From assembly GCA_902625885.1 (NCBI GenBank), contig CACODE010000012.1:1-42236 (forward strand): 42,236 nt of DNA, given 5' to 3'. The notes under the pieces are model-generated. The model made no database searches. It worked only from the letters and a program-made list of their open reading frames with translations, and had not been told where the DNA came from. Of the stretch, positions 1 to 42,236 are shown in pieces. Within the stretch, counting starts at the first letter, position 1, and the number at the start of each line of letters is the position of its first letter. The position numbers and the translations under genes were made by a program. Origin of the DNA: an uncultured Candidatus Poseidoniales archaeon. GTDB lineage: Archaea; Thermoplasmatota; Poseidoniia; Poseidoniales; Poseidoniaceae.

Positions 1-1
1 C

Positions 2-1012
2 GCACCTGAGGACGCCGAGGAAACGACCGCTGAAGAAGGCGAGCAAGCCGAGACGGCGGACCCTTCTGACAGCACGCCTGAAATCGAAACAGACGAAACC
101 TCAGAAGCAGAGACGTCGGCTGATGAAGAATCAGCAAAAGACCAACCTCAGGCCGAATCTCCTGATGAAGAAGCACCGACAGACCAACCAGAGGGCGACA
201 AAACCTCTCCAACGGTGGAGGATGAGGGCGACGCATCGCCGCCATCCGCAACAACGGATCAGGCCACCCTTGACCTGCTGGCAGAGAAAGAGGCCGAACT
301 CGAACGTCTTCACATGGAAAACGCCCGACTGCGACAATCGGTTGTTGGCGCTACCGAAGTCATCGAGGCGATGGAGGAGCCTCCGATGCCGCCCCTTGTG
401 GAGGACAACCTCGTCATACCCTCCTATGTTGTTTCTGATTTCGTGCGGCTTGGTCGGCAACTTGACCGAGAACACTTGGTGCGAGCCACCATGGGCTCGC
501 TTGCCATGATTCACCCCGAGCAACCCGGCATCATGATTTCAACAAAACACATGGTCACGTTGCCGCGCCTCAACGAAGGCAGCCTCTGCGCCTCCCAGTT
601 GGGCTCCCCCGCTCCTCGGCATGCACCGGCCGACTGGCACGTTCTGGAAGTCGTGCTGGCCTCCGTTTCGGTGGTAACCGGTGGACCTGCGGCTGTTATC
701 CACATGCATGGCCCACACACAACGGCTGCGAGTTGCGAGAAAGATCTGATTTTACTGACACCACTGGATGAAATCGGCAAGCAGCACATCGGCAAGATCA
801 TCGTTGTTGATCCGGACCCGGATAACCCAGAAGATTACCTGCGTCAGGTTGCCGAGGCCTTGAACCAAGGTGGCATGCGTTGCGTGGTTGTGCGAGGAAA
901 CGGTGCCTATGCGGTTGGCGCTGACTTCGACCAGGCATGGGCCAACGCCGCTATGCTCGAGCACAGCATGCAAATTCACCTTCTTTCACGGCAGGCGAAC
1001 CTGAAGATTTGA
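2..1012 (+). CDS. Class II aldolase/adducin-like domain protein with acidic N-terminus (5' partial)
   Basis: The frame is open from the first bases of the window, so the N-terminus lies outside it. The visible part begins with about 90 residues dominated by Glu, Asp, Thr, Ser and Pro with no hydrophobic core. A short heptad-like helix follows (LLAEKEAELERLHMENARLR), then a globular domain. That domain carries HMHGPHTTAAS, resembling the metal-binding HxH strand of class II aldolase/adducin proteins, and the family's C-terminal pattern (VVVRGNGAYAVG, then AWANAAMLEHS). The usual GHG His before that last segment is Asn here, so a metal ligand appears lost and the domain may bind rather than catalyse. 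Family assignment rests on motif resemblance; the substrate is unknown. The next gene lies 146 bases downstream behind its own promoter. Confidence 0.6.
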   Translation, partial: APEDAEETTAEEGEQAETADPSDSTPEIETDETSEAETSADEESAKDQPQAESPDEEAPTDQPEGDKTSPTVEDEGDASPPSATTDQATLDLLAEKEAELERLHMENARLRQSVVGATEVIEAMEEPPMPPLVEDNLVIPSYVVSDFVRLGRQLDREHLVRATMGSLAMIHPEQPGIMISTKHMVTLPRLNEGSLCASQLGSPAPRHAPADWHVLEVVLASVSVVTGGPAAVIHMHGPHTTAASCEKDLILLTPLDEIGKQHIGKIIVVDPDPDNPEDYLRQVAEALNQGGMRCVVVRGNGAYAVGADFDQAWANAAMLEHSMQIHLLSRQANLKI

Positions 1013-1118
1013 CGAAGTCAAATACCCTAGAATTCCCAAAGCATTGGATTTGAGCACCGTAAAGGCAGGGTTTGACTGGCCTCCCATTTTGCGTGAACCC
1101 TTGTTCCTTGTGTTCTTC

Positions 1119-1126
1119 ATATACTC
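1119..1126 (+). promoter_or_regulatory. TATA box for the ubiquitin-like gene
   Basis: CATATACT lies about 40 bases before the ATG at 1159. This spacing would start a transcript near 1145-1150, leaving a leader just long enough for the ribosome-binding site AGGTGG (1147-1152), which is six bases before the ATG. The binding site fixes the start at 1159 rather than any codon upstream. The rest of 1013-1158 shows no gene. Confidence 0.45.
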
Positions 1127-1158
1127 TCATCCACTCATACTCCAAAAGGTGGAAAAAA

Positions 1159-1590
1159 ATGACCAACGAAACGATGTTTGACGTAGAAATTGCCGATGCT
1201 TCTGGACACTCAACGGTCCAGATGTCCCAACGTGAAATCGCTGAGAAGGCGAGCCAGACCCAAGGCTCTTGGGTGTTCGTGAACGACCAGCTTGTGAGCA
1301 CCAGCGACATTGCTGACATGAACCTCGCTGCCGGAAGCCGTGTTCGCCTGATGCCCGGTCTTGTGGGCGGAAAAGAAGACCCGACCTTCGAAGTTGAAAT
1401 CGCCGACGCTTCCGGACACTCAACGGTCCAGATGACGCAGCGTGAACTTGCAGACAAGGCGAGCCAGACCCAAGGCTCTTGGGTGTTCGTGAACGACCAG
1501 CTTGTGAGCACCAGCGACATTGCTGACATGAACCTCGCTGCTGGAAGCCGTGTTCGACTGATGCCCGGTCTTGTGGGCGGCCAGTGCTGA
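1159..1590 (+). CDS. Tandem ubiquitin-like (beta-grasp) protein, two domains each ending in Gly-Gly
   Basis: This 143-residue protein consists of two nearly identical domains, residues 7-71 and 77-141, joined by Lys-Glu-Asp-Pro-Thr. Each has the order expected for a ubiquitin/MoaD beta-grasp fold: a strand-turn-strand (FDVEIAD, STVQM), a helix (QREIAEKAS), a strand (WVFVNDQLV), a DIADMNLAAGS segment, and a last strand running into MPGLVGG. In ubiquitin and archaeal SAMP/MoaD proteins the C-terminal Gly-Gly is the residue pair activated by an E1-like enzyme. Here the second Gly-Gly is followed only by Gln-Cys, and the first by the linker, so mature single units would need proteolytic trimming. 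No E1, E2, JAMM protease or MoaE gene lies in the window. Conjugation is therefore inferred; a sulfur carrier or plain binding module remains possible. A good ribosome-binding site sets the start. Confidence 0.7.
   Translation: MTNETMFDVEIADASGHSTVQMSQREIAEKASQTQGSWVFVNDQLVSTSDIADMNLAAGSRVRLMPGLVGGKEDPTFEVEIADASGHSTVQMTQRELADKASQTQGSWVFVNDQLVSTSDIADMNLAAGSRVRLMPGLVGGQC
1177..1581 (+). repeat. Direct tandem repeat, 210-base period, within the ubiquitin-like gene
   Basis: Bases 1177-1371 and 1387-1581 encode the two domains and align without gaps at a 210-base offset. Bases 1246-1331 and 1456-1541 are identical over 86 consecutive positions. Differences cluster in the first third of the unit, where synonymous changes such as GAAATT/GAAATC are visible. 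This points to a recent duplication or ongoing gene conversion of the 3' part. Confidence 0.9.
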
Positions 1591-1593
1591 TGA

Positions 1594-1620
1594 TCACCAT
1601 CGACGCGGGCGTCTTGGTGA
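1594..1620 (+). terminator. Two-step hairpin after the ubiquitin-like gene
   Basis: TCACCA (1594-1599) pairs with TGGTGA (1615-1620), and inside it GACG (1602-1605) pairs with CGTC (1610-1613) around a CGGG loop. The hairpin begins three bases after the stop codon. There is no following U-run, so a processing or stability role is as likely as termination. Confidence 0.35.
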
Positions 1621-1644
1621 ACCGGCATCCTCCGGTTTGAATCC

Positions 1645-1663
1645 TGGTCTCTCGAGAGAACCA
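1645..1663. promoter_or_regulatory. Inverted repeat upstream of rpoP
   Basis: TGGTCTCTCGAGAGAACCA contains a perfect 12-base palindrome (TCTCTCGAGAGA), extended by TGG/CCA with one extra A on the right side. It lies about 50 bases before the rpoP ATG, where a regulator site or a small RNA hairpin could sit. I cannot tell which. Confidence 0.3.
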
Positions 1664-1713
1664 ATGAAAGGTTCAAAACAGGACGCGAGGTCGCGAGGTG
1701 CGGAGAGAGCGTT

Positions 1714-1863
1714 ATGGTTGAACTTGTTGACTACAAATGCGCCGTGTGTGGAAGTCTTGAATCCTTCCACAGAGAACGAAACGGAATCAGTTGCAAAGCC
1801 TGCGGCTCTCGCATCTTCATGAAGCTCCGTCGGCACGGAACGAAGCGTTTGAACGCTGAGTAA
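1714..1863 (+). CDS. rpoP: DNA-directed RNA polymerase subunit P (Rpb12-like zinc ribbon)
   Basis: This 49-residue protein has the usual size of archaeal RpoP. It carries YKCAVCG near the N-terminus (Cys9, Cys12) and SCKACGSRIFMKLRR toward the end (Cys27, Cys30), forming one zinc ribbon with the basic GSRIxxK tail typical of Rpb12/RpoP. In the polymerase this subunit binds the Rpb2-Rpb3 side and helps the open complex form. The start is an ATG preceded by GGAGAG with about seven bases of spacing. The RFC subunit gene begins 47 bases downstream on the same strand, so the two may be co-transcribed. The alternative, another small zinc ribbon such as ribosomal protein L37Ae, fits the C-terminal signature less well. 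Confidence 0.85.
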   Translation: MVELVDYKCAVCGSLESFHRERNGISCKACGSRIFMKLRRHGTKRLNAE

Positions 1864-1910
1864 GCAAACCGCTCGCAGAGTTCAAAGACCATGGTCCGGT
1901 CTATCGGTTC

Positions 1911-3068
1911 ATGACGGTCTGGCTTGAGAAACACAAGCCGGTTCTCTTCGCAGATCTTCTTACATCGACGCATGTCAAGGAATCGCTGACCAACCTCTCG
2001 GTCCAAGCCAACCCACCACATCTTCTTCTTTCAGGTGGTGCCGGCTGCGGCAAAACCGCCGCAATACATCTGGTCTGCCGCCAAGTCCTCGGTCCGTCCT
2101 GGCGTTCAACGACCCACGTTCTCCAAGCAAGGGACCTGAGCAAAACATCAGGAGCGATGGCCAAATTCGAAGCCTTTCTTCGGCCTGAAGGATCGGGGTC
2201 CGAAGACACGTTGGCTGGCAGGACGAGTCTTGATGCGTTCGACCATAACATCAGCCTGACCTCAGAAACTTCCCCTCCTCCCGCTGGAGAAGAATCCGCA
2301 CGCCCAGAAGACGGCACATTCGCACCGGTCTCAAGAATCATCGTGATTGAAGACGCCGATTATTTGGGTCATGCACGCCAGTCGTACTTGCGTCGGATGA
2401 TGGAGGAAAGCAGCCGCAGCGCTCGTTTTGTGTTTACAACACACACCCCGTCAAGAATCATAGAGGCGCTTCGAAGTCGGACGCAGCATGTTCGCATGCC
2501 ATCGTTGAATCGTTTAATGATCGAGCAACGGTTGGAATCCATCAGTGAGCAAGAAAATCTTCAGCCCACGATTGGTGTTCTTGGTGACGTTGCGCACGTG
2601 GCGAACGGGAACCTGAGAAAAGCCATCTTCACGCTTCAACTTCTTGCACAGCGCCGCCTTCTCGGCGACCGAAAGAACGTCCAACTGCTCATGGCCAACA
2701 GCAGCCGAAGGGAAGCTCAACTGATTCTGGAGGAAGCGCTACGCGGCCGAATTCACGATTGGAAATGGGAACGCCATGGCGAGAAGAACACGCGTGTTCT
2801 GAAGGGCGCCATGGGGGCTTTGGACCAGATGATGCGCACGCATGAATTGGATGGCAGGGGTGTCGTCGATCGCCTCCACCACTTTCTCGTCGCCGGCAGA
2901 ACCCATTATCCTGAGCCATTGCTTGCTAGTTTGTTGGACGTCGTCTCAGCGTGCGACATGCGCCTCCAGCGTTCGGCCCAACAACGGATACAACTGGAGG
3001 AACTTCTTCACCGGATTGCTGAAATTGGCCAACAGCATTTCTCTTCTGCCCCATCGCAACCGTCATGA
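1911..3068 (+). CDS. Replication factor C small-subunit family AAA+ clamp-loader protein
   Basis: The 385-residue protein starts VWLEKHKPVLFADLL, the archaeal/eukaryotic RFC small-subunit opening (RFC box II). Next come PHLLLSGGAGCGKTAA (Walker A, residues 42-49) and RIIVIEDADYL in the Walker B position. The segment ALRSRTQHVRM sits at the SRC arginine-finger motif, and a GNLRKAIFTLQLLAQ segment matches sensor 2. RFC loads the PCNA sliding clamp in an ATP-dependent way. Two key motifs are altered: the usual DEAD is EDAD, and SRC is SRT. There is also an acidic/Pro-rich insertion of about 50 residues before Walker B. It may be a non-catalytic small-subunit paralog, as seen among eukaryotic RFC subunits. 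The tRNA-Arg gene follows 23 bases after the stop. Confidence 0.8.
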   Translation: MTVWLEKHKPVLFADLLTSTHVKESLTNLSVQANPPHLLLSGGAGCGKTAAIHLVCRQVLGPSWRSTTHVLQARDLSKTSGAMAKFEAFLRPEGSGSEDTLAGRTSLDAFDHNISLTSETSPPPAGEESARPEDGTFAPVSRIIVIEDADYLGHARQSYLRRMMEESSRSARFVFTTHTPSRIIEALRSRTQHVRMPSLNRLMIEQRLESISEQENLQPTIGVLGDVAHVANGNLRKAIFTLQLLAQRRLLGDRKNVQLLMANSSRREAQLILEEALRGRIHDWKWERHGEKNTRVLKGAMGALDQMMRTHELDGRGVVDRLHHFLVAGRTHYPEPLLASLLDVVSACDMRLQRSAQQRIQLEELLHRIAEIGQQHFSSAPSQPS

Positions 3069-3091
3069 AAGGTTGCCCACCAGCGATTGTT

Positions 3092-3168
3092 GGGCGTGTA
3101 GCACAGCTGGATAATGCACCGGCCTCCTAAGCCGGAGATCGCGGGTTCGAATCCTGCCACGCCCGCCA
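3092..3168 (+). tRNA. tRNA-Arg (CCT anticodon)
   Basis: A complete cloverleaf is visible. The acceptor strands are GGGCGTG (3092-3098) and CACGCCC (3158-3164). The anticodon stem is CCGGC/GCCGG around the loop CTCCTAA, and the T arm is GCGGG-TTCGAAT-CCTGC. The anticodon at 3126-3128 is CCT, reading AGG. The discriminator is G, and the terminal CCA is encoded. No intron is seen. It lies between the RFC gene and a membrane-protein gene on the same strand. Confidence 0.95.
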
Positions 3169-3220
3169 AGTTTTGAATAAGAGCCTTAACCGAATCACCC
3201 TTACGAGGAGCGGGGAGACC

Positions 3221-4732
3221 ATGGCGGAAGACCCTTCGGATGCAGCGAACTTGCTCCCCGATCCGTACGGGCATGGTTTTGCTCGCAACGAAAACCCACT
3301 GGAGCGCACGATTGAGAAATGGCAACAGCAGGAGCTCCTCCGCATGCGATTTGGGGGAGTGGCCCGTCACCCAGCAACGATGTGGGTGCGACTTCTTTTC
3401 GGCGCCAGTGTTGCCATTGTGGCCCTTCTTTCGGTCATTCGCCCATCGTTTGCACCCGCTCACCCAGGCATTGTCATCTTGTTCTGGGCCATCCCCTTCG
3501 TGCTTGCCACACTCCCGTCACTCCTTGCCGGAGAGTCGATGTGGCAGTCCATACAGGCGCGCATTTCTTTGCGTGAGACGAACGATGACGCCTCCGGTGG
3601 CAAACTTTCGCTGCGTTCTCAGCCGGGGATGGACAGAATTCTTGAGGGTTTAACGGATGTTCGAAGGCACAACACCGTCAACAGTCTCTTGGCCGCAAGC
3701 GCTGTCTTCCTCCTTGGTCTCGGTACGGTCATCCGCGAAGATTCGCTCGTTTGGAACCTTTCATTCCTGATATCGATGACCCTGGGCTTCGCCCATTCTT
3801 TTCACTCCTTTTTTACATCCGACGTTGTGCGACAGCAGGGCGACAGGATGCCCTGCCTCGTCCATCACGCGCCAACGCACCACCCTACTCAGTTGGGCTC
3901 GATCCTTGGGGAACTCATCGTGTTGCATTTGGATCCCGACCTCTACCTTGACTGGCGTACCTGGCTGAACGATTTTCACAACAGCATTCTTCCTGGTTAT
4001 GACAAAGAACAGGCATGGGAACGGGTCTTGTACATTCTTCACCTCCATGCGAAAGGTGATTTGAGCGACGATACGGCCGCCAACGAGCTCCGGGAATTCA
4101 TCCGTCCCGATGCTCTTAACGACATTCTTCTCGATGAAGAAAGGAAGTTCAACTGGCGTTCGCTGCAGCGCCTGTTGGCTCACGCGCGCGTTTGGCAACC
4201 GAGTGCGTTCCGCCTGCTTGAACGCCTTCAGTTGGACCTTCTTTCGGGAACCCCAAGCATGCTTCGCTCGCCATGGCGCATGGACGTGGCTTTGGACCCT
4301 GAATGCGGTGATGGGACTGGTCATTTGTTCATCGCCTTGAACAACCAAACCTTTGACCACGCCGTGGCGAGAATCGAGGTCGTTTGCCCGGGCGGCGAAC
4401 CGTTTGCGAGAGATCATCGATTTGAACTTCAAGCATGCCCTCCACCTCGGAAATCGGTCAGCCTGAACGCGGAGGGAGAGGACGATGCCCTGGACTGGGT
4501 GCCGAGGTATCTTCAGCAAGGCGTTGTGTTGTGGCTCGGCGTCGCTTGGCCGGAGCGTGAAGAAATAGACCGCTATGTGCAGGTGATTTTACGAGACGAA
4601 GAGGGCGTTGTTATCGAATCTCGTGTCCTCCGCACCATGGTGAAGCGCGAATCCAATTTCCACACCCGTAAGAAAAACCGACACTTGGAACGCGCTCGTC
4701 TCTGGTCAAACCGGCCCTTGCCGAAGGTCTGA
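3221..4732 (+). CDS. Four-TM membrane protein with large cytoplasmic-type C-terminal region, unknown function
   Basis: This 503-residue protein is not a family I recognise. It has a hydrophilic N-terminus of about 50 residues and two hydrophobic helices (FGASVAIVALLSVI, IVILFWAIPFVLATL). A basic loop follows, then two more helices (LLAASAVFLLGLGTVI, LSFLISMTLGFAHSF). The remaining 300 residues are soluble and rich in Leu, Arg, Trp and Asp. They include a His-rich stretch (PCLVHHAPTHHPTQ) soon after the last helix and a beta-rich end. The ATG at 3221 is preferred because GAGGAGCGGGGAG lies just before it; an in-frame TTG at 3173 would start almost inside the tRNA gene. A mechanosensing or signalling role could be imagined, but nothing in the sequence shows it. 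Confidence 0.75.
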   Translation: MAEDPSDAANLLPDPYGHGFARNENPLERTIEKWQQQELLRMRFGGVARHPATMWVRLLFGASVAIVALLSVIRPSFAPAHPGIVILFWAIPFVLATLPSLLAGESMWQSIQARISLRETNDDASGGKLSLRSQPGMDRILEGLTDVRRHNTVNSLLAASAVFLLGLGTVIREDSLVWNLSFLISMTLGFAHSFHSFFTSDVVRQQGDRMPCLVHHAPTHHPTQLGSILGELIVLHLDPDLYLDWRTWLNDFHNSILPGYDKEQAWERVLYILHLHAKGDLSDDTAANELREFIRPDALNDILLDEERKFNWRSLQRLLAHARVWQPSAFRLLERLQLDLLSGTPSMLRSPWRMDVALDPECGDGTGHLFIALNNQTFDHAVARIEVVCPGGEPFARDHRFELQACPPPRKSVSLNAEGEDDALDWVPRYLQQGVVLWLGVAWPEREEIDRYVQVILRDEEGVVIESRVLRTMVKRESNFHTRKKNRHLERARLWSNRPLPKV

Positions 4733-4795
4733 GACGAACGTGAAACAAAACCCAAAGCCGTTTTGCTGGTAGGTCAAGCGCGCACCTTATGGCAG

Positions 4796-4821
4796 GCCCC
4801 CACTTCGGCAATGTCGGGGGC
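4796..4821 (+). promoter_or_regulatory. GC-rich hairpin directly before the flavoprotein start
   Basis: GCCCCC (4796-4801) pairs with GGGGGC (4816-4821) over a 14-base loop. The right arm also supplies the purine-rich ribosome-binding site for the GTG at 4828, so folding would hide that site. This could couple translation to an upstream signal, or it could be the terminator of the preceding gene. Confidence 0.3.
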
Positions 4822-4827
4822 GTTTGA

Positions 4828-6447
4828 GTGGAAGCGTGGGATGTCATCGTCATTGGCGACGGTCCAGCAGCGTTGCAAGCTGCGGCCGAGGCTGCGAAGA
4901 CCGGCGCGAGCACGTTGATGATGTCCGCCTCTGGGTTGGGAGATCCTGGCATGGCGTCTCTCGAAGGGCTTTCCGCCTCGTTGCAAGAGGCCAGCAACCG
5001 CAGCCACCGCGAGGATACCATTCGGTGTGGAGCCTTCCTTTGCGATCAAGACGTCGTCGCTGCAACCACCGCTGAAGCCATCAAGCAGGTTGACCTTCTC
5101 GAGCGGCGCGGTTTCAACTTTAGAAGGGACCAGCAAGGACTTCCGATGGTGCGAAAGGGGCCAGGCCACCAGCAACCGCGAACGGTTGATGCAGGAAGCG
5201 CAACGGCACGCGCCCTTCAGCAAATTGGCGAAGAGCAATGCATGCGTCACGGCGTCATCCGCAGGGGCGACCAGGTCCCCCTCACCTTGGTCCAGACCAA
5301 CCAGTCCGTTGAGGGGATTGTTGTGGTTGACATGGTCAACGGGCGCATCATTGGCCTTCAATGCAAAGCTCTGGTTATTGCGGATGAAGGGTTTGAGGGC
5401 GCCTTTTCTTCAGGTATCGTCGGTTTGGGCATGGACATGGCGTTTCGAGCCGGCGTATCGCTTCGCGACATGGAATTCATGATGCACCACCCGCTGACCA
5501 TCAAGGGCACAGACGTGATGCTGCCGACCGGCCTTCTGCTCGACGGTGCTAAACTCCACGAGGCCTCTGGCGCACCGATTGAGACGACTGGACAATCTTC
5601 CCTGGCCATCAACGACGCGCTTCTTGCTGCTGTTCAACCCGTTTTGGACGCACGCGAACTTGGTCAGACGGCGGTCTGGTGGGGTTCCCTTTTCCGTCTT
5701 GTCGAGCAGCGGACAGGGATTGACATGAACCGTCAAACCCTTCCACTCGAGCCAAACATTTCCCACACAATCGGTGGCCTCCCTGTCGACGGCAGTGGAC
5801 GATGCGTTGTCGGTACGTGGTCTCGATGGTTTACCGGCCTCTACGCAGCAGGTGACGCTTCATGCACTGGCCTCCACGGTGCGGCGGCTCTCAGCGGCAA
5901 CCGTCTTCTCGATGCTCTGCGCTCTGGAAAGGTTGCAGGTAAGCATGCAGGCGAGTGGGCAGCGTCTCGAAAATTCAGCACCGCTGCCAGCCTCGAGGCG
6001 GCCATCGTTGAAGCTGAGGCTGACATCACGGCCATGATGGAAAGCGGTGACGCCACGCACGTCGTGAGGTGCGGCACGGTCATGAGCAACCTCAAAGCCA
6101 GTTACAACCCCGCTGCCAGCCGTTCAGCCGGCACGATGGAGAACCTTCTTGCCAAACTTGAACAGATCTCACTTAGCGCTGAGTCGCTGTTCCTTGACCA
6201 ATCCTCGCTCATCGCCAACACAAACCTGCTTGAAGTGCTTCGGACTCAAGCGGCCGTGCGAATGATCACTGCGTCGGTGCAGAGCGGTCTTGCCAGAGAA
6301 GAGTCTCGAGGAACGTTTCGGCGGGAGGACTACCCTGAAGCGAACGATGAATTCATGCATCACATCACCGTCGACCAAAACGGTAAACTTGGCAACCTTG
6401 CCATAAAGAAAGGCGCTGGTGGCCACTGGGTGCTTCCTCCACAATGA
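4828..6447 (+). CDS. Succinate dehydrogenase/fumarate reductase/L-aspartate oxidase-family flavoprotein
   Basis: The 539-residue protein has an N-terminal dinucleotide-binding motif (VIVIGDGPAALQAA, residues 7-20). It also has the family's ISHTIGGLPVD segment, a second FAD segment from residue 337 (GLYAAGDASCTGLHG), and the C-terminal SRGTFRREDYPE signature shared by SdhA, FrdA and NadB. These enzymes oxidise or reduce dicarboxylates with FAD. However, the HGANRL substrate-Arg motif is HGAAALSGNR here (350-359), and the N-terminal region lacks the His that covalently holds FAD in SdhA. No iron-sulfur or membrane-anchor subunit is adjacent. I therefore place it in the family without naming the substrate. 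The start is GTG with a GGGGGCG site before it; the HIT gene overlaps its stop. Confidence 0.75.
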   Translation: MEAWDVIVIGDGPAALQAAAEAAKTGASTLMMSASGLGDPGMASLEGLSASLQEASNRSHREDTIRCGAFLCDQDVVAATTAEAIKQVDLLERRGFNFRRDQQGLPMVRKGPGHQQPRTVDAGSATARALQQIGEEQCMRHGVIRRGDQVPLTLVQTNQSVEGIVVVDMVNGRIIGLQCKALVIADEGFEGAFSSGIVGLGMDMAFRAGVSLRDMEFMMHHPLTIKGTDVMLPTGLLLDGAKLHEASGAPIETTGQSSLAINDALLAAVQPVLDARELGQTAVWWGSLFRLVEQRTGIDMNRQTLPLEPNISHTIGGLPVDGSGRCVVGTWSRWFTGLYAAGDASCTGLHGAAALSGNRLLDALRSGKVAGKHAGEWAASRKFSTAASLEAAIVEAEADITAMMESGDATHVVRCGTVMSNLKASYNPAASRSAGTMENLLAKLEQISLSAESLFLDQSSLIANTNLLEVLRTQAAVRMITASVQSGLAREESRGTFRREDYPEANDEFMHHITVDQNGKLGNLAIKKGAGGHWVLPPQ

Positions 6448-6899
6448 AAAAAGACATCAGCCGTTTAGGGTTGAGCATGACCACGCTTTTTGAGAGGATT
6501 CTCAGCGGCGACATCCCTTCGCACATGGTTGCAAAGGGCGACGGATGGTATGCGTTTTTGGACATTTTTCCGCGCCGGGCGGGTCATACCTTGGTGATCC
6601 CCAACCGTCCTGCTCAGCGCCTGTCGGAACTTGACGCCAACGAGTTGGGGCAATTGATGCTGGGCGTGAAGGAGGTGCAACATCGCCTGAGCCAGCATTT
6701 CGACACGGTCGATTTCACCGTTTGCGTCCACGACGGTCCCTTAGCGGGGCAAGAAGTACCCCACGTCCACGTTCACGTGCTGCCCCGAACCACGGACGAC
6801 GGAGGACGAACGTTGATGGCGATGTGGCCACACACTCCCGCCTCTGAACCGAACCACGAAGCCCTTGCTGCTTTGGCGAACCGCCTTCAGGACGTGTAG
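6444..6899 (+). CDS. HIT-family nucleotide hydrolase
   Basis: The histidine-triad motif is plain: VPHVHVHVLPR, with His107, His109 and His111. Upstream are the usual LFERILSGDIPSHMV opening and AFLDIFPRRAGHTLVIP. HIT proteins cleave phosphoramidates, dinucleoside polyphosphates or nucleotide-amino acid adducts through a nucleotidylated His. The ATG at 6444 overlaps the TGA of the flavoprotein gene (ATGA), which suggests translational coupling. The in-frame ATG at 6477 would give the family's common MTTLFERI N-terminus and is an equally reasonable start. The acyltransferase gene begins two bases after the stop, so all three genes look like one operon. Confidence 0.88.
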   Translation: MKKDISRLGLSMTTLFERILSGDIPSHMVAKGDGWYAFLDIFPRRAGHTLVIPNRPAQRLSELDANELGQLMLGVKEVQHRLSQHFDTVDFTVCVHDGPLAGQEVPHVHVHVLPRTTDDGGRTLMAMWPHTPASEPNHEALAALANRLQDV

Positions 6900-6901
6900 A
6901 C

Positions 6902-8494
6902 ATGGCGACCATCATCACCGAAGAGGACGAGATGGTCCACAACGGCGAAGCACTCCCAATCCTCTCCGCATCGGCAAAGAAGATGAAAATCGATAAGTTG
7001 CTAACCGCTCCCTTGCCCACGTACAGCGCCTCTGTCCCCGGTTCTTACTTTTGGACAAAAATAGCGTTCTGGATGTGCCGACGGGTTTCAAGTGTTCAAT
7101 TTCGCACCAGGGCTACGTCATCCGCAGTCCCGTTGTCCGCCGCCGGGCCGGGCGCCATGTGTTGCGGCTGGCACACCAACGGGTTGATGGATCCGTTGGC
7201 CATTTTCCTCAATCATCCAAAAGAATTCGTCGTTGGTGCACGGCACGATTTGGTCACGCGCCCACTTTTGGGTTGGTGGACGCGTCGTTTAGCGGTCCAA
7301 CCCGTTGTGCGGAAAGCCGAATTGTTGCGAGGAGGATGCACCGAAGAGGAAGCGTTACACCTCAACGGAAGATCCCTTCTCGCTCTTTCGAGCGGCGTTG
7401 CACACGGCTTTGGATGCGTGCTTTTCCCCGAGGGTACCAGCCACAGCAATGCCCACATGATTCGGTTCAAAACCGGTCCAATACGCACTGTTTTGGCAGC
7501 TGCCGCTATTGCAAAATCCAAGGAGATGCCGCTTCCCAAGGTGGTTCCAGTAGGGCTTCATTTCCGAAGACGGGAACATTTCCGCACGGACCAATTTATC
7601 GAGTTTGGCGAACCGATTGAAATCGTTGACGATATGGTGCCCTCGGCGATGGTGGAGGCTGTTCAACAAGGCGGCTGGATTGAACCTCCAGAATCGACCG
7701 TACATCGTCTTCGTGATGCATTGCAAGAGCAACTCCCCTACCTCACACCAAACGCTTCCACCTGGAAAGAACATCGAGCCGTACACCTCCTTGCTCACGC
7801 TGAAGCGAGAGAGCAGGGAAAGAAGCTCCACACGTGGGAAGAAGAGGTGCTGGCTGCACGAAACGTTCGAGACACTTGGCCTGGCTCCACCACCACTTTC
7901 CCACCACAACCGCTGGGAGGGGAGCGGATGGCACACGCTTCAGAGGCTGCGGAACTGCTCGATACAGCCGGTCTTGACGGTCGCGATCTCGGAGCGAAGG
8001 GGCAGGTTTTCAGAAAAGCGAGTTGGGGACGTGTTCCTTCTGCCGTTCTTTCTGTCGTTCTGTTCGCAGCCTTGCTGCCGTTCTCCATCACGTCGCTTGG
8101 GCTACAAATTACCCTTGGTAGGTTGCTGGGCGATTCGACCGACGAAGGCTTGGACGCCAGAACGAGTTTCCAGTTCCTCGCCGCCTTCTTCGGGTCCCTT
8201 TTGATTTGGCCTGTCGTGGCAGGGCTCTGGACCGTTCTTGTTTACCTCAACCGGGAAGCTCTGGCGTCGGCATTAGGGTTGTCCTCATCTTGGCTTGAGG
8301 TTGGGGGGGCTTCACCGCTGTTGGGCCTTGTCTTGGTCTTCATCGCCTGCTTCCCTCTGTTTTGGGCCAGCGGTAAGTCGTTCGCTTCGGCGTGGGATGT
8401 TTGGGTTGACACGAGAAAGGCTTGGACCAGATTTCGCTTTCCGGCCGAAGAAAAAACGCGACTTGGTCGCCTGTTGGACAAAATCAACTCCTGA
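6902..8494 (+). CDS. PlsC/GPAT-type glycerophosphate acyltransferase with C-terminal membrane domain
   Basis: The 530-residue protein has an N-terminal acyltransferase domain. GWHTNGLMDP (His91, Asp97) occupies the catalytic HxxxxD position, and FPEGTSHSNAH (from 175) is the substrate-binding FPEG block. VPVGLHFRRREHF matches the later block IV. His and Asp are separated by five residues instead of four, and the HTNGLMDP form resembles eukaryotic Gat1/Sct1-like acyltransferases as I recall them. The second half has about three TM helices (AVLSVVLFAALLPFSI, FLAAFFGSLLIWPVVAGL, LLGLVLVFIACFPLFW), implying membrane anchoring. The family transfers fatty acyl groups to glycerol phosphate. Archaeal lipids are normally ether-linked isoprenoids, so this is a bacterial/eukaryotic trait, though such genes are known in Marine Group II. 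It directly follows the HIT gene. Confidence 0.82.
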   Translation: MATIITEEDEMVHNGEALPILSASAKKMKIDKLLTAPLPTYSASVPGSYFWTKIAFWMCRRVSSVQFRTRATSSAVPLSAAGPGAMCCGWHTNGLMDPLAIFLNHPKEFVVGARHDLVTRPLLGWWTRRLAVQPVVRKAELLRGGCTEEEALHLNGRSLLALSSGVAHGFGCVLFPEGTSHSNAHMIRFKTGPIRTVLAAAAIAKSKEMPLPKVVPVGLHFRRREHFRTDQFIEFGEPIEIVDDMVPSAMVEAVQQGGWIEPPESTVHRLRDALQEQLPYLTPNASTWKEHRAVHLLAHAEAREQGKKLHTWEEEVLAARNVRDTWPGSTTTFPPQPLGGERMAHASEAAELLDTAGLDGRDLGAKGQVFRKASWGRVPSAVLSVVLFAALLPFSITSLGLQITLGRLLGDSTDEGLDARTSFQFLAAFFGSLLIWPVVAGLWTVLVYLNREALASALGLSSSWLEVGGASPLLGLVLVFIACFPLFWASGKSFASAWDVWVDTRKAWTRFRFPAEEKTRLGRLLDKINS

Positions 8495-8533
8495 ACGGGT
8501 GCATTCAAACAGGAGGAGACATTGGGGGTTACC

Positions 8534-9169
8534 ATGACGCCTGATGAGACGGTGGATTTGCTCAAAAAGTGGCTTTCCGAAGAGCGTCTTTCAGCCAAGG
8601 CGCAACAAGACCCTCGCGCCCATGCGCACTTTCTCGTGCGCTACCCAAGCGGAAAACAGGGGCACATGTTCGCCATCGTTGTACCAAAAGGGCGCGACCT
8701 CGTCGCCGTTTCGAGCATGACCCGTGTTGATGAGGGCCAACAAAAAGAAATGAAGAGCCATATGGGCGATGAGGCTGGTGATTGGGCTGAGTGGATTCAT
8801 GAGAGCCGTCTGCACCTCATCAGAACCGGTGTTGACTGGGTCATTCATATGGGTCATGAAGGCAAGAAGAAACCCGGACCTTTGCAAGCGTTTAACGTCA
8901 GTTTGCCGATTTGGTTTGATGGATTGAACAAGCACGAATTCATGAACAGCCTCCGCCGGTTGTGGCTGGCCAAGCTCGCCCTGATTCACGAGATCAAATA
9001 CTCTTACGGACCGGGCGTTGGTAAACCAGGTCCAGTTGACGATTGGGCGAAATCAAAGCCAACCGGGGACGGCCCTTCCATCACGGGCGATCTTCGTCCT
9101 GCCGCCGAAATTGAATTCGACGAGAAAATGTCCTTCGGCTCCGGATTTGACCCGAGCGAGTGGGCTTGA
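8534..9169 (+). CDS. Uncharacterised archaeal protein, DUF2299-like
   Basis: This 211-residue soluble protein has no signal peptide or TM helix. The middle carries FNVSLPIWFDGLNKHEFMNS followed by a helix of Leu, Ala and Lys, reminiscent of the archaeal DUF2299 family (a type III secretion-chaperone-like fold). I make that match from memory and hold it loosely. The C-terminus is Gly/Pro-rich and probably disordered. The ATG at 8534 is chosen; a TTG at 8522 sits closer to the strong site GGAGGA (8512-8517) and could be used instead. It follows the acyltransferase by about 40 bases on the same strand. Confidence 0.65.
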   Translation: MTPDETVDLLKKWLSEERLSAKAQQDPRAHAHFLVRYPSGKQGHMFAIVVPKGRDLVAVSSMTRVDEGQQKEMKSHMGDEAGDWAEWIHESRLHLIRTGVDWVIHMGHEGKKKPGPLQAFNVSLPIWFDGLNKHEFMNSLRRLWLAKLALIHEIKYSYGPGVGKPGPVDDWAKSKPTGDGPSITGDLRPAAEIEFDEKMSFGSGFDPSEWA

Positions 9170-9225
9170 GCATTCAGGTTTGTCCGCAACATGGGCTATC
9201 AAAAGGTCGCATTTTCCATGTTTTC

Positions 9226-9251
9226 CCTCTCGGTGAGAAATGACCGAAAGG
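9226..9251. terminator. Hairpin between the DUF2299-like gene and the surface-protein gene
   Basis: CCTCTCGGT (9226-9234) pairs with ACCGAAAGG (9243-9251), eight base pairs with one mismatch around an eight-base loop. It sits just upstream of the TATA-like site of the next gene, so it may end the preceding transcript or serve as an operator. Confidence 0.35.
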
Positions 9252-9259
9252 GGACGCGG

Positions 9260-9267
9260 TTAAGTAT
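9260..9267 (+). promoter_or_regulatory. TATA-like element of the surface-protein gene
   Basis: TTAAGTAT lies 41 bases before the ATG at 9309. A purine-rich CGAAAGGGG lies just before it, at the BRE position. The leader would be short; the palindrome GGTATACC is next to the start codon, and no clear ribosome-binding site is present. Confidence 0.35.
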
Positions 9268-9308
9268 GATTAGATACACGAGAAATTAGAGAAGTCCGGG
9301 GTATACCT

Positions 9309-12300
9309 ATGCGTCAAAAAATGAAATCTATCAGTTTAGCCTCACTCATGGTTTTGTCCGTGATGTCGTCGTTGTTGATCGCGTCCGTTACGGTCAGCGC
9401 AAGCACCGTTGTGATCACCGAAGCCATTCAAATCGTCGACGGCGGTACTTCCTCCGATTCGCAAGCCGCCGTTGGCTCCGACAGTTCAGGTAACGTTCAC
9501 GTCGTGTGGACCAGAAACAACCTGCATCTCTACTACGCCATGATTTCACCCCGTGGCGAAACCCTGATCGATGCCACCCAAATCACCAATTCTGGACTTC
9601 ACAAGATTTGGCATCCCGACCTTGCTGTCGACGAATTTGACCGCATCCACGTCGTGTGGGCCGACAAAGCGGGACAGCACTCCATCATGTACACAGCGCT
9701 CTCGCCTTGGTCGGCTCCAATGGACGGGATGGCCTCCGATGACGGGACCATCTCCGCCATTGATGACACCATCATTTCACGTCGCTCGCAAAACAGGGAT
9801 TGGCCCGCTCTCGACATTGACAGCCAAAACAACGTGCACATCGTTTGGCAGGACAACTATGACGAGCTCGGTCGTTTCTTCAACCAACCCCAAATCTACT
9901 ACTCCATGATTCAGCCAGACATTGGCTCCGGTGCCATTGTGACCTTGTTCGACGACACGCTTCTTACACCCATCATCGGCCACAAGGGCCACCCCGATGT
10001 GGTCGTTGACGCCAACGACTATGTGCAAATCGCATGGGACGACACGCGAGGCGGCAAAGTTGAACTTGCGTTCATCGTTGACACCTCAGGTTCCATGTAC
10101 TCTGAGTGGGCCGACATTTGCACGGTCATCTACGGTGGAAATTTCGCCAGCGGTGGAAACTTCCAGGGCATTAAACCCCTTCTCGAAGAAGGTAACATGA
10201 CGGTTTACGAGACCATTTACGGCCTTGGTAATACGCTGCCGGGTGCGGCCAGTTCCGGTAACTGTCAGGGCTACAACAAGAACACAGGCCCCCGAACAAC
10301 GCCGCTCGGGCAAACCCCCGGCGACGATTCTGGAGGTATCCGAAAACTGCCTGGAACCATCTACAACGGTAACACCTACTCTGGGTATTCCGGCGAAGAC
10401 TGGGGCCCTGGAACAAACTGGGCTTGCCTTTCTTGGAAAGACGCCGCCGGTAACGTTCCTGGCAACCCACCAACACAGGCGGACCATCGATGGAATCCAA
10501 ACGCTACGAAGATCGTCATACCCGTTTCCGACGAGGGTCCAAAGGACGGCGATCCTTCGCAGCAAGCCGATGACAAAGCGGCCATTCAGGAAGCGCACGA
10601 CAACTGCATTCTCGCTGGCGTGGTCCCAGTCGGTCTTTACGGACAAGGCTACGGCGGTGCAGGCAACATCCAATCTCACTTCATGGACTTGGTTCAGTGC
10701 CCGAACGGCGTGGTTTCAACACAAACGCGGAACTGCCCCGGAAACACCCTCGCTAACACCGACGCTGGTGGCCAAGCCTACGAGTTCCCATCGGGCTCAG
10801 GCAACAACCAAATGGCCCTCCTCGTTGAAGCCATGGTGTACATTTCGACCAACAACTCTCGAGAGATCTACATGTCGGTTCTTGACCCCTATGCCAAGAT
10901 GAACAACGACCCAAGCTTCACCCCAGGCTCGCCAGGGCACTCGGCGCAAGGCGGCGTTTATGCCGAGGACACGGGAGCAGGTTCAGACGGCCATCTTGTG
11001 GTTGTGAACGACACTCGCGTCACCATCGACGATGCCTACTCCTTCCACCCTTCCATTGGCGTTGACCGCCAAGGCAACACTCACATCGCTTGGATGGACG
11101 GACGCGACTACGGCTTCGAGAAGGACGTCAACTACGAAGTCTACTACACCAAACTTCGCCTGCAAGGCGCCGGTGAGTGGGACGGGGCCGAAGAAGGCCT
11201 GTCCACGTACGCCATCAAGAAAATCAACGACACACCCGTTTCCAACGTCGAAGGAAAGAACGGCCTACCACCGGCCTCACCTTACGCTGGAAACTCGGTC
11301 TTCCCATCCTTGCTGACCGACGACCAAAACAACGTCCACATCGCCTGGGTTGACTCCGGAAACCTCTCCGCTAACGAAGAAGTTCTCTACGTTCGCCTCA
11401 ACCAAACCGATCTGACGGGCGACGGCGAAACGGCGCTTGATCCGTGGGAGGCCGTTGCTGTTACTTCATGGAACTCGAACAAACTTGGTCCAAACAGCGG
11501 TCGACAGCCAGCGATAGGCATGCCTCCAGCGTTCTCAAACGACCTTGGAAGCGGCGCCCACATCGCTTGGTCGGACACCAACAAGTGCGGTGACGACGGT
11601 AATAACAACCGGTTCACGATCTGTTATTCGCACGTTTTGACCGGTCAAGTTGATGTCGAGTTTGACGAGGGGGAGACGTTCTATCACGTCATCGAACCCG
11701 GCCAGCAAACCATCTACAACATGACCATGAACAACTCCACACCGGGACCAAAAGATCTCGTTGCTGACACGTACGGATTGAACATATCGGGCGTGCCAAT
11801 GAACTGGACGGCCAACCTCTACTTTGCATCGAACCACTCAAGCATTTTCCCCGACACACCAATTTTCCTTGAAGGCGGCGAGAACGTCCGGTTCTACATG
11901 CGAGTGCAAGCCCCCTCTATCTACCAAGCCAACGGCGACGAACTGGCGGAAATCCGTGTCACTGCGCAATCGTACAAGGACCCCGCTATCCAAAACGACC
12001 TCATCACGCTCACGCTGATGGACGTCGTCCACGGCATCAACCTCGACACTTCACACAGCATGGCCGACATCGAACAGGGCGACACAGCCATCTTTTCCAT
12101 CACCATCACCAACACCGGTAACGTCCACGATGCGTTTGTCTTCTGGGACCCGAACAGCCTCGAAGGGCAGCAGGAATGGTTGCTACCGTTTGGCTGGCAG
12201 GTGAACTTCCCCATCCGTGTTGAATTGGACCCGGGGCAGTCGGTCACGAAGAACCTCGAAGTTTTCGTTCCAACATCAGAAGATCCTGGAGCCTTCGTTA

Positions 12301-14333
12301 TCTACGTCAAAGGCTGGTCGGAGGGCGAGCCCATCAAGTCCGTTGAAAAGGGCACCTACGATATTCTGGAGTTGGGCGTTTTCGTTTCGATCCGCTCGAC
12401 CGGTAATATCGTGTTTGCAGTGGATGACCGTTCCTCTCAGATAAAACCGGGCGAATGCGCCTCTTACGACGTCGACGTCACCAAGAACTTCGACAGCGGT
12501 GAGTTGGTGTTCGCTACCCCCGGCGCACCAGAGGCCAAACCCGACGGTATTGCCATGGACGCATGGCGACAAGAAAACTGGGTCGTCATCGTTGACTTCG
12601 CAAACGCTACCGGCTCCGCAGACGCCGGCGACGGTCTTGGAGACCCGATCGCCTGGACGATACCTGGTACTGCAGAGAAGGTGACCAAGCGAGTGACGGT
12701 TCATGTCTGTGCACCGCAGAACGCCACGGCTGGACTCGGCCCGGCCATCACGCTGAAAGGCTACCTTGACGGCTATCCAAGGATATCCGATTCGGCCATT
12801 CTTTCAACGAACGTGGAGCACGTCTTTGATCTTGATGCGGGCATTGACCCAGCGGTTGGGACCTCGATGAGCGTCAACCCCGGCGAACAAATCTCCTTGC
12901 CCATGACCGTCGTGAATGACGGAAACGGCCCAGATCGGTTCGATTTCCGCCTGGCGAGGGTTACCGACGCCTCGGGTGTAGACGTGATTTGGGACATCGA
13001 CATTCCGCGCGAAACCCTGCAGGAACTTTCTCCCGATACACATCAAGACTTTGAAGTCATCATGAACGTCCCAGACAGGGTCACCGCAGGCGAATACACC
13101 GTTGTCATGCAAGCCTATTCTGAGGAAGTCTATCCAGACGCCTCTGGCAGGGAAACCAGAATTCGAGACAGTGTGGTGTTGACGGTTACGGTAAACGAGT
13201 TCCATGACATGCAAATCACGATGGATCCAACCGTCGACAACGCCGTGAAAACCTCCGCACCCGGACGCATCGTCCGCTTTACGGTGAACATATCGAACAA
13301 CGGAAACGTACCGGATGTTCCAACCTTGAACAACCACTCGGCGTCTCGCGACGCAGACGGCGTGCCGAGCCAACTCCCCGGCATGGAAGCCTTGGTCGGA
13401 TGGGACGTGAGCTGGTACATCATGCGTCAACTCAGCGCCGACCTTGTGGTTGAGGAATCGTGTGAAGCGATGCTTTCCACCGCCTCATCCTATCCCGAAG
13501 AGAAGTGTGTTTACCTTACGGATCTTGACGAGTGGCGACTTCCCGAGATGGCGCCCTACGAAACGCTCACCGTTGTCGCCGCAATTCAAGTCGGTACACA
13601 AGCAGCTTTGGACACGCGTAACATCGGTTTGAAAGTCGTTTCCAAGTTTGGCGACATGGAAAACGATGGTGACCATGACGACTCACCGGATTGGGCTGGC
13701 GACATGTTGGACACCAACGAGATGGTTGTCACCCTCCGATTGCGAGCACCAAATCTCAAGGTTGCCGAGATCATCATGCCACCGTCCACTTCCGCCGATG
13801 TCGACTCGACCATACCCATTGGTATCATTCTGGAGAACGACGGTAACGTGCACGCTACAGACATTGAAATCGTCCTGTGCGAGTACGACAAGTCCTCTTC
13901 TGAATTGACAAAGGAAATCCGTGAAAACGGTTGTGATGAGGAACACGTCGTCATGCGCCAAGTGGTAGGTGCGCTTCTCGCACCCGATGACAGTGAAGAT
14001 TCACGAGCAGTGGAAATCTACCTTCTCTATCCGGTCTCAGCCGGTAGCAAAGGCGTATACGTTGTCGTTGACCCGAGCGACGAAATCGTTGAAGCGTCGG
14101 AAGACGACAACGTTTACCTGATTCCCGACGACTTGGAATCCAGCAGCCCGGTCTTCGACGTCGCCAAGGAAATTGTTGGCAAGACGGCCCTGCCCTTCGC
14201 TGTAATCGTTCTCACCATCGCTCTTCTGGGCGTCGTCTACCTGGTAGGCAAAGGCCGAAGAGACGAAGTGAACAAGCGGTTGGCTGAGCAGTCTTCACTC
14301 GTTTCGGTCCTCTCTGACGAAGCGGGCAACTGA
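9309..14333 (+). CDS. Giant surface protein: seven-bladed propeller with inserted vWA domain, Ig/CARDB stalk, C-terminal TM anchor
   Basis: The 1674-residue protein opens with a Sec signal peptide ending near VTVSAS (about residue 31). Seven blade-like repeats follow, each with an HVVW/HIAW strand and a later YY/YxxL strand. The fourth strand (VQIAWDDTRGGK) is interrupted by about 260 residues before its partner (EIYMSVLDP). The insert is a von Willebrand A domain whose MIDAS is DTSGSM (Asp258, Ser260, Ser262). After the propeller come several NEW3/CARDB-like beta-sandwich domains (for example FSITITNTGNVHDAF and LENDGNVHATDIEI). A single TM helix (PFAVIVLTIALLGVVYLVG) and a short basic tail end the protein. 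It should be displayed outside the cell, anchored at the C-terminus, and could bind protein or glycan ligands through the metal site. No LPXTG or PGF motif is seen. Confidence 0.85.
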   Translation: MRQKMKSISLASLMVLSVMSSLLIASVTVSASTVVITEAIQIVDGGTSSDSQAAVGSDSSGNVHVVWTRNNLHLYYAMISPRGETLIDATQITNSGLHKIWHPDLAVDEFDRIHVVWADKAGQHSIMYTALSPWSAPMDGMASDDGTISAIDDTIISRRSQNRDWPALDIDSQNNVHIVWQDNYDELGRFFNQPQIYYSMIQPDIGSGAIVTLFDDTLLTPIIGHKGHPDVVVDANDYVQIAWDDTRGGKVELAFIVDTSGSMYSEWADICTVIYGGNFASGGNFQGIKPLLEEGNMTVYETIYGLGNTLPGAASSGNCQGYNKNTGPRTTPLGQTPGDDSGGIRKLPGTIYNGNTYSGYSGEDWGPGTNWACLSWKDAAGNVPGNPPTQADHRWNPNATKIVIPVSDEGPKDGDPSQQADDKAAIQEAHDNCILAGVVPVGLYGQGYGGAGNIQSHFMDLVQCPNGVVSTQTRNCPGNTLANTDAGGQAYEFPSGSGNNQMALLVEAMVYISTNNSREIYMSVLDPYAKMNNDPSFTPGSPGHSAQGGVYAEDTGAGSDGHLVVVNDTRVTIDDAYSFHPSIGVDRQGNTHIAWMDGRDYGFEKDVNYEVYYTKLRLQGAGEWDGAEEGLSTYAIKKINDTPVSNVEGKNGLPPASPYAGNSVFPSLLTDDQNNVHIAWVDSGNLSANEEVLYVRLNQTDLTGDGETALDPWEAVAVTSWNSNKLGPNSGRQPAIGMPPAFSNDLGSGAHIAWSDTNKCGDDGNNNRFTICYSHVLTGQVDVEFDEGETFYHVIEPGQQTIYNMTMNNSTPGPKDLVADTYGLNISGVPMNWTANLYFASNHSSIFPDTPIFLEGGENVRFYMRVQAPSIYQANGDELAEIRVTAQSYKDPAIQNDLITLTLMDVVHGINLDTSHSMADIEQGDTAIFSITITNTGNVHDAFVFWDPNSLEGQQEWLLPFGWQVNFPIRVELDPGQSVTKNLEVFVPTSEDPGAFVIYVKGWSEGEPIKSVEKGTYDILELGVFVSIRSTGNIVFAVDDRSSQIKPGECASYDVDVTKNFDSGELVFATPGAPEAKPDGIAMDAWRQENWVVIVDFANATGSADAGDGLGDPIAWTIPGTAEKVTKRVTVHVCAPQNATAGLGPAITLKGYLDGYPRISDSAILSTNVEHVFDLDAGIDPAVGTSMSVNPGEQISLPMTVVNDGNGPDRFDFRLARVTDASGVDVIWDIDIPRETLQELSPDTHQDFEVIMNVPDRVTAGEYTVVMQAYSEEVYPDASGRETRIRDSVVLTVTVNEFHDMQITMDPTVDNAVKTSAPGRIVRFTVNISNNGNVPDVPTLNNHSASRDADGVPSQLPGMEALVGWDVSWYIMRQLSADLVVEESCEAMLSTASSYPEEKCVYLTDLDEWRLPEMAPYETLTVVAAIQVGTQAALDTRNIGLKVVSKFGDMENDGDHDDSPDWAGDMLDTNEMVVTLRLRAPNLKVAEIIMPPSTSADVDSTIPIGIILENDGNVHATDIEIVLCEYDKSSSELTKEIRENGCDEEHVVMRQVVGALLAPDDSEDSRAVEIYLLYPVSAGSKGVYVVVDPSDEIVEASEDDNVYLIPDDLESSSPVFDVAKEIVGKTALPFAVIVLTIALLGVVYLVGKGRRDEVNKRLAEQSSLVSVLSDEAGN

Positions 14334-14341
14334 TGCTGAAA

Positions 14342-15088
14342 TCACTTGGTTCTCGGACCGAGGTACCAGCGCAGTTCCGTGTCCAGCGGCGCAGCAATCA
14401 CTTGCCCTGACCGCCTGGCAATCTGCTTTTCCAATCGGGAGCGAAGGGTGTTGATGACGTCGCCGACGTTGGGATGCCCCATCAATTCCTGCTGAACAAG
14501 GGAGGTGAGGTCAATTCTGTCGCCGGTGGCCTCCACCATGGTCTGTATGATGCTGCGCTCTTCGTAGGAGTCGAAATCCGCCTCAACTGCGGCGGAGACG
14601 CGTTGGCGGACATGTTGGTGAAGCGAAATAAGGGCGTCTCTCTGGGCGTCAAGATCCTCCAAAACGGTGGCCAGGGTGCGCATGTGCGCCAGACCTTCCG
14701 CCACGGCGATTTTCTTCCGTCCACTCAACGATTCCGCGACCGGGATCGACGCAGCCGGCAGAGCGCTGGAGAGACGCATTGGCCCTCCTGCAGGCAGTTT
14801 CCGTTCTTCACACCGAAACAAATCGGGACCGATGTCGACCTGTATGGACATGGCTCGTTCAACGGCGTAAATGGTCCTTGGTGGTCCACCTTTCTCTGAC
14901 GGCACCTTGTTTTTGGAAACCATGCCGCCCTTTTCGAGTTCTTTGAGGTGCTTGACCACAGCGGGCTGACTCACGCCGATAAGTTCGGCCAGCTGCATGG
15001 GGTAGTGGGGTTCTCTGGCGAGGCGTTCGAGAATTTGCCGTCGCACTTTGTTCTGAAGCAAATAGAGGGCGTTGTCGATACCGGTCAT
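14342..15088 (-). CDS. ArsR-like winged-helix transcriptional regulator
   Basis: This 248-residue protein begins with a winged-helix DNA-binding domain. KVRRQILERLAREPHYPMQ is helix 1-2, the recognition helix is QPAVVKHLKELEKGGMV, and the wing is SEKGGPPRTIYAVE. This pattern matches ArsR-type archaeal regulators. The remaining 170 residues are helical, including a long region (HQHVRQRVSAAVEADF) that may dimerise or sense a ligand; no metal-binding Cys pair is seen. The ATG at 15088 is chosen because GAGGAG lies immediately upstream; a TTG nine bases earlier would destroy that site. A perfect palindrome overlaps the ribosome-binding site, suggesting autoregulation. The gene converges on the surface-protein gene, with eight bases between the stops. 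Confidence 0.82.
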   Translation of the reverse strand: MTGIDNALYLLQNKVRRQILERLAREPHYPMQLAELIGVSQPAVVKHLKELEKGGMVSKNKVPSEKGGPPRTIYAVERAMSIQVDIGPDLFRCEERKLPAGGPMRLSSALPAASIPVAESLSGRKKIAVAEGLAHMRTLATVLEDLDAQRDALISLHQHVRQRVSAAVEADFDSYEERSIIQTMVEATGDRIDLTSLVQQELMGHPNVGDVINTLRSRLEKQIARRSGQVIAAPLDTELRWYLGPRTK

Positions 15089-15091
15089 ACT

Positions 15092-15104
15092 CCTCAACTT
15101 GAGG
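15092..15104. promoter_or_regulatory. Palindromic operator candidate at the ArsR-like gene start
   Basis: CCTCAACTTGAGG is a perfect six-plus-one-plus-six inverted repeat, a few bases before the regulator's ATG and including its ribosome-binding site. A dimeric winged-helix protein could bind here and block its own expression. Confidence 0.45.
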
Positions 15105-15142
15105 TTGGGTAGTAACCACTCCCCTATGAACGCACCGTTTGC

Positions 15143-16192
15143 TCAAAGTTCATCCCAATCTTTCCATGCGTCGTTGTTTTTCGCTGGCTTTTGTTGAGTC
15201 GGTGGTTGTTTTGCTTTCGTTGATGTTCGTTGAACGGGTTGAGGCTCGGCGAGAGGCACGCCTTCGTCCCAAGACGCGATGGCCGCAGCGTTTGCTGCGT
15301 CTTGTATCGTTTCTTCAGCGGTGGTGGACCGGAATCGCCCGTCTCTTGCGTGGTTTTGGGCGCCTTCAACGTCACCTCGCATGAGAGCATAGATTTGTTC
15401 TGTGGTCAACAGGGCTCCAGCGGAGACGTCTTGCGAACCATCAACATAGGTTTCTGAGGGTTGGCGTTCCGCGGTATCGGCAAACGGCGGCGCTACCGTC
15501 TGCTGCTGGACAGTGTTTTCATCCGGCTGCGTAAACAAGGTTGGATGTTCGGGGTTCACGTCGGTGATCGGCACCAAATTGCCGTCAGCGCCGACCATCA
15601 TCACGCGGGGCGATTTGCTGGGTTTCGAGGCGAAGTAGATGATCAGAGCAACGGGCGTGGTGAACACACCAAGACAGCACATCACGCCGCCAACCACCAG
15701 GCCCGTTGAGGATAGCAGGCCGTCCTGAATGGCGTTCACCGAGACCAACCAACCCTTCGTTTCCGAGCAGTCTTCCTCGCAGGCGATTTTCAGGGCGTAC
15801 TCGCCCGATTCGTTGAGCACCCAAGACGAGCGGATTTCAAATTCAGTACCGTCGGTCGACATGGCTTGCCAGTCGAGCATGCAGTTACTCTCCTCCAGCG
15901 CTTCACCGGCAAGCGAGTACCCGTCCACGCGATAGAGTTCCACCGACATCTCGGGCTCACCAACAATTTGGTAGAACCTGTAGCATGTGTCGTTGAGAGG
16001 TTGTTCCGACCAAAACGTACCGGTACCGATGTAGGGTTCATCGTGATGCTGCTCTCTGGGATCCATCACTGAACCAATGGTCTCGGATTGGGTTGACATC
16101 AAGATCACGCCCAGCAGAAGCATCGCACCACCGACCACCGCAATCCGGAGGCCCCAAGGCGAACGCTTCGCAGGCTCAGGTGCTTGCATCAT
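15143..16192 (-). CDS. Two-TM membrane protein of unknown function
   Basis: The 349-residue protein has a basic N-terminus, a first TM helix (IAVVGGAMLLLGVILM, about residues 18-33) and an extracytoplasmic beta-rich domain of about 130 residues. That domain carries Cys pairs (NDTCYRF, EESNCMLD, KIACEEDCSE). A second TM helix (VVGGVMCCLGVFTTPVALII) leads into a 150-residue hydrophilic tail rich in Gln, Pro and Ala. The tail ends Lys-Asp-Trp-Asp-Glu-Leu, a WKDWDEL-type end. I do not recognise a family. The start has two adjacent ATGs. It lies 42 bases after top6A and about 55 before the regulator, all on the minus strand, so it could be co-transcribed with topoisomerase VI, though a role with it is not implied. 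Confidence 0.75.
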   Translation of the reverse strand: MMQAPEPAKRSPWGLRIAVVGGAMLLLGVILMSTQSETIGSVMDPREQHHDEPYIGTGTFWSEQPLNDTCYRFYQIVGEPEMSVELYRVDGYSLAGEALEESNCMLDWQAMSTDGTEFEIRSSWVLNESGEYALKIACEEDCSETKGWLVSVNAIQDGLLSSTGLVVGGVMCCLGVFTTPVALIIYFASKPSKSPRVMMVGADGNLVPITDVNPEHPTLFTQPDENTVQQQTVAPPFADTAERQPSETYVDGSQDVSAGALLTTEQIYALMRGDVEGAQNHARDGRFRSTTAEETIQDAANAAAIASWDEGVPLAEPQPVQRTSTKAKQPPTQQKPAKNNDAWKDWDEL

Positions 16193-16234
16193 TGCTTTCC
16201 AAACCCTCTTCCTCCATAAGGCTCGCTGATGCTC

Positions 16235-17332
16235 TCAAGCAAGCCCCAAGTCGTTCAACTTCTCGGGAAGGTAGGTGTCGGTAACGAAGTCCAGACCGTA
16301 CTTGGCGAGGGATTGCTGCTCGGCCTTTTTGCCCAATTCCAACATCATGTTGATCTGCTCTTGCCACCAAGCATCGGCAAATCTCGGGTCGGACAGTTCC
16401 GCTTTCAAAGCGTCAACGTCCCTTGCGGAGAGATCGTCGCTCGGTAAATCGTACGCTTCGATATCGTCGGAAGTGATGCCAAGGTAGGTCGCTGTGGGTG
16501 TGGCCAAGTATTCAGAAATGTGCGCCGTCTTGATCGCACCGTAAGCGATGGAAGCAAAAATCCTGAACGACCAAGGGTCGCCGTCCAAGAACACAATGAC
16601 CGGCAAATCCCATTCTTCGCTCATGCGTTTTAGAATTCGTCGGGTTGACCGCGCTGGCTGGCCTTTCAGATGAACGAGTGCACAATTGTAATCTTCATCA
16701 AAACCGTTCTCAATCAATCGGTCAAACATACCACCGGTCTCGATGGCCATGATGAAATTGACATCGTGTTCAAGCAGTTCTATCTTTTCTTCTTCAACGT
16801 TGTAGGGAACACCGTAACCCGAATCGCCGACGTCATCTCTGGCGTTGATTCGCATCCACTCACCTCGACGGTTGCGCTCGCGCAGCGTGATGTTTCCAAT
16901 CATGCGAGCGCCGTCTTCTTCCGGCCGCAGTTTGAAATCTTCGCGAAGGCATTGGGTGACGACCTCCAGGTCTTCAGCGAGGTTGTTTGACTCGTTCTGG
17001 GAAGAGAATTTACCCATGCCCCAACTCTCTGAAATGTAGTACATTTCCCTCAAGGTCGATGATTTCCCGGCGTCGATCATTTCCTCAATAAATTCCACAA
17101 CATGCAGCGCACGCAACAGTTGCTTCGCCGAGCCCAGGCTGGTAGCGTCGCGAACAGAACGCTTTTTTCCGTACTTGTAAACGCCGAGCGTTTTGTCAAA
17201 CCCGATGTTGTTTTTGGTGCGGACCGGTAGCGTCATCGTGGGCGGTTCGCCCTTGACGATTTTGTCGTACATTTCGGTGACAACTTCGTGCAGGGCGGCC
17301 TTTGTCTCCGCTGGAGAGTGGCTTGCGGACAT
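16235..17332 (-). CDS. top6A: DNA topoisomerase VI subunit A (Spo11-like)
   Basis: At 365 residues this has the normal length for archaeal Top6A. The catalytic winged-helix domain contains LREMYYISESWG, where the second Tyr (Tyr99) is expected to attack DNA. The Toprim domain shows the metal-binding Glu in FIMAIETGGMFDRL and the acidic pair in VIVFLDGDPWSF. Top6A cuts both DNA strands and, with Top6B, relaxes and decatenates DNA; it is also the ancestor of the meiotic Spo11. Its ATG overlaps the TGA of top6B by one base (TGATG), so the two subunits are translationally coupled. No truncation or missing key residue is seen. Confidence 0.95.
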   Translation of the reverse strand: MSASHSPAETKAALHEVVTEMYDKIVKGEPPTMTLPVRTKNNIGFDKTLGVYKYGKKRSVRDATSLGSAKQLLRALHVVEFIEEMIDAGKSSTLREMYYISESWGMGKFSSQNESNNLAEDLEVVTQCLREDFKLRPEEDGARMIGNITLRERNRRGEWMRINARDDVGDSGYGVPYNVEEEKIELLEHDVNFIMAIETGGMFDRLIENGFDEDYNCALVHLKGQPARSTRRILKRMSEEWDLPVIVFLDGDPWSFRIFASIAYGAIKTAHISEYLATPTATYLGITSDDIEAYDLPSDDLSARDVDALKAELSDPRFADAWWQEQINMMLELGKKAEQQSLAKYGLDFVTDTYLPEKLNDLGLA

Positions 17333-19413
17333 CAGCGATCACTCCCGAACCCCATCAGGGTTTGCTGACTTGTTGGCCTTGGCCCTTCCTCAACGGCCAC
17401 CGGAGCGGCTGCTTCTTGGGCAGGCGCTGCCTTGTGTTCAACCGGGTCAGCGGGGGCTTCCTCTTCCTCAGCCCGTGCTTCTTGACGGCGAATTTCTTCA
17501 AGCAGTTTTTCGTCCATCTTTGAGGCGCCAATGACCTCTTGGCTCCCCCGATAGAACACGTCGGTATCGGTCCAGTCCCCTTTTTCAAGCCCTTTGAGGG
17601 CGTACTTGATGGTATAGGTTTGACCGGGTTCCAACGTCTCAAGTTTCCACGCCCAGACCCCTGTGGCTTCTTTCCTTCCGCCGGTGTCGTTGCCTTCCAT
17701 GGTCGCACCTTCTCGCTCTGGCCAAGAGGCCAGGAGCGTGTAGGCGCGGGCTCTTGACGTGTAGTTGAACAGCGTGATGGAGACGTCCGTCATCTTGGTC
17801 TCTTTGTTCCAGGCGGTTGTGCTTTCGGCGATCACAGCCCCCATGATTTTGGTGATGGAGCCCGCCAGATTGGGAACGGGGCGCTTGAGAATCATGGCCG
17901 ATTTCTCTGCGATGGCGGGGATAATGTCGTTCACGAGTTCGAATTTTTCTTGCACCTTGACCATTTTCTTCTTCTTTTCAAGGTGCTTCCGCAAACCACG
18001 ACCCATCTCCAGCATGGCTTTCCTGACTTCGTCCATCACCTCGCCGTTGTCAGCAAGCGCTTCTTTTGCTTCGGAGGTGAATTGAACGTTGGTGCTCGCC
18101 AGATGAACAAGAATCGCTGCTGGGCCTTTCGGTACGCCTCTGCCGCCGGCTTGGTCGAGCCCGTACTGGCGCCAATCCACGGATTCAATGGCTTTCGTCA
18201 ACAGGCAACCGCCCTGCTGATACATCAGCGGCACACGGTTTGCGAAGCGAAGCACCTCAACGGGCTTGTCGGCCGCCATCCCGTCGCCAAAAATCAAACC
18301 CACCTCGACTTGGTAGGGGTTTCCTTGAGACACGGTGGGGGACCGTGTCATCGTCGTGACGAACCTCGAATCAATGGTTTTTGACAGGCCTTTCTTGATG
18401 AGCAATTCTTCAATCGGTGAGAGGCAATTGGTAGGGGGGTTGAGCAGTTTTACCGGCTTGCCGTTGAGGACACGCTCGCCTTGGAAAGCCTCGATAAGCG
18501 CACGAATCTGGTCCGGCTTCATGGATTTGGGTTTTCCCTTTTCTTCGATTTCTGCCGCCTCAAGCAATTGTTTTGCCGCTCGGGTCGAGACGCCTGAGAA
18601 ATTTTTGTACAGGAACGACGTCATTCTTGAGTCGGTGGATTCGGTGCACATTCGTTGAAGCGTGCCGAGGTGAATGCCGTGGGGGTGCGGTTTGATGCTC
18701 TCCACTTTGCGAGGAAGGCGCTCGGTGACCCTTGGCCAGTGATGAACATCGCCATCCGGGTCAACGAACGTGATGTCGGCGTGCGGGTTGACGATGCTTG
18801 TCATGCGCAAGTACTGGTAGACGCTTTGTCGCCCTCGCTGATATTTGGCTTTCATTCGGCACGTCACTTCCAAACCGTGTTCCTTGAGCGTACCGTCTTC
18901 GAGTTCCCAAAGTTCCCTTCCTTCGTTTGATTTCGTCGCCTTGTTTTTTCTCGTATCGAGACCGATGTCCACGACAGCGGCCGAGGTTTCGGTAGCGATT
19001 TTTGAGCGAACATGCGTTTTCTGCCCGGTGGTGAGCTGACAATACATCACCACGCCGGTGATGCCGATGCCTTGCTGCCCTCGTGACTGACGTATTGCGT
19101 GGAACCGCGAACCGAACAACAGTTGGCCAAACACCTTCTCTATGCTGCGTTTTGGAATGCCGGGACCGTTGTCTTCGGTTTGCAATTCCACGATGTTTTT
19201 CTTGTCGTCGAGCTTGGTGATTTTCACCCTGATGTCGGGCAAAATACGCGCTTCTTCGCAGGCATCCAGCGAGTTGTCCACGGCTTCTTTGACGGCGGTG
19301 ATCAGCGAGCGTGTGAGGGAATCAAAGCCAAGGAAGTGCTTGTTTTTCTCAAAGAATTCAGAAATAGCCACCTGTTTTTGGTTTTTTGCCATCCGTTCTG
19401 CTGTGCCTGCCAT
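17332..19413 (-). CDS. top6B: DNA topoisomerase VI subunit B (GHKL ATPase)
   Basis: The 693-residue protein contains the Bergerat ATP fold. AVKEAVDNSLDACEE holds the catalytic Glu and Mg-binding Asn, EDNGPGIP is the G1 box, and FGSRFHAIRQSRGQQGIG is the G2 lid. An H2TH region and the transducer domain follow. After about residue 600 there is an acidic extension rich in Glu, Ala and Pro. ATP binding closes the dimer and drives strand passage through Top6A. The ATG at 19413 is set by GGAGGTGA seven bases upstream, and a TATA box lies about 80 bases before it. A second Met at residue 8 is less likely. Confidence 0.95.
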   Translation of the reverse strand: MAGTAERMAKNQKQVAISEFFEKNKHFLGFDSLTRSLITAVKEAVDNSLDACEEARILPDIRVKITKLDDKKNIVELQTEDNGPGIPKRSIEKVFGQLLFGSRFHAIRQSRGQQGIGITGVVMYCQLTTGQKTHVRSKIATETSAAVVDIGLDTRKNKATKSNEGRELWELEDGTLKEHGLEVTCRMKAKYQRGRQSVYQYLRMTSIVNPHADITFVDPDGDVHHWPRVTERLPRKVESIKPHPHGIHLGTLQRMCTESTDSRMTSFLYKNFSGVSTRAAKQLLEAAEIEEKGKPKSMKPDQIRALIEAFQGERVLNGKPVKLLNPPTNCLSPIEELLIKKGLSKTIDSRFVTTMTRSPTVSQGNPYQVEVGLIFGDGMAADKPVEVLRFANRVPLMYQQGGCLLTKAIESVDWRQYGLDQAGGRGVPKGPAAILVHLASTNVQFTSEAKEALADNGEVMDEVRKAMLEMGRGLRKHLEKKKKMVKVQEKFELVNDIIPAIAEKSAMILKRPVPNLAGSITKIMGAVIAESTTAWNKETKMTDVSITLFNYTSRARAYTLLASWPEREGATMEGNDTGGRKEATGVWAWKLETLEPGQTYTIKYALKGLEKGDWTDTDVFYRGSQEVIGASKMDEKLLEEIRRQEARAEEEEAPADPVEHKAAPAQEAAAPVAVEEGPRPTSQQTLMGFGSDR

Positions 19414-19489
19414 GGGCGTTCACCTCCCCCGGTCCTCCTCCGTCTTGACGACGTCGGGCCGACAGATGATTACCCCCGCCCTTGAGGGG

Positions 19490-19500
19490 TTATAATTTTC
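19490..19500 (-). promoter_or_regulatory. TATA box for top6B-top6A
   Basis: On the minus strand the sequence reads GAAAATTATAA, an AT-rich archaeal TATA element set in GC-rich DNA. Transcription should start near 19465, giving a leader of about 50 bases that ends in the strong ribosome-binding site of top6B. Confidence 0.55.
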
Positions 19501-19554
19501 ATAGGCGGTGGCGGATGGACGGCATCAAAAAAGGGACATGCAGCCGAACTCCGC

Positions 19555-21543
19555 TCAGGCGAACAAGTCAGGACTCCACATGCTGATGTGGCCGGTAAAG
19601 GCCGAAGCAGCGACCGTCAGCGGGCTGGCGAGGTAGAGTTTTCCTGGGCCGCTTCGGCCTTGGAAATTGCGATTGATGGCCGATACCGTGACCTGCTCCG
19701 CTTCAACCGACACACCGGGCCCTGCGCCGATGCACGCACCGCACCCCGGGTCGATGAGTTTCACACCGACTTCCAAGAACAGGTCGTGCCATCCCATGCG
19801 TTCAGCCAGTTCTTTCACCTGTCCTGAGCCGTACTGGATGTAAAATTCAACACCGTCCTTGACGGAGATGCCGGCCTCTTTTGCGGCTTGGCAGACTTCG
19901 GCATAGTACGCCATATCGTCCTCTTTTCCAGCCGTGCACGAACCGCCGTAGGCGATGTCGACAGCAACCTGACCGATATCGCTGATGTTGGCTCCGTTGG
20001 TCGGGTCGCTCGGAATGCCCTCGTCAGGATTGCCGGGGTGAGCCACCATTGGAACGATGGACGACAAATCGATGACGTGGATGCCACCGTCGTAGTGCGC
20101 ACCTTTGTCAGGCGCCACCATGTTTTCTCGCTGTTCTTCGGCAGAGAGGTGCGGTTGGGCGTTAAGCATCCATTCGAGAAGCGCATCGTCGGCCTCGCAG
20201 ATGCCGGTACGACCGGAACATTCGGTCGCCATGTTGCACAAGGTGGCTCGCTCGTCCACCGACAGCGAGGCGAGTCCGGGGCCGCCAAACTCCATGCTTC
20301 GATTCAACGTCAACTCCTTACGGGCATGATCGGCGAGGATGGCGAGAATGACGTCCTTTGCCGTGCAACCGTGGTGGAGCTGGCCAACCAGTTCGAAACG
20401 GATGGATTCCGGCACCTTGACGAATGTGAAACCGGCGCTGACCAAGTTGGCGTACTCGGTGGCACCGACCCCCCAGGTAAGGGCGTTGGATGCGCCGCCC
20501 ATGCAGGTGTGGGAATCCGTCGCTTGGATAAAGTCGCCAATTTCGATGAATTCTTCCCGGGCCACTTGATGACAAATGCCCGGCGAAACGCCGTCAACGG
20601 CCGAATAATCCCGAACGCCGGTGTGTTTCTGGAAGGCGACTTGGAGGTCACGTAGGGTTTGGACCTTGTGCATGAACGGCACAAACTTCGGGTTGTGTTG
20701 CGCATAGAGAAGGTGGTCCTCAAAAACAGCGAATTTGTTTGGGTTTGGTAAAGCGTAATCGTCGCCGTATTCGCCTTGGAGAAATGTATGGACTTGGGCC
20801 GTCGTAAATTCGTGGGAATAGCCGCCCTGCACCTGGGCAATCACTGGGTCGCCGGGTTTGACGCACTGCCCGTCGGGCTGACCGACGAGGTTGCGGCTGA
20901 TGATTCGCTCCGCCATCGTCATCGGGCGTGTTGGTGTGTCGAGAGGCGCAAGGTTGAGTTCTCCTGCTTTCAGCGCCTTGGCGAAGGGGAAGAGCCCTCC
21001 GTATTCAACAATAAGTTGCGTCACCGGGTCGTATTGACTCGTGAATTCTGACAATGGAATGGCTTCACCGTTCTGCAAGCGCTCCAACATGGCGTGGTCG
21101 CCCATCAACTGGCCGAGGTTGATGTTGTTCCGCTCGTGGATGGGTGCAAAGGAAGCAGCGATGACGATGCTGATACCGGCCCAACGTTCGCACTGAGCCG
21201 CTGTCTCTCGGCTGGAGCCAGTGCCTTTGCGTTGTCCCGATACAATCACCTCAAAGTTTCCCTTGCGCAAAGCGTCCTCACGGAACACGCGTAGGCCGTT
21301 GTGCATGAGTCCGGCGTACGCGTTTTTCGCGATTTCTGCAGGGTCGTGGTCAAAGCATACCCAAGCGGGCGTCATGGCGTCGGTGTTGATGTCGTCAAGC
21401 AGGTCGTCAACCGTTAGGTCTTCCATCCGAAGGTCGAGACCTTCGTAGAGCTGTTGCTTGATGAGGTCCAAATCTTTGGTGAGAAACAGGACCCGTTTTC
21501 CGGGCGTGAGGGAGATGCGCTCCGCCGGTTTGTTGTCGCCCAT
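19555..21543 (-). CDS. Aconitase/3-isopropylmalate dehydratase-family hydratase, swivel domain first
   Basis: The 662-residue protein fuses the two functional parts of the aconitase superfamily in AcnB-like order. The LeuD-like swivel domain comes first (VSGQRKGTGSSRETAAQ; APIHERNNINLGQL). The LeuC-like catalytic part follows. Its iron-sulfur Cys positions are visible in ATDSHTCMGGA and DPGCGACIGAG, with NRNFQGRSGPG and LASPLTVAASAF completing the family signature. Such enzymes move a hydroxyl on citrate, isopropylmalate or homocitrate. The exact substrate cannot be read here; the isopropylmalate/isocitrate-type dehydrogenase at 39056 would be a matching partner. The ATG at 21543 has a run of eight Gs just upstream; a TTG four codons earlier is an unlikely alternative. 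The gene is divergent from the lipoprotein at 21712. Confidence 0.85.
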   Translation of the reverse strand: MGDNKPAERISLTPGKRVLFLTKDLDLIKQQLYEGLDLRMEDLTVDDLLDDINTDAMTPAWVCFDHDPAEIAKNAYAGLMHNGLRVFREDALRKGNFEVIVSGQRKGTGSSRETAAQCERWAGISIVIAASFAPIHERNNINLGQLMGDHAMLERLQNGEAIPLSEFTSQYDPVTQLIVEYGGLFPFAKALKAGELNLAPLDTPTRPMTMAERIISRNLVGQPDGQCVKPGDPVIAQVQGGYSHEFTTAQVHTFLQGEYGDDYALPNPNKFAVFEDHLLYAQHNPKFVPFMHKVQTLRDLQVAFQKHTGVRDYSAVDGVSPGICHQVAREEFIEIGDFIQATDSHTCMGGASNALTWGVGATEYANLVSAGFTFVKVPESIRFELVGQLHHGCTAKDVILAILADHARKELTLNRSMEFGGPGLASLSVDERATLCNMATECSGRTGICEADDALLEWMLNAQPHLSAEEQRENMVAPDKGAHYDGGIHVIDLSSIVPMVAHPGNPDEGIPSDPTNGANISDIGQVAVDIAYGGSCTAGKEDDMAYYAEVCQAAKEAGISVKDGVEFYIQYGSGQVKELAERMGWHDLFLEVGVKLIDPGCGACIGAGPGVSVEAEQVTVSAINRNFQGRSGPGKLYLASPLTVAASAFTGHISMWSPDLFA

Positions 21544-21668
21544 GTCCCCCCCCAAAATTTCTCACGGGCTCGTCGTTCATAACCGGTTCGGGGACAGACT
21601 CTTGCTTTGCATCACGCATTTACAAACAAAAACAGCCCTGTAGGGGCGTTGATATGTATGTTGCAGGG

Positions 21669-21679
21669 AATTTTTTTAT
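21669..21679 (+). promoter_or_regulatory. TATA-like element of the duplicated-domain lipoprotein gene
   Basis: AATTTTTTTAT is centred about 37 bases before the ATG at 21712, so the transcript would start only about ten bases before the gene. The rest of the divergent spacer (21544-21711) shows no gene; its minus-strand promoter for the hydratase is not obvious. Confidence 0.4.
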
Positions 21680-21711
21680 CAAGGTGAAGGAATTCAAATG
21701 TACCGATAGAC

Positions 21712-22431
21712 ATGAAGAAAACGATTCTTGCCGTTCTTATGATGCTGTTCAGTGGTGGGCTTGCCGGATGCATTGAAGGCCCAGAAGCAGGGGTGCAATA
21801 CATCTCAAGTGCGGATTGTGGAGGCTCCTGGCACGTCGAATTCGTTGACATGTCAAACGACAATTTCGGCGCTTGGGAGGGCGAGGTTCAGTTCATTGGC
21901 TCTGACGGCTCAACCGAAACGATCAGCGATTTCTCAAGCCAGCAAAAATACGTGCTGCTCGATGAATCCTTGACATGGTCCCTCAAATACACGTTTTACG
22001 AAGACGACATTGGTTTCATCAACAACGGTGTGTTCTATGGCGGCAACAACGACTACGGCGAATCCGGAACGGTTGACCTTGTGTTGACCCGGCAAACCAG
22101 CCAGAGCTCGTCAGAGGGCAGCGATGAAAATGGGGCCGTCTCCTATTCCGACTGCAAGCCGGACACGTACCATGTTGAATTCTACGACATGAGCGCCTTT
22201 GATTTCTGCTGCTGGGACGGTGACGTGGAATTCACCAACCCTGAGGGCGACCGGGCGTACCTTTCCAGTTTCTCGAGCAGCCAGAAGTACGTGATTTTGG
22301 AACAGGGCCACGTGTGGACCATGGATTACGCCTTCTACGAATACGACATCGGGTTCATCGTCAACGGTGAAAACTACGGTGGCAACAACGACGATGGCGA
22401 ATCCGGTTCGATCACGATTGACCTTTCGTGA
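21712..22431 (+). CDS. Lipoprotein with two tandem copies of an unknown beta-rich domain
   Basis: The 239-residue protein starts with a lipoprotein signal whose lipobox is LAGC (Cys20), so it should be lipid-anchored on the outer face of the membrane. The rest is two copies of a domain of about 85 residues. Both contain HVEF-DMS, a W-G-V-F strand, FSSxQKYV, an YxFYExDIGFI strand, and the end YGGNND-GESG. They are joined by a Ser/Glu-rich linker (about residues 126-140). The repeated aromatic and Asn/Asp/Gly-rich loops suggest a ligand-binding beta-sandwich. The second copy has an adjacent Cys pair (FDFCCWD) that the first lacks. I recognise no named family. The gene is monocistronic, with its own TATA box and a shared hairpin at its 3' side. 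Confidence 0.8.
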   Translation: MKKTILAVLMMLFSGGLAGCIEGPEAGVQYISSADCGGSWHVEFVDMSNDNFGAWEGEVQFIGSDGSTETISDFSSQQKYVLLDESLTWSLKYTFYEDDIGFINNGVFYGGNNDYGESGTVDLVLTRQTSQSSSEGSDENGAVSYSDCKPDTYHVEFYDMSAFDFCCWDGDVEFTNPEGDRAYLSSFSSSQKYVILEQGHVWTMDYAFYEYDIGFIVNGENYGGNNDDGESGSITIDLS

Positions 22432-22454
22432 TGCAAGGGTAGCGAGTGATTAGG

Positions 22455-22496
22455 CCCACTGCGAACCCTTTGATTGGGTTGAAACGAATCAGTGGG
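22455..22496. terminator. Bidirectional hairpin between convergent lipoprotein genes
   Basis: CCCACTG (22455-22461) pairs with CAGTGGG (22490-22496), and inside it AACCC (22464-22468) pairs with GGGTT (22476-22480). It lies between two genes that converge, where a structure working on both strands would be expected. Confidence 0.5.
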
Positions 22497-22537
22497 TTCG
22501 TGCATTGACCGTTTGATTTGTTAGAATAACGATTGAA

Positions 22538-23344
22538 TCAATAATCCAGATTGTTTACACAAGTACCGCCATTATCATCTGAATTTGTTCCATCAGGACA
22601 GATTGTATTTTCCCAATGGACACCATTCAGTTGGGCTTGCCACAAATCCGCATCAGTCAAATTCGCATACATTAAATTTGAATTTCGTAAGTCTGCGTGC
22701 CTCATATCAGCACCACTTAACTCTACTCCGCCCAAATATGCCCCAATTAGGTTAGCACCATACAGATTAGCACCCACCAATAGAGACCCTGCGAGGTCAG
22801 CACCAGAAAGGTCGGCGCCAGCCAGATAATTCGACCATTCAGTGGATGAGTTATTTTCCGCGTTTTGTTGTAATTCAAGAATCGAAGCATTGGCAGTGTC
22901 AAGCAATTCCTCTAGTTCATCAATAGTCGAATTAGAGGAATTTAGCATGGCTGAAAGGCTATCTCTCAAACTTTCACCAGAGGCTATTTGAGATTCCATA
23001 GAAGCGATGCTTGCATTAGCACTTTCAAGTAGAACGGTGAGTTCATCAGATGTGTTGTTTGAGTTTTCTAACTGAACCAATAGTGAATCTCTGTATGCTT
23101 CAAGAATTGCAAATCCTTCTGCATGGTCTTGAATCATCTGCGTGGCATCCGACAATCCATCTTCCAAGCCATCAATTGTTGCTTCTCTTTGAGCAATAGT
23201 TTGGTTTTGCGTCTCTAGCATTTCTTCAAGTTCAGCGATTTGATCTTCATATTCTGAGGTATCAACTTCTTCTCCACCGATACATCCAGCAAGGGATGAA
23301 ACAATCATCAGCAGGGAAAACAGCACCGCATTAGCTCTCTTCAT
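22538..23344 (-). CDS. Coiled-coil and pentapeptide-repeat lipoprotein
   Basis: The 268-residue protein begins with a lipoprotein signal (LAGC, Cys21). Next is about 140 residues of Glu/Leu/Ser/Asn-rich heptads (EYEDQIAELEEMLETQNQT and similar blocks) with many Asn-Ser-Thr sites. From about residue 180 come pentapeptide repeats (ADLSGADLAGS, ANLYGANLIGAYLGG, ADMRHADLRNSNLMYANL), which fold as a right-handed four-sided beta helix. The end has two Cys in a short Asp/Gly/Asn loop. The coil may hold the helix away from the membrane. The ATG at 23344 opens the signal peptide; codons upstream give no signal. The gene is visibly richer in A and T than its neighbours, suggesting acquisition or relaxed codon choice. 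Confidence 0.82.
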   Translation of the reverse strand: MKRANAVLFSLLMIVSSLAGCIGGEEVDTSEYEDQIAELEEMLETQNQTIAQREATIDGLEDGLSDATQMIQDHAEGFAILEAYRDSLLVQLENSNNTSDELTVLLESANASIASMESQIASGESLRDSLSAMLNSSNSTIDELEELLDTANASILELQQNAENNSSTEWSNYLAGADLSGADLAGSLLVGANLYGANLIGAYLGGVELSGADMRHADLRNSNLMYANLTDADLWQAQLNGVHWENTICPDGTNSDDNGGTCVNNLDY

Positions 23345-23384
23345 GATATTACTGAATCTAATCGGTTTTTCAAATAATCGCAAA

Positions 23385-23403
23385 GCAGAGGGTGGCCCTC
23401 TGC
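23385..23403. repeat. Perfect 8-bp hairpin upstream of the pentapeptide gene
   Basis: GCAGAGGG (23385-23392) pairs exactly with CCCTCTGC (23396-23403) over a three-base loop. On the minus strand it is followed by TTTGCGATTATTTG, so it could end a transcript coming from 23.5 kb. It could also lie in the promoter of the pentapeptide lipoprotein. Confidence 0.5.
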
Positions 23404-23422
23404 TCAGGCGTCTTGTCAGAGG

Positions 23423-23486
23423 GTACCCTTTGCCCACCTATCTTTTCGGATAGTCTCCCTATCGGTATTGAACCGACACAGGGTAC
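23423..23486. other. Folded element with closing stem and two inner hairpins (possible small RNA)
   Basis: GTACCCT (23423-23429) pairs with AGGGTAC (23480-23486). It encloses CTATC/GATAG (23438-23442 with 23449-23453) and TCGGT/ACCGA (23462-23466 with 23472-23476), giving a three-way junction on either strand. The gene-free stretch 23345-23823 holds this element and the adjacent 8-bp hairpin. The remaining part, 23487-23823, shows only short open frames with no recognisable features. I know of no RNA family matching it. Confidence 0.35.
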
Positions 23487-23823
23487 GTAACTTCGTTCAT
23501 CTGGTTCCGAACGGCGAAAGCAATGGCCAACAAAACAGGTGGACGGCTTTCAGGCCGTCGACAAGGTGGTTTTCATTGATCTCAGCAGCATCCGTCACAT
23601 GAACAGGAAACACCGCATGGATTACAGTTGCAACAATCGCAAGGCATGTATCTTCGATCGCCAGATAATAAATGAAGATTGTGGAATTATTAACCATTGC
23701 AACGATGATAACAGGCCCCAACATCAAAACCAACGTTCGCCGCGGTAATGCTCATGAAATTCGGTGTCAAGGCGCGGAACACTGATTGATAAAGAGAACA
23801 AAAAATAACATACCGGTGAAAAA

Positions 23824-23994
23824 ATGCTAGGAACGGTAAGAAAAGTAGGTTTTGCGGCGAGTATGTTGTCAGTGGTAGGGTCTTTGTACATCTATTTCAT
23901 TGAGAGCAACCACGAACTGGGAATTTTTGTGGGCCTTTGGGCCCCAACAATCATTCTCGGTGCCATTGAAATCGAAAAGATGCTTGAAGATTGA
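23824..23994 (+). CDS. Small two-TM membrane protein
   Basis: This 56-residue protein has a basic N-terminus and a first hydrophobic helix (FAASMLSVVGSLYIYFI). A short polar turn (ESNHELG) leads to a second helix (IFVGLWAPTIILGAIE) and a charged end. The GLWAPTIILG pattern is familiar from small membrane proteins of unknown function in marine microbes. The coding sequence is free of internal stops and keeps a sensible hydrophobic pattern, which supports it as a real gene despite its size. An AT-rich stretch precedes it; no clear ribosome-binding site is seen. Confidence 0.65.
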   Translation: MLGTVRKVGFAASMLSVVGSLYIYFIESNHELGIFVGLWAPTIILGAIEIEKMLED

Positions 23995-24090
23995 AGGCCT
24001 TGATCTTCTGACGCCAAATTGAGCGTTGTTTCGAATTTCCATCAACTCAGTTTGCGATTGGTTCATGGATGGCCTGCACAAGCGAGGTTC

Positions 24091-24711
24091 ATGGTCCTCG
24101 ACCTTCTCTGCACGCTCGGTTTGTTTGGGGGTTTCTTTTACCTGGTGTTTGGGAGAATGAAACGTTTCCGAAAAGAACACAACGCTGCCTTACGAAGTTT
24201 AGCGACACACTACGGTTTTGGATTCAACGAACAACACGGTTGGAACGGCACCGCTATGAGCGGGATGATCGGCAATTACCGGTGCAGGATTTGGTTCGAA
24301 ACCGTGCGAAGGCGAAGCCGTCGGAACCGCTCGCAGACCTACATGCACTCGACTATAACGCTGAACAACCCGCGACAGTTGGGTTTGGAAATTTCCCCTC
24401 AGGGCTTCCTCTCAGAGGGCATCCGCCTCCCTGATTCAATGACCGGAAACCAAGACATCACCATTGGCCACCCTGAATTTGACGGCAAATACCGCATCAA
24501 GGGGTACGATGAAAACGCCGTTCGTGCTTTTTTGACGCCGGAGAAAGTCCAAGCGATTTTGCAGCTTCAAAACGGTCTTGGCCCGCTTCAGCGATTGAGC
24601 ATCACCGATCAGGAGGTCGCCGTGCGGTTTCCAGGGTTGATGGCGGACATGCAAATGGTGGGCAACTCAACTTCTTCCCTCGCCTGGCTTGCCCAGCAAA
24701 TCGATGCCTAA
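24091..24711 (+). CDS. Single-TM membrane-anchored protein, unknown function
   Basis: The 206-residue protein (counting from the ATG at 24091) begins with one hydrophobic helix (LLCTLGLFGGFFYLVFG) and then a basic segment. A soluble domain of about 160 residues follows, with Arg-rich loops (RIWFETVRRRSRRNRSQ), an alternating beta pattern (TITLNNPRQLGLEISPQG) and a helical end. The arrangement looks like a membrane-tethered cytoplasmic domain. A longer frame exists from a TTG at 24019, but that adds residues without a signal-like pattern. I recognise no family. Confidence 0.65.
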   Translation: MVLDLLCTLGLFGGFFYLVFGRMKRFRKEHNAALRSLATHYGFGFNEQHGWNGTAMSGMIGNYRCRIWFETVRRRSRRNRSQTYMHSTITLNNPRQLGLEISPQGFLSEGIRLPDSMTGNQDITIGHPEFDGKYRIKGYDENAVRAFLTPEKVQAILQLQNGLGPLQRLSITDQEVAVRFPGLMADMQMVGNSTSSLAWLAQQIDA

Positions 24712-24823
24712 TGTTCGTGAATCCTCTCTATATCTAAACACTTGAATCTGCGAAATTGATTGGCGATTGAAAATTTATTCAGCGACCTGCTCGCCATTGT
24801 TAGAGAACAATCAATCAATTAAC

Positions 24824-24837
24824 TATAAATATAAATT
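24824..24837 (+). promoter_or_regulatory. Strong TATA box of tfb
   Basis: TATAAATATAAATT stands in a long AT-rich stretch and predicts a transcript start near 24850-24860. A second AT element, GATTAAATAGG, lies at about 24847-24857 and would start RNA about 20 bases later, close to the ATG at 24891. The region 24712-24890 otherwise contains no gene. Confidence 0.6.
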
Positions 24838-24890
24838 CCAAAAGGGATTAAATAGGTTCGCATTGAGATGTGGACAAGTGTGGGATAATT

Positions 24891-25817
24891 ATGGATGAAC
24901 AACAAGTGGAGGACATTGTCAAATGTCCAGAATGTGGAAGCCGGTCGCTCTCTCGAGACGAGACCCGTGGTGAAGTTGTCTGCGACGATTGCGGATTGGT
25001 GTTGGAAGACAACGTCATTGATCAAGGCGCAGAGTGGCGGGTGTTCTCGCCAGAACAAGGCGATCAGCGAGCCAGAACCGGGGCACCAATGACGGTCATG
25101 CTCCACGACAAAGGGCTCTCGACCGACATTGACTGGCAGAACAAAGACTACTCAGGCAAGACGATCAATTCTCGTTACCGTTCTCAATTTTACAGAATGC
25201 GCAAATGGCAAAAGCGGAGTCGTGTGAGCAACGCTACGGAACGCAACCTCGCCATGGCCCTCGCTGAACTTGACCGGATGGCCAGCCGTCTTGAACTGCC
25301 AAAATCCGTTCGCGAAGCTGCCGCTGTGAACTACAAGAAAGCGGTTGACAAGCGCCTGATTCGTGGCCGCTCCATCGAGGGCGTTGCTGCCGCATCGCTC
25401 TATGCTGCATGCCGTCAGTGCGGCGTGCCAAGAACGCTTGATGAGATTGGTCAAGCCTCGAGAACCGGGCGTAAAGAAATCGGGCGCACGTACCGATTCA
25501 TGGTCCGTGAACTGAAGATGAAAATCATGCCAACGGGTCCTGAGGATTACATTTCTCGATTCTGTTCGGGATTGGGATTGGACGCCGATGTTGAAGCCAA
25601 GGCTTACGAACTCATCAAGGCAGCCCAGGAAAAGGAATTGACCAGCGGGCGTGGACCTACGGGCATTGCGGCTTCCATTATCTACATCGCTTCCGTGTTG
25701 TGCGGCAAGCGCAGAACGCAGCGAGAGGTTGCCGAAGTAGCCGGCGTCACCGAAGTCACCATCCGTAATCGTTACAAGGAACTCATTCAGAACCTCAACA
25801 TCGAACTCGACATTTGA
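24891..25817 (+). CDS. tfb: Transcription initiation factor TFB (TFIIB)
   Basis: The 308-residue protein has the full TFB layout. An N-terminal zinc ribbon (Cys12, Cys15, Cys31, Cys34) comes first, then the B-reader/linker ([17 protein letters not shown] and the following LSTDIDW). Two cyclin folds follow, each with the [16 protein letters not shown] or [15 protein letters not shown] type helix, and a recognition helix ([14 protein letters not shown]) that contacts the BRE next to TATA. It recruits RNA polymerase to promoters bound by TBP. The ATG at 24891 gives the family N-terminus; a GTG seven codons upstream is possible but unneeded. The gene has its own strong promoter and is followed 39 bases later by the HEAT-repeat gene. 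Confidence 0.96.
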
Positions 25818-25856
25818 TGGATTTGAGCGGTTACCACCACGAGGGGGACCAGCGGC

Positions 25857-27320
25857 GTGAGCAAGAGCCGAACAAAAATATCGGACCGCGTGTTTGAGCT
25901 TGTGGCTACCGGGCTTGTTGAAGCGCTGGAACGCGGAACGGAAGCGTGGCCGCTCCCAGAACCGCCGATGAGCGATCCCGAATTCCCGGCGTTGCCCCCC
26001 ACATCACCTCACGGTCTCTTCGAGTCGGCTCTCGGCATCCTCAATGTCGATCGGGGCATGTTTGACCGCCATCTCAACACCGTGGTGGAATTGTTGGTTC
26101 CGCATCGCATGAACCTGAGTGACGACCCTTACGAAATACATCAGAAGTGGCTTGCACGGCGTGTGGGGGACGTCGCTCAACGCTTGCTGTTCTACATCGC
26201 CAACGACTGGTTGGCGCAAGCCTTTGACCCGCACGCTCCAAACACCGACCGTTGGTGGCTGAGCATTGCGCTTCTCAACGGACTCTCTACCGTGCCACAC
26301 GGGCAGCCCGTCCATCAGGGATACCACCTGGTTGAATCGATTGCGTTGGCCGAACGACCCGGCTCATGGCACACCCAACCGGACGCTGGTCCGCAACACA
26401 TGGATTGGAACCCCAACGCCGTGATGCCAAGAATGACGAGCACGCTCGTGGCTCACGAAAACGGCGTTCGTGCCGCTCAGTGGCTGATGCAGTGTCTTGA
26501 GAACGGCGACCTAAACCGACGTTTGTTGCTCATCGAATGGGTTCGATTGCTGCTCGAACGAAAATCGCTCGTTGAGCCTCTTGGCCTGAAGGCGTTGTTG
26601 CTTCGACGAGCCGCCGACCCGAGCCAAGACGTTGCGGTAAAGACCACAACGTGCCTTGCGAAAGCCATTGAAGCGGACCGGGGCTTTGGCCACGAATTGG
26701 TCCTTCGTTTGCATCAACGAACCGAGACCGCAGTGCAGCGGGCCATGGGCGACGTGTTACCGCGACTGTTTCGGCGTCTAGCGGAGGATGCTCTGCCTCT
26801 GTTGGACGCCATGCTGCAATCCGAGGACGAAGTGGTTCTCGCCGCCGCTAGCGCCACCGTTGGCGATGTCAAGTACCTTGACAAGGAGGCTTGGGCAGAC
26901 CGCTTGAGGCAACTTGTGGACCATCCCCTTCCAATCGTTCGCCGAAACGTGGTGCCCAACCTTCGCGAGTACATCGACCACGACCCAAGCGATGCTCGTG
27001 GCTTGTTCAAAGATTTGTGGAACGATGGCGACGAGGTCGTACGAACCCGCCTGCGGGAATTGTTGCTCAGAATGGAAGAGGTGGCCTCGGAGCATTTCGC
27101 ATCTCAGATTTTAGCGCTCCAAAGCGCCGGAGCTGATTTAGAGCCGCTGTGGGAACCGCTTTTGCTCCGCCGCAAAGCGCGATGTCAAGCATGGAAAACC
27201 TGGTTGGCCGGTGAAGGTGAACAGCCGCAAAGCACCGAGATGAGCGTGCATGTGTCCAGCAGAGAAGCCCCTTCCGAACTTCCAAATTTGGAGGACGCCT
27301 TGCGTTCGCTGGACGATTGA
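25857..27320 (+). CDS. HEAT/ARM-like helical repeat protein, unknown partner
   Basis: This 487-residue soluble protein is mainly alpha-helical. From about residue 200 it shows repeated helix pairs with the HEAT-type pattern (for example EPLGLKALLLRRAADPSQDVAVKT and VVRRNVVPNLREYIDHD-like blocks). In these, a Val/Ala/Leu helix is followed by Asp-Pro or Asp-Asp and an Arg. The first 200 residues are richer in Trp, Pro and His and may form a separate domain. HEAT proteins are scaffolds; the ligand cannot be guessed. The start is GTG, preceded by GAGGGGGACC. Its position after tfb on the same strand is suggestive but not proof of a transcription role. Confidence 0.7.
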   Translation: MSKSRTKISDRVFELVATGLVEALERGTEAWPLPEPPMSDPEFPALPPTSPHGLFESALGILNVDRGMFDRHLNTVVELLVPHRMNLSDDPYEIHQKWLARRVGDVAQRLLFYIANDWLAQAFDPHAPNTDRWWLSIALLNGLSTVPHGQPVHQGYHLVESIALAERPGSWHTQPDAGPQHMDWNPNAVMPRMTSTLVAHENGVRAAQWLMQCLENGDLNRRLLLIEWVRLLLERKSLVEPLGLKALLLRRAADPSQDVAVKTTTCLAKAIEADRGFGHELVLRLHQRTETAVQRAMGDVLPRLFRRLAEDALPLLDAMLQSEDEVVLAAASATVGDVKYLDKEAWADRLRQLVDHPLPIVRRNVVPNLREYIDHDPSDARGLFKDLWNDGDEVVRTRLRELLLRMEEVASEHFASQILALQSAGADLEPLWEPLLLRRKARCQAWKTWLAGEGEQPQSTEMSVHVSSREAPSELPNLEDALRSLDD

Positions 27321-27322
27321 TG

Positions 27323-27733
27323 TCATTCCTCTTCAACAAGCGGACCGCTGGTGATGAGCCAGACATAACCGCCGTTCATGATCGAGAGGACGCCGATCAA
27401 CGCCAAGAGAAGCCCTGCAGGGTCGGGAAACACCCCGTCGCTATCGAACAGGCGAATCGCTCTCGTCATCACCAGGCAAGCGAGCCCGAAAACAACCACG
27501 CGAAGCCACGATGTCTGTGGCGACCGCCAGCGGTCGACCGTTGGCGCAACGCCATAGATGCCGAACGTGTATCGAAACCAAGCGATGTAGAGCATGATAA
27601 GGCCGGTCAAGCCAAGCACGCCCCGCGTGAACGACGCCGAATCCCAGGGGCCAACTGGGGCCATTGAAGTAAAGGATTGGAGAACCAAAGCGGACCCGGC
27701 GATGAGAAGACCGACCGCTCCTTTTGCTTCCAT
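27323..27733 (-). CDS. Small four-TM membrane protein
   Basis: The 136-residue protein has four hydrophobic helices: AVGLLIAGSALVLQSF, FTRGVLGLTGLIMLYIAWF, LRVVVFGLACLVMT and PAGLLLALIGVLSIMNGGYVW. Short loops separate them and the end is acidic. I recognise no family. The ATG at 27733 has GGGGAG just before it; longer frames run into the divergent gene at 27780. Its stop lies three bases from the stop of the HEAT-repeat gene, so the two converge. Confidence 0.7.
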   Translation of the reverse strand: MEAKGAVGLLIAGSALVLQSFTSMAPVGPWDSASFTRGVLGLTGLIMLYIAWFRYTFGIYGVAPTVDRWRSPQTSWLRVVVFGLACLVMTRAIRLFDSDGVFPDPAGLLLALIGVLSIMNGGYVWLITSGPLVEEE

Positions 27734-27779
27734 TGCTCCCCGCTGGAGCCTCACGCTTGAAAGCCTGTGCCTTGTGTGG

Positions 27780-28649
27780 ATGCCCATGGAGCCGGTTCGC
27801 GATGCCGTGTTGATAGCGGCAGGACTGGGCACGCGAATGCTTCCTGTCAGCGCCTACCTGTCGAAAGAATCGCTGCCTTTGGTGGACGTACCTCTCCTGA
27901 CCCACCTCATCCTTGAGGCCAAGCAAGCGGGCGTTTCGCGCTTGCACGTGGTGACCTCCCCGTCGAAATCGTTCGATTCGCTCCTTAGCGATCGCCGCCA
28001 GATGCAAACGCATCGTCCAGAAATGGATTCAACGCTTTTCAACGTCACCGACGGGCTTGAAGTGCTGGTGCACATACAAGAGCAGCCAAAAGGTGTCGGA
28101 AACGCTATTGAAGCGGCCTTGGACGCCATTGATGGACCGTTTTTGGTGATGTTGGGCGACAACCTCCTGATGGATGTTCACGCTACGGCGACCGCTTACA
28201 CTCCATCGAGCGCGTCGAAACGTCTCGTTGAAGCCTTCATGGAAAACGGCAGCGCCACTGTCGGCTTAGCGGAGGTGGAACCGTCTTCTCTCCAACATTA
28301 CGGTGTTGTGGCAATGGACGGCCGTCGAATTGTTGAGGTTGTTGAGAAACCCGAACCGGAGCAAGCGCCAAGCCGCTTGGCGATGTGCGGGCGATACGTG
28401 TTTCCTGCCGAGACCCAACGGCTTCTGAAGACCTACGACTATGGCACGCACGGGGAACTCCAAAGCATCGCTCTACTGGAACATTGGATGCGAGAGGGTT
28501 CTCTTCACGGACTGGTTCTGGAGCACACCCAGTGGTACGACTCCGGTGCGCCACTGCTCTGGTTGAAGGCGCAGATCGATCACGCCTTGCGACGTTCGGA
28601 TTTTGGAGATGAACTCACCGACTGGTTGGAACGCCGCTTGAGCGATTAA
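27780..28649 (+). CDS. GalU-like glucose-1-phosphate nucleotidyltransferase
   Basis: The 289-residue protein has the sugar-nucleotidyltransferase opening (VLIAAGLGTRMLPVSAYLSK), a metal-binding LGDNLL, and the later VVEKPEPEQAP segment. The QWYDSGAPLLWLKA block is close to the GalU end. GalU makes UDP-glucose from UTP and glucose 1-phosphate, used for glycans and UDP-sugar dehydrogenase. The Lys of SKESLPLVD sits where GalU has PKEMLP; the Pro before it is Ser here. ATGs at 27780 and 27786 are both possible. It is divergent from the four-TM gene, with 46 bases between starts. Its stop overlaps that of rnhA on the other strand. Confidence 0.82.
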   Translation: MPMEPVRDAVLIAAGLGTRMLPVSAYLSKESLPLVDVPLLTHLILEAKQAGVSRLHVVTSPSKSFDSLLSDRRQMQTHRPEMDSTLFNVTDGLEVLVHIQEQPKGVGNAIEAALDAIDGPFLVMLGDNLLMDVHATATAYTPSSASKRLVEAFMENGSATVGLAEVEPSSLQHYGVVAMDGRRIVEVVEKPEPEQAPSRLAMCGRYVFPAETQRLLKTYDYGTHGELQSIALLEHWMREGSLHGLVLEHTQWYDSGAPLLWLKAQIDHALRRSDFGDELTDWLERRLSD

Positions 28650-29194
28650 CGCTGGCCTGGCTTCCAAAAAGTGAGCGGCACGGGTTGTTCTCCGGAAGCA
28701 TGGCGCAAGGCGAGGTGGTCGGCCCGCTCGTTCCATCGATGCCCTCGATGCGCTTTGACGTGGGACCAAGACAGTGGGCGTATGGCTGCGACCTCCGCCC
28801 AGAGATCTTGAACGTGGGCGACCAGCTCTCGGTTCGCTTTGGCTTTCCACAACCCACTGGCCAAATTTCCCGCATAGGTCGAATCGGCACGAATCATTGC
28901 TGATGCGTCTCCTCCCTCAACCAAGAGCCAGCGAAGGGCTGCCGCAAATCCAGACAACTCTGCGGTGTTGTTCGAACCCACTTCGGCGCCGATGAACCCC
29001 GATGCGTCGGGTGCCGTGATGACGGCCCCCGCTTCCTCGTGGTGCAAATCTCCCGAGCCTTTACCGAGACCAGAGTCACCCACGACGACCACCAACCCCC
29101 AAGAAGCAGGTGTGGTGGCACTCACGTTTTGGTTACCGATGCACGAACCGTCAACATAGAGCGTGTACGTTGCGGGCTCTGCCAAAGCACTCAC
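28646..29194 (-). CDS. rnhA: Ribonuclease HI
   Basis: The 182-residue protein carries the four acidic residues of RNase HI: Asp15 in LYVDGS, Glu in NNTAELSG, Asp in RADSTYAGN and Asp in NERADHLA. WSHVKAHRGH supplies the mobile His region. The enzyme removes RNA from RNA-DNA hybrids. An insert of about 30 residues after the first strand (VVVVGDSGLGKGSGDLHHEE) is longer than in the E. coli enzyme. The start is taken as the GTG at 29194, which overlaps the gcvH stop as GTGA; a longer frame would run through gcvH. The stop shares bases with the galU-like stop on the plus strand. Confidence 0.88.
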   Translation of the reverse strand: MSALAEPATYTLYVDGSCIGNQNVSATTPASWGLVVVVGDSGLGKGSGDLHHEEAGAVITAPDASGFIGAEVGSNNTAELSGFAAALRWLLVEGGDASAMIRADSTYAGNLASGLWKAKANRELVAHVQDLWAEVAAIRPLSWSHVKAHRGHRWNERADHLALRHASGEQPVPLTFWKPGQR

Positions 29195-29574
29195 TCGCCA
29201 ATCTCGGCTTTGTAGGCAGCTGCGTCCATGAGGGTGGATACAGCAGCAGCATCGTCCAGTGTCATCTTGACAATCCAACCATCGCCGTAGGGTGAGGTGT
29301 TCATGAGTTCTGGAGCGTCCTCAAGGTCCATGTTAACGGCGACGATGGTTCCGGCGAGCGGTGCAAAAATAGGCGAAGCGGATTTGACGGATTCAACCAC
29401 CGCAAATTCGCCCATGTCGCCCAAAACATCGCCTTCTTCAGGCAGTTCGATGTAGACGATGTCGGTCAGCATGTCTTGTGCGTGGTCCGTGATACCGATC
29501 GTTACCGTGTCACCTTCAACGCGCATCCATTCGTGTTCTTTTGTGTAGTACAATCCTTCGGGGACTTCGCTCAT
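29191..29574 (-). CDS. gcvH: Glycine cleavage system H protein
   Basis: The 127-residue protein matches GcvH in length and sequence. It has YYTKEHEWMRVEGD at the start, ITDHAQDMLTDIVYIELP, then the lipoylation site VVESVKSAS with Lys64, and a C-terminal NTSPYGDGWIVKM segment. H protein carries the aminomethyl group between the P, T and L proteins of glycine cleavage. None of those partners lies in this window. The ATG at 29574 gives the usual N-terminus. The coding end overlaps the start of rnhA by four bases, so the two should be translated together although their functions are unrelated. Confidence 0.95.
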   Translation of the reverse strand: MSEVPEGLYYTKEHEWMRVEGDTVTIGITDHAQDMLTDIVYIELPEEGDVLGDMGEFAVVESVKSASPIFAPLAGTIVAVNMDLEDAPELMNTSPYGDGWIVKMTLDDAAAVSTLMDAAAYKAEIGE

Positions 29575-29633
29575 CGGTCTCGCCTCTGCGTTCAACGGGG
29601 CGGCGAACACACATCAACCCTGCGATGTACAAC

Positions 29634-29975
29634 CTACTCTTCCTCACCGAGGTCCCGAGTCAGCACCTTGGCTTCCAATTCAGCCCATTTTGCAGCCACT
29701 TCTTCCGAACGCTGTATTTCATCGATGTCGGTTCGAACCCGTACCGACATGGCCTCTTCCGTTTCTGAAGAGAACCAACTGGCGAGGGGCGCCATGCCTT
29801 TGCTGAGCGTCCAACCAAGAGCAAAACAAGCCACAGCAAAAACAAGAAACAACTCAAGGAAAGGCGGTTGTCCACCAAAACTCCGGCCCGATTGCAGAGC
29901 AAAACCCGTGCCGAGCATCAAGCCAACGCCTGTCCCGTATAGCAGGCGTTCCACGGCCACACTTGGGGGGTGCAT
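29634..29975 (-). CDS. Small membrane protein with C-terminal helix, unknown function
   Basis: The 113-residue protein has two hydrophobic helices near the N-terminus (LLYGTGVGLMLGTGFAL and LELFLVFAVACFALGWTL). A soluble helical tail of about 45 residues follows, dense in Glu, Arg and Lys (SVRVRTDIDEIQRSEEVAAK). No family is evident. It sits between the THEP1-like gene and gcvH on the minus strand, with about 55-60 bases on either side. Confidence 0.65.
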   Translation of the reverse strand: MHPPSVAVERLLYGTGVGLMLGTGFALQSGRSFGGQPPFLELFLVFAVACFALGWTLSKGMAPLASWFSSETEEAMSVRVRTDIDEIQRSEEVAAKWAELEAKVLTRDLGEEE

Positions 29976-30029
29976 GCTACGGCCAAGTTGAATTGCCCCA
30001 TGAAAGAACCGATGGTGTTTTTCAAACCG

Positions 30030-30611
30030 TCAGTATGTTTCGCGCATGAGTTTGTGTATTTTGTAAGGAAGCAGCGCCCGGTTGACCGGCGTAACCTCAA
30101 GGATGCGCCCGTCATCTCGCCGACGGATGTCTTGCAGCAGTGGGTGGCGACTTTTCTTGTGAAGGGTGAGCAACGTCGGCATGTCCATCTCAAGAGCGCT
30201 TCGCACCGCTTGGACGAACGCTTCTGACTCGACAGAGAACTTGCCGATTTCATCAATGACCAGCACCTCACAGTTGTGTTGTGCATAATCGATCGCCGGT
30301 AACGCCACCCTGTTCAACTCTTCAACATCGATGCCGTAACCAAGAACACGGAGCCTTGAATCTATTTTTTTGTGGGCGATGGTGCCTTCTTCGCCGGATA
30401 CAATATCGATCACTTTGTAACCCGTGCGTTCGCCATTCTCGAGCAACGGTTCCGTTCGCAGCCCACCAAGAATGGGTTTCTCCATCGAACCACCGCGCAT
30501 TGAAATTTCTCGCTTCCTCTCATCGAGGAGCATGTCAAGGACCTTTTCCATGACGGCGGATTTCCCGCTCCTTGGCAAACCAGTGATGCCAATCTTTGGA
30601 TGAATACCCAT
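30030..30611 (-). CDS. THEP1-family nucleoside-triphosphatase
   Basis: The 193-residue protein begins KIGITGLPRSGKSAVME, a P-loop at residues 10-17. It has EVLVIDEIGKFS as Walker B, plus IVSGEEGTIAHKK and RVLGYGIDVEELNRVA, which match the archaeal THEP1 NTPase family. Those enzymes hydrolyse NTPs in vitro; the physiological role is unsettled. The ATG at 30611 has GGAGG upstream (11 bases); a TTG six codons earlier is an alternative. A TATA box lies about 55 bases before the gene. Confidence 0.88.
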   Translation of the reverse strand: MGIHPKIGITGLPRSGKSAVMEKVLDMLLDERKREISMRGGSMEKPILGGLRTEPLLENGERTGYKVIDIVSGEEGTIAHKKIDSRLRVLGYGIDVEELNRVALPAIDYAQHNCEVLVIDEIGKFSVESEAFVQAVRSALEMDMPTLLTLHKKSRHPLLQDIRRRDDGRILEVTPVNRALLPYKIHKLMRETY

Positions 30612-30662
30612 TGTCTGTTCATCCTCCAAATGGTTCGCATCAAAGTCTAACGAGGCGTTTGC

Positions 30663-30670
30663 TATAAATT
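30663..30670 (-). promoter_or_regulatory. TATA box of the THEP1-like gene
   Basis: On the minus strand the sequence is AATTTATA, predicting a start near 30640 and a leader of about 30 bases that contains GGAGG. The only gene upstream on this strand is the methyltransferase, whose stop lies about 50 bases away. Confidence 0.5.
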
Positions 30671-30721
30671 ATCGTGTTCAAAACGCGGGTTTTCGGTATT
30701 CAGTGCCGGTACAGCGGGCCT

Positions 30722-32725
30722 TCAACGGGCGAAAGCGCTGAATTGCGGAAAAGAATCGGGCAATTCCAGAGGGAGCATTTCCAATTCGTAATTGTTGACG
30801 TTGTTGTTCGCTGCCCATGCTCGAGCCCACTCGTCGAGGTCGTTGTTGTTGAGGTGTTCACAAAGCCACTTCAGTCCAGACTCAACGTCGTTGTGTTCGT
30901 TGATCAGGCGGGTCTGTATGTCTTCGTGCAGTTCGATGTGGTTGACGCTGTTTCCGAGGACGCTGCCTTCGGGGATGACCGCCCAGCGCAACCTTCGTTC
31001 CTGATGCGCATTGACGATGGCCTGACACGCAAGTCGGGGTCCGAACGAGGGGTTCTGATCGCCGATCCACATCGCAAGTTGCCTTTCGCTGGCGCGTGAG
31101 GGGATGTCCGTTCTGAAGGCCGGATGGCGGATGAAGACTTGACCGTCCTCACTTTCAGAGAAGTGCACTCCTCGGATGAACGGTCGATTTCGCTTGCCTT
31201 TCACCCATGTTTCAATGTTCTTGGCGTGAGCGGTTTGGTCGATTTCACCGACCCTTACACGGACCTGCCGCTTGTTGGTGGTGAGCGGGTGTTCTTGGTC
31301 GCTCAGCCGAGGCAATTTCGCCAGACGATCAAGCACCTTGAGGGTGTAGGAACGCTCAACACGGTCGCGCGGAAGTCGGGGCACCGCCCAGGTATCCCTA
31401 GCCCAATCCGTCCATCGTTCCGTTTTGAGTTGGAAAACAGGCACGCGAGAGGAGAGCCCTGCACCCTCTCGTCGCAGGTCTGCGCGAGTGATGGGCCCCT
31501 GCAGGTGGAGGATGTCTTCCTCGCCGTTTGCGGTGATGCCGAGAACGACCACACCCTGCGTCATACCTGGGAACAAAAGGTTGGCTTCTTCGATGGCCCA
31601 CGCATTAGTCCAACCGTGGTGCTTGACGAGAAGTTCACGCAACGGATGCGATGATTGCTCCCTGAGAAGACTGTCTGGAGCGATGATTCGAAGGCGCCCA
31701 CCTTGCTTGAGAATCTGGAGGCTGCGCTCGATGAACAACCGATAGAGGTTGACGTTGCCGCGCATGGTGGAGAAGCGAGGCTTCCCATTGTCGGAGATGT
31801 TTCGCAAACGCTCACCCAGCTCTTTTCGGAGTTGACTCCCGTCCTCCATCCCTCTGAAACGGTCCTTGATGCGGAGCCAGGGCGGGTTGGTGAGAACGAG
31901 TTCAGGTGGTTGTTCCCAAGGCCAATCGCTCTGAAGTGCATCGCCTTCTTTTACGCCCTTATCCAGCAAATCCTCCATCTCTTTTCTTGAGATCTTACCC
32001 GGCGTTTCGGGTCCAAAGCTCACCAGTTCGTGACGAATGGATTCGAGGAGCAACCGAGTTTTGGTGCTGCTGACCACGAGTGGGTTCACATCGAGGAGTT
32101 GGATGTTGGAAAAGAAACGTCGCGTGTCCTCTTTGCGGCGCTCCGGTTCGGCGTCTTCGTGCGCATCGGCGTGGCGACGGATGAGTCGGGCGTGGAACAG
32201 CCCACCGCCGCAAGCGGTATCGGCGACGGGCAACGGGATGCCGCTCAATGTGCGCTGTTGCTTTTCAACGGCTTCTCGTTCAGCACCGTCGTCTACGTCG
32301 TTGTCTTGCGTTGCTTTTGGGAGGTTGAGTTGTTCAACATGCTGTCGAAAACCTGGTGGCAAGTTACTCATCAGAAAGCTTGATTGTTGCACCGGCTTCT
32401 TTGGGTTCACGAGGCTTTCTTTCATTTCTGAGCAGATCACGGCATCGGCCAATCGAGGCGGCGTAGGGTGAGCTCCCCGAGGCGATCGGCCGTCCGACTC
32501 AGCGTCGTGGCGCGCAAGGAGGTGGTCAAGGACGTGTCCGGGGTCCGTAAGCAGGTTTGCTGGAAGGGTCGGCCAATCTTCGGGGAGAAGGGCTGCAATC
32601 GGTTGAAAGGACCTCAGGGATTTTTCCCATGTGGAAAGCCAGATTTCGATTTGTTGTTCGCGGTTGTCGAGACATCGGTCCAATCGTGCATACCATCCGC
32701 TGACTCCGTTCTGCAATGTCCCCAC
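30722..32725 (-). CDS. Eco57I/TaqI-like adenine-specific DNA methyltransferase
   Basis: The protein is about 667 residues long. VADTACGGGLFHARLI is the S-adenosylmethionine motif, and LVLTNPPWLRIKDRF is the NPPY/W catalytic motif of N6-adenine methyltransferases. Between them is FFSNIQLLDVNPLVV (cofactor-acidic region). The C-terminal third (RLRWAVIPEGSVLGNSVNHIEL) resembles the target-recognition part of TaqI and Eco57I-type enzymes. No PD-(D/E)XK nuclease motif is evident in the first 160 residues, and no nuclease gene is adjacent, so it looks like a solitary modification enzyme. The start is uncertain: only TTG (32728) and GTG (32725) are available and neither has a clear ribosome-binding site. 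The first internal Met is about 100 residues in. Confidence 0.8.
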   Translation of the reverse strand: MGTLQNGVSGWYARLDRCLDNREQQIEIWLSTWEKSLRSFQPIAALLPEDWPTLPANLLTDPGHVLDHLLARHDAESDGRSPRGAHPTPPRLADAVICSEMKESLVNPKKPVQQSSFLMSNLPPGFRQHVEQLNLPKATQDNDVDDGAEREAVEKQQRTLSGIPLPVADTACGGGLFHARLIRRHADAHEDAEPERRKEDTRRFFSNIQLLDVNPLVVSSTKTRLLLESIRHELVSFGPETPGKISRKEMEDLLDKGVKEGDALQSDWPWEQPPELVLTNPPWLRIKDRFRGMEDGSQLRKELGERLRNISDNGKPRFSTMRGNVNLYRLFIERSLQILKQGGRLRIIAPDSLLREQSSHPLRELLVKHHGWTNAWAIEEANLLFPGMTQGVVVLGITANGEEDILHLQGPITRADLRREGAGLSSRVPVFQLKTERWTDWARDTWAVPRLPRDRVERSYTLKVLDRLAKLPRLSDQEHPLTTNKRQVRVRVGEIDQTAHAKNIETWVKGKRNRPFIRGVHFSESEDGQVFIRHPAFRTDIPSRASERQLAMWIGDQNPSFGPRLACQAIVNAHQERRLRWAVIPEGSVLGNSVNHIELHEDIQTRLINEHNDVESGLKWLCEHLNNNDLDEWARAWAANNNVNNYELEMLPLELPDSFPQFSAFAR

Positions 32726-32789
32726 CAATCCGACGGGACGGCTTTCTCTCTTTGAAGATGTCTCTCAGCAAGAGGATGAAAAAAGGCGA

Positions 32790-33212
32790 TTATTCCGATA
32801 GAAAATTGGTTGCTTTTTCGAACCAATGCCAACCCTCGGTCACCCAATCAAGAAGAACGGAGAGTTGTTTCGGCGAGACGTTGGCTGTTTTTGCAATCTT
32901 GCGCAACGCTGTCAATTCACGTCGGTCATAATCGCCATCAACCGCTGCGACCAGTGCAGCGTCCCTCAGAATCAGTTGAGCGAATGAGGCATCCAAGTCG
33001 GCCAGCGATTGTTCAAGAGGTATGGGTTGTTCAAATCCGCTGCGAACCGTCACCCTGGATTCGGGATGAATCATCGCCCGCCCCATCATGGCTTCGATGA
33101 CGGCGATTTCTTCACGCACCAATTCCCCATCGGCAGCGGCGATGTAGACCAAAATTTCAGCGTACCGTACGCGTTCTTGTGGTGATCGATGGAGCAATCC
33201 ATCGGGGAACAT
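32790..33212 (-). CDS. TerB-like helical protein, copy 1
   Basis: The 140-residue all-helical protein has the TerB-like pattern: YAEILVYIAAADGELVREEIAVIEAMM, then a second acidic loop, LVAAVDGDYDRRELTALRKIA. In each, an Ala-rich helix ends in Asp-Gly before a charged helix, like a metal-binding loop. TerB-type domains occur in tellurite resistance and membrane-stress proteins; no tellurite role is implied here. The adjacent upstream gene on the same strand is a paralog, six bases away. The start at 33212 gives MFPDGLLHRSPQERVRYA, matching the paralog's opening. Confidence 0.72.
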   Translation of the reverse strand: MFPDGLLHRSPQERVRYAEILVYIAAADGELVREEIAVIEAMMGRAMIHPESRVTVRSGFEQPIPLEQSLADLDASFAQLILRDAALVAAVDGDYDRRELTALRKIAKTANVSPKQLSVLLDWVTEGWHWFEKATNFLSE

Positions 33213-33218
33213 GCCTCA

Positions 33219-33650
33219 TCATTCCTCAAGAACATCAAGAAGTTCGTAGCCTTCTTTCATCCACTTGTAACCCTTCACGGTCCAAGTGAGAAGCTGCTCA
33301 ACAGCGTCTTCTTTGAGGCCCAAGTGTTCAGAGATGTCCTCAAGCGCATCCCGCTCGTCTTCGTCAACCGTCCCGTCCGCTGCCGCCATCATCACGGCGT
33401 CTCGCAAAGAGAGCCGGCCTGCTTCGCCGGAGAGGTCTTCGAGGCACTCCTCAAGGCTTGGAGGGTTCTTTAGAGCGGCTCGTATTTGCTCGCGTTGTCC
33501 AGGTGAGAGCAAAGCCGTGCCCAACCGCTGCTCGAACATGGCCATTTCATCAACGGTCAACTCGTTGTCTATTCTCGCCATGAAGGCCAACAGTCGGGCG
33601 TAGGCAAACCGTTCTTCACGAGGGAGTTTGTGGACCGTATCGGGCAGCAT
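33219..33650 (-). CDS. TerB-like helical protein, copy 2
   Basis: The 143-residue protein aligns with its downstream neighbour along its whole length. Shared elements are MLPDTVHKLPREERFAYARLL, FMARIDNELTVDEMAMFEQRL, the loop VMMAAADGTVDEDERDAL, and the end WTVKGYKWMKEGYELL. It therefore belongs to the same TerB-like family and arose by duplication. The start at 33650 has GAGGAGCAGG before it, and a long upstream extension of the frame runs antisense through the glutaredoxin gene and is ignored. The two copies are about six bases apart and must be co-transcribed. The glutaredoxin gene is divergent. Confidence 0.75.
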   Translation of the reverse strand: MLPDTVHKLPREERFAYARLLAFMARIDNELTVDEMAMFEQRLGTALLSPGQREQIRAALKNPPSLEECLEDLSGEAGRLSLRDAVMMAAADGTVDEDERDALEDISEHLGLKEDAVEQLLTWTVKGYKWMKEGYELLDVLEE

Positions 33651-33743
33651 TACCTGCTCCTCGCCAGTTCTTCCCAATGAACCCAGCGGCTGAAATCCCG
33701 GGTAAACCCCAATCTTGAAACCCTCTCGGTTGGACGGGAAACC

Positions 33744-34073
33744 GTGGTTCAAGTTGAACAACCAAGCGTTGTGATTTGGACAGGGCGAGGTTGCGGTGCT
33801 TGCGTGCAAGCAAAAATGCTGCTTGATCGACATCGTGTGCAGTATCAAGAACGGCGTTTGAAGAGCGACGTCAAAACCCAACGCGCTTTTGCTCGAGCAA
33901 CAGGAGGCGCTCGTAGCGTGCCTCAAATCCTCATCGGCACCCATCTCGTTGGCGGATTTGACAACCTCAAGATCATCGAACGCTCGGGTGAACTTGAAGT
34001 GATGCTCGGAAGGAGAGAAGCCTCTTTGTCTTCAACGCCTTGGCAACGTCTCATACGCTTCTTTAGAAATTGA
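33744..34073 (+). CDS. Glutaredoxin-like thiol-disulfide oxidoreductase
   Basis: The 109-residue protein has the thioredoxin fold of glutaredoxins. VVIWTGRGCGACVQAKMLL carries the Cys17-Gly-Ala-Cys20 active site. RSVPQILIGTHLVGGFDNL holds the cis-Pro and glutathione-binding segment. The usual CPYC is GAC-type here. It should reduce disulfides or bind an iron-sulfur cluster; both are known for the family. The start is a GTG; the frame upstream is not supported. Its stop overlaps an ATG (TGATG) that opens the next frame, which hints at co-translation with the DUF2237 gene. Confidence 0.85.
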   Translation: MVQVEQPSVVIWTGRGCGACVQAKMLLDRHRVQYQERRLKSDVKTQRAFARATGGARSVPQILIGTHLVGGFDNLKIIERSGELEVMLGRREASLSSTPWQRLIRFFRN

Positions 34074-34120
34074 TGTTCAGGAGAACAAGCGTTGATAGGC
34101 GGCACGGTTCACCTTGGTGC

Positions 34121-34483
34121 ATGGACCCAAGCGTCAACGTTCTTGGCACGGCCTTGCAAACCTGTTCTGAGATGCCCCTCACGGGATGGTATCGCGACGG
34201 TTGCTGTAACACGGACGACAACGACCGTGGTTCGCACACCGTCTGTTGTGTGGTGACCGACGATTTTCTTCAATTCGCCCTGGACCAAGGTAACGACCTC
34301 ATAACGCCAGCGCCGCATTTCAATTTCCCGGGCTTGAAACCGGGCGACTCATGGTGCGTTTGCGCCCGGACGTGGTTGCAGGCCGTAAACGCCGGCATGG
34401 CGTGCCCCGTCGACATGGAAGCCACCCATCAGCGGGCGTTGGACATCATTCCTCTGGACGTTCTTGAGACCCACGCTCTGTAG
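34121..34483 (+). CDS. DUF2237-family protein
   Basis: The 120-residue protein matches DUF2237 almost end to end: NVLGTALQTCSEMPLTGWYR, DGCCNTDDNDRGSHTVCCVV, LDQGNDLITPAPHFNFPGLK and GDSWCVCARTWLQAV, with [15 protein letters not shown] at the end. The several conserved Cys could hold a metal or disulfide, and no activity is established. The ATG at 34121 gives the family's short N-terminus; an ATG at 34073 overlapping the glutaredoxin stop would add 16 residues. Its last 38 bases overlap the end of the GtrA gene on the opposite strand. Confidence 0.88.
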   Translation: MDPSVNVLGTALQTCSEMPLTGWYRDGCCNTDDNDRGSHTVCCVVTDDFLQFALDQGNDLITPAPHFNFPGLKPGDSWCVCARTWLQAVNAGMACPVDMEATHQRALDIIPLDVLETHAL

Positions 34484-34898
34484 ATGAGTATTGGAACACG
34501 AGAAACCGCATCAACATCCACACGACAACGCCCCATGCCACCAGGTTGACCAACCCCATGGCTCGGAGGTGTTGAGGAAAGGCCGTGTTGAACCACCCGA
34601 TGGTAATGCTCGAACCAAAGAGGCTCCCGAAGTACACCGGAACGGCCGTCGGCAGCGTCCAAGACACCGGTTTTCTGTCGTCAAAGGTGAACCACCGATG
34701 GACATAGTGGGCCAAAATTCCCGTCAGCCCCCAACAGAAACCCCAGAGCAGACGAACGTCTTCGTCGGGAAGGACGACCAGGAGTGTCGCCCAGAGAAAG
34801 AAAAACAGTGCGCTGTTGAAACAGCCAGCGATGCTGAATCGCACAATCGAACCCCTCGGAACCCGCTCGTCGAGCCATTGGGGTGTGTTAATCGTCAT
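34446..34898 (-). CDS. GtrA-family membrane protein
   Basis: The 150-residue protein has the GtrA opening ([19 protein letters not shown]) and four TM helices. [16 protein letters not shown] is the family's characteristic second region with conserved Asn/His/Arg character, and the last helix is [20 protein letters not shown]. GtrA proteins are thought to flip lipid-linked sugars across the membrane. The gene overlaps the preceding UDP-sugar dehydrogenase by 11 bases, so they are translationally coupled. The last 38 bases are antisense to the DUF2237 gene. Confidence 0.85.
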
Positions 34899-35712
34899 TC
34901 GTTACCACGTCACTGGGTTTACCAGTCAACATCTCCCGAAGGACGGCGTTGTCCGTTTGCAAGGCGTCCATGAGATCGTATTTTACGCCGAAGCTTTCCG
35001 CCAACACCCCAAGCGCCAAACTGTCCTTCGGGAGGCATTTTCCACCGAAACCTCGTTTTAACCCAAAGATCGGGTCGAGGTGTGACGGGCCAATGGGTTG
35101 GGCCTGCTCTGCGGTGATGATGTCGCGAATGGCGTACCAATCCTCGTCCATGGATTGACAAATGTCGTACATTTGGTTAGCAAAAATTACTTTCAGGGCA
35201 TAAAAGGTGTTTTTTGTGTACTTGACAAGCTCCGCCTGCGTCGGCGTGACTTGGAAAAGTTGTTCCCTTCGCAAAACCCCTGCCTCTTTGTGTTGTTCGA
35301 AGACCGTCTTGGCGACATCAGCATGGTGCGTGCCAACAACCAGTATGTCTTGATTTGCAAAATCTTCAAGTCGCTGACGCTCAACCAAAAATTCCGGTGA
35401 ATAGGCGATCTTTAGGTGGCTGTAGCGTTCATGGTATTGCTGGGTGGTGCCGGGCACCACGGTGCTTTTGATGACGGCCGTAAAACCGTCGGGGAGAGCG
35501 TCCAACACCTCCTCTACAATGCTCGTATCGCAGGCGCCTGTCTCCGGGTGCGGAGGGGTAGGGACGGCAATGTACGCCATGTCCACATGGTCGATGACAT
35601 CGTTCAGGTTGGTGCCTCTTGCTGGGTCGTGGACAAACAATTCGTGGGCGTGTTTGAAGCAATGCTCAATCGCACCGCCAACCATGCCGGCTCCAATGAT
35701 TCCAATTTTCAT
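34888..35712 (-). CDS. Short UDP-glucose/GDP-mannose dehydrogenase-family protein
   Basis: The 274-residue protein has the Rossmann NAD motif ([15 protein letters not shown]), [11 protein letters not shown] and [11 protein letters not shown]. It continues through the central domain ([20 protein letters not shown]) to the catalytic Cys in [14 protein letters not shown]. Full UDP-sugar dehydrogenases continue for another 130 or so residues with the UDP-binding domain. Here the protein ends soon after the Cys segment, and the next gene already starts. That is consistent with either a naturally short family member or loss of the third domain. The start at 35712 has GGAGGT five bases before the ATG. 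It lies between the nucleotidyltransferase and GtrA genes. Confidence 0.8.
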
Positions 35713-35726
35713 ACAATACCTCCGGT

Positions 35727-36473
35727 TTATCGGTGAGGGGCGGGATTGAGTTTGCCGTCCTTCGCCATGATGGAGGCGTGGAGCAACGAATCGGGGGTGC
35801 CACAATCCACCCACGTTTCTTCACCGACGGAAAGGACATCCGCCTGTCCTTCCCTTACGTACGCTCTCGTGATGTCCGAGATGGAAAAAGCGGCTTGGCG
35901 TTCCTGCGCTGCTGTGTCCAAACGGTTCCAGAACGTTTCATCAAACATGTATATGCCCCCTATAGCGAGGTTTGATGGTGGCTGTTCTGGCTTTTCCACG
36001 ATGTCACAAATGTCGCCATCGTCGTTGAACACAGCCACACCAAAGGCTTCCGGGTGGGGCTCTTCTCTGGCGATAAGAAGGCATCCGGGTGGCGTTTCAG
36101 CCGTTTCAAACTCGACCACCTGCTCACCGAATTCAAGCGTGGTAATGTTGTCTGAAAAATACACCATCAACCGGGCATCGATGTTGTATGGGCGGGCCAA
36201 ATTCAAAGCGTGCGCTACGCCCAACGGCTCCTCCTCAATGACGTAGTGAATCCTTTCTCCTGGCAGACCCTGCCCGACATGTTTGGCGATTTGGCCAATG
36301 AATTGGTTGGAGATGATGGTGATGTCCCTTATGCCCGCTCGGCGAATCGTGCCGAGGGCGTAATCGATGACGGGCCGGTTGAACAGCGGTAAGAGCGTCT
36401 TTTGGGTGTAGTGGGTGAACGGGTGAAGCCGAGAACCGTGACCTCCTGCGACGAGGATGGCCTTCACCTTCAT
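35727..36473 (-). CDS. RmlA-like sugar-1-phosphate nucleotidyltransferase
   Basis: The 248-residue protein opens [19 protein letters not shown], the G-G-x-G-x-R-L nucleotide loop, followed by [17 protein letters not shown]. It contains [11 protein letters not shown] (the metal-binding Asp), [18 protein letters not shown], and a late [14 protein letters not shown]. These match glucose-1-phosphate thymidylyltransferase-type enzymes; the true base and sugar are unknown. It opens a three-gene operon with the UDP-sugar dehydrogenase and GtrA, suggesting provision of an activated acidic sugar for cell-surface glycans. It lacks the longer C-terminal arm of tetrameric RmlA. Confidence 0.88.
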
Positions 36474-36508
36474 GTGTTCAAGTGCACGAAGGCGGCTTTA
36501 GAAGATGC

Positions 36509-37225
36509 TTATTGAGAATCACCTTCGGTATGCGATTCCATTAACGCTTTCACCGCACCGTCCTTTGGATTCCGTTCAAACCAGCCTGTTGCGACGAGGT
36601 CGCCGAGCCGTTCAACACCTGCCTCAATCGCGTCCATGTCGTTGGCTTCAGCCACCTCCCACTGTCGCTGCGCTTCTTTTGTATAGTGTTGATTGGCTTC
36701 CTCGACCAGTTGCTCTGAGATGCGCAAATCGTCTTCAAGTCCTTCGTAATCTTGCTCATGAACCGCAGGATCAACGCGTGCGTTGTTGGTGTTGATTTGA
36801 GGCTCCTTTGCATCAAAAGCGGGCCCTTTTTCATCCGTGCCCCGTGTTCGGAGAAACGATTCGTTGGTCGCTTCTCTGGCCGCGGCTGTTGCTGCAAAAG
36901 CCCCGTGCAAAAAGTCAGCCTCTTTCTCATTGAGGTCCAAGCCGTGCAGCTCTTCCCATCCAAACTCCACGGTATCAAGCAAACGAGTCAACCGTTCCTG
37001 TAGCGAACGTTGGTGCCGTAAACTCGACCACAATATGGCAAGGGCCATGATGAAAGGAAAAGCGAGAAATCGGCCTATGTTGTACGGATCAACACCGTAC
37101 AGATATGCCGCAACGGCCACAATGTCGGCAAGAATCACCACAACCCAAGCAGCGATGACGAACCGGCGCTTCTTTTCCCGCTCATAACGGAAAAATTCCA
37201 CGACAAGGACGCTCGTGCTGTCCAT
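36509..37225 (-). CDS. Two-TM protein with long acidic soluble tail
   Basis: The 238-residue protein begins with a short charged N-terminus and two TM helices (RFVIAAWVVVILADIVAVAAYLY-like and FLAFPFIMALAILW). The remaining 165 residues are soluble, helical and rich in Glu, Asp and Ala, with no known motif. The ATG at 37225 is preferred because AGGTGG lies five bases before it; the GTG nine bases earlier falls inside that site. The stop of the upstream gene overlaps the leader, so the small membrane-protein genes here are tightly packed. No family is recognised. Confidence 0.68.
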   Translation of the reverse strand: MDSTSVLVVEFFRYEREKKRRFVIAAWVVVILADIVAVAAYLYGVDPYNIGRFLAFPFIMALAILWSSLRHQRSLQERLTRLLDTVEFGWEELHGLDLNEKEADFLHGAFAATAAAREATNESFLRTRGTDEKGPAFDAKEPQINTNNARVDPAVHEQDYEGLEDDLRISEQLVEEANQHYTKEAQRQWEVAEANDMDAIEAGVERLGDLVATGWFERNPKDGAVKALMESHTEGDSQ

Positions 37226-37234
37226 GCGAACCAC

Positions 37235-37546
37235 CTAACGCTCGGCAACGGTACGAATTTTTTCAAGGGTTTCATCGGTTATTTCCGTTTCAACGTCCCA
37301 GCCCATGTCTTTCAGTCCGTTCGCTACGCTCGCATCCAAGATCGTGTTCATCCGTTCAACAGCGTACTGGAGGAGCAATCCGCAGACCAAAACGGTTGCC
37401 AAGCCGAACTGCCATCTGGTGAGCGCTGCGACGGCAACGCCGATAATCGCAATACCGACCACGATGGGCACAAAACGCTGCTTGACTTTCGTTGACGATG
37501 CGTGAGCGTCAAGGATTCGTTGCGCCCCTTCTTTTTTGCTCGCCAT
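37235..37546 (-). CDS. Small two-TM protein
   Basis: The 103-residue protein has a basic helical N-terminus of 25 residues, then two TM helices (RFVPIVVGIAIIGVAVAAL and FGLATVLVCGLLLQYAV). A 40-residue acidic helical end follows. Its overall design, short basic head, two helices and an acidic tail, resembles the gene immediately downstream. No family is known to me. It is about 10 bases before the next start and 20 after the preceding stop. Confidence 0.62.
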   Translation of the reverse strand: MASKKEGAQRILDAHASSTKVKQRFVPIVVGIAIIGVAVAALTRWQFGLATVLVCGLLLQYAVERMNTILDASVANGLKDMGWDVETEITDETLEKIRTVAER

Positions 37547-37565
37547 ACCTTCTGCAGCGCATGTC

Positions 37566-38174
37566 TCAAGGTGAAGGTGCCGATTCGTTTGCTAACCATT
37601 CATACACTTCAGGAGACACACCCGCCAGACCCCGCTCTCCGCTCGTATGCTCTTGAACAAGGACGCTATCACTCAGCGTGAAATGACCGCGCGGTTGCGA
37701 GATAAGGTGTTGGAGAAGGTCGGCCATGGCCCTTTGCATGTTTGCCGTCTGTTCGACCTGCACGTTGAGTAACCGTTCCATGCTGTCAAACACGACATCG
37801 TTTCGTTCGTACCTCGCCTCCAGCGCTTTGGATGCAGCGGTCATCGCTTCCTCCTGCCGATTCAGCAATTCTCGCGCAGCCGGACTTCCAACAGCGTCTC
37901 GTCGCTGAAGTTCTTCGATCGCCGTGTTCAATTCAACGTGCCGTCTGGTCAGGGCGCGTTGAAGATTCTCAACTTGGGCGTTCGCTTCCTGCAACTGAAG
38001 AGCGAGGTGCTGACCGTTTCGCTGAACCCGTCTTAATTCGGTGCCGTGGTGGGTGGATTCGGACAAAAAAGCCACGACGATCGCCGTGGCCAACGCCATC
38101 TCCGGATGGACCAACATCGCCGTTGCGGCAAACCATGCGAGCGTTCCCCAGAAAACAGACCTTACAATTCCCAT
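37566..38174 (-). CDS. Membrane-anchored coiled-coil protein
   Basis: The 202-residue protein has a hydrophobic N-terminal region (VFWGTLAWFAATAMLV and MALATAIVVAFL) and then a long coiled coil. Heptads run through QLQEANAQVENLQRALTRRH and ARELLNRQEEAMTAASKALE-like stretches to about residue 150, and a short Ser/Glu-rich end follows. The layout suggests a membrane tether or scaffold. No family is recognised. It lies between the adjacent small membrane gene and the 216-residue gene, all on the minus strand. Confidence 0.65.
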   Translation of the reverse strand: MGIVRSVFWGTLAWFAATAMLVHPEMALATAIVVAFLSESTHHGTELRRVQRNGQHLALQLQEANAQVENLQRALTRRHVELNTAIEELQRRDAVGSPAARELLNRQEEAMTAASKALEARYERNDVVFDSMERLLNVQVEQTANMQRAMADLLQHLISQPRGHFTLSDSVLVQEHTSGERGLAGVSPEVYEWLANESAPSP

Positions 38175-38232
38175 GGTATTGATTTGAAAACCACGGCATA
38201 AAGCAGGTGGGCGGGATTGCCAAGGGTTCCCG

Positions 38233-38883
38233 TCAGGACGGCATCAAAATAAAGCAGTCATCGTCGACTTCCAAGACCAACCCGGTGGTGAGCAAATGGT
38301 CCAGCGCTTCATCGGTTTCAGCATCCTCGATGTTGCATGAGCGGGTGTGTTTGAAAATGGCCTCAACGGTGGCTACCGCACCGCCCTTAGCCAGTTCCAT
38401 TTCGATGCTCATGACGACGGATTGGCAAGCGATGGCCAAGAGCGGGTCGTCGGTGTTGACTTCCGGAATAAGGTCCAGAAAAATGTTTGATGGATGCTGC
38501 TGTTCGTCGCTGGAGGCATCGTTTGAAGTTGGTTCGTTGGCTCTTTCGCCTAAACCCCGAAGCGCATGAGGTTCGTTGAGGTCAAAACAATCGAACAGGT
38601 TTCTTTGATGCGGGTCGGGCGCTTGCATCTCCTTTGAATCGCTCGTTTCAAGACGTCGTCCAAGGTCTTCAAGCCGCTGAATACGCTGGTCCAGCGTAAT
38701 TTTCTCACGCACGAGGTCAACGGCCATCAAATCCATGGCCATGTTGGCCTGCTCAACCAACCAGTCGTGAAGATTCCAGTGAGGATGGACGCCCAGCATG
38801 GCGTCCGCGAGCTGTTGGACTTCTACCGGCATGTCGTCAATCTTGGCTCGACGTGCTTGCTCATTTTTGTGCTCGTCTGCCAT
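38233..38883 (-). CDS. Soluble acidic protein with possible winged-helix end, unknown function
   Basis: The 216-residue soluble protein has an N-terminal helical half (MADEHKNEQARRAKIDDMP, then VEQANMAMDLMAVDL). A polar linker rich in Ser, Asp and Gln runs over about residues 95-135. A C-terminal part (TVEAIFKHTRSC, then ETDEALDHLLTTGLVLEVDD) could form a small winged helix. There is no signal peptide or TM. No family is recognised. It is the first gene of the four-gene row, and the stretch 38884-39055 upstream is divergent spacer with no gene apart from a GC-rich GGCGCC palindrome. Confidence 0.62.
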   Translation of the reverse strand: MADEHKNEQARRAKIDDMPVEVQQLADAMLGVHPHWNLHDWLVEQANMAMDLMAVDLVREKITLDQRIQRLEDLGRRLETSDSKEMQAPDPHQRNLFDCFDLNEPHALRGLGERANEPTSNDASSDEQQHPSNIFLDLIPEVNTDDPLLAIACQSVVMSIEMELAKGGAVATVEAIFKHTRSCNIEDAETDEALDHLLTTGLVLEVDDDCFILMPS

Positions 38884-39055
38884 GCGCTTTCTTCTGTATT
38901 GACGGCCTATGAAACCTGCCCCAAGACTTGCTGGTTATGGGGCAAATAAAGCCAAAAAATGTGATTTCAGGTGCCAGCGGAGGCGCCGCCCCCTTCACCA
39001 ACCGCTTAGAACCGAGAGGGTTTCGTTCATGTAGAAGGTCTATGTGCGCCAAGGC

Positions 39056-40237
39056 ATGAGTGACCATCGCATCACGGTCTTGCCTGGCGACGGGACGGGA
39101 AGAGAAGTTGCCCTTGAAGCGCAGCGCATTCTTGATACCATACAAAATCACTCAAATCATGGCTTTGAGCAAACCGTCATTGATTGCGGCGGCGAACATT
39201 ACCTCGCGACCGGTGAAGAATGGGCGGAAGGTTCCTTTGAACTTTGCAAGAACGAAACCGACGCCATTTTCCTCGGTGCAATCGGCTACCCTGGTGCCCG
39301 TTTACCCAACGGCGACCTGGCTGGTGGCTCGGTCATTCTTGGCCTGAGAAGCGGTCTTGACCTCTTTGCCAATGTCCGGCCAATCAAGCTATACGATGGC
39401 GTGCCGCACAAAATCCACGGTGGCTTCCGACAAATATGGGAGCCCGGCATGGTGGACATGACCATTCTGCGAGAAAACACTGAGGGCCTTTACCACGCCC
39501 TTCTCCGACGCTCGGCCGACCGGGCTCAAGGGCGAGAGGAATACGAACCGGAGCCGATGACTTTCCCTGGCATTGAGGGCGAAGTGGCTTACGACCCACG
39601 CCCCATATCACGGCACGGTTCAGAGCGATTGATTCGCATGGGTTTTGAAATTGCACAGACGCGGAACGGTGCACCTTCCGATGGCGTTCGTCGCGTTTCC
39701 TGCATAGACAAATCAAACGTAACCCGAGGTTGCCAGTTGTTTCGAGCCACCTTTTCGGATATCGCTTCGCAATATCCCGATACCGAAGCCGATTACGGCT
39801 ACATTGACGCTTTCATGCAGTGGATCACGCGGTCCCCCGAGCATTACGACACGGTGGTTACTTCCAACATGTTTGGCGACATCTCCACCGACCTCGGCGC
39901 CGTCCTTCAAGGTGGAATGGGTATGGCGGCTTCGGGCAACATCGGTGATCAGCACGCTTTCTTTGAACCCGTACACGGCTCAGCGCCAAAACATGCAGGG
40001 CAAAACAAAGTCAACCCCATCGCCTCCATTAACTCCATTCAGATGATGATGGACTATCTTGGAAGAAAGAACAACGACGACGACTTGGTCGCTGTCGGCC
40101 GTTTGATTGACGAGAGCGTCGCCGATCACCTTCGTGAAGGCAAGCAGTTGACCTACGACATCGGCGGTACGGCCTCTTGTTCAGACGTCGGTATGAGCAT
40201 CGCCAACCGACTCGCAGACAAACTCAAGGAACGCTGA
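39056..40237 (+). CDS. Isocitrate/isopropylmalate dehydrogenase-family oxidoreductase
   Basis: The 393-residue protein has the full beta-decarboxylating dehydrogenase layout: ITVLPGDGTGREV, DAIFLGAIGYPG, NVRPIKLYDGVP, and the substrate loop ILRENTEGLYHALLRRS. SNMFGDISTDLGAVLQGGMG and FEPVHGSAPKHAGQ complete it. The RENTEGLY loop resembles isocitrate or tartrate types more than classic LeuB, so the substrate is left open. It oxidises and decarboxylates a 2-hydroxy acid using NAD(P). The ATG at 39056 gives the family start; a GTG four codons upstream is possible. The aconitase-like gene at 19555 is a plausible partner. The gene ends one base before the phosphopantoate ligase stop on the other strand. 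Confidence 0.86.
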   Translation: MSDHRITVLPGDGTGREVALEAQRILDTIQNHSNHGFEQTVIDCGGEHYLATGEEWAEGSFELCKNETDAIFLGAIGYPGARLPNGDLAGGSVILGLRSGLDLFANVRPIKLYDGVPHKIHGGFRQIWEPGMVDMTILRENTEGLYHALLRRSADRAQGREEYEPEPMTFPGIEGEVAYDPRPISRHGSERLIRMGFEIAQTRNGAPSDGVRRVSCIDKSNVTRGCQLFRATFSDIASQYPDTEADYGYIDAFMQWITRSPEHYDTVVTSNMFGDISTDLGAVLQGGMGMAASGNIGDQHAFFEPVHGSAPKHAGQNKVNPIASINSIQMMMDYLGRKNNDDDLVAVGRLIDESVADHLREGKQLTYDIGGTASCSDVGMSIANRLADKLKER

Positions 40238-40238
40238 C

Positions 40239-40991
40239 TCAACCCTCGGTGAAGTTGCCCATCATTGATGCAAGTGCTTGCGCTAAGATCTTGTCATGGT
40301 CGTAGGTTGGACTCGGCGCCAGCACACCCTCTTCCTCGGCGATGGCAATCATGTTTGTCAACACCCTTGACAGTTCATCCACCACGGTAATGGACGCTTT
40401 TTTGGATGACCTTGAAAGGGGGTTGAGGTCGATGACGATCACGGTCTTCCCCATCGCCACCAGAGCTTCGCACCTGTCGCCATCTTCGAGCGGCACGAGA
40501 ATAACATCGCAGTCCAGAATGCCGCGTTTTTCGCACGATGCTCGCGGGCCTTTCAGGCCTGGAATGCGGGCATCAGGGTGTTCGCCCAACACGGTAACAT
40601 CCAGCCCGAGAACACGCTTCCGTTCGTTGATGTGAGCAAGAATGGCTTCCATTCTTCGTTCGGTTCGATAGAAGATGTTCACCTCTATCGGGCACCGCAG
40701 GATTTCGGCCAGTTTGAGCATTTCATCGCACGCGAGAGCAGCCACGTTGCCGTTGATGCTGAGCAGCGGTTTCTTGCCGCGTTGCAGGCAAGCCAATGCC
40801 TGGCGCGTGGCCGCCATGGCGCTTGAGGTTGTACGTTCTCCCAGGAGGTAATCAAACGCCTCACCTCGACCGTGGGCGATCAGAGCGCTGTCGGCAAGCA
40901 TGCCCTTTTTTGCTGCGATTTCAAGACGATGCCTCATCAGCAAAGAAGCATAGCGTGGGTGGCTTGGGTCTGCCGCGATTTCGTCCACCAT
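40239..40991 (-). CDS. 4-phosphopantoate--beta-alanine ligase (archaeal phosphopantothenate synthetase)
   Basis: The 250-residue protein matches this archaeal CoA enzyme through its length. It has HPRYASLLMRHRLE, ALIAHGRGEAFDYLLGERTT, LLSINGNVAALAC, EVNIFYRTERRMEAIL and ILVPLEDGDRCEALVAMGK. IDLNPLSRSSKKASI and VVDELSRVLTNM follow. It joins phosphopantoate to beta-alanine in the archaeal CoA route, replacing bacterial PanC. Its ATG is preceded by GAGGCG, which overlaps the stop of nadC, so the two form a cofactor operon. The gene converges with the dehydrogenase at 40237. Confidence 0.94.
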   Translation of the reverse strand: MVDEIAADPSHPRYASLLMRHRLEIAAKKGMLADSALIAHGRGEAFDYLLGERTTSSAMAATRQALACLQRGKKPLLSINGNVAALACDEMLKLAEILRCPIEVNIFYRTERRMEAILAHINERKRVLGLDVTVLGEHPDARIPGLKGPRASCEKRGILDCDVILVPLEDGDRCEALVAMGKTVIVIDLNPLSRSSKKASITVVDELSRVLTNMIAIAEEEGVLAPSPTYDHDKILAQALASMMGNFTEG

Positions 40992-40997
40992 ATCGCC

Positions 40998-41996
40998 TCA
41001 CAGGCCTTTGACGAGCATGCTGACATCAAGAGGTGCGACGCCGCGATTGACCACGCTTGTTGAGACCACGTCAAGGCCGCATTCGTGCCACGATTTGAGG
41101 TCAGCGAAGACGATGTTTCCACTGGCCTCGAGGACGACATGCTCCCTTACACCCTGGGTTTCCATTTGCTCGCTGACGGTTTTGCACTGTTCTGGCGAAA
41201 AGTTGTCAAGCATGATGACCAAGCGGTCGAGATCTTCTGCATCACGGCGTTGAGACCAGACCATGGCGGCCATAAGGGCCTCCTTTTCGTTGCGAGTTTC
41301 AACCTCAAGAAACGCTCCACAGGTTTGCCCGTCAACCTCTTGCAAGTAGGTCGCCAACCGATCGGCATGCGTTTCCAAATGTTCGTGCATGGTGGCAAGG
41401 TCGTTTTCCTTGATCATGACCGCATCGGTTTTTGACAAGCGGTGGGTCAATCCACCGCCCATGTGAACGGCCCATTTGTCCAACAAGCCCCAAACCGTCT
41501 TGCGCGTGCAAGCGATTTGTTTGGGAGCGATGGCCGCCCATCGTTTTGCTTCCGTCGCTATGCCGGAGAGTTGACCGAGGGCGTTAAGCGCCACACGCTC
41601 AATCGTGAGCACATCGTCTCTGGAGCCTGAGAACACGGCGATTTCATCACCTTCTGAAACGCGCTTCCCATCGCCAGCGAACCACGAGACGCGGACCGAT
41701 GGCGCCCAAATTTGGAGCATGTAATCCACAACTGCGCAACCGACAACCACACCGTCTTGGCGGGCATACATCGTCGCTTCAATGGAGGGCCCGGCACCGC
41801 TCAACGGCATTTCGATGCCATCGTCTGCGACCATGGCGCCGACCCATCGGTCAATGCTCGCCATCAACTTCCTGCTTGGGCCGTCCTCCATCGTCCACAA
41901 TTCATGCCCCCGGTCATGGGGCAGGAGGTGTTTATCGGCCATGTTGGTTGGAGGGCCAATGACCACTTCAAAGCACCCCTCCAACGACCTTTTCAT
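40998..41996 (-). CDS. nadC: Nicotinate-nucleotide pyrophosphorylase (quinolinate phosphoribosyltransferase)
   Basis: The 332-residue protein has the QPRTase signatures: TIERVALNALGQLSGIAT, ACTRKTVWGLLDKWAVHMGG, HRLSKTDAVMIKENDL, and a late EASGNIVFADL with VSTSVVNRGVAPLDVSM. The enzyme makes nicotinate mononucleotide from quinolinate in NAD synthesis. The start at 41996 has AGAGGG five bases before the ATG. The ATG at 41942 would give a length closer to the usual 280-300 residues and is a fair alternative. It is followed closely by the phosphopantoate ligase and diverges from the FAD gene with only 20 bases between starts. Confidence 0.9.
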   Translation of the reverse strand: MKRSLEGCFEVVIGPPTNMADKHLLPHDRGHELWTMEDGPSRKLMASIDRWVGAMVADDGIEMPLSGAGPSIEATMYARQDGVVVGCAVVDYMLQIWAPSVRVSWFAGDGKRVSEGDEIAVFSGSRDDVLTIERVALNALGQLSGIATEAKRWAAIAPKQIACTRKTVWGLLDKWAVHMGGGLTHRLSKTDAVMIKENDLATMHEHLETHADRLATYLQEVDGQTCGAFLEVETRNEKEALMAAMVWSQRRDAEDLDRLVIMLDNFSPEQCKTVSEQMETQGVREHVVLEASGNIVFADLKSWHECGLDVVSTSVVNRGVAPLDVSMLVKGL

Positions 41997-42016
41997 GCAA
42001 ACCCTCTGCGGTAAAC

Positions 42017-42236
42017 ATGGCTCGCGTTGCGGTAATCGGTGCGGGGTTGGCCGGTTTGACCGCCGCTCTTTACGCCGTTACCGCCGGGCACCACGTCGTC
42101 GTTTTGGACAAAACCGACCGTTTGGGCGGCCGCGCTGCCTCACAAACCGTGGATGGCGTACCGTTCGGGTTTGGCCCCCATCTGCTTTTGAAAAACGGGC
42201 CTCTTCGACGCGTTGTGAAAAAGATCAGCCGCTTGA
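42017..42236 (+). CDS. FAD-dependent amine-oxidase-type protein (3' partial)
   Basis: Only the first 73 codons are in the window. They begin ARVAVIGAGLAGLTAALYAV, the FAD Rossmann motif, and continue VLDKTDRLGGRAAS with the Gly-Gly-Arg that binds the FAD phosphate in the amine oxidase/phytoene desaturase/protoporphyrinogen oxidase group. The frame stays open to the window end. The substrate cannot be told from this piece. No ribosome-binding site is seen, and the start is 20 bases from the nadC start on the opposite strand. Confidence 0.8.
   Translation, partial: MARVAVIGAGLAGLTAALYAVTAGHHVVVLDKTDRLGGRAASQTVDGVPFGFGPHLLLKNGPLRRVVKKISRL

Follow-up and report, generated by a model that had tools for sequence, protein, structure and literature searches.

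Polyubiquitin organisation is usually seen as a eukaryotic trait, and the bacterial operons encoding tandem ubiquitin-like proteins are a little-studied parallel to it. The type 6e operons of Iyer et al. (2006, PMC1779556) encode one to three tandem ubiquitin-like domains (Ubls), an E1 without rhodanese, a JAMM/JAB protease, a protein of E2-like fold that in some cases forms a fusion with the Ubl, and a protein with a predicted zinc finger; these operons are given there as bacterial and sporadic, with the JAB usually fused ahead of the E1 and an E2/RWD domain devoid of the cysteine. The polyubiquitin gene itself is called unique in PMC5577197. In Archaea, the JAMM protease CsRpn11 of Caldiarchaeum cuts the 87-aa single-domain CsUb precursor exactly after Gly-Gly (PMC6043591) and, as far as the literature consulted shows, the previously described archaeal ubiquitin systems have single-domain precursors. 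The openly licensed literature yielded nothing on Poseidoniales with a ubiquitin-like system, the one relevant mention of MGII being that of UCH and RING proteins encoded by the genome of a single cell.

The stretch analysed here (the window, 42,236 nucleotides) is contig C12 of a genome that is 70% complete. Near its start lies a tandem Ubl gene, hereafter polyUbl, with the following features in and around it.

1116..1123, + strand: putative TATA-like box TTCATATA
1146..1152, + strand: Shine-Dalgarno-like AAGGTGG, 6 nt upstream of the ATG
1159..1590, + strand: tandem ubiquitin-like protein (polyUbl), 143 aa, ATG to TGA (ORF call, stop codon included)
1177..1371, + strand: Ubl repeat 1 (FDVEIAD...PGLVGG), 65 aa, profile match E 9.8e-31
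1372..1386, + strand: linker KEDPT between the Gly-Gly of repeat 1 and repeat 2, 5 aa, with a predicted (inferred) cleavage at its start
1387..1581, + strand: Ubl repeat 2 (FEVEIAD...PGLVGG), 65 aa, profile match E 6.3e-31
1582..1587, + strand: C-terminal tail Gln-Cys beyond the last Gly-Gly; relatives have tails of 1-6 aa
1714..1863, + strand: neighbouring RPAB4-type RNA polymerase zinc-ribbon subunit, 49 aa (Pfam Zn_ribbon_RPAB4, E 1.5e-6)
1911..3068, + strand: neighbouring replication-factor-C-like (RFC-like) AAA protein (Pfam AAA, E 1.1e-8; RFC lid and RFC C-terminal domains weakly matched)

The sequence-only reading of this locus had described head-to-tail Ubl domains, each ending in LVGG, with a linker and a Gln-Cys tail, and this layout is exact at 1159-1590; tails ending in Cys are frequent within the same genus. 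The gene had also been credited with its own ribosome-binding site, which is borne out by the AGGTG preceding the ATG, invariant in six aligned relatives, and with a strong promoter, which is merely plausible (a TTCATATA-like box is common to four of the six relatives, the remaining two having TTTATTAG at this position). A longer protein starting at TTG 1072 is possible, but the ATG at 1159 is preferred because of the AAGGTGG at 1146-1152 and of conservation. The dN/dS of the gene is 0.05-0.27, with dS near saturation, and homologs with conserved ends in 100 of the 171 genomes of the family rule out a chance tandem or an artefact. The cluster of the RFC-like gene recurs in 62 fetched loci, and the Ubl locus is therefore a stable chromosomal site; the RPAB4-type neighbour belongs to these conserved surroundings and lies outside the Ubl system. 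A tRNA-Arg (CCT) occupies positions 3092-3168 of the window, separating the RFC-like gene from the ORF that follows it.

We read polyUbl, with a probability of roughly two in three, as a polyubiquitin-type precursor serving a Ubl conjugation system of its own, which would rely on JAMM cleavage, an E1 and E2-like transfer. In this scheme, cleavage by the dedicated JAMM protease (JAMM2) behind every Gly-Gly would strip off linker and Gln-Cys tail and set two modifiers free. The E1-like enzyme encoded next to JAMM2 would activate the glycine thus exposed by adenylation and hold the modifier on Cys156, from where it would reach substrates via the UBC-like proteins E2a and E2b; the same JAMM2 would also undo the modification. 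Cleavage, activation, the role of the E2-like proteins, conjugation and substrates are all inferred, in the absence of biochemical or proteomic data. The earlier interpretation as a polyubiquitin-type precursor is thus supported, with its mechanism still inferred and without data on cleavage or conjugates; each of the three conditions under which it was to be given up (fold, Gly-Gly, machinery) turned out in its favour, that on the Gly-Gly with a qualification. The candidate partners are these.

Contig C14 of genome G000, locus L154, 7677-8309: E1-like protein without rhodanese (Pfam ThiF, E 7.5e-19)
Contig C14 of genome G000, locus L154, 8300-8854: JAMM protease JAMM2, the next gene after the E1 (motif alignment)
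Locus L198, this genome: E2a, E2-like protein, 797 aa
Locus L209, this genome: E2b, E2-like protein, cut by the contig end

The bacterial polyUbl operons are the closest known kind of system, from which the archaeal case differs as a variant. The parts list is strikingly similar to that of type 6e, including the tandem Ubl, the E1 without rhodanese, the JAMM, the E2-like candidate and a predicted zinc-finger protein. Unlike type 6e, the present system is archaeal and core in its genus, its JAMM comes after the E1, its E2-like family has an invariant Cys and its Ubl genes have up to four repeats; moreover, there is no Multi-ubiq match (this Pfam family is absent among the matches up to E 1) and the E1 lacks an N-terminal JAB/X fusion, the order in the sister family f2 being E1-JAMM. 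It does not qualify as a member of type 6e. Eukaryotic polyubiquitin (UBB, UBC, UBI4) shares the head-to-tail GG repeats, their variable number, homogenisation within genes and a short tail, whereas here linkers of 3-10 aa replace direct joining, the similarity per repeat is insignificant and the proposed protease is a JAMM. The systems of Caldiarchaeum and Asgard (PMC5654768, PMC6043591) resemble this one in having an archaeal Ubl precursor, cleavage by the JAMM family (inferred here) and E1/E2 partners (the E2 being a candidate here), but CsUb is single-domain, near to eukaryotic ubiquitin and served by a RING E3, whereas polyUbl has two tandem domains distant from ubiquitin, and a RING protein was not identified. 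SAMP/Urm1 of Haloferax and Sulfolobales (PMC4443979) are likewise archaeal beta-grasp modifiers with a terminal GG, E1-like activation and removal by JAMM (inferred in our case), yet they are single domains relying on one shared UbaA-type E1, in contrast to a dedicated E1 and JAMM with an E2-like candidate. Finally, the best curated model for the E1 is the PRTRC ThiF model TIGR03736 (E 5.8e-15), but the protein is not a PRTRC member: it scores 55.3 bits against a cut-off of 144.75, and the other PRTRC models are unmatched.

That polyUbl adopts the beta-grasp fold, as the sequence-only reading had proposed, is borne out by two kinds of evidence. First, ThiS is the only Pfam family above its cut-off in the protein (25.1 bits against 22.5, E 2.5e-5). 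Second, an AlphaFold2 model built with 35 relatives (mean pLDDT 82.8) has the order E-E-H-E-E-H-E in each repeat, and Foldseek places it in the PDB nearest to ISG15 (E 2.6e-6, the best match), the chicken OASL di-Ubl (8.9e-5) and linear diubiquitin (1.5e-4). The pTM of the model is just 0.48, a value in keeping with a flexible linker between the two domains. Likeness to ubiquitin at the sequence level is insignificant per repeat: the single protein searched against PDB sequences gave only an insignificant match to ubiquitin-L40. A profile match to polyubiquitin at E 6e-15 was discarded as evidence, since it sums nine repeats whose individual E is about 200.

The number of repeats ranges from one to four among relatives, as befits a precursor. 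The 103 distinct Ubl genes or fragments, some of them cut by contig ends, comprise 22 with one repeat, 52 with two, 28 with three and one with four, and genes of two, three and four repeats coexist in the same genus. Since the Ubls of genera g7 and g8 and of the sister family f2 are mostly single-repeat, the tandem form looks, by inference, derived from a single-domain ancestor. Linkers vary from 3 to 10 aa among relatives but keep one length inside a genus. Gly closes every one of the 209 full repeats, as GG in 177 and as AG in 32. Loss of the Gly-Gly in homologs had been named beforehand as grounds for refutation: the pair persists in most repeats, it is replaced by Ala-Gly in one subclade, and the last Gly is invariant. 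The exception is a subclade of g5 (L115-L130) to which AG is confined, where ALQAG or ALLAG takes the place of LVGG and both repeats have changed together. In genus g6, three repeats have diverged from one another and each still ends in GG, an argument for use of the internal sites. A degenerate Ubl repeat was also observed in genome G110, where an ORF directly after a three-repeat gene (L090 6154-6798) begins with such a repeat ending in LVGG, followed by about 140 aa without Pfam match.

Repeats of the same gene have not evolved independently over their whole length. For 11 genes of the genus with two repeats each, the repeats of one gene share 96.7% of their nucleotides over codons 29-65, against about 79% between genomes, for the same or the other repeat alike, whereas codons 1-28 show no within-gene excess: identity there is 68.8% inside a gene, and 71.0% and 68.6% for orthologous repeats. 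The two repeats of the window gene differ at 16 of 195 nucleotides, only 3 of these falling in the last 111. Because the excess is restricted to codons 29-65, we conclude that the C-terminal halves of the repeats are kept alike by conversion or exchange while the N-terminal halves stay distinct, a half-and-half pattern that remains unexplained.

Among the competing explanations, the one that survives best, although we regard it as unlikely, is that the two domains stay joined in a double-headed modifier like ISG15 or the bacterial BilA, with only the tail removed and the last Gly-Gly used. ISG15 is indeed the best structural match, the short linkers keep a constant length within genera, and N-terminal halves that differ within a gene (69% identity) could have different jobs. 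Yet the GG or AG end is kept as strictly inside the protein (108/108 internal repeats) as at its terminus (101/101 terminal repeats), and a range of one to four repeats, with single-domain forms in g7, g8 and f2, is ill-suited to a fixed double architecture. The invariant internal sites, the one to four repeats and, as described below, an E1 without rhodanese render both this uncut double modifier and a sulfur carrier less consistent with the data than the polyubiquitin-type precursor.

An E1-like protein and a JAMM protease, which such a precursor would need, are encoded in the genome. A ThiF-rhodanese protein of about 400 aa is found in all family genomes with enough sequence, those without Ubl included, and a second ThiF protein of about 215 aa, lacking rhodanese, is present in most genomes bearing the Ubl. 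In 16 sequences of this E1-like protein, the glycines of the ATP site (GxGGIG nucleotide loop) and Cys156 are invariant; the catalytic role of the latter is inferred. JAMM2 adjoins every E1 copy examined in the fetched loci, and its motif (E...HxHx7Sx2D; E63, H101, H103, S111 and D114) is invariant in 15 sequences, although the gene of this genome has no Pfam match and AMSH is the best, weak, result of a profile search. The suggestion that E1-like and JAMM genes should accompany the Ubl is hence met by a dedicated pair, which co-occurs with it across the 171 genomes. In this genome the Ubl and the E1-JAMM pair lie on different contigs, with E1 and JAMM as separate neighbouring genes; elsewhere the Ubl gene adjoins the E1 (G005, G031, G034, G049, G052, G067, G079 and the sister family f2), and two Ubl repeats share one ORF with the E1 in G132, G133, G169 and G170. 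The f2 loci have a single ORF for E1 and JAMM, next to a Ubl of one domain (L237 857-2104, L238 9619-10929, L240 1203-2669). Several genera have a small helical protein of about 85 aa, without Pfam match, after JAMM2 (L083 8021-8281, L161 7430-7675, L162 6359-6607, L085 7970-8314). A weak Prok-JAB match from the family-wide search was rejected as the partner, for it belongs to a different JAMM of 247 aa that is also present in genomes without Ubl. This second, unrelated JAMM-type protein (L155 7182-7925) occurs in all near-complete genomes of the family, with or without Ubl.

SAMPs and other archaeal Ubls often serve both modification and sulfur transfer, and polyUbl could accordingly be a sulfur carrier of the MoaD/ThiS/TtuB type, forming a thiocarboxylate for cofactor or tRNA thiolation, a possibility made concrete by ThiS being the sole Pfam family above cut-off. 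We find this improbable, more so than the double-headed modifier: the dedicated E1 has no rhodanese, whereas even Ubl-less genomes encode a separate ThiF-rhodanese protein; polyUbl falls far short of the curated ThiS (TIGR01683, 17.7 against 37.45 bits) and SAMP1 (13.8 against 60 bits) models; no sulfur-metabolism gene was recognised beside the Ubl; and neither tandem copies nor E2-like partners would be expected of such a carrier. Conjugation is favoured over sulfur transfer, the dedicated E1 being without the rhodanese domain of the housekeeping E1-like protein.

The weakest link of the proposed conjugation cascade is the E2. Proteins beside compact Ubl-E1-JAMM cassettes have an N-terminal CxxC...CxxC(K/R)PW motif and a C-terminal domain with ICIDI...LPLGDQLASVVLxLAND; this E2-like domain recurs in proteins of 800 aa and 260 aa in most genomes, the present one included. 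It is fused behind two Ubl repeats in G031 (profile E about 1e-16), and a third copy adjoins E1-JAMM in G035 and G095. Across 42 sequences, a single Cys, a Pro and two Asp never vary. The predicted structure (pLDDT 85.7, pTM 0.68) runs from a helix through four or five strands, the last of them stopping right ahead of the Cys, to further helices, an arrangement that matches the UBC fold, and 45 of the 50 best Foldseek matches are E2, UEV or Atg10, but with E of at least 0.06 and TM-scores of about 0.2-0.35. Profile searches of PDB sequences with two alignments (A4, A6) found no E2, and hhalign against three classical E2s gave probabilities of only 0.2-2.8%. On account of these negative results the family is kept as a candidate only, its identity as E2 being unproven. 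Of the E2 and RING genes that the sequence-only reading had suggested looking for, there is an E2-like candidate, and no RING protein was identified.

The components are distributed together. Across the 171 family genomes, the Ubl is found in 100, JAMM in 105 and the E2-like domain in 119; JAMM is present in 92 of the 100 Ubl genomes (Fisher P 5e-24) and the E2-like domain in 99 (Fisher P 8e-26). These P values ignore shared ancestry, and more telling is the joint presence in genera g2, g3 and g4, where the sole genome with Ubl (G005, G031 and G034, respectively) is also the sole one with JAMM. Genus g10 has none of Ubl, JAMM and E2-like domain, and JAMM occurs without detected Ubl in 13 genomes, most of them incomplete, as are most of the metagenome-assembled genomes (MAGs) surveyed. 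Among 390 sampled genomes of the phylum, members of the Ubl family turned up in this one order only. A viral origin is unsupported, two scans of viral contigs being negative.

The least credible alternative is an accessory module of defence or of a mobile element, akin to CBASS Cap2/Cap3 or Bil and moving as a cassette between genomes: the E1 is similar to the corresponding domain in E1-E2 proteins of CBASS (PADLOC, E 3.7e-12) and some genera have compact cassettes beside a sporadic T7-like RNA polymerase, but PADLOC models match none of Ubl, JAMM and E2-like protein, the Ubl is present in 27 of 30 genomes of this genus at a stable chromosomal site and in 17 of 21 near-complete genomes of the family, and the two viral-contig scans found no relative.

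A ubiquitin-style protein-tagging system, undescribed in this group in the openly licensed literature, is thus the likely nature of the polyUbl locus and its partners. The same architecture as in polyubiquitin is core to a marine archaeal genus, with one to four units among close relatives and homogenisation of these units, which gives an opening to study the reasons for such precursors outside eukaryotes, be it for dose, coordinated release or supply under stress. If the E2-like family is real, there would be a conjugation cascade with several candidate adapters in a group not known for one. Only tentatively, and with less confidence than in the precursor itself, one may go further and suppose that repeated duplication of a single-domain Ubl gave an archaeal order a polyubiquitin gene of its own, combined with a dedicated E1-JAMM and a new UBC-like family bearing zinc-finger or other adapter regions, in a full tagging cascade independent of the eukaryotic/Asgard lineage. 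Under this supposition there may be a link between tagging and an unusual transcription system, because in some genera the compact cassette lies beside a T7-like RNA polymerase and a TFB-like zinc-ribbon protein.

As a required part of the Ubl system this polymerase is ruled out, being present in just 14 of the 171 genomes and absent in this one. It is found repeatedly beside compact Ubl-E1-JAMM cassettes together with the TFB-like zinc-ribbon protein, and whether it is cellular or part of an integrated element is open. Such T7-like single-subunit RNA polymerases are encoded in archaeal MAGs at L083 427-3042, L145 307-4149, L236 1263-5495 and L239 7276-11565, with Pfam RNA_pol matches of E down to 2e-55.
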